From a virus, in IMG/VR virus record IMGVR_UViG_3300034524_000019, positions 1 to 21,351 of that record: DNA of 21,351 nt; one strand, given 5' to 3'. The position numbers and the translations under genes were made by a program. Each line of letters opens with the position of its first letter. The stretch's first letter is position 1. Shown piece after piece: positions 1-21,351 of the stretch. The notes under the pieces are model-generated. The model had not been told where the DNA came from. It saw only the letters and a list, made by a program, of their open reading frames with translations, and ran no database searches.

Positions 1-389
1 CGGTTCATCATCATTTGGTTATAAACATGGTGAACAATATAAGCGGGAAAGAATTGAATGATTTGTGGATCAATGGCCGGACAAGATTTACATACCTGGA
101 TGAATCTGGGCAGTATGGAGCACTGGCACATTATTTGATTAAGGAAACAAGAAAGACTTATCAGGAAAAAGGAAGCCCTTCAGGTAAGCGGTGGAATCCT
201 TCAAGAAATTTGAAAAAGCCAATCATCAAAAAAGAGATCATCAAATCTAACGAATGGCGGAAAGAGCCAAAAGCGATTAAGGGATACATGCTGGAAAAGA
301 ATTCTATCCAGGAAGGTTTTCACGACATCACGGGATGGCCATTCCAAAAATACACAATGATAAAAATTCAGGAAAAGAAGAGGTGCTGA
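1..389 (+). CDS. HUH Rep-like protein, C-terminal part (5' end outside window)
   Basis: The reading frame is already open at the left edge; the first full codon is at base 3 and reads V-H-H-H before a TTG at 15, so that TTG is probably internal. The HHH triplet in a hydrophobic strand (HHHLVIN) resembles the metal-binding HUH motif of rolling-circle replication initiators and relaxases. About 40 residues later the stretch AHYLIKE offers a tyrosine in the place expected for the nicking Tyr. The C-terminus (SRNLKKP, EPKAIKGY, GWPFQKY) resembles a Rep-like family I associate with Firmicutes prophages. The DNA-nicking function is inferred; the N-terminal half is not visible. The next gene starts one base after the stop, with GAGGTG as its binding site, so it is in the same operon. 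Confidence 0.6.
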   Translation, partial: VHHHLVINMVNNISGKELNDLWINGRTRFTYLDESGQYGALAHYLIKETRKTYQEKGSPSGKRWNPSRNLKKPIIKKEIIKSNEWRKEPKAIKGYMLEKNSIQEGFHDITGWPFQKYTMIKIQEKKRC

Positions 390-390
390 A

Positions 391-1320
391 ATGAGTAAAA
401 AAGCTGGGAAATTGGAATTAGGTTCTGAAATTAGTTTAGGCGGAAGAATTTGGATTGCAAAAAGAAAATCAGAGCCAGCAGAAATTGTGACACTGGCGTT
501 AAAGACGTCATTAAAAAATATGGAATTTGATGAAGCAGAGCCAGGTAATCCGGATGAATGGAGAGCAGACTACGGAAATAATGATTATGAGCTTTCGAAC
601 ATTCGTCAATGGCTCAATAGCCGGGGCAACGATTGGTTTAGAAAACAGCACGAATATGATGCGCCACCAGAAGATTATGAATATACGAATGGATTTTTGA
701 CTGATTTTACAGAAAAAGAATTGGATGCAATCAAGAAACTTGAAAACGGTGATTTATTTTATTTGCCGTCGGTAGATGAAGTGGATCTGGTTACAGGTGA
801 TGAGTTTGATAAAGGATGGGTTTGGACAAGAACTCCGTACTCTGGCTCTTCGTATTTCGTCCGGGGCGTGAGCTCTACCGGGGCACTGCTCGACAACTAC
901 GCCTTTAATGGCAATTTTGGAGTTCGCCCGCTTTGTAGTCTGTCATCTGAAACAAAACTAACAAAAGTAGATGATGCCTGGCAAATAATTGATCAGAAAA
1001 AAACAGAGAAGAAGAAAAAGAATAAAAGAAGCAAAAAGCAGCAGCAGGATGAAATTTTAAGAAAAGTGATAGCAAAATGGGGAATGAAGCTGCAGAGCAT
1101 TAAAGCGATCGAAGAAATGAGCGAACTGACAAAAGAGCTCAGTAAAGTGATGCTGGATCAGGATCAATCAAATAATGAAAATATCCTGGAAGAAATGGCT
1201 GATGTACAGATTATGCTCAATCAGTTGGCAATCATTTACGGAAGCCCGGAAGGTTGGATTAAGAAAAAGATTAATCGCATGAAAAATAAGTTTCAGGAAG
1301 AGGAATCGGAATGGAGTTAG
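391..1320 (+). CDS. DUF6273 (C-type-lectin-like) domain fused to MazG-like NTP pyrophosphohydrolase
   Basis: A 309-residue protein with two recognisable parts. Residues 1 to about 190 match the DUF6273 type: QWLNSRG at 73-79, FLTDFTEKE, FYLPSVDEV, then a WTRTPY...VRGV...GVRPLCSL segment at 145-184. A Lys/Gln-rich linker (about 201-219) leads to residues 220-305, which look like an all-alpha MazG/dUTPase-like NTP pyrophosphohydrolase with metal-binding acidic residues E241, E242, E245, E268 and D271 (EExxE...ExxD). Such enzymes hydrolyse NTPs to NMP and pyrophosphate in the cytosol. There is no signal peptide, so the lectin-like part should also be intracellular. Free-standing MazG-like proteins are common in phage early regions; the fusion is what is odd. 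GAGGTG lies 10 bases before the ATG. The reaction is inferred from motifs; substrate unknown. Confidence 0.8.
   Translation: MSKKAGKLELGSEISLGGRIWIAKRKSEPAEIVTLALKTSLKNMEFDEAEPGNPDEWRADYGNNDYELSNIRQWLNSRGNDWFRKQHEYDAPPEDYEYTNGFLTDFTEKELDAIKKLENGDLFYLPSVDEVDLVTGDEFDKGWVWTRTPYSGSSYFVRGVSSTGALLDNYAFNGNFGVRPLCSLSSETKLTKVDDAWQIIDQKKTEKKKKNKRSKKQQQDEILRKVIAKWGMKLQSIKAIEEMSELTKELSKVMLDQDQSNNENILEEMADVQIMLNQLAIIYGSPEGWIKKKINRMKNKFQEEESEWS
835..940 (+). other. Variable-region-like segment of the DUF6273 domain
   Basis: Codons for residues about 149-183. By hand count, bases 841-930 are about 57% GC against about 38% in 721-810. The segment is rich in Ser, Gly, Tyr, Phe and Asn positions between conserved anchors (WTRTPY before, GVRPLC after). 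This is the place where DUF6273-type lectin folds differ most between paralogs and where diversity-generating retroelements write changes in related proteins. No reverse transcriptase or template copy was found in the window, so active diversification is inference only. Confidence 0.45.
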
Positions 1321-1538
1321 AAAAGGTCAGGAAAAACCTGGGACAAATTGTTGAGCACACAGACCCACGCAACAGAAGCGATAAGACAAAATATAAATTT
1401 AAAGGCTGCACATTAAGAAGAAACGAAAAAGGATTTTATTACGAGGCCGAACTGCTAGATTTAAAAGCAAATTCATTGCGTGTTACAAGGTTGGAAGATA
1501 TCAGAGAGATTGAGGAGCAATGTGAATATTCTAAGTAA
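1311..1538 (+). CDS. Small phage protein of unknown function
   Basis: 75 residues, rich in Lys, Arg and Glu, with no membrane segment and no motif I can assign. The start ATG lies inside the last codons of the preceding fusion gene (10-base overlap), with AGGAAGAGG upstream, so it is translationally coupled to it. The central piece (YKFKGCTLRRN then YYEAELLDLKANS) alternates in a beta-strand-like way and suggests a small folded beta domain. The position among DNA-metabolism genes suggests an early accessory role, but nothing in the sequence proves one. Confidence 0.7.
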   Translation: MELEKVRKNLGQIVEHTDPRNRSDKTKYKFKGCTLRRNEKGFYYEAELLDLKANSLRVTRLEDIREIEEQCEYSK

Positions 1539-1950
1539 GCATGAAATATACATCTTAGACAAAAGGCAGCTGCAGGGAATTAAAAAACAAATTAAATACT
1601 GGCAGAAGTTTAGTGATCTGCCAGCAAAAGACCTGCAGCCGCTATTTGCCGTAAAAGAATTATATGCAAAAGATAAAAAACTGAGAAAAGAAGTCAGAAA
1701 AGAATTTATCATAGCAGTCGAAAAACATAGTAACCACAATGCTAGGATAAGGTTATCAAATCTCAACCGGAAACACGCCAAGATTAAGCACGAAACAGAA
1801 TGGCAATACAGACGATTCAGCATACTGGATACGATCATCGTAAAAACAATCGCGCTAAATCCAAACAGCAGGATAAATAGCCAGAGTTTTTTATGTGTTT
1901 TAGCTGGAGAAAATGCTATTGAAGGATTTAAGAAAGGAATTGGGATATGA
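1522..1950 (+). CDS. Hypothetical basic, helical early protein
   Basis: I place the start at the GTG at 1522, preceded by GAGGAG at the right distance. This gives 142 residues beginning V-N-I-L-S-K-H and overlaps the previous gene by 17 bases. An open frame extends back to a GTG at 1480, but that start has no convincing binding site. The protein is Lys/Arg-rich (for example KKLRKEVRKEF, NLNRKHAKIKHE) and predicted mostly helical, which could suit nucleic-acid binding. No family recognised. It ends 4 bases into the next gene (ATGA-type overlap with recU-like copy 1), so the two are probably expressed together. Confidence 0.65.
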   Translation: MNILSKHEIYILDKRQLQGIKKQIKYWQKFSDLPAKDLQPLFAVKELYAKDKKLRKEVRKEFIIAVEKHSNHNARIRLSNLNRKHAKIKHETEWQYRRFSILDTIIVKTIALNPNSRINSQSFLCVLAGENAIEGFKKGIGI

Positions 1951-2558
1951 CAAAAACGATACACAATGAAGAAAATTTTGTGGAACACTATCCAGATCCA
2001 ACCGCAGGAACCGCTATCCGCAACATTGAACATGAAAAAAATAGCAGAAGAGGTTACAGAAGCAGAGCGATTGGAAAGAATTTTGAAAAAATGATAGAAG
2101 CAGCATGCCGGCAGTACAGAAATATCGGCGTGGCCATAATTGAAAAGACTCCAGAACCGATGAAGGTTATCAAAGGTCATTCACAAGGACGGTTTACGGC
2201 TTGCTTTGAGAAAAAAGCGCAACCGGATTTTAAGGGTTGCACACAATATGGAAAAGCAGTCATCTTTGAAGCAAAGGCAACAGAGCAGGATCGGATAAAA
2301 AAGAACGCAGTAACAGGAAAACAATTTGAATCATTAGATTCTTACTGGAAAGTCGGAGCAGAAGTATTCGTATTAGTATCATTCTGCCATGAGCGTTACT
2401 ATCGGGTGCCATGGGGAGTGTGGAGAGAAATGGAAACATTTTATGGACGCAAATACCTAAAAGAAGAGGATATTAAAGATTGCCAGGTTTGTTTTAAAAA
2501 TGGCTACATTGATTTTTTAGAACGGGAATTATGGATCAGAAGTGGTGATGAGAAATGA
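1947..2558 (+). CDS. RecU-like Holliday junction resolvase, copy 1
   Basis: 203 residues. It matches the RecU/PD-(D/E)XK fold: a basic RGYRSRAIGKNFE segment near residue 35, a central GVAIIEKTPEP strand, QPDFKG with D94, and FEAKAT with E108 and K110 as the catalytic acid and lysine, then the VFVLV strand and YYRVPWG near residue 150. RecU dimers cut Holliday junctions during recombination, and phage copies resolve branched replication intermediates before packaging. Compared with cellular RecU, this protein carries about 30 extra N-terminal residues (NEENFVEHYPDPTAG) and a C-terminal extension past YGRKYL. Both are conserved in the second copy at 4166. ATGA overlaps join it to both neighbours. 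Confidence 0.85.
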   Translation: MTKTIHNEENFVEHYPDPTAGTAIRNIEHEKNSRRGYRSRAIGKNFEKMIEAACRQYRNIGVAIIEKTPEPMKVIKGHSQGRFTACFEKKAQPDFKGCTQYGKAVIFEAKATEQDRIKKNAVTGKQFESLDSYWKVGAEVFVLVSFCHERYYRVPWGVWREMETFYGRKYLKEEDIKDCQVCFKNGYIDFLERELWIRSGDEK

Positions 2559-2788
2559 AAAACAAATTATCAGACTTAAACAATCACTTATTTGCAGAAC
2601 TTGAAAGATTAAGCGACGAAGATCTTAAAGGTGAAGCACTAACGGAAGAAATACAGCGATCAAGAGCGATTACTGGAGTGGCCACACAAATTATAGCAAA
2701 TGGGAGTCTAGTACTTGAAGCAAGAAAATATGTTGACGAGGGTTATGATGCCGATGCGAAAATACCTAAAATGCTTGAAGGTGAATAA
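2555..2788 (+). CDS. Small helical phage protein (DLNNHLFAELERL type)
   Basis: 77 residues, acidic and predicted helical. It begins M-K-N-K-L-S-D-L-N-N-H-L-F-A and continues with an amphipathic region around RAITGVATQIIANGSLVLEA. I recognise this as a small conserved protein found in early or replication regions of Firmicutes and other siphoviruses, but no biochemical function is known to me. It starts within the end of recU-like copy 1 (4-base overlap), and its stop codon is directly followed by the start of the HNH gene. No signal peptide or membrane segment. Confidence 0.75.
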   Translation: MKNKLSDLNNHLFAELERLSDEDLKGEALTEEIQRSRAITGVATQIIANGSLVLEARKYVDEGYDADAKIPKMLEGE

Positions 2789-3442
2789 ATGATTAAGCAC
2801 AAATATTCAGATAAGCAAAAAGAGTTTATTCGAAAATTTGCTTTTGGCCATAGCAGGAAAGAAATAACAGAGGAAGTTAATAAGAAGTTCGGAATTGAAC
2901 TTAAAGTAAGCCAAATTACCGCATTTTTAAAGAACAATAAAATAAAAACAGGAAGAACAGGTTATTTCGAAAAAGGACATGAACCGGCAAATAAAGGGAA
3001 AAAGGGCAGTGATTATGGCTGGGAGCCAACGCAGTTTAAAAAGGGAAACAGGCCGGAAAACGCGCTTGTAGTTGGAACGGAAATAAACAGGCCGGATGGT
3101 TATAAGTGGGTTAAGATTGCCGAACCAAATATCTGGAAACAGAAACACAGAATCATATGGGAAGAGGTTAATGGAGATATTCCGGATAATCATGTACTTA
3201 TTTTTTTAGACGGCGACAAACAAAATATTTGCCTTGAAAATTTAATGCTGATAACAAAACAGGAGCGGCTTATCATGAATCGCAAGAATTTGATATACAG
3301 CGAAAAAGAATTAACTGAAACTGGCGCCTTGGTGGCCAAGGTGCTTGCGAAACAATATGAGCGGAGTAATAAGAAAAATGGAACGAAAAAGAATGACATT
3401 GGAAGAGGCAAAAGAGGTATTGAGAGAACGGCAGCGGGTTAA
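2789..3442 (+). CDS. Free-standing HNH endonuclease (homing-type)
   Basis: 217 residues. The N-terminus (YSDKQKEFIRKF to FLKNNKIKTGR, about 6-56) looks like a helix-turn-helix DNA-binding part. The middle contains GYKWVKI (105-110) and an HNH_3-type core: KHRIIWEEVNG with H120, NHVLIFLDGD with H135, and NICLENL with N146 and N151. Such nucleases nick or cut DNA at specific sites and spread as phage-borne selfish genes. The start codon directly abuts the previous stop, with GAAGGTG as the binding site. The last 22 codons overlap the next small gene in another frame. It lies between two copies of a recU-like gene, which may mark how it arrived. Confidence 0.85.
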   Translation: MIKHKYSDKQKEFIRKFAFGHSRKEITEEVNKKFGIELKVSQITAFLKNNKIKTGRTGYFEKGHEPANKGKKGSDYGWEPTQFKKGNRPENALVVGTEINRPDGYKWVKIAEPNIWKQKHRIIWEEVNGDIPDNHVLIFLDGDKQNICLENLMLITKQERLIMNRKNLIYSEKELTETGALVAKVLAKQYERSNKKNGTKKNDIGRGKRGIERTAAG

Positions 3443-3542
3443 CAGAATACTATATAGCGGGATCGAAGATTTTGATAAATTCGTATGGAATGAAGCAAAT
3501 GCAATTGAAATAGTATTGCGGGCATTGGAGGAAAAACAATGA
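3378..3542 (+). CDS. Small hypothetical protein
   Basis: With the ATG at 3378 (GGAG about 12 bases upstream) this encodes 54 residues starting M-E-R-K-R-M-T-L-E-E-A; the frame could begin earlier at 3345 or later at 3393. It is charged and helical (EAKEVLRERQRVNRILYSG, then NAIEIVLRALEEK), resembling small helical microproteins common in phage early operons. No function recognised. It overlaps the tail of the HNH gene by 65 bases in another frame, which suggests that the HNH open frame was extended across an older gene start. Its stop overlaps the start of the next gene. Confidence 0.6.
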   Translation: MERKRMTLEEAKEVLRERQRVNRILYSGIEDFDKFVWNEANAIEIVLRALEEKQ

Positions 3543-3715
3543 ATTGCCAGAGCTGCCAGTACAGAGAAAATGGGATGTGCAAAAAATATGATAAGCGGTT
3601 GTCAATGATCGATGTATACGGATCATTCGTACTGTTTTACAAGCTGGATGAATGTGACATTAAAAATAACAGAATAATGACCAAGGATCGACAAGGAGGA
3701 ATAAGCCATGATTGA
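3539..3715 (+). CDS. Cys-rich microprotein (58 residues)
   Basis: The ATG at 3539 overlaps the stop of the previous gene (ATGA), with GGAGG about 9 bases upstream. The translation starts M-N-C-Q-S-C-Q-Y and has cysteines at 3, 6, 14 and 39, with CxxC and a nearby C as in zinc-knuckle proteins. Small CxxC proteins of this kind are frequent in Firmicutes phage early regions; their function is not known. It overlaps the start of the following membrane microprotein by 8 bases. The zinc-binding suggestion rests only on cysteine spacing. Confidence 0.6.
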   Translation: MNCQSCQYRENGMCKKYDKRLSMIDVYGSFVLFYKLDECDIKNNRIMTKDRQGGISHD

Positions 3716-3881
3716 ACTTGTAATAATGGCATTTGCAACAGCTAGTTATATAGCGATAGTAGGAGTATTTTTATATATTTTCTGCGGATTGCTGTGCTTA
3801 GTAACAGTTGGGATCGGGAAAATAAAAACACTATATCGAATGAAATACGGATATTCAAAAAGAAAGGGTAAGGGAAAATGA
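3708..3881 (+). CDS. Small membrane protein (57 residues)
   Basis: The start ATG at 3708 has a near-perfect binding site (AAGGAGG at 3693-3699). Residues 3-36 are almost wholly hydrophobic (IVGVFLYIFCGLLCLVTVG) and are followed by a strongly basic tail (KIKTLYRMKYGYSKRKGKGK). This fits one long or two short transmembrane helices with the C-terminus in the cytoplasm. The gene sits in an early operon, so a lysis role is unlikely. Host-takeover or superinfection-exclusion roles are possible but unproven. It ends with an ATGA overlap to the next gene. Confidence 0.6.
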   Translation: MIELVIMAFATASYIAIVGVFLYIFCGLLCLVTVGIGKIKTLYRMKYGYSKRKGKGK

Positions 3882-4042
3882 AACTAAGTGATATAGGAAA
3901 AGAACGGGAACAGCAGTCACTTCAAAACATATTTAATGCGGAATTTGCAAAAGTGATTGAAAAAATAATGGATGAGCGGACTTATGCGGATGATAAACGA
4001 AAAATTCAGATAAATATTACACTGGTACCGATAAGCGAATAA
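3878..4042 (+). CDS. Short protein resembling the start of phage 'replication terminator protein' family
   Basis: 54 residues from an ATG overlapping the previous stop; GGTAAGGG serves as a weak binding site. The stretch FNAEFAKVIEKIMDERTY followed by DDKRKIQINITLVP resembles the conserved N-terminal half of the small family annotated as replication terminator protein in phages and conjugative elements (pattern F..E..KV.ENI.D then KRKI.I.I...P). Members as I remember them run to about 100 residues, while this one stops after the first beta strand. It is therefore either a short variant or a truncated gene. Family assignment is from memory of the motif and moderate at best. Confidence 0.5.
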   Translation: MKLSDIGKEREQQSLQNIFNAEFAKVIEKIMDERTYADDKRKIQINITLVPISE

Positions 4043-4151
4043 GTTAGATTTTATCTATGAGCTGTTGCAAATTTTAGGATATGAATTATCAGAAGAGGAA
4101 CGGAAAATTAAGAACGGATCGCACCGGTTATATGCCAGTGAGGATGAATAA
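4035..4151 (+). pseudogene. Open frame without a start codon (35-38 residues), possibly a decayed or coupled microgene
   Basis: In the frame after the stop at 4032-4034, codons read A-N-K then LDFIYELLQILG and YELSEEERKIKNG, ending at TAA 4149-4151. The peptide has a protein-like amphipathic pattern, and the frame overlaps the end of the upstream 54-residue gene. No ATG, GTG or TTG lies at its beginning: the codon before N-K-L is GCG where ATG would be expected, and the first possible start is a TTG well inside. It may be a microgene that lost its start, or one read by re-initiation or a +1 shift. Coding status uncertain. Confidence 0.3.
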
Positions 4152-4165
4152 GGAAAGGATCAGGT

Positions 4166-4783
4166 ATGGCAAAAACAATTTACAATGAAGAAAATTATGT
4201 GGAACACTATCCGGATCCGACTGCAGGGGAAGCGATCCACAACATCGAACATCAAAAAAAGACAGAAAACAAGGCCAGAGGTTACAGAAGCCGGGCGATT
4301 GGTAAAAGTTTTGAATCAATTATAGATCATGCCTGTAAAAGATATCTGGATACTGGAGTGGCCAACATCGAAAAGACACCAGAGCCAATTAAGCAGATAG
4401 GTGGTTTTGACAGAAAGGGGCAATTTAAGGCCTGTTATGAGCATCGGGCGCAACCGGATTATAAGGGAACCATTAAGAGCGGAAAAGCGGTTATATTTGA
4501 AGCTAAAGCCACAGAATCGCATAAAATAAAAAAGGATGTTGTTAAGCAGTGGCAGTTTGAATCATTAGACAGTCATTGGCAGATAGGCGCTGAAGTTTTC
4601 GTTTTAGTCTGTTTTGAGCTGGAGCATTATTACCGGGTACCATGGGGCATATGGCGGGAAATGGAAACATTATACGGGCGTAAGTATTTACTGCAGAAGG
4701 ATATTGAAGATTGTAGGGTTGAGTTTAAAAATGGATATTTGCATTTTTTAGGCAAAAAAGAGGTGAAAAATGACGATGATTGA
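4166..4783 (+). CDS. RecU-like Holliday junction resolvase, copy 2
   Basis: 205 residues, about two-thirds identical to copy 1 at 1947 by hand alignment. It has the same layout: NEENYVEHYPDPTAG extension, RGYRSRAIGKSFE, GVANIEKTPEP, catalytic QPDYKG (D98) and FEAKAT (E112, K114), QFESLDSHW, VFVLV, YYRVPWGIWREMET. All catalytic positions are kept in both copies, so neither looks dead. Expected role: cutting Holliday junctions in phage recombination or replication intermediates. AGGAAAGGA precedes the ATG. Differences are spread along the whole length, so the duplication is not recent, or the second copy came from a related phage. It overlaps the next gene by 14 bases. Confidence 0.85.
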   Translation: MAKTIYNEENYVEHYPDPTAGEAIHNIEHQKKTENKARGYRSRAIGKSFESIIDHACKRYLDTGVANIEKTPEPIKQIGGFDRKGQFKACYEHRAQPDYKGTIKSGKAVIFEAKATESHKIKKDVVKQWQFESLDSHWQIGAEVFVLVCFELEHYYRVPWGIWREMETLYGRKYLLQKDIEDCRVEFKNGYLHFLGKKEVKNDDD

Positions 4784-4964
4784 CATTTTATTAGTGGTTT
4801 TATTGATTTTCAGTTTGCCGTTCATATTCTATATTTTGGCAGTACTGTGGTTAATTATTGAAGCAATACCGTTTATGATTATTGGCAAGGTGGCAGAATG
4901 GAGAGACGAAAGGAAGAGGAGAAAAAGAGATGAGCAGCGCTGTTCTAAAATATCCGGGGAGTAA
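4770..4964 (+). CDS. Small membrane protein (64 residues)
   Basis: Start ATG at 4770 (4776 also possible) after AGAGGTGAAAA. Residues 4-40 are hydrophobic, with a Pro around the middle (LLIFSLPFIFYILAVLWL, then IIEAIPFMIIG), suggesting a helical hairpin. The C-terminal 20 residues are highly charged and basic (RDERKRRKRDE), placing them in the cytoplasm. It overlaps the end of recU-like copy 2 and the start of the methyltransferase gene, so it belongs to the same operon. Function unknown; it is the second membrane microprotein in this early operon. Confidence 0.65.
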   Translation: MTMIDILLVVLLIFSLPFIFYILAVLWLIIEAIPFMIIGKVAEWRDERKRRKRDEQRCSKISGE

Positions 4965-5757
4965 ATGGTCAACAGCTTCATGGATAATAAGTAATTTCCC
5001 AGACTATTATGAAGAACTGACATATATTGAGCCATACTTTGGATCAGGAGCAGTATTTTTCAATAAAAGACGATCAAACATAGAGACGATCAATGATATT
5101 GATACTAATGTTGTAAATCTTTTTAAAGTAATTCGCGAGGATCCAGAACGGTTGGCTGGACTGATTGAAATGACACCGTGGGCAAGGGAAGAATACAAAA
5201 TGAGTTATATTGATATTGATGATCAAGTTGAAAGGGCGAGAAGATTCTTAGTCAGAATGTGGATGGCAATCGGGGCAAAATCTTCAGATAAAACAGGTTT
5301 CAGAAATAACATAAAAGGCGCAAATGGGAATTTATCACATTGGCATAACAGATTGCCACAACGAATAATTGAAACAGCAAAAAGGCTGCAGTGTAGAAAT
5401 GGCTGTATCGTGCAGATCGAAAATCAGCCAGCACTGAAAATCATTGAAAGATATGATAGAGAAAATGTATTGATGTACGTTGACCCACCTTATTTATTGT
5501 CAACACGAAGCAAAAGAATTTACAAACACGAAATGAATGATCAGGATCACGTTGATTTGATTGGTTTGCTATCAAAACATCAGGCAAAAATAATACTATC
5601 TGGATATGACAATGAGATGTATAACGATATGTTGCCAAAATGGGAAAAGAAAACTATGAACGTGTTGGCTGAAGGTGGGAAAATTGCACAGGAAGTGATA
5701 TGGATGAACTATAAAAAAGTTGACCAACTTAGTTTTGATTTTGAAGGTATGAAATGA
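4930..5757 (+). CDS. Dam-type DNA adenine N6-methyltransferase (D12 class)
   Basis: I choose the ATG at 4930 (GAGGAG upstream), which gives 275 residues beginning near the conserved N-terminal motif KYPGSKW; the frame is open back to 4882 but without a site. Motif I, the SAM-binding loop, is IEPYFGSGAVFF with FGSG at 37-40. The catalytic DPPY motif is at 185-188. This order (SAM motif then DPPY, with a target-recognition stretch between) fits the alpha/D12 class represented by Dam and MboIA. These enzymes methylate adenine in a short site, often GATC. No partner endonuclease is present, so it is an orphan phage methylase, probably protecting phage DNA from host restriction or marking it. Target site not determined. 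Confidence 0.9.
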   Translation: MSSAVLKYPGSKWSTASWIISNFPDYYEELTYIEPYFGSGAVFFNKRRSNIETINDIDTNVVNLFKVIREDPERLAGLIEMTPWAREEYKMSYIDIDDQVERARRFLVRMWMAIGAKSSDKTGFRNNIKGANGNLSHWHNRLPQRIIETAKRLQCRNGCIVQIENQPALKIIERYDRENVLMYVDPPYLLSTRSKRIYKHEMNDQDHVDLIGLLSKHQAKIILSGYDNEMYNDMLPKWEKKTMNVLAEGGKIAQEVIWMNYKKVDQLSFDFEGMK

Positions 5758-5978
5758 GTAAAAAATATTTAGTAACACTCTCATTGTCTGATTACGAAAT
5801 TGAATTAATTGCTGATAATGAATTCGATGCTAAACAAACTGCTATTGACATCTTCGAAGACGACGACGGAGAAATAATTATCAGGCCAACAGTGTCAAGT
5901 AGTAAGATCCCAGGGCAAGTAGACTATCGGGATATGGTACCGGATAAAGATGGCGTTTATCCGGAGGATGAAGTGTAA
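5754..5978 (+). CDS. Small acidic hypothetical protein
   Basis: 74 residues, strongly acidic (FDAKQTAIDIFEDDDGEII), starting at an ATG overlapping the methyltransferase stop (ATGA). The N-terminus is a likely beta-alpha-beta unit (YLVTLSLSDYEIELIADNEFDA), a pattern seen in many small phage proteins that act on domain-swapped or DNA-mimic surfaces. No family assignment. The acidic charge could suit a DNA mimic, but that is only a thought from composition. Confidence 0.6.
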   Translation: MSKKYLVTLSLSDYEIELIADNEFDAKQTAIDIFEDDDGEIIIRPTVSSSKIPGQVDYRDMVPDKDGVYPEDEV

Positions 5979-6011
5979 AACAACAGCAGCGGCAAAAGAC
6001 CAGGAGGAATT

Positions 6012-6407
6012 ATGACAAAGCACGAGCTATCACAGATATATTACTTAAATAAAGAGCTAAAGCAGTGGAAGAGATTATTGCAGCAGGAACAGTCTGGATC
6101 AGAGATCAAGCCACAGCAGATAACCGGTTTACCGTCAGGGAGTGGCAAGTCTGACATAACAGCCAACAAAGCAATCAAAATATCAAACATGGAGCAAATA
6201 ATCAATGGGATCATGGCGAACATTCAAATCCAGAAAGAGCGGATCATGACATACATAATCACCATTGATGATAGCTTTATCAGACAGATCATGCTAAACA
6301 GACACGTCGAATTAATGAGTTGGTGCCAGGTAGCAAATGAAATCGGCGGCGGGAATACAGCAGACAGCGTGAGGATGGCGCACCAACGATTCTTTGAAAA
6401 AAACTAA
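6012..6407 (+). CDS. Phage late-gene regulator, DUF1492/ArpU-like with sigma-region-4-like HTH
   Basis: 131 residues after a strong AGGAGG site. The N-terminus is a helical coil (LSQIYYLNKELKQWKRLLQ) typical of DUF1492 proteins, followed by a polar SGSGKSD linker. Residues 85-130 form the recognised C-terminus: IDDSFIRQIMLNRHVELMSW, then VANEIGGGNTADSVRMAHQRFF, which resembles the HTH of sigma factor region 4 (SWxxVAxxIGGGNTxxSVRxxHxR). Proteins of this kind sit at the end of the early operon in many Firmicutes phages and are thought to switch on late transcription. The gene is directly followed by GTTCG repeats upstream of the packaging genes, which fits this. DNA target is inferred. Confidence 0.85.
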   Translation: MTKHELSQIYYLNKELKQWKRLLQQEQSGSEIKPQQITGLPSGSGKSDITANKAIKISNMEQIINGIMANIQIQKERIMTYIITIDDSFIRQIMLNRHVELMSWCQVANEIGGGNTADSVRMAHQRFFEKN

Positions 6408-6410
6408 TGT

Positions 6411-6443
6411 TGTTCGTTTTGTTCGTTCCGTTCGTGTTACTAT
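6411..6443 (+). promoter_or_regulatory. Putative late promoter with three 9-bp repeats
   Basis: Three contiguous 9-base units follow the regulator gene's stop: TGTTCGTTT (6411-6419), TGTTCGTTC (6420-6428) and CGTTCGTGT (6429-6437). They run directly into TACTAT (6438-6443), a 4/6 match to a -10 box. No TTGACA-like -35 exists; the repeats occupy its place, as expected for an activator- or alternative-factor-dependent promoter. An inverted copy, ACGAACG, lies at 6475-6481. Binding by the DUF1492-like protein is inferred from position. Confidence 0.5.
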
Positions 6444-6544
6444 GGTAGCATGAATAAAAAGCAATAAGTTTTATACGAACGTTGCGAAAAAGCAGTGCAC
6501 AATAAGCATGTAGCCTCAAACAGCGTTCACTTGAATTATGCATA

Positions 6545-6570
6545 GGCATCGGTAATCCGGTGTCTTTTTT
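6545..6570 (+). terminator. Intrinsic terminator in leader of late operon
   Basis: GGCATCGG pairs with CCGGTGTC around a TAAT loop (8 pairs, two of them G-T) and is followed by six T. It lies about 25 bases before the first late gene and downstream of the putative late promoter, so it must be read through, or be bypassed by a promoter I do not see, for late expression. Confidence 0.7.
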
Positions 6571-6595
6571 AGTGGGCTGATTAAAAGGTGGAGCA

Positions 6596-6787
6596 ATGAT
6601 GGATGATGACAAATGTAAATTCTGTATTGACAAGTGGATATGCAGGGGGATCTGCAGCAGGTGCGACTACCACGAATGCACACACAACCGGCAGGGATTC
6701 TGCCTGGACGTGGAGGCGCTAAGAGATCCACGAAAGCAGACGGGCTGCCTGACAAACAAAGGGCAGGACATCAGGACGAACCAATGA
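6596..6787 (+). CDS. Cys-rich small protein upstream of HNH nuclease
   Basis: 63 residues beginning M-M-D-D-D-K-C, with AAGGTGG as binding site; the second ATG at 6599 is also possible. Eight cysteines lie at 7, 10, 16, 20, 23, 28, 36 and 51, including CxxC pairs, with His at 26 and 30, which suggests a zinc-binding fold. Its stop overlaps the start of the HNH endonuclease (ATGATGA), so the two are coupled. I recognise similar Cys-rich proteins near HNH genes in clostridial phages, without a known function. A role as packaging accessory factor is a guess from location. Confidence 0.65.
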   Translation: MMDDDKCKFCIDKWICRGICSRCDYHECTHNRQGFCLDVEALRDPRKQTGCLTNKGQDIRTNQ

Positions 6788-7119
6788 TGACAGCAGAACA
6801 GATAGCCAGCAATGTCAGAGCATTCTATGAATCAAAGGAATGGCGGCGGCTGAGAAAAGAAATTCTAAAGCTGGACAAGCACGAGTGCCAGTGCTGCAAA
6901 GAACGAGGCAGGTACACCAGGGCCAACACCGTACATCATGTCAACCACATCAAGAAACACCCAGAGCTTGCCTTTGATAAGTATTACACCGATGACGATG
7001 GGAAGAGGAAAAGAAACCTGATCAGCGTGTGCCATGATTGCCATGAAACGGTCTGTCATCCGGAAAGATTGAGGTGGAAAGAAGCAAAACCGAAGCTGAA
7101 CAAAGAACGGTGGGACTAA
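6784..7119 (+). CDS. HNH endonuclease of the DNA packaging module
   Basis: I use the ATG at 6784 (alternative 6787), giving 111 residues; the frame stays open back to 6634, but that part is the Cys-rich gene read in another frame. Motifs: SKEWRRLRKEIL near the N-terminus, zinc cysteines in HECQCC (C35 to C38), HHVNHI (H51, H52, H55) as the metal-binding H, then NLISVCHDCHE with N78, C83, C86 and H87. This is the phage HNH type encoded next to terminase, as HK97 gp74, which stimulates terminase cutting at cos ends. Its position just before small terminase and a non-coding gap fits a cos-packaging phage. Confidence 0.9.
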   Translation: MMTAEQIASNVRAFYESKEWRRLRKEILKLDKHECQCCKERGRYTRANTVHHVNHIKKHPELAFDKYYTDDDGKRKRNLISVCHDCHETVCHPERLRWKEAKPKLNKERWD

Positions 7120-7231
7120 GATACCCCCGGTCGAAAAAAAGCTGGTTTTAAATTTCGGACCCGTCTTTCGATAGGGTTTATGACTCTTTAGATTTTTTAA
7201 AACACGCACATGAAGGGAGGGGGTGGTATAG
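7120..7231. other. Candidate cos region between HNH and small terminase genes
   Basis: 112 non-coding bases in the place where cos commonly lies in HK97-like Firmicutes phages. It has a C-run (ACCCCCGGTC, 7123-7132), an imperfect inverted repeat (GGTCGAAA at 7129-7136 and TTTCGGACC at 7153-7161) and G-runs before the next gene (the last is its binding site). The cut position cannot be seen from sequence alone. Confidence 0.35.
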
Positions 7232-7609
7232 ATGGCAACTTCAAAAAATGAAAATGCAATGACCGCATCTGAGAAAACAAAAAAATTAATGCGTACAAAA
7301 TTGTACAAAGAAATCAAATCTGATCTTGTTGATCAGCTGGACAGAAACGGAACCGTCGGAAAGTATTATCTGGATCTGGTGGATGACTACATGGATATGT
7401 GGGTGACAAAATCTTTACTGGTGCAAGATATCCAGGAGCGTGGTATTTCCATAGCTTACGACAACGGCGGCGGACAAAAAGGAATCAAAAAAAATGACAG
7501 CGTGGAACAGCGGATCAAGGTTAATGTTCAGATGCTTAAGCTGCTGGATTCGTTAGGGGTCAAGCCATCAAGACAGGATGGTGATGTAGGTGACAACGAG
7601 GAAATGTAA
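7232..7609 (+). CDS. Terminase small subunit, P27 family
   Basis: 125 residues after a GGGAGGGGGTGG-rich site. The P27-type pattern is visible: a charged helical N-terminus (KTKKLMRTKLYKEIK), the YYLDLVDDYMDMWVTK helix near 45-62, a short GISIAYDNGGGQKG hairpin, then SVEQRIKVNVQMLKLLDSLG. Small terminase binds the packaging start site on phage DNA and hands it to the large subunit. It overlaps the large subunit gene by 20 bases. Length and order (HNH, TerS, TerL, portal) are typical for HK97-like siphoviruses. Confidence 0.9.
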   Translation: MATSKNENAMTASEKTKKLMRTKLYKEIKSDLVDQLDRNGTVGKYYLDLVDDYMDMWVTKSLLVQDIQERGISIAYDNGGGQKGIKKNDSVEQRIKVNVQMLKLLDSLGVKPSRQDGDVGDNEEM

Positions 7610-9260
7610 CTACCATCCATACATTGATTTGTATATTGACAACATCAGAAACGGAACAATCCGGGCGTCAAAAGAGATCAAATTAATGTGCGATCTGGTA
7701 GAAAAGAGGCTCAATCATACCGATGTTTTTATCAATTCAGAGGCAATTGACAAGGCTGTTGAACTGATGGAACGCTATTTTGAGATCAAACTTTTGGACT
7801 GGGAGCTATTCGTTACAGCATGTATTCACTGCTATTATCAGTCCACAGACACCGTTGTTTTCAGCACGATATTTATTGTGATGGGAAGAGGAAATGGGAA
7901 AAATGGTTTCATATCACCGATAGCCTGGTATCTCACCACCCACTATCACGGGATCACCGGATACAACATTGATATTGTGGCCAATGCAGAGGATCAGGCC
8001 AAAACATCATTTCTGGATATCTATGAAATGCTGGAAAGAACCTGGGCGAAATCGAAGAAGTTTTTCTATAAATCAAAAGAGCTGATCCGGAATATCAAGA
8101 CAAGTTCGTACATCAAGTTCAATACTTCCAATGCCAAAACAAAGGACAGCAAGCGGACGGGGTGCCTAATTTTTGATGAGGTCCACCAGTATGAGGATTA
8201 TGACAACATCAAGGTTTTTACATCGGGATTTGGGAAGCGCAAGCATTCCAGATCTTTTTACATTACGACCAACGGGAATGTCCGGGAGGGCGTCCTTGAT
8301 GACATGCTGGCCATCGCCACTGATGTTCTTAATGGAGACATTGAAGATCTGCGCTGGTTGCCGCTAATCTATAAGATTGACAGCGAAGAGGAGGCACTGG
8401 ATCAGGAGATGTGGGAAAAAGCAAACCCGTCACTCCGGGAGTTCCCAACGCTGATGACTGAGATGCAGCAGCAGTCAATTGAGATGAAGTATAAACCAGC
8501 CATGGAAGAAGAGTTTTTCACAAAACGACTAAACTGGCCCAGGGGAAATAAAGAAACCGAAGTAACAGACTATGAAAATATCAAGGCCACAAATAAGCCG
8601 CTACCAGATCTGACTGGTAGATCCTGCAGCTGCGGGATTGACTATACAAAAATCAATGATATGGCATCCGTCAACCTGCATTTCAAAGACGGCGAGTACC
8701 GGTACGATATTAACCATACCTGGTTCTGTTCAAAATCAGCCGACTATAACCGGGTTAAGATGGATAAGGAAAAGCTGATCAAGCTGGGCTTACTGACCAT
8801 TGTGGACGATGTGGAAATATCACCAAAACTGTTGACAGACTGGATCGAAGAAATGGCGGCGATCTATGACATAACAGAGCTGGCCTGTGACGGTTTCCGT
8901 TACGCTTTACTGGCCGAAGCGCTGAAAGAAATCGGCTTCGATGCCAAAGAAAAGAAAAATGTCAGACTGGTACGCCCGTCAGATATTTATAAGATCGTGC
9001 CAGTAATTGAAAGTTATTTCAACAACCAGCGTTTCATTTGGGGTGATAACCCGCTGCTGAGGTGGGCCACAAATAACACCAAAGTTTTAACGTCCGGAAG
9101 AAAAGACGGCAGCGATACCGGGAACCGGTACTATGCAAAAATTGAAAGCAAGTCACGAAAAACTGACCCATTCATGGGCCTTGTACATTCGGTCGTGCTG
9201 GAAGAAAACCTGACAGAATCAGAGAATGTCATTGCCGATATGCCGGTGTACATTTACTGA
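7590..9260 (+). CDS. Terminase large subunit
   Basis: 556 residues from a GTG start at 7590 within the end of the small subunit gene; GGATGG lies upstream. ATPase half: Walker A-like MGRGNGKNG at 98-106 and Walker B LIFDEVHQ at 193-200 with the catalytic acid E197. Nuclease half (RNase H fold): CGIDYTKIND with D351, LACDGFRY with D434, and a late Asp near 526 (KTDPFMGLVHS). It pumps DNA into the prohead and cuts the concatemer. Belongs to the Terminase_1/YmfN-like group usual in HK97-type phages. No frameshift or missing motif. Confidence 0.95.
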   Translation: MTTRKCNYHPYIDLYIDNIRNGTIRASKEIKLMCDLVEKRLNHTDVFINSEAIDKAVELMERYFEIKLLDWELFVTACIHCYYQSTDTVVFSTIFIVMGRGNGKNGFISPIAWYLTTHYHGITGYNIDIVANAEDQAKTSFLDIYEMLERTWAKSKKFFYKSKELIRNIKTSSYIKFNTSNAKTKDSKRTGCLIFDEVHQYEDYDNIKVFTSGFGKRKHSRSFYITTNGNVREGVLDDMLAIATDVLNGDIEDLRWLPLIYKIDSEEEALDQEMWEKANPSLREFPTLMTEMQQQSIEMKYKPAMEEEFFTKRLNWPRGNKETEVTDYENIKATNKPLPDLTGRSCSCGIDYTKINDMASVNLHFKDGEYRYDINHTWFCSKSADYNRVKMDKEKLIKLGLLTIVDDVEISPKLLTDWIEEMAAIYDITELACDGFRYALLAEALKEIGFDAKEKKNVRLVRPSDIYKIVPVIESYFNNQRFIWGDNPLLRWATNNTKVLTSGRKDGSDTGNRYYAKIESKSRKTDPFMGLVHSVVLEENLTESENVIADMPVYIY

Positions 9261-9290
9261 TAATTGCAGGATGGAAAGGGGGTGATAAAA

Positions 9291-10460
9291 ATGGGGCTAA
9301 TAACATGGATAAGAGACTTTTTAAGCGGCGGCATTGTGACGTCAAAGCAAGCGACAGAAGAGGAATTTTACAACGCTGTAGCCGAAACATGCTACCGGGA
9401 ACTGGCTTTTCATACTGCCGTTAATATGATTGCCAACTCAATCAGCAAGTGCGAATTTAAAACATTTAAAGCAAACAAAGAAGTCAAAGAAAAAGAATAC
9501 TACTACTGGAACGTGGAGCCAAACAAAAACCAGAATTCATCACAGTTTTTGCACAAGCTGATTTCACAGCTTTACAAATACAATGAATGCCTGGTTATCA
9601 TCGAGGGCGAACAGTTTCTTGTAGCCGACAGCTTTACTGCCAAAGAATATGCACTGATGGAAAATCTGTACAGCAACGTGAAGGTTGGCGATTGGAGTTT
9701 CAACAAAACATTCAACGGCAAAGACGTTTTTTACTTCAAGCTATCCGAACAGGATATGAAAAAGGTCGTTAATGCGATCTATGAAAGCTACGGGAAACTG
9801 ATCACATACGGCATGAAAAGCTATCAGAAGTCACGGGGCAGCAAAGGGATCCTAAACTACGAAGCAATTAAAAAAGGCGATGAAGAGGCCAGGAAGAACT
9901 TTGACGACCTAATGAATGTGCGGTTTAAGAAATTCTTCGAAAGCGAAAATTCAGTGTTGCCACTACCAAAGGGATATGAGTTTAACGACATTGGCAGTAA
10001 GACTTACTCCAACGAGGGCACCCGGGATATCCGGGCAATGATGGACGACATCAACGATTTCACGGCCAGAGCGTTCGGGATACCGCCAGCACTGATCCGG
10101 GGAGACATTGCCGGGATCAGCGATGCCATGCAAAGTTATCTGACGTTTTGCATTGATCCGCTGATTGATATGCTACAGGAAGAAATCAACCGCAAGCGCA
10201 ACGGCTATGTGGCATTTAGCCAGGGAACATATCTAAAGATTGACGCCAGAAATATCAAACACATGGATATTCTGGAATCAGCACCGTCGATTGACAAGCT
10301 GATTGCCAGTGGGGTTTATTCAATTAACCAGATGTTGGATATGCTGGGCGAATTACGGATCAACGAACCGTGGGCCGATCAGCACTTTATAACCAAAAAC
10401 TACAGCACCGTCGAAGATTTATTGACAGCATTGCAAAACGGACCACCTAACACTGGATAG
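9291..10460 (+). CDS. Portal protein, HK97 type
   Basis: 389 residues from the ATG at 9291, which has AAAGGGGGTGA at the right spacing; an upstream TTG at 9264 lacks a site. Typical portal features are the N-terminal amphipathic start, ETCYRELAFHTAVNMIANSI, a wing region with KSYQKSRGSKGIL, and the conserved late segment DFTARAFGIPPALIRGD, followed by long helices (DAMQSYLTFCIDPLIDMLQEEI) that form the stem and crown. The portal is the dodecameric ring through which DNA enters and the tail attaches. The stop codon lies inside an intrinsic terminator hairpin. Confidence 0.93.
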   Translation: MGLITWIRDFLSGGIVTSKQATEEEFYNAVAETCYRELAFHTAVNMIANSISKCEFKTFKANKEVKEKEYYYWNVEPNKNQNSSQFLHKLISQLYKYNECLVIIEGEQFLVADSFTAKEYALMENLYSNVKVGDWSFNKTFNGKDVFYFKLSEQDMKKVVNAIYESYGKLITYGMKSYQKSRGSKGILNYEAIKKGDEEARKNFDDLMNVRFKKFFESENSVLPLPKGYEFNDIGSKTYSNEGTRDIRAMMDDINDFTARAFGIPPALIRGDIAGISDAMQSYLTFCIDPLIDMLQEEINRKRNGYVAFSQGTYLKIDARNIKHMDILESAPSIDKLIASGVYSINQMLDMLGELRINEPWADQHFITKNYSTVEDLLTALQNGPPNTG

Positions 10461-10470
10461 GTGGTTTTTT
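10443..10470 (+). terminator. Intrinsic terminator at the end of the portal gene
   Basis: CCACCTA (10443-10449) pairs perfectly with TAGGTGG (10458-10464) across an 8-base loop and is followed by six T. The right arm contains the portal stop codon. As the protease gene follows only about 40 bases later without an obvious promoter, read-through must occur. Confidence 0.75.
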
Positions 10471-10506
10471 ATTGCAAAAGAAAAAAGAAAAAGAAAGGAG
10501 GACAAG

Positions 10507-11379
10507 ATGGCGATTAAAAAGTATTACTCGCTGGTTAAAAACGGAAATGCCGCTGACATCTACATTTATGGAGATATCACATCATGGCCATGGATTGAGT
10601 CGGACGTTTCCAGTTATGGTTTGGCCAAAGAGTTGGAGCTGCTGGAAGCTGAACAGATCAACTGTTATATCAACAGCTACGGCGGGGAAGTAGCCGAAGG
10701 GCTGGCAATCTATAACCAACTAAAACGGCACCCCGCAAAAGTAACAACGATCTGCGACGGGTTCGCCTGTTCGGCAGCATCAGTTGTCTTTATGGCCGGA
10801 GACGAAAGGCTCATGGGGGAAGCGTCGCTGCTGATGATCCACAACGCATGGACCTATACATCAGGAAATTCAGAAGAACTGAGAAAACAGGCCGATGACC
10901 TGGACACCATTACCCAGGCATCAATCAATGCCTACATGGCGTGTGTCAACATCGAAGAGGCGGCACTCAAACAACTGCTGGATGAAGAAACATGGATCTT
11001 GCCAGCTGATGCCGTGGCCATGGATTTTGCGACGGGGATAGCAAAAGAAGAACCCGGGCTACAAGCAAGCCAGAGCATCAAACAGAAGGTCGTTAAAATG
11101 CTGGCTAAAAATGCGGACGGATCGGCATTCAAACCGGCATTAAAAATTGGCACGTCAGACAATGCGAAACAGATCTTGGACGATCTGAAAAAAGAAATGC
11201 AGGAGCAGCTTGACGAAATTAAAAAACAAGCTTGTCGGAGCAATGTACCGGAATCAGAAGAAAATGTACCAGAAACAACAGAAAATGTACCGGAAACAGA
11301 CGGTAAAGTACCAGAACCGCAGGGAGAAGAATCAAACCTGCTAAAAAATTTAGTGGCTGCATTAAGCCAGAAAGGGTAG
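10507..11379 (+). CDS. ClpP-like prohead maturation protease (S14)
   Basis: 290 residues after AAAGGAGG. The first 180 residues are the ClpP fold: INSYGGEVAEGLAIYNQL, the nucleophile region CDGFACSAASVVFMAGD with S89, and LLMIHNAW with H112. The third triad position (Asp in ClpP) aligns with T176 in MDFATGI, with D173 close by, so the triad is not plainly complete. The C-terminal third contains a Lys/Glu-rich helix (AKQILDDLKKEMQEQLDEI) resembling scaffold or delta sequences, then a four-unit VPE-rich repeat and a short LLKNLVAAL end. It cuts capsid delta domains and itself in the prohead. Position between portal and capsid genes is standard. Confidence 0.9.
   Translation: MAIKKYYSLVKNGNAADIYIYGDITSWPWIESDVSSYGLAKELELLEAEQINCYINSYGGEVAEGLAIYNQLKRHPAKVTTICDGFACSAASVVFMAGDERLMGEASLLMIHNAWTYTSGNSEELRKQADDLDTITQASINAYMACVNIEEAALKQLLDEETWILPADAVAMDFATGIAKEEPGLQASQSIKQKVVKMLAKNADGSAFKPALKIGTSDNAKQILDDLKKEMQEQLDEIKKQACRSNVPESEENVPETTENVPETDGKVPEPQGEESNLLKNLVAALSQKG
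11242..11325 (+). repeat. Four 21-bp tandem repeats in the protease tail
   Basis: Units at 11242-11262, 11263-11283, 11284-11304 and 11305-11325 encode NVPESEE, NVPETTE, NVPETDG and KVPEPQG. Each begins AATGTACC or AAAGTACC with later drift in the third base. It makes an acidic, probably unstructured linker between the protease and its last helix; units could expand or contract by slippage. Confidence 0.85.
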
Positions 11380-11383
11380 AAAA

Positions 11384-12628
11384 ATGAAATTACCAAACAC
11401 ACAGAAGAAAATGGAACTGCAGTTATTCTCTGCAAAGAGCGCTGATGCCAAAGAAGCAGAACAGAAGCTGGCGGCAGAAAAAGTAAAAGAGGCATTAAAG
11501 AGCGAGGACGCTGAGGCCTTGGCCAAAGTATTCGCCGATTTTGCCAACGGTATCCAGGAGTCGATTATCTCAGAAGCACAATCAATCGCCCAGGGAGCCG
11601 ACGCCACTGTGCTGGCATCACGAGGCGTTCGGCAACTGACATCAGAAGAAACGAAATATTACCAGGCTGTAATTGAAGCGATGCGGACATCAAGCCCGCA
11701 ACAGGCATTAAGTGACTTGAATGTGGTTATGCCGATCACAACCATTGATGCGGTATTTGACGACCTGGTGGCGAATCATCCACTACTGGGCGTGATCAAC
11801 TTCACCAACACCAGTGGCCTGATTGAATTCATTGTGAACACCAACAGCAAGCAACTGGCAACATGGGGAACATTGACATCAGCAATTGTTGAGGAGCTGA
11901 CGTCCGGCTTTAAGAAAATTAACATGACGCTCCAAAAGCTGTCGGCATTTATCCCGGTGGCTAAATCAATGCTGGATCTGGGACCGGCGTGGATGGATAA
12001 ATATATCCGGACAATTCTGGCCGAAGCGCTTTACTTCGGAGTAGAAGAAGGGATCATCAACGGCACCGGTAAAGAGATGCCAATCGGAATGAACCGGCAA
12101 GTCGGGGAAGGGGTTACCGTAACCGATGGAGTTTACCCATTAAAAACAGCCGTGGCCGTAACAAGCCTAGACCCGGTAACCTACGGAACCCTGATTGGAG
12201 GAATGGCCATTGATGCCAAAGGAAACCAGCGGGTCGTAACAGAGGTGATCATGGTCGTCAATCCAACTGACTACCTGACTAAGGTAATGCCATCAACAAC
12301 CATTCGGGCCGCTGATGGTACCTATGTTAACAATGTATTCCCATTCCCGACTAAGGTGATCCAGTCAACCGAAGTACCAACCGGGAAAGCAATCTTCGGA
12401 TTAGCAAACCGTTACTTTATGGGGATCGGGACAGCCTTGTCCGGAAAGATTGAATATTCGGACGAATACAAGTTCCTTGAAGACGAACGGGTATACCTGG
12501 TTAAAATGTATGGCCATGGCGAACCACTGGACAACACCGCCTTTGTTTATGCAGATATCAGCGGCTTAACACCAGCAATCCAGGAAGTAACCGTCAAAGG
12601 CACTGTATCAACTAAAGAAGTAGTATAA
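11384..12628 (+). CDS. Major capsid protein, HK97 fold
   Basis: 414 residues. The N-terminal 100 or so residues are charged and helical (KEAEQKLAAEKVKEALKS), as in the delta/scaffold domain removed by the prohead protease. The rest fits the HK97 fold: VVMPITTIDAVFDDL, the long-helix region (FIPVAKSMLDLGPAWMDKYI, then ILAEALYFGVEEGIINGTG), and a C-terminal part with ALSGKIEYSDEYKF and VYLVKMYGHGEP. It builds the icosahedral shell. It starts 5 bases after the protease stop and is followed by a terminator, so its messenger end is well defined, in keeping with an abundant product. The cleavage point is not assigned. Confidence 0.92.
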   Translation: MKLPNTQKKMELQLFSAKSADAKEAEQKLAAEKVKEALKSEDAEALAKVFADFANGIQESIISEAQSIAQGADATVLASRGVRQLTSEETKYYQAVIEAMRTSSPQQALSDLNVVMPITTIDAVFDDLVANHPLLGVINFTNTSGLIEFIVNTNSKQLATWGTLTSAIVEELTSGFKKINMTLQKLSAFIPVAKSMLDLGPAWMDKYIRTILAEALYFGVEEGIINGTGKEMPIGMNRQVGEGVTVTDGVYPLKTAVAVTSLDPVTYGTLIGGMAIDAKGNQRVVTEVIMVVNPTDYLTKVMPSTTIRAADGTYVNNVFPFPTKVIQSTEVPTGKAIFGLANRYFMGIGTALSGKIEYSDEYKFLEDERVYLVKMYGHGEPLDNTAFVYADISGLTPAIQEVTVKGTVSTKEVV

Positions 12629-12636
12629 GCAAACGA

Positions 12637-12670
12637 GGAGCGGCACACTGTGCCAGCTCCTTAATTTTAT
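12637..12670 (+). terminator. Intrinsic terminator after the major capsid gene
   Basis: GGAGC-GGCAC (12637-12646) pairs with GTGCC-A-GCTCC (12650-12660), with one bulged A and a 3-base loop, followed by TTAATTTTAT. It lies between capsid and connector genes. The T-tract is broken by AA, so termination may be partial. Confidence 0.7.
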
Positions 12671-12683
12671 TGGAGGTGAGAAG

Positions 12684-13001
12684 ATGACAGAAGAGGCATT
12701 TGCATTACTGTTGGCTGATGTAAAAAACGAACTGGACATAACGTGGCAAGATCCCGAAACAGATAAAAAAATAACCGGGATCATAAAAAGAGGGATGGCC
12801 TATATTGACAACGTGGCCGGGGCGACCATGGACTACACCATTGAAGCGGATGCCAGGGGATTGTTGTTTGATTACTGCAGGTACGTCCGGGCCGGGGCGC
12901 TGTCTGAGTTTATGGAAAACTATTTGCCGGAGCTGTTGTCACTCCAACAGGCAGAGGAGGTAAAAGCCTATGTCGCAAGCAAAGAAGCAGCGGACATTTA
13001 A
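12684..13001 (+). CDS. Head-tail connector (gp6-like adaptor)
   Basis: 105 residues after GGAGGTGAGAAG. It is helical and acidic, with the pattern of the HK97 gp6/SPP1 gp15-like adaptor that packs under the portal: LLADVKNELDITWQDP, then ITGIIKRGMAYIDNVAG, LLFDYCRYVRAGALSEF and a final helical tail. It forms the first ring of the neck on the portal. The gene overlaps the next by 32 bases. Gene order (capsid, adaptor, stopper) supports the call. Confidence 0.85.
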   Translation: MTEEAFALLLADVKNELDITWQDPETDKKITGIIKRGMAYIDNVAGATMDYTIEADARGLLFDYCRYVRAGALSEFMENYLPELLSLQQAEEVKAYVASKEAADI

Positions 13002-13332
13002 AGACGGGTTAATAAAATTCTATGAGCTAAAGACGGTCACCATTCCAGGCAAGACGCCAAAGAAAAGCCTGGTTATTAAAGAGACGTTGCGGCACAACAT
13101 CAAAACGGTTGGCATTGCAAGGATGAATATGGCCATGCAGACAAACAGCAAGGCTGATCTATTAATCGAATGCCCAAAGAGAGAAAAGATCGCCGCAACT
13201 GATGTGGCAGTTACCCAGGACGGCAAACAATACCAGGTTATCAATATCCAATACCCGGACGACACAGAGCCGCCGACAATGTTGATTACCATGGAAAGAG
13301 TAGGTAACCTATATGACATTCCAGAAAATTGA
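12970..13332 (+). CDS. Head-tail joining/stopper protein
   Basis: 120 residues. GAGGAGGT inside the previous gene precedes its ATG. The sequence is beta-rich (YELKTVTIPGKTPKKSLVIKE, ADLLIECPKREKIAATDVAV, DGKQYQVINIQYPDDTEP) and resembles the Phage_H_T_join/SPP1 gp16-type stopper that closes the filled head. The usual length is about 110-120. Overlaps both neighbours. The call depends on position and on the beta-barrel pattern rather than on a catalytic motif. Confidence 0.75.
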   Translation: MSQAKKQRTFKDGLIKFYELKTVTIPGKTPKKSLVIKETLRHNIKTVGIARMNMAMQTNSKADLLIECPKREKIAATDVAVTQDGKQYQVINIQYPDDTEPPTMLITMERVGNLYDIPEN

Positions 13333-13648
13333 AGACGCCCTGGTATCCGTAACTGAAAAAACCTACCGGAGCTTTGCACCTGAGGGTGAAGAGCCACCGT
13401 ATATTATCTGGGATCACGACGGACAGGCGTTTAGTTTGTGCGGCGATGGCGCAACGAGAATTCAAGTGCTGGAAGGAACAGTTGATCTTATCACCAAAAC
13501 AGAAGATGATCCACTGTTCGGACAGATCCAGAATGCCATGAATAATGCCGGGGTAGGGTTTCGGTATAATTCGAAACAGTATGAAGAATCAGCAGGGGTA
13601 ACAATAACCCATCATGAATGGGTGTGGCAGCTTCCCATGGAGGTTTAA
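13313..13648 (+). CDS. Neck/tail completion protein (tail terminator-like)
   Basis: 111 residues starting 20 bases inside the previous gene. The pattern PPYIIWDHDG, then RIQVLEGTVDLITKTEDDPLF, QIQNAMNNAGVGFRY and Y.ES..VTITHHEWVWQL fits the small alpha/beta tail terminator or completion family that caps the tail tube below the neck. Here it precedes the HK97 gp10-like gene, whereas the more usual order is gp10-like then terminator. The exact neck role could therefore be swapped with the next gene. Confidence 0.65.
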   Translation: MTFQKIEDALVSVTEKTYRSFAPEGEEPPYIIWDHDGQAFSLCGDGATRIQVLEGTVDLITKTEDDPLFGQIQNAMNNAGVGFRYNSKQYEESAGVTITHHEWVWQLPMEV

Positions 13649-14083
13649 ATGGCAGTATGTGAATTTATGGGCGGCGAAGATTTTATGATTAAACTTAGCC
13701 GGGCCAGCACAGACGTTAACGAGATAGCCAAAAAGGCAGTATATGCCGGGGCAGAGGTAGTGGCCGATGCAATGGGGGTTAACCTGAGAAGTGTTCTATC
13801 TGACGAAGCGACCGGAGAATTAGCAGAAGCCATGGGGATAACACCAATCACGCTGATGGACGGATCGTGGACAGCGAAAGTAGGCTTCGACGGTTATGAT
13901 TCAGAAGGGGTTGCTTTTCAGTTGATAGCAAGAGCGATCGAGTCCGGGACAACAACCCAGGACGGGAAAAAGAAAATGGAGAAAAGGCCATTCGTCAGAA
14001 AAACAATGAACCAGACCAGGAAGCAAGTAAAAGAGGTCATGATACAAGTTGTTGACGAAGAGATGAGAAAAATATTCGGATAA
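13649..14083 (+). CDS. HK97 gp10-like neck/tail component
   Basis: 144 residues beginning at an ATG directly after the previous stop; AUGGAGG at the end of that gene serves as its site. It is helical at the N-terminus (EIAKKAVYAGAEVVADAMGVN), with a central WTAKVGFDGYDSEG stretch and a C-terminal KMEKRPFVRKTMNQTRKQVKEVM. The RPF...T....K pattern is typical of HK97 gp10 family proteins found between the neck and major tail genes. Probably a minor head-tail connection or tail assembly factor. Confidence 0.8.
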   Translation: MAVCEFMGGEDFMIKLSRASTDVNEIAKKAVYAGAEVVADAMGVNLRSVLSDEATGELAEAMGITPITLMDGSWTAKVGFDGYDSEGVAFQLIARAIESGTTTQDGKKKMEKRPFVRKTMNQTRKQVKEVMIQVVDEEMRKIFG

Positions 14084-14107
14084 AACAAAATTTAGGAGGA
14101 TACAAAA

Positions 14108-14659
14108 ATGGCAGCACCAGTACCAGTAAATATTAAGAACTTTTGCTATGCAACATTAGCAGAAGGCGGAACATATGGAACACCGGTAGTTATTCCGGGG
14201 TTAATGGAAGTTAAACTAGATATGAAGGTTGAAGAATCAAAACTGATCGGCGATGGCCAGACACGGGTTATTGTCAATACAGAAGGTGATATCACCATTG
14301 AGGCGACGGTTAATAAATTCCCGCTAAAAGATCGGGCCGCATTGCTGGGTCGAACCTTCGACGAAACAAAAGGGACACTATTAACCAAAGAAAGCGACAC
14401 GGCCCCATATGTGGCCTGTGGATTTATGATTGAGTTGGATGACGGGAAAAACGCCTATACATGGTTATACAAAGGCCGGTTTATGCAACCGTCAGAAAGC
14501 TATAAGCAAAAAGAAGATGGAAAGGTAACATTCTCAACGCCAACCCTTAAAGGGACGTTTATCACCGATGATGATGGCGAAAAAGGGATCGTAATGGATG
14601 AGTCCGAAGGGACAACACCGCCTACCAACTTCCTGAGCACCGTTTATAAAGCAGCATAA
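14108..14659 (+). CDS. Major tail (tube) protein, phi13-like
   Basis: 183 residues after TTAGGAGG. The features of phi13-type tail tube proteins are present: PVNIKNFCYATLAEGGTYGTP at the start, then PGLMEVKLDMKVEESKL, DGDITIEATVNKF-like strands, and ACGFMIELDDGKN with YTWLYKGRF near 105-125. It forms the hexameric rings of the non-contractile tail tube. Followed at once by a strong terminator, consistent with high-level separate messenger for a structural protein needed in many copies. Confidence 0.9.
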   Translation: MAAPVPVNIKNFCYATLAEGGTYGTPVVIPGLMEVKLDMKVEESKLIGDGQTRVIVNTEGDITIEATVNKFPLKDRAALLGRTFDETKGTLLTKESDTAPYVACGFMIELDDGKNAYTWLYKGRFMQPSESYKQKEDGKVTFSTPTLKGTFITDDDGEKGIVMDESEGTTPPTNFLSTVYKAA

Positions 14660-14662
14660 GAT

Positions 14663-14688
14663 AGGGGCCATTAGGCCCCTGTTTTTTT
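14663..14688 (+). terminator. Intrinsic terminator after the major tail gene
   Basis: AGGGGCC (14663-14669) pairs perfectly with GGCCCCT (14674-14680) around the loop ATTA and is followed by G and seven T. This is the strongest terminator in the window. The tail chaperone gene begins only 19 bases later with no clear promoter. Confidence 0.85.
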
Positions 14689-14706
14689 AAAAGAAAGGGA
14701 AAACCG

Positions 14707-15030
14707 ATGAAAATAACATTAATGATCGAAAATGAAGAAAAAACCTTTACCGCTGGGCGGCCAAAAGGACGAATGGTCAGACGGGCGATCCGACTTGCTG
14801 GATCACTAAAACCGGAAAGCATCACCGAAGATACTCTGGATGAACTGGTTGACTATGTTGTTGACGTCTACGGTAAACAATTTACCATTGATGATTTTTA
14901 CGATGGATTGTACTACGACGAAATGATGGACAAAATAACCGAAACCATTGAGGCCATTGCCAATGGAACAGCTGGAAGGCTGGGAAAATCAAAAAACGGG
15001 CAAGCGGGGAAGGCGAAGGAAAACTGCTAA
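14707..15030 (+). CDS. Tail assembly chaperone G-like
   Basis: 107 residues if read without frameshift, after AAAGAAAGGG. The sequence (MKITLMIENEEKTFTAGRP, VRRAIRLAGSLK, then acidic LDELVDYVVDVYGKQFTIDDFYDGL) is typical of the Gram-positive tail chaperone family encoded between major tail and tape measure genes. It coats the tape measure during tail assembly. Near its end lies a slippery heptamer through which a fraction of ribosomes should enter the -1 frame and make a longer G-T product, as lambda gpG/gpGT do. The C-terminal 10 residues after the slip are low complexity (Gly, Lys, Ala). Confidence 0.85.
   Translation: MKITLMIENEEKTFTAGRPKGRMVRRAIRLAGSLKPESITEDTLDELVDYVVDVYGKQFTIDDFYDGLYYDEMMDKITETIEAIANGTAGRLGKSKNGQAGKAKENC
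14991..14997 (+). promoter_or_regulatory. -1 ribosomal frameshift site A AAA AAC
   Basis: In the G frame the codons read TCA AAA AAC, so A AAA AAC fits the X XXY YYZ rule exactly and both tRNAs can re-pair on AAA. Position 97 codons into the G gene and 33 bases before its stop suits the tail chaperone pair. Downstream bases are G-rich (CGGGCAAGCGGGG), which may add a weak stimulatory structure. Frameshift product is about 165 residues. Confidence 0.75.
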
Positions 15031-15203
15031 CCCTGCAGGAGTGGATTGATGAGTTTTACATCGCCCGCCTGGAAGAACGGTGGACGCTTGAATCAATAGA
15101 CGAAATGGATATCTGGCACTACATTGATCTGATCAATTATAAGCTGGATAAGGAATATTGGGAAAACCAGAGAAAAGCAGTCAACATGCTTAAAGGCATC
15201 TAG
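14997..15203 (+). CDS. Tail assembly chaperone T-like extension (frameshift product)
   Basis: This -1 frame segment has no start codon of its own near its beginning and is open from the slip point to TAG at 15201. It encodes 68 residues: a Gly/Glu linker followed by LTLQEWIDEFYIARLEERW, then MDIWHYIDLINYKLDKEYW and KAVNMLKGI. Trp- and Tyr-rich helical segments of this kind are the usual T domain that contacts the tape measure and the tail tube protein. It would be made only as a fusion to residues 1-97 of the G protein. The tape measure gene starts 32 bases downstream. Confidence 0.75.
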   Translation, partial: RASGEGEGKLLTLQEWIDEFYIARLEERWTLESIDEMDIWHYIDLINYKLDKEYWENQRKAVNMLKGI

Positions 15204-15235
15204 CTGTTTTTTTATTTTCCGGAAAGGAGGGAAAC

Positions 15236-18200
15236 ATGAGTTACGATATAGGGCTTAGAATTGGCATCGATGGAGAAGCCGGGTATAAACAGGCCCTAAA
15301 AACAATTAACGGAGAACTGAGAAACGTCGGGCAGGAACTAAGAGCGGTCACAAAAGAGTTTGAAGGAAATGCAAATTCGATTGATGCACTGACAGCCAAA
15401 AACAGAGTGCTGGAAAAAGAAGTGGAATTACACCGGGTAAAGGTTGAGCTACTAAGTAAAGAGTACAAAAACCAGACGGACGAACTAAAGAAGCTCGAAC
15501 AAAAACTGGAAGAAACAAAAAAAGCCCACAGTGAAGATTCAGAAGAGGTTAAAAAGGCCCAGAAAGAATACGATACCCAGGCTTCCAAAGTCAGGAAGCT
15601 TGATTCAGACATCGGAACAGCAACAGCAACATTAAACCGCTACACCAAGGAGATGGACGCAAACACGACATCAATAAAAGACCAGTCCAGCGAAACCGGG
15701 AAACTGGAAAAAGAGCTGGGTGATTTAAAGTCTGAAATGGGGCTGCTTGAAAGCGACCAGAAAAAACTGACCAGTTCATTCAAGCTGCAGCGGGCAGAGC
15801 TGGGAGAAAACGCCACCGAAGCCGATAAGTTAGAACTGGCCCAAAAGCAACTCCGGCAGCAAGTGGAGTTAACCGACAAGGTTGTTCAAAATCTGGAAAA
15901 CCAACTGGACAAAACAAAAAGAGCTTACGGCGAAAATTCCAAAGAAGTCAAAGACCTGGAAACAAAACTGAACAACGCCAAAACAGAAGTGGTGGAGTTT
16001 AAAAACAAACTGGATGACGTTGAACAGGGTGCCAGTAATGCCGGTGACGGATTAGATCAATTAAACCAAAATGTCCAATCAATCACATTATTTGAGATGG
16101 CAGATGCGCTTTCTGAACTAAGCCAGAAGCTTGTTGAATTTGGAAAAGCAGCCATGACGGCATTTGATGATTATGACGCCGGGATGGATATCATCGTCAC
16201 AAAAACAGGGGCAACCGGAGCAGCGGCCGAAGAGTTCGGTGAAATTTATGATCGGGTTACAAGTTCGATGTTCACACAGAGCTTTGATGACGTCGGATCT
16301 GCGATTGGGGAACTGAACACGCAATTCGGATTAACGGGCGATGCGTTGACAAAGGCATCAGAATACATGTTGATGTTTGCGGACATTAACGGAACAGATG
16401 TAACAAGTTCTTCAATAGCAGCGAAACAAGCAATTGAAGCATACGGGTTATCAAATGAAGATCTGGCATTTGTGCTTGATTCAGTAACATCAACAGCACA
16501 GGCAACAGGCCAGAGTGTCGATTCGCTATTTGAAAAAGCAGTGACCGGAGCGCCGCAAATTAAAGCGCTGGGGCTAAGCTTCGATGAAGGCGTTCAGCTC
16601 ATGGGTGATTTTGAAAAGGCCGGGGTTGATAGTTCTGCAGCACTGACAAGCTTGGCAAAAGCAAGTGTTAATTATGCCCAGGATGGAAAGACTTTATCAC
16701 AGGGGTTAAAAGAAACACAGGATGCAATACTGGGAGCCGCAGACGAAACGGAAGCATTGACGATAGCAAGTGATGTATTTGGATCAAAAGCAGCACCACG
16801 AATGGTAGACGCAATTAAGCGTGGTGTATTGAATCTGGAAGATCTGGCCACGGCATCCGAAGAAACAGCCGGGACAGTAGTAGATACATTTAACGAGACG
16901 CTTGACCCAATCGATAAATTCAAACAGATGCAGCAGGAACTATCGAAGGCAATGGCACCACTTGGAGACGCTATTGCACAAGCATTTTCACCACTGATTG
17001 ATATGGCAATACCAGCCATGCAGGCGCTTTCGGACGCATTTGCAAACCTGTCACAACCAGTAAAAACGATCATTGTTGCGATAGGAAGTTTACTGGCTGG
17101 GTTTGTAGCGCTTATGCCGATTGCTGCAATATTTGTAGCCTCATTTAACACGCTGGCACCACTCTTTGCTGGCATAGCCGGAGGGGCAGGAGGTGCCGGG
17201 GCGGCACTGGCCGGGTTGGCTGGCCCGGTCGGGATAGCAATAGCAGCCATTGTCGCAATCATCGCCGTCTTAAAAGGGGCGTGGGACAATTCAGAGATAT
17301 TTAGAACAGCCGTCGGAGAGGCGTTTGCATCGATCCAGAACACCATAACCGGCGCATTTGATCGGATCAGGGAAGCGATGGCCCCGGCAGTTGAAGCCTT
17401 CCAGGGATTTTCAGCAACAATTCAGCCAGTGCTGCAAGAGCTTGGCGACTTTTTAGGCATGTGGATTGTGCCATTGATTCAGAATTTCATTAACACATTT
17501 ATAACCGGCTTTACCAATATCATCGTGGCCATTGCCCCGTTTATCGCCGCCATCGGAAACCTGCTATCCATTATCGGCAATTTTGTCGGGATGGTCTTTG
17601 CACTGCTGACAGGAGACTGGGCATCAGCCTGGCAATTTGGGCAGAATATTCTACAGGCAGCAGCCGACATGATCAATAATATCTTACAAGGCTTGGCAAA
17701 CGTTATTGCTCTGATCGTCACAACCATAGCTGAGGCAATCCGCAATGCGTGCCAGTTTATTTACGATAACACCATCGGAAAGCTGATGGAGCTGGCCGCC
17801 GGAGTTGCCGCAAAGTGGGAAGAGATCCGGGGCGATACCGCCGCAAAATGGGAAGAGGTCAGAAGTACGATCATCGAATCAATCAGAAACCTACCTGAGA
17901 CATTGCGAAACTATGCGGTTGAGATGCTGACAAAAATGGCCGATGGAATCAGACAAACCGCCAGTGATGTATGGGGAGCCATGACCCAGCTGGCAGAGGA
18001 TTTAAAAACTAAATTCAAAGAAGCCCTGGGCATTCACTCACCATCATCAGTATTCAAGGAATTTGGCTATAACATCGTTCAAGGCTTGTTAAACGGCCTA
18101 AACATAGATTCGATCATGGGCTGGGTTAACAGCATGATTGAACAGATCAAAGGAGCGTTCGCAGGAGGAAACTTTAACCTGCAGGCAGCCATTGAGTTTA

Positions 18201-18892
18201 TCGGAACCGGGGCTGCTGAATTTTTCAAAAGTATTGGCATCGGCGGGGCAAAAACAGGCGATATGTCAGCACCAGTATCCGGCGACATCACCAGCGAATT
18301 CGGATGGCGAACCCATCCGATCTATGGCGATCAGCGGTTTCACGCTGGCATTGATATTGGCGCCGCAGAAGGAACGCCAGTCGGAGCTGCCGGGGCCGGT
18401 ACCGTTACACAGGCCGGATGGAACGGCGGCTATGGTATGTCAGTTACGCTGGATCACGGCAACGGGCTGTCATCATTGTATGCCCATTTATCAGCCATAC
18501 TGGTAAGCGTCGGGGAAGTAGTGTCAAAGCTGCAGACGATTGGGTTAGTCGGATCAACTGGCGATTCAACAGGGCCGCATCTTCACATTGGATTGATGCA
18601 AGATGGAACGTGGATTGATCCCAGCGAATTGTTTGGGTTCGACGTCGGGTCACGATATATACCGCAAAACATGGTAGCGATTGTACATGAGGGTGAAATG
18701 ATTGTACCGAAATCTGAAAACCCATACGCTAATAGCGGGGGACAAATTATGCCGGAATCAACAAGATCAAGCCAACCGCTGATTATCCAGGTGACATTAG
18801 GAAACGGGAAAATACTGGCAGAGGCACTGATTGATAATCTTGACGATATGATTGGAATTAAAACCGGAATGAAAGCAAGGGGGATGCCATGA
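15236..18892 (+). CDS. Tape measure protein with C-terminal M23 peptidase
   Basis: 1218 residues after AAAGGAGGG. Residues 25-275 form a long charged coiled coil (Lys/Glu/Gln-rich). About 285-570 is a tape measure core (FDDYDAGMDIIVTKTGATG). Hydrophobic helices follow at about 610-682 and 735-795, then the familiar ALGIHSPSSVFKEFG motif near 930. Residues 1015-1135 are an M23 metallopeptidase: zinc ligands H1036 and D1040 (HAGID), H1084 (YAHLS) and H1117 in HLH (1115-1117), all present. The protein sets tail length; its peptidase probably cuts peptidoglycan cross-links during DNA entry. At roughly 1.5 angstrom per residue, length predicts a tail in the 180-nm range. It overlaps the Dit gene by 4 bases. 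Confidence 0.95.
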   Translation: MSYDIGLRIGIDGEAGYKQALKTINGELRNVGQELRAVTKEFEGNANSIDALTAKNRVLEKEVELHRVKVELLSKEYKNQTDELKKLEQKLEETKKAHSEDSEEVKKAQKEYDTQASKVRKLDSDIGTATATLNRYTKEMDANTTSIKDQSSETGKLEKELGDLKSEMGLLESDQKKLTSSFKLQRAELGENATEADKLELAQKQLRQQVELTDKVVQNLENQLDKTKRAYGENSKEVKDLETKLNNAKTEVVEFKNKLDDVEQGASNAGDGLDQLNQNVQSITLFEMADALSELSQKLVEFGKAAMTAFDDYDAGMDIIVTKTGATGAAAEEFGEIYDRVTSSMFTQSFDDVGSAIGELNTQFGLTGDALTKASEYMLMFADINGTDVTSSSIAAKQAIEAYGLSNEDLAFVLDSVTSTAQATGQSVDSLFEKAVTGAPQIKALGLSFDEGVQLMGDFEKAGVDSSAALTSLAKASVNYAQDGKTLSQGLKETQDAILGAADETEALTIASDVFGSKAAPRMVDAIKRGVLNLEDLATASEETAGTVVDTFNETLDPIDKFKQMQQELSKAMAPLGDAIAQAFSPLIDMAIPAMQALSDAFANLSQPVKTIIVAIGSLLAGFVALMPIAAIFVASFNTLAPLFAGIAGGAGGAGAALAGLAGPVGIAIAAIVAIIAVLKGAWDNSEIFRTAVGEAFASIQNTITGAFDRIREAMAPAVEAFQGFSATIQPVLQELGDFLGMWIVPLIQNFINTFITGFTNIIVAIAPFIAAIGNLLSIIGNFVGMVFALLTGDWASAWQFGQNILQAAADMINNILQGLANVIALIVTTIAEAIRNACQFIYDNTIGKLMELAAGVAAKWEEIRGDTAAKWEEVRSTIIESIRNLPETLRNYAVEMLTKMADGIRQTASDVWGAMTQLAEDLKTKFKEALGIHSPSSVFKEFGYNIVQGLLNGLNIDSIMGWVNSMIEQIKGAFAGGNFNLQAAIEFIGTGAAEFFKSIGIGGAKTGDMSAPVSGDITSEFGWRTHPIYGDQRFHAGIDIGAAEGTPVGAAGAGTVTQAGWNGGYGMSVTLDHGNGLSSLYAHLSAILVSVGEVVSKLQTIGLVGSTGDSTGPHLHIGLMQDGTWIDPSELFGFDVGSRYIPQNMVAIVHEGEMIVPKSENPYANSGGQIMPESTRSSQPLIIQVTLGNGKILAEALIDNLDDMIGIKTGMKARGMP

Positions 18893-19533
18893 GAGCAGAT
18901 ATTAAAATTGGTGAAATCTGGATGGAATCAGACCTAGGACTTGTATTTAACGAAAGAACAATTTCTCCACCTGAACCAAAGTTAGTGCAAATTGAATTAT
19001 TAGGTTCATCTGATGTTATTGATGTTACAGAAATAATTTCAGGAGATGTAGAATATAAACAAAGGACAATTACAATAAGGCTTAAATCAGGAACTGGAAG
19101 AGATAATTATCATTCAGAACAATCAACGCTTGAAAATTATATTCATGGGAAAAAATTAAAGATAATTTTTAATAAAGATCCTGAATTCTATTGGATTGGA
19201 AGAATATCTGTTAGCAACACAGACCCTGAAATATTTGGATCTACAATTACCATTACTGCAACCGTTGATCCTTACAAATACCTTGTAACCCCTCATGTTT
19301 ACGGGGGAACGGTTGCAGGCAGTTTGACTGTAACTATTGCGGGGATGCGAAAGCGAGTTTGCCCTAAAATTACAGTCAGTAGTGTTATGACTGTAAGCTA
19401 TCTAGGAAAAACTTACGATCTAAGTGCAGGTGAGAACATTATCCCTGATATTTTTTTAGGCGAGGGGAATCATCAACTTACTTTTTCTGGTTCAGGTACG
19501 GTATCAGTAGCATATCAAGGTGGTAGTTTATGA
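18889..19533 (+). CDS. Distal tail protein (Dit)
   Basis: 214 residues from an ATG overlapping the tape measure stop (ATGA). N-terminal half is beta-rich (VQIELLGSSDVIDVTEIISG, YKQRTITIRLKSG, ENYIHGKKLKIIF, FYWIGRISV) and ends with ITITATVDPYKY, the hallmark of Dit family proteins, followed by a galectin-like C-terminal half. Dit forms the hexameric hub linking tail tube and baseplate. The gene is much poorer in GC (about 31% over 18901-19080 by hand count) than the end of the tape measure gene (about 43%), with AT-rich third positions. This suggests separate ancestry. Confidence 0.85.
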   Translation: MRADIKIGEIWMESDLGLVFNERTISPPEPKLVQIELLGSSDVIDVTEIISGDVEYKQRTITIRLKSGTGRDNYHSEQSTLENYIHGKKLKIIFNKDPEFYWIGRISVSNTDPEIFGSTITITATVDPYKYLVTPHVYGGTVAGSLTVTIAGMRKRVCPKITVSSVMTVSYLGKTYDLSAGENIIPDIFLGEGNHQLTFSGSGTVSVAYQGGSL

Positions 19534-21351
19534 GTATTCGATACAGATGTCATATTGAGAATATTAGCTGGACAGATTACGCTCAAGACGGTATTGCTTG
19601 TGGGACTGTCGAACAAGCACTCCGGCTTGAGGCGATTCAAATTATCCTCGCCGGTATGGAAGATTTAAGTATTGGGGTCGAATACCAGGCACATGTTGAA
19701 AACTACGGATGGATGCCGATTGTGAGTAATGGCGAGACAGCCGGGACTGTCGGCGAAGGCTTGCGGCTTGAAGCGATCCGTATGCGCTTAACTGGACAGG
19801 ATGCCAGCAAGTATTCGCTACAATATCGTGTTTATGTCGAAGATATTGGATGGGTGCTGTGGAGCAAAGACTGGGAAACCTCCGGGACTGAAAAAATGGC
19901 TCTGCGAGCGGAAGCAATTGAGATCAGGCTGGTTCCAAACCAGATTGAGATCGACAAAGTCATCCCCACTACGCCAATTATTCAGTCGGTAGCTACTGAG
20001 GATAGCTTGGCAGCATCATATTCAACGCATATCCAGGATTACGGATGGATGCCGTCTGTCTATGGTGGCATGATGTCAGGAACCGTTGGTAAGAGTTTGC
20101 GAATGGAAGCAATGCGAATAACGCTTGTCAATACAGGGGCGTTAGATCTTGGCATTGAGTACCAGGGGCATATTCAAAATCAGGGATGGCAGGAGACTAA
20201 AAGTGACGGTGAAACAGCTGGCACAACGGACTTAGGATTGCGAATGGAAGCGGTTAAAATCAGACTAACCGGAGCTGATGCAGCTCACTATTCTGTATGG
20301 TATCGCGTCCACATTCAAGGGCTCGGATGGAGTGAGTATGCAAAAGATTGGGAAATTTCCGGTACGGTTGAAAGTGCTTTAAGGGCTGAGGCAATTGAAA
20401 TAGTTATTGCAAAGGCGGGCACAAACCTTATTCGTGAACCAGGCCAGACTCACGGCGTATCAACTGAATATTGTACCCACCTTGAAAACATGGGCTGGAC
20501 AGGTTGGGTCAAAAACGGTACGGTTTCAGGCACGACTGGAAGAGCTTTGCGAATGGAAGCTTTAAAACTCAAGATAAATAAATCCTATCTGGAAGGCGTT
20601 GATTTGGACGTTCAATATCGGGCGCATGTTGAAAATATCGGTTGGATGGAATGGGTAGATAGTGGTGAAATAGCCGGAACAGAAGGACAAGGGGTGCGAT
20701 TAGAAGCATTTGAGATAGTTCTGATTGGCATTGATGCCAACGACTATTCAATACAGTATCGCGTTCACCTTGAGGATCTGGGATGGTCAAAATGGTTTTC
20801 TGACGGTGAAACAGCCGGTACAGTTAGCGAAGGAAGGCGAGCAGAGGCTGTCAGTATTGTTATTATTAAAAAAGCCAATCTTGAGACCGAGATCACAAAT
20901 GAAATAAAAAACAAAGCCCCTTATATTCAGGTTTATGGTCAAGAGTTTCCGCATGAAGCTTTTTTACTGCATGATATTCGGACGGAATTGAAGCTGGTTG
21001 AAGAGATTGAACTGGTCGAAGGGGTTAATGCAGTTCCCAGTTTAACCTTTTCGATTCCTCCAGGACACCCTCATTATGATGAGCTTCACGATCTTAGAAC
21101 AACGATTCAGGTTTACGAGGTTGCCAGTAACGCGTCAAAGAATCAAATATTTGAGGGGCGGATTTTAAATTCGCAAAGTGACAAAAATAATGTCAAAAAA
21201 GTTGTGTGTGAAGGCGAGCTTGCCTATCTGCTTGACAGCATACAGCGACCGGCAATGTATGAAGATTTGACAATTGAAGACTACTTGACGACATTACTTA
21301 ATAATCACAACATGAATGTAACGGCCGATAAACGGATCTACATGGGTATTT
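19530..21351 (+). CDS. Tail-tip protein: nine ChW repeats followed by Tal-like hub domain (3' end outside window)
   Basis: An open frame of 607 codons to the window edge, starting at an ATG that overlaps the Dit stop (ATGA). Residues 3-447 hold nine ChW repeats in three triplets (see repeat entry). From about residue 463 (YIQVYGQEFPHEAFLLHDIR, then PSLTFSIPPGHPHYDEL, TIQVYEV, FEGRILNSQ and CEGELAYLLDS) the sequence is the N-terminal hub domain of phage Tal/prophage tail endopeptidase proteins, which trimerise at the tail tip. The hub domain normally starts at or near residue 1. Here 450 residues precede it. ChW repeats are thought to bind cell-surface polymers or proteins, so they may act as receptor-binding or host-adhesion modules. 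No stop or frameshift seen. Confidence 0.85.
   Translation, partial: MSIRYRCHIENISWTDYAQDGIACGTVEQALRLEAIQIILAGMEDLSIGVEYQAHVENYGWMPIVSNGETAGTVGEGLRLEAIRMRLTGQDASKYSLQYRVYVEDIGWVLWSKDWETSGTEKMALRAEAIEIRLVPNQIEIDKVIPTTPIIQSVATEDSLAASYSTHIQDYGWMPSVYGGMMSGTVGKSLRMEAMRITLVNTGALDLGIEYQGHIQNQGWQETKSDGETAGTTDLGLRMEAVKIRLTGADAAHYSVWYRVHIQGLGWSEYAKDWEISGTVESALRAEAIEIVIAKAGTNLIREPGQTHGVSTEYCTHLENMGWTGWVKNGTVSGTTGRALRMEALKLKINKSYLEGVDLDVQYRAHVENIGWMEWVDSGEIAGTEGQGVRLEAFEIVLIGIDANDYSIQYRVHLEDLGWSKWFSDGETAGTVSEGRRAEAVSIVIIKKANLETEITNEIKNKAPYIQVYGQEFPHEAFLLHDIRTELKLVEEIELVEGVNAVPSLTFSIPPGHPHYDELHDLRTTIQVYEVASNASKNQIFEGRILNSQSDKNNVKKVVCEGELAYLLDSIQRPAMYEDLTIEDYLTTLLNNHNMNVTADKRIYMGI
19536..20870 (+). repeat. 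ChW repeat array, nine units in three triplets
   Basis: Units of about 40 residues at positions 3-42, 48-87, 97-135; 161-199, 208-247, 256-294; 312-350, 360-399 and 408-447 of the tail-tip protein. Linkers of about 25 and 17 residues separate the triplets. Each unit has the pattern Y..H.E..GW......G..AGT.G..LR.EA..I.L; the Trp residues are at 14, 61, 108, 173, 220, 267, 323, 372 and 419. The first unit has ISW instead of GW. Unit 3 types in each triplet share KDWE or DGE before the SGT/AGT turn. Confidence 0.9.

Follow-up and report, generated by a model that had tools for sequence, protein, structure and literature searches.

A phage gene joining a DUF6273 lectin-like domain with a putative DGR-type variable repeat to a MazG-like domain

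Described DUF6273 targets and the present locus

Phage proteins in which a DUF6273 lectin-like domain carries a DGR hairpin have been described. The closest to the gene studied here are nd12_tgt2 and nd4_tgt2 (Baykov et al. 2023, PMC10743442), which are encoded in the early region; nd12_tgt2 also has an extra enzyme-like domain, DUF3310. Baykov et al. proposed receptor binding for both proteins, did not discuss the early-operon position, and regarded it as unclear what purpose is served when one retroelement mutagenises two phage genes of different function. Tentaclins, which have this lectin domain and its variable hairpin as well, are DUF6273-Ig tail proteins encoded beside a DGR reverse transcriptase (RT). 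FP_Toutatis gp24 and Lelie orf58 of Faecalibacterium phages are early-operon DUF6273 proteins whose variable repeat derives from a template on the tail side. A non-structural second DGR target lies amid conflict-related genes in Quimbyvirus, a Bacteroides phage, and no recognised enzyme domain was reported for it (Benler et al. 2021, PMC8008677). In cyanobacteria, kinases and orthocaspases are partners of DGR lectins (PMC7517822), as are NACHT systems in multicellular bacteria (PMC10907252).

In the present study, we analysed a stretch of viral DNA of 21,351 nt (IMG/VR record IMGVR_UViG_3300034524_000019; hereafter, the window), in which a gene of the early operon encodes a DUF6273 domain followed by a MazG-like domain. 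It shares the lectin-like domain, the hairpin, and the early position with nd12_tgt2 and nd4_tgt2. However, the extra domain is an N-terminal DUF3310 in the former and absent from the latter, whereas MazG is C-terminal in the window protein. Tentaclins have an N-terminal C-lec domain and then one or more Ig domains, the C-terminal one being an anchor. Within the DUF6273 domain of the window protein, the N-terminal half is tentaclin-like, but the protein has no Ig domains, the mid-domain insert is missing, its gene lies in an early operon, and MazG is attached. The Faecalibacterium proteins have a replication protein of the same PHROG nearby and, unlike the window protein, no fused enzyme domain. 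The window protein has in common with the Quimbyvirus target that it is probably non-structural, and with the bacterial systems that a hypervariable lectin is joined to a putative intracellular effector; however, the latter are chromosomal, are proposed sensors of the cell, and have no MazG. Phage MazG-like enzymes of phrog_2245 share the second domain, its helices, and its EExxE..ExxD motifs with the window protein, but they are small and stand-alone. MazG and DGRs are mentioned apart from each other in PMC7981956, and the passages concerned describe no fusion of the two.

The first-pass annotation of this DNA had stated that no described system has this architecture. This was too strong, since the DUF3310-DUF6273 protein nd12_tgt2 has been published and cyanobacterial DGR lectins with kinases or peptidases are known. 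DGR second targets with an extra enzyme-like domain are, thus, not new. No other DUF6273-MazG fusion was found in 391 Clostridia genomes, in the best 80 IMG/VR MazG-like loci, or in GenBank phages. Furthermore, a single-sequence pattern search of IMG/VR for near relatives of the full protein gave none.

The fusion gene, its operon, and its two domains

The fusion gene is a single ATG-to-stop open frame of 309 aa (391..1320, + strand, as for all features of the window located below). It is preceded by the 3' part of a gene for a replication initiation protein (3..389; phrog_3584, E 1e-21), which ends 1 nt before it, and is followed by an ORF that overlaps it by 10 nt (1311..1538) and belongs to the same operon. 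The operon continues to a RecU-like Holliday junction resolvase gene (1947..2558; PF03838, E 3e-20), after which come the terminase, portal, capsid, and tail genes. The phrog_3584 replication protein is also encoded close to the second DGR targets of contig L118 and FP_Toutatis. We noted two RecU-like resolvase genes in the window (1947-2558 and 4166-4783), with approximately 70% DNA identity and an HNH endonuclease gene between them; a related contig, L030, has one RecU-like copy, which matches both (92% and 68%). At the end of the window (19530-21350), a tail protein starts with many repeats of approximately 50 aa (YxAHVENIGWM...GTxGxxLRLEAIxI), ChW-type in look. A search against known defence families gave a single match, to Cas8f, which was judged spurious.

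An uninterrupted frame with DUF6273 motifs, a Lys-rich linker, and EExxE..ExxD motifs had been read from the sequence before, and the 309-aa ORF, the profile matches, and the motifs bore this out. When the two parts were searched separately, the N-terminal 210 aa were identified as DUF6273 and the C-terminal 97 aa as an NTP pyrophosphohydrolase. The DUF6273 or C-type-lectin-like domain (residues 1-200; 391..990) matched PF19789 above the curated cut-off, both with the full-length protein as query (E 2.7e-10) and with its N-terminal 210 aa (E 1.1e-10). Residues 1-205 were modelled by AlphaFold with high confidence (mean pLDDT 92.5, pTM 0.89). We used this run for the lectin figures because the lectin part was poor in the whole-protein run, owing to mixed architectures; a mixed MAFFT alignment was left out of the analysis. 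The best PDB match of the model was the DUF6273-like part of the T. ramosa IgA peptidase (E 6.7e-11). Foldseek matched C-type lectins only weakly and, therefore, the lectin assignment rests partly on Baykov et al. (PMC10743442). The nearest phage relatives of this domain are DGR variable proteins, and the domain has a variable hairpin at its C-terminal end, as is characteristic of DGR targets. As judged from its sequence, this hairpin is a DGR-type variable region.

The Lys-rich linker (residues 201-218; 991..1044) has similar GC contents beside it (38% on one side and 36% on the other), and a DUF6273 protein of a relative, L011, has a Lys-rich linker in the corresponding position. Misassembly at precisely this point is, therefore, an unlikely source of the fusion.

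The MazG-like all-alpha NTP pyrophosphohydrolase domain (residues 219-305; 1045..1305) matched PHROG 2245 with E 1.2e-22. The match to Pfam MazG-like PF12643 (E 4.9e-5) was under the cut-off of that family, and a profile search from this part reached PDB 2q73/2q9l and 4qgp weakly. A four-helix fold had been expected at residues 220-305, and AlphaFold predicts four helices over 215-308 (215-230, 232-256, 262-283, and 287-308; pLDDT about 60-81). The top Foldseek match of the whole-protein model was a MazG-related protein, at a non-significant E of 1.9. The residues of the metal sites, ExxE at E242-E245 (1114..1125; motif from E241) and ExxD at E268-D271 (1192..1203), are invariant: EE(241-242)xxE245 and EExxD (267-271) did not vary among 32 aligned phage relatives. 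The pattern EExxE(12-28)ExxD is present as E241/E242/E245, E268, and D271, with a spacing of 22. We consider the domain to be probably active as a catalyst (NTP -> NMP + PPi).

All-alpha NTP pyrophosphatases are known to oligomerise. The MazG domain may be a catalytically idle dimer or tetramer scaffold that shows several hypervariable hairpins, the whole acting as an intracellular decoy or inhibitor, and the exchange of the C-terminal partner of DUF6273 in L011 is in line with such a role. However, every metal-binding acidic residue has been kept, and pyrophosphatases of another subfamily, phrog_3301, adjoin the second targets upstream in nd12-like phages, which points to enzyme activity. We regard an idle scaffold as improbable.

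The locus varies among relatives. In L030, whose TerL is 99% identical over its 212 residues, the replication gene is the same but the fusion gene is absent. L011 (86% TerL identity) has the DUF6273 protein and the Lys-rich linker, and then an unrelated C-terminal tail in place of MazG (L011 239-487), which ends in EMAEWPDWKKRAYNEMFATSTHSEKLEVDE and has no PHROG match. These differences mark the fusion gene as accessory, with an exchangeable C-terminal module and a join to MazG that is not conserved.

The variable repeat and second targets in other phages

The putative DGR-type variable repeat occupies codons 154-181 (850..933; SYFVRGVSSTGALLDNYAFNGNFGVRPL). We compared it gap-free with ten DGR templates, all from other phages. 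None of 27 conserved template non-A codon positions 1-2 was changed in the window repeat, versus 13 of 23 template A's (Fisher P 3.2e-6), so that the variable codons are confined to template adenines in the AAY register. Wherever the templates encode Asn or Tyr, the window codon has C or T in third position (NNY; 12/12). The L011 repeat is similar (0/26 non-A changes, NNY 11/12) and differs from the window repeat at 14 of 23 template-A columns versus 11 of 61 other columns. In three DUF6273 genes from Clostridia genomes, which serve as domain controls only, 11-12 of 26 non-A positions were changed and NNY was 6-10 of 12. The GC content of the repeat was 54%, versus 38% and 36% in the flanks. 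Collectively, we hold it to be very probable that codons 154-181 are a DGR-type variable repeat. Silent third-position changes indicate that the template of the window lineage has diverged from the published templates.

The template and RT are known for nd12 and nd4, whereas neither was seen in the 21-kb window, a fragment with the late region outside, and no RT family was found among the ORFs scanned. The TerL relatives L011-L029, also fragments, did not reveal an RT. Exact searches of IMG/VR for the 3' end of the variable repeat and for the template core gave no matches, and two short contigs were obtained when the tail protein was used to extend the sequence beyond the window. The register of the repeat suggests that the window phage itself has a DGR.

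The window protein may be an ordinary MazG house-cleaning enzyme with a DUF6273 fragment placed in front by accidental recombination, its variable region having no current role. The fusion is a single example, the gene is missing in L030 and its C-terminus swapped in L011, and stand-alone phage MazG genes are common. However, a decaying repeat would have accumulated some changes at template non-A codon positions 1-2, a confident fold is predicted for DUF6273, and the operon is intact. We find this explanation as doubtful as the idle scaffold.

Homologous early genes of other phages are diversified in an A-directed manner. We found pairs of template and variable repeat with mismatches at A's only next to RT genes, and the RT beside them has an IGNQTSQ motif, which we take to be DGR-like. 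Among related phages, at least eight (nd12, FP_Toutatis, and six IMG/VR contigs) use a single template for both a tail protein and a tail-less early DUF6273 protein, the second target. The second target of nd12 differed from the template by 13 A and 0 non-A mismatches, and a second nd12 strain, L008, has another early allele that departs from the template at A's only. The corresponding A/non-A mismatches were 7/0 for L066/L105, 8/0 for L079/L098, 17/0 for L069/L113, 7/1 for L067/L118, 10/0 for L102/L094, and 11/0 for L073. FP_Toutatis gp24 also had 13 A and 0 non-A mismatches; its gene is in the early region, at 11.5 kb, with Avd, the template, and RT at 48-50 kb. Between Toutatis and Lelie, 17 of the 29 nucleotide differences in this 648-nt gene fall inside the 91-nt repeat.

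The neighbours of the second targets encode replication initiators (phrog_3584), RecU, YqaJ, DnaB, the exonuclease subunit of a DNA polymerase, and methyltransferases. In no segment of any second target did the mean Kyte-Doolittle hydrophobicity exceed 1.4. The window protein most likely belongs to this class of non-virion second targets, as a fused version, and it is likely to be non-virion and intracellular.

Alternatively, the second targets, including the window protein, may be virion-associated Mtd-like adhesins for the bacterial surface, with the helical domain multimerising or anchoring the lectin. The phage DGR targets of known function bind receptors, tentaclins with the same hairpin sit in the tail module, and the first DUF6273 matches include a Hoc-like PHROG. 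However, the genes for second targets are in replication operons outside the tail module, the proteins have no Ig anchor, and the genes are fused to or lie beside those for nucleotide enzymes with intact catalytic residues. We consider adhesins to be unlikely, although less so than the two alternatives above.

Link to nucleotide enzymes and proposed role

In every nd12-like locus examined, these loci being relatives of one another and not independent samples, an NTP-pyrophosphatase gene lies directly upstream of the second target. Where profiled, it belongs to phrog_3301 (E about 1e-38). The two genes mostly overlap by 7 nt or are separated by 50-58 nt, with a gap of 213 nt in one group and, in the divergent pair of L094, an overlap of 110 nt on the longest-ORF reading. 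The second target begins with DUF3310 in nd12, L036, L037, L093, and L100 (by Pfam for nd12 and L093; by sequence for L036, L037, and L100), and this domain matches PHROG nucleotide kinases. In L115/L116, the stand-alone gene most similar to the window MazG domain among the loci compared lies 1.6 kb upstream of the second target. The fusion partner in the window is of another pyrophosphatase subfamily (phrog_2245) than the nd12-like neighbours. Since one subfamily is a neighbour and the other a fusion partner, the sequences point to more than one origin of the association. The link is not universal or obligatory: in several clades of second targets (nd4-like, L101/L108/L112/L113, and L073/L118), no pyrophosphatase is adjacent. 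FP_Toutatis gp25 (L208 4537-4923), which starts 2 nt downstream of gp24, resembled MazG by eye (EELDELIDEV), but its sole match was an unknown PHROG (25385) and it was rejected.

We tentatively propose, with slightly less than even confidence, that the gene is a non-virion second target of a phage DGR, encoding a diversified intracellular binder coupled to nucleotide chemistry. DUF6273 would be the C-type-lectin-like scaffold, with its C-terminal beta-hairpin rewritten by A-directed mutagenic retrohoming. The template and RT would lie downstream of the tail genes, in the late sequence outside the window, with the template end near GGNGTTCGCCCGCTT. The protein would be made from the replication operon and, as it has no signal or membrane segment, is expected to act inside the infected cell. 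The partner bound by the diversified hairpin may be one that changes fast, with a host factor as the most plausible candidate; the MazG domain may supply NTP pyrophosphohydrolase activity at this partner, form an oligomer that displays the hairpins, or both. That it is a recognition-plus-enzyme protein acting against a host factor is possible, at best about as much so as the proposal as a whole. The earlier suggestion of an intracellular variable sensor joined to a nucleotide enzyme stands in part: the hairpin is in DGR register, and homologous second targets of other phages, encoded in early operons next to NTP-pyrophosphatase genes, have been A-mutagenised from a template that we identified, while action in the cytosol, catalysis, and the partner belong to the proposed part. 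The effector role suggested earlier, with host defence signals, alarmones, or competing phages as its object, is conjectural.

More broadly, we speculate that gut phages evolve an early cytosolic binder by a retroelement, besides tail adhesins, which tracks variable immune or regulatory proteins of the host and is coupled to nucleotide-hydrolysing or nucleotide-kinase-like enzymes; we rate this as rather unlikely, albeit less so than an adhesin function. The fusion gene suggests that, in some phages, the rapid evolution of binding proteins extends from the tail to proteins that work within the infected cell. If true, a cytosolic phage binder would be the counterpart, on the phage side, of the DGR antigen sensors that have been proposed for bacteria. 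The early operons, the adjoining NTP-pyrophosphatase in nd12-like phages, DUF3310 in some second targets, and the MazG fusion make programmed hypermutation of an intracellular effector a testable idea. Since both FP_Toutatis and Lelie reside as prophages in Faecalibacterium strains that are in culture, such hypermutation is open to experiment.

We also noted that the second-target DUF6273 genes of L101, L108, L112, and L113 lie directly upstream of YqaJ-type recombination genes and that, in L112 and L113, a small unassigned gene (approximately 97 aa) overlaps the start of the second target. In L123 (IMGVR_UViG_2846198564_000002), an apparent DGR locus (8308-12624) lies right behind the DnaB helicase gene, outside the tail module, and consists of a DUF6273 target, a second DUF6273 gene, a small ORF in the Avd position, and an RT.
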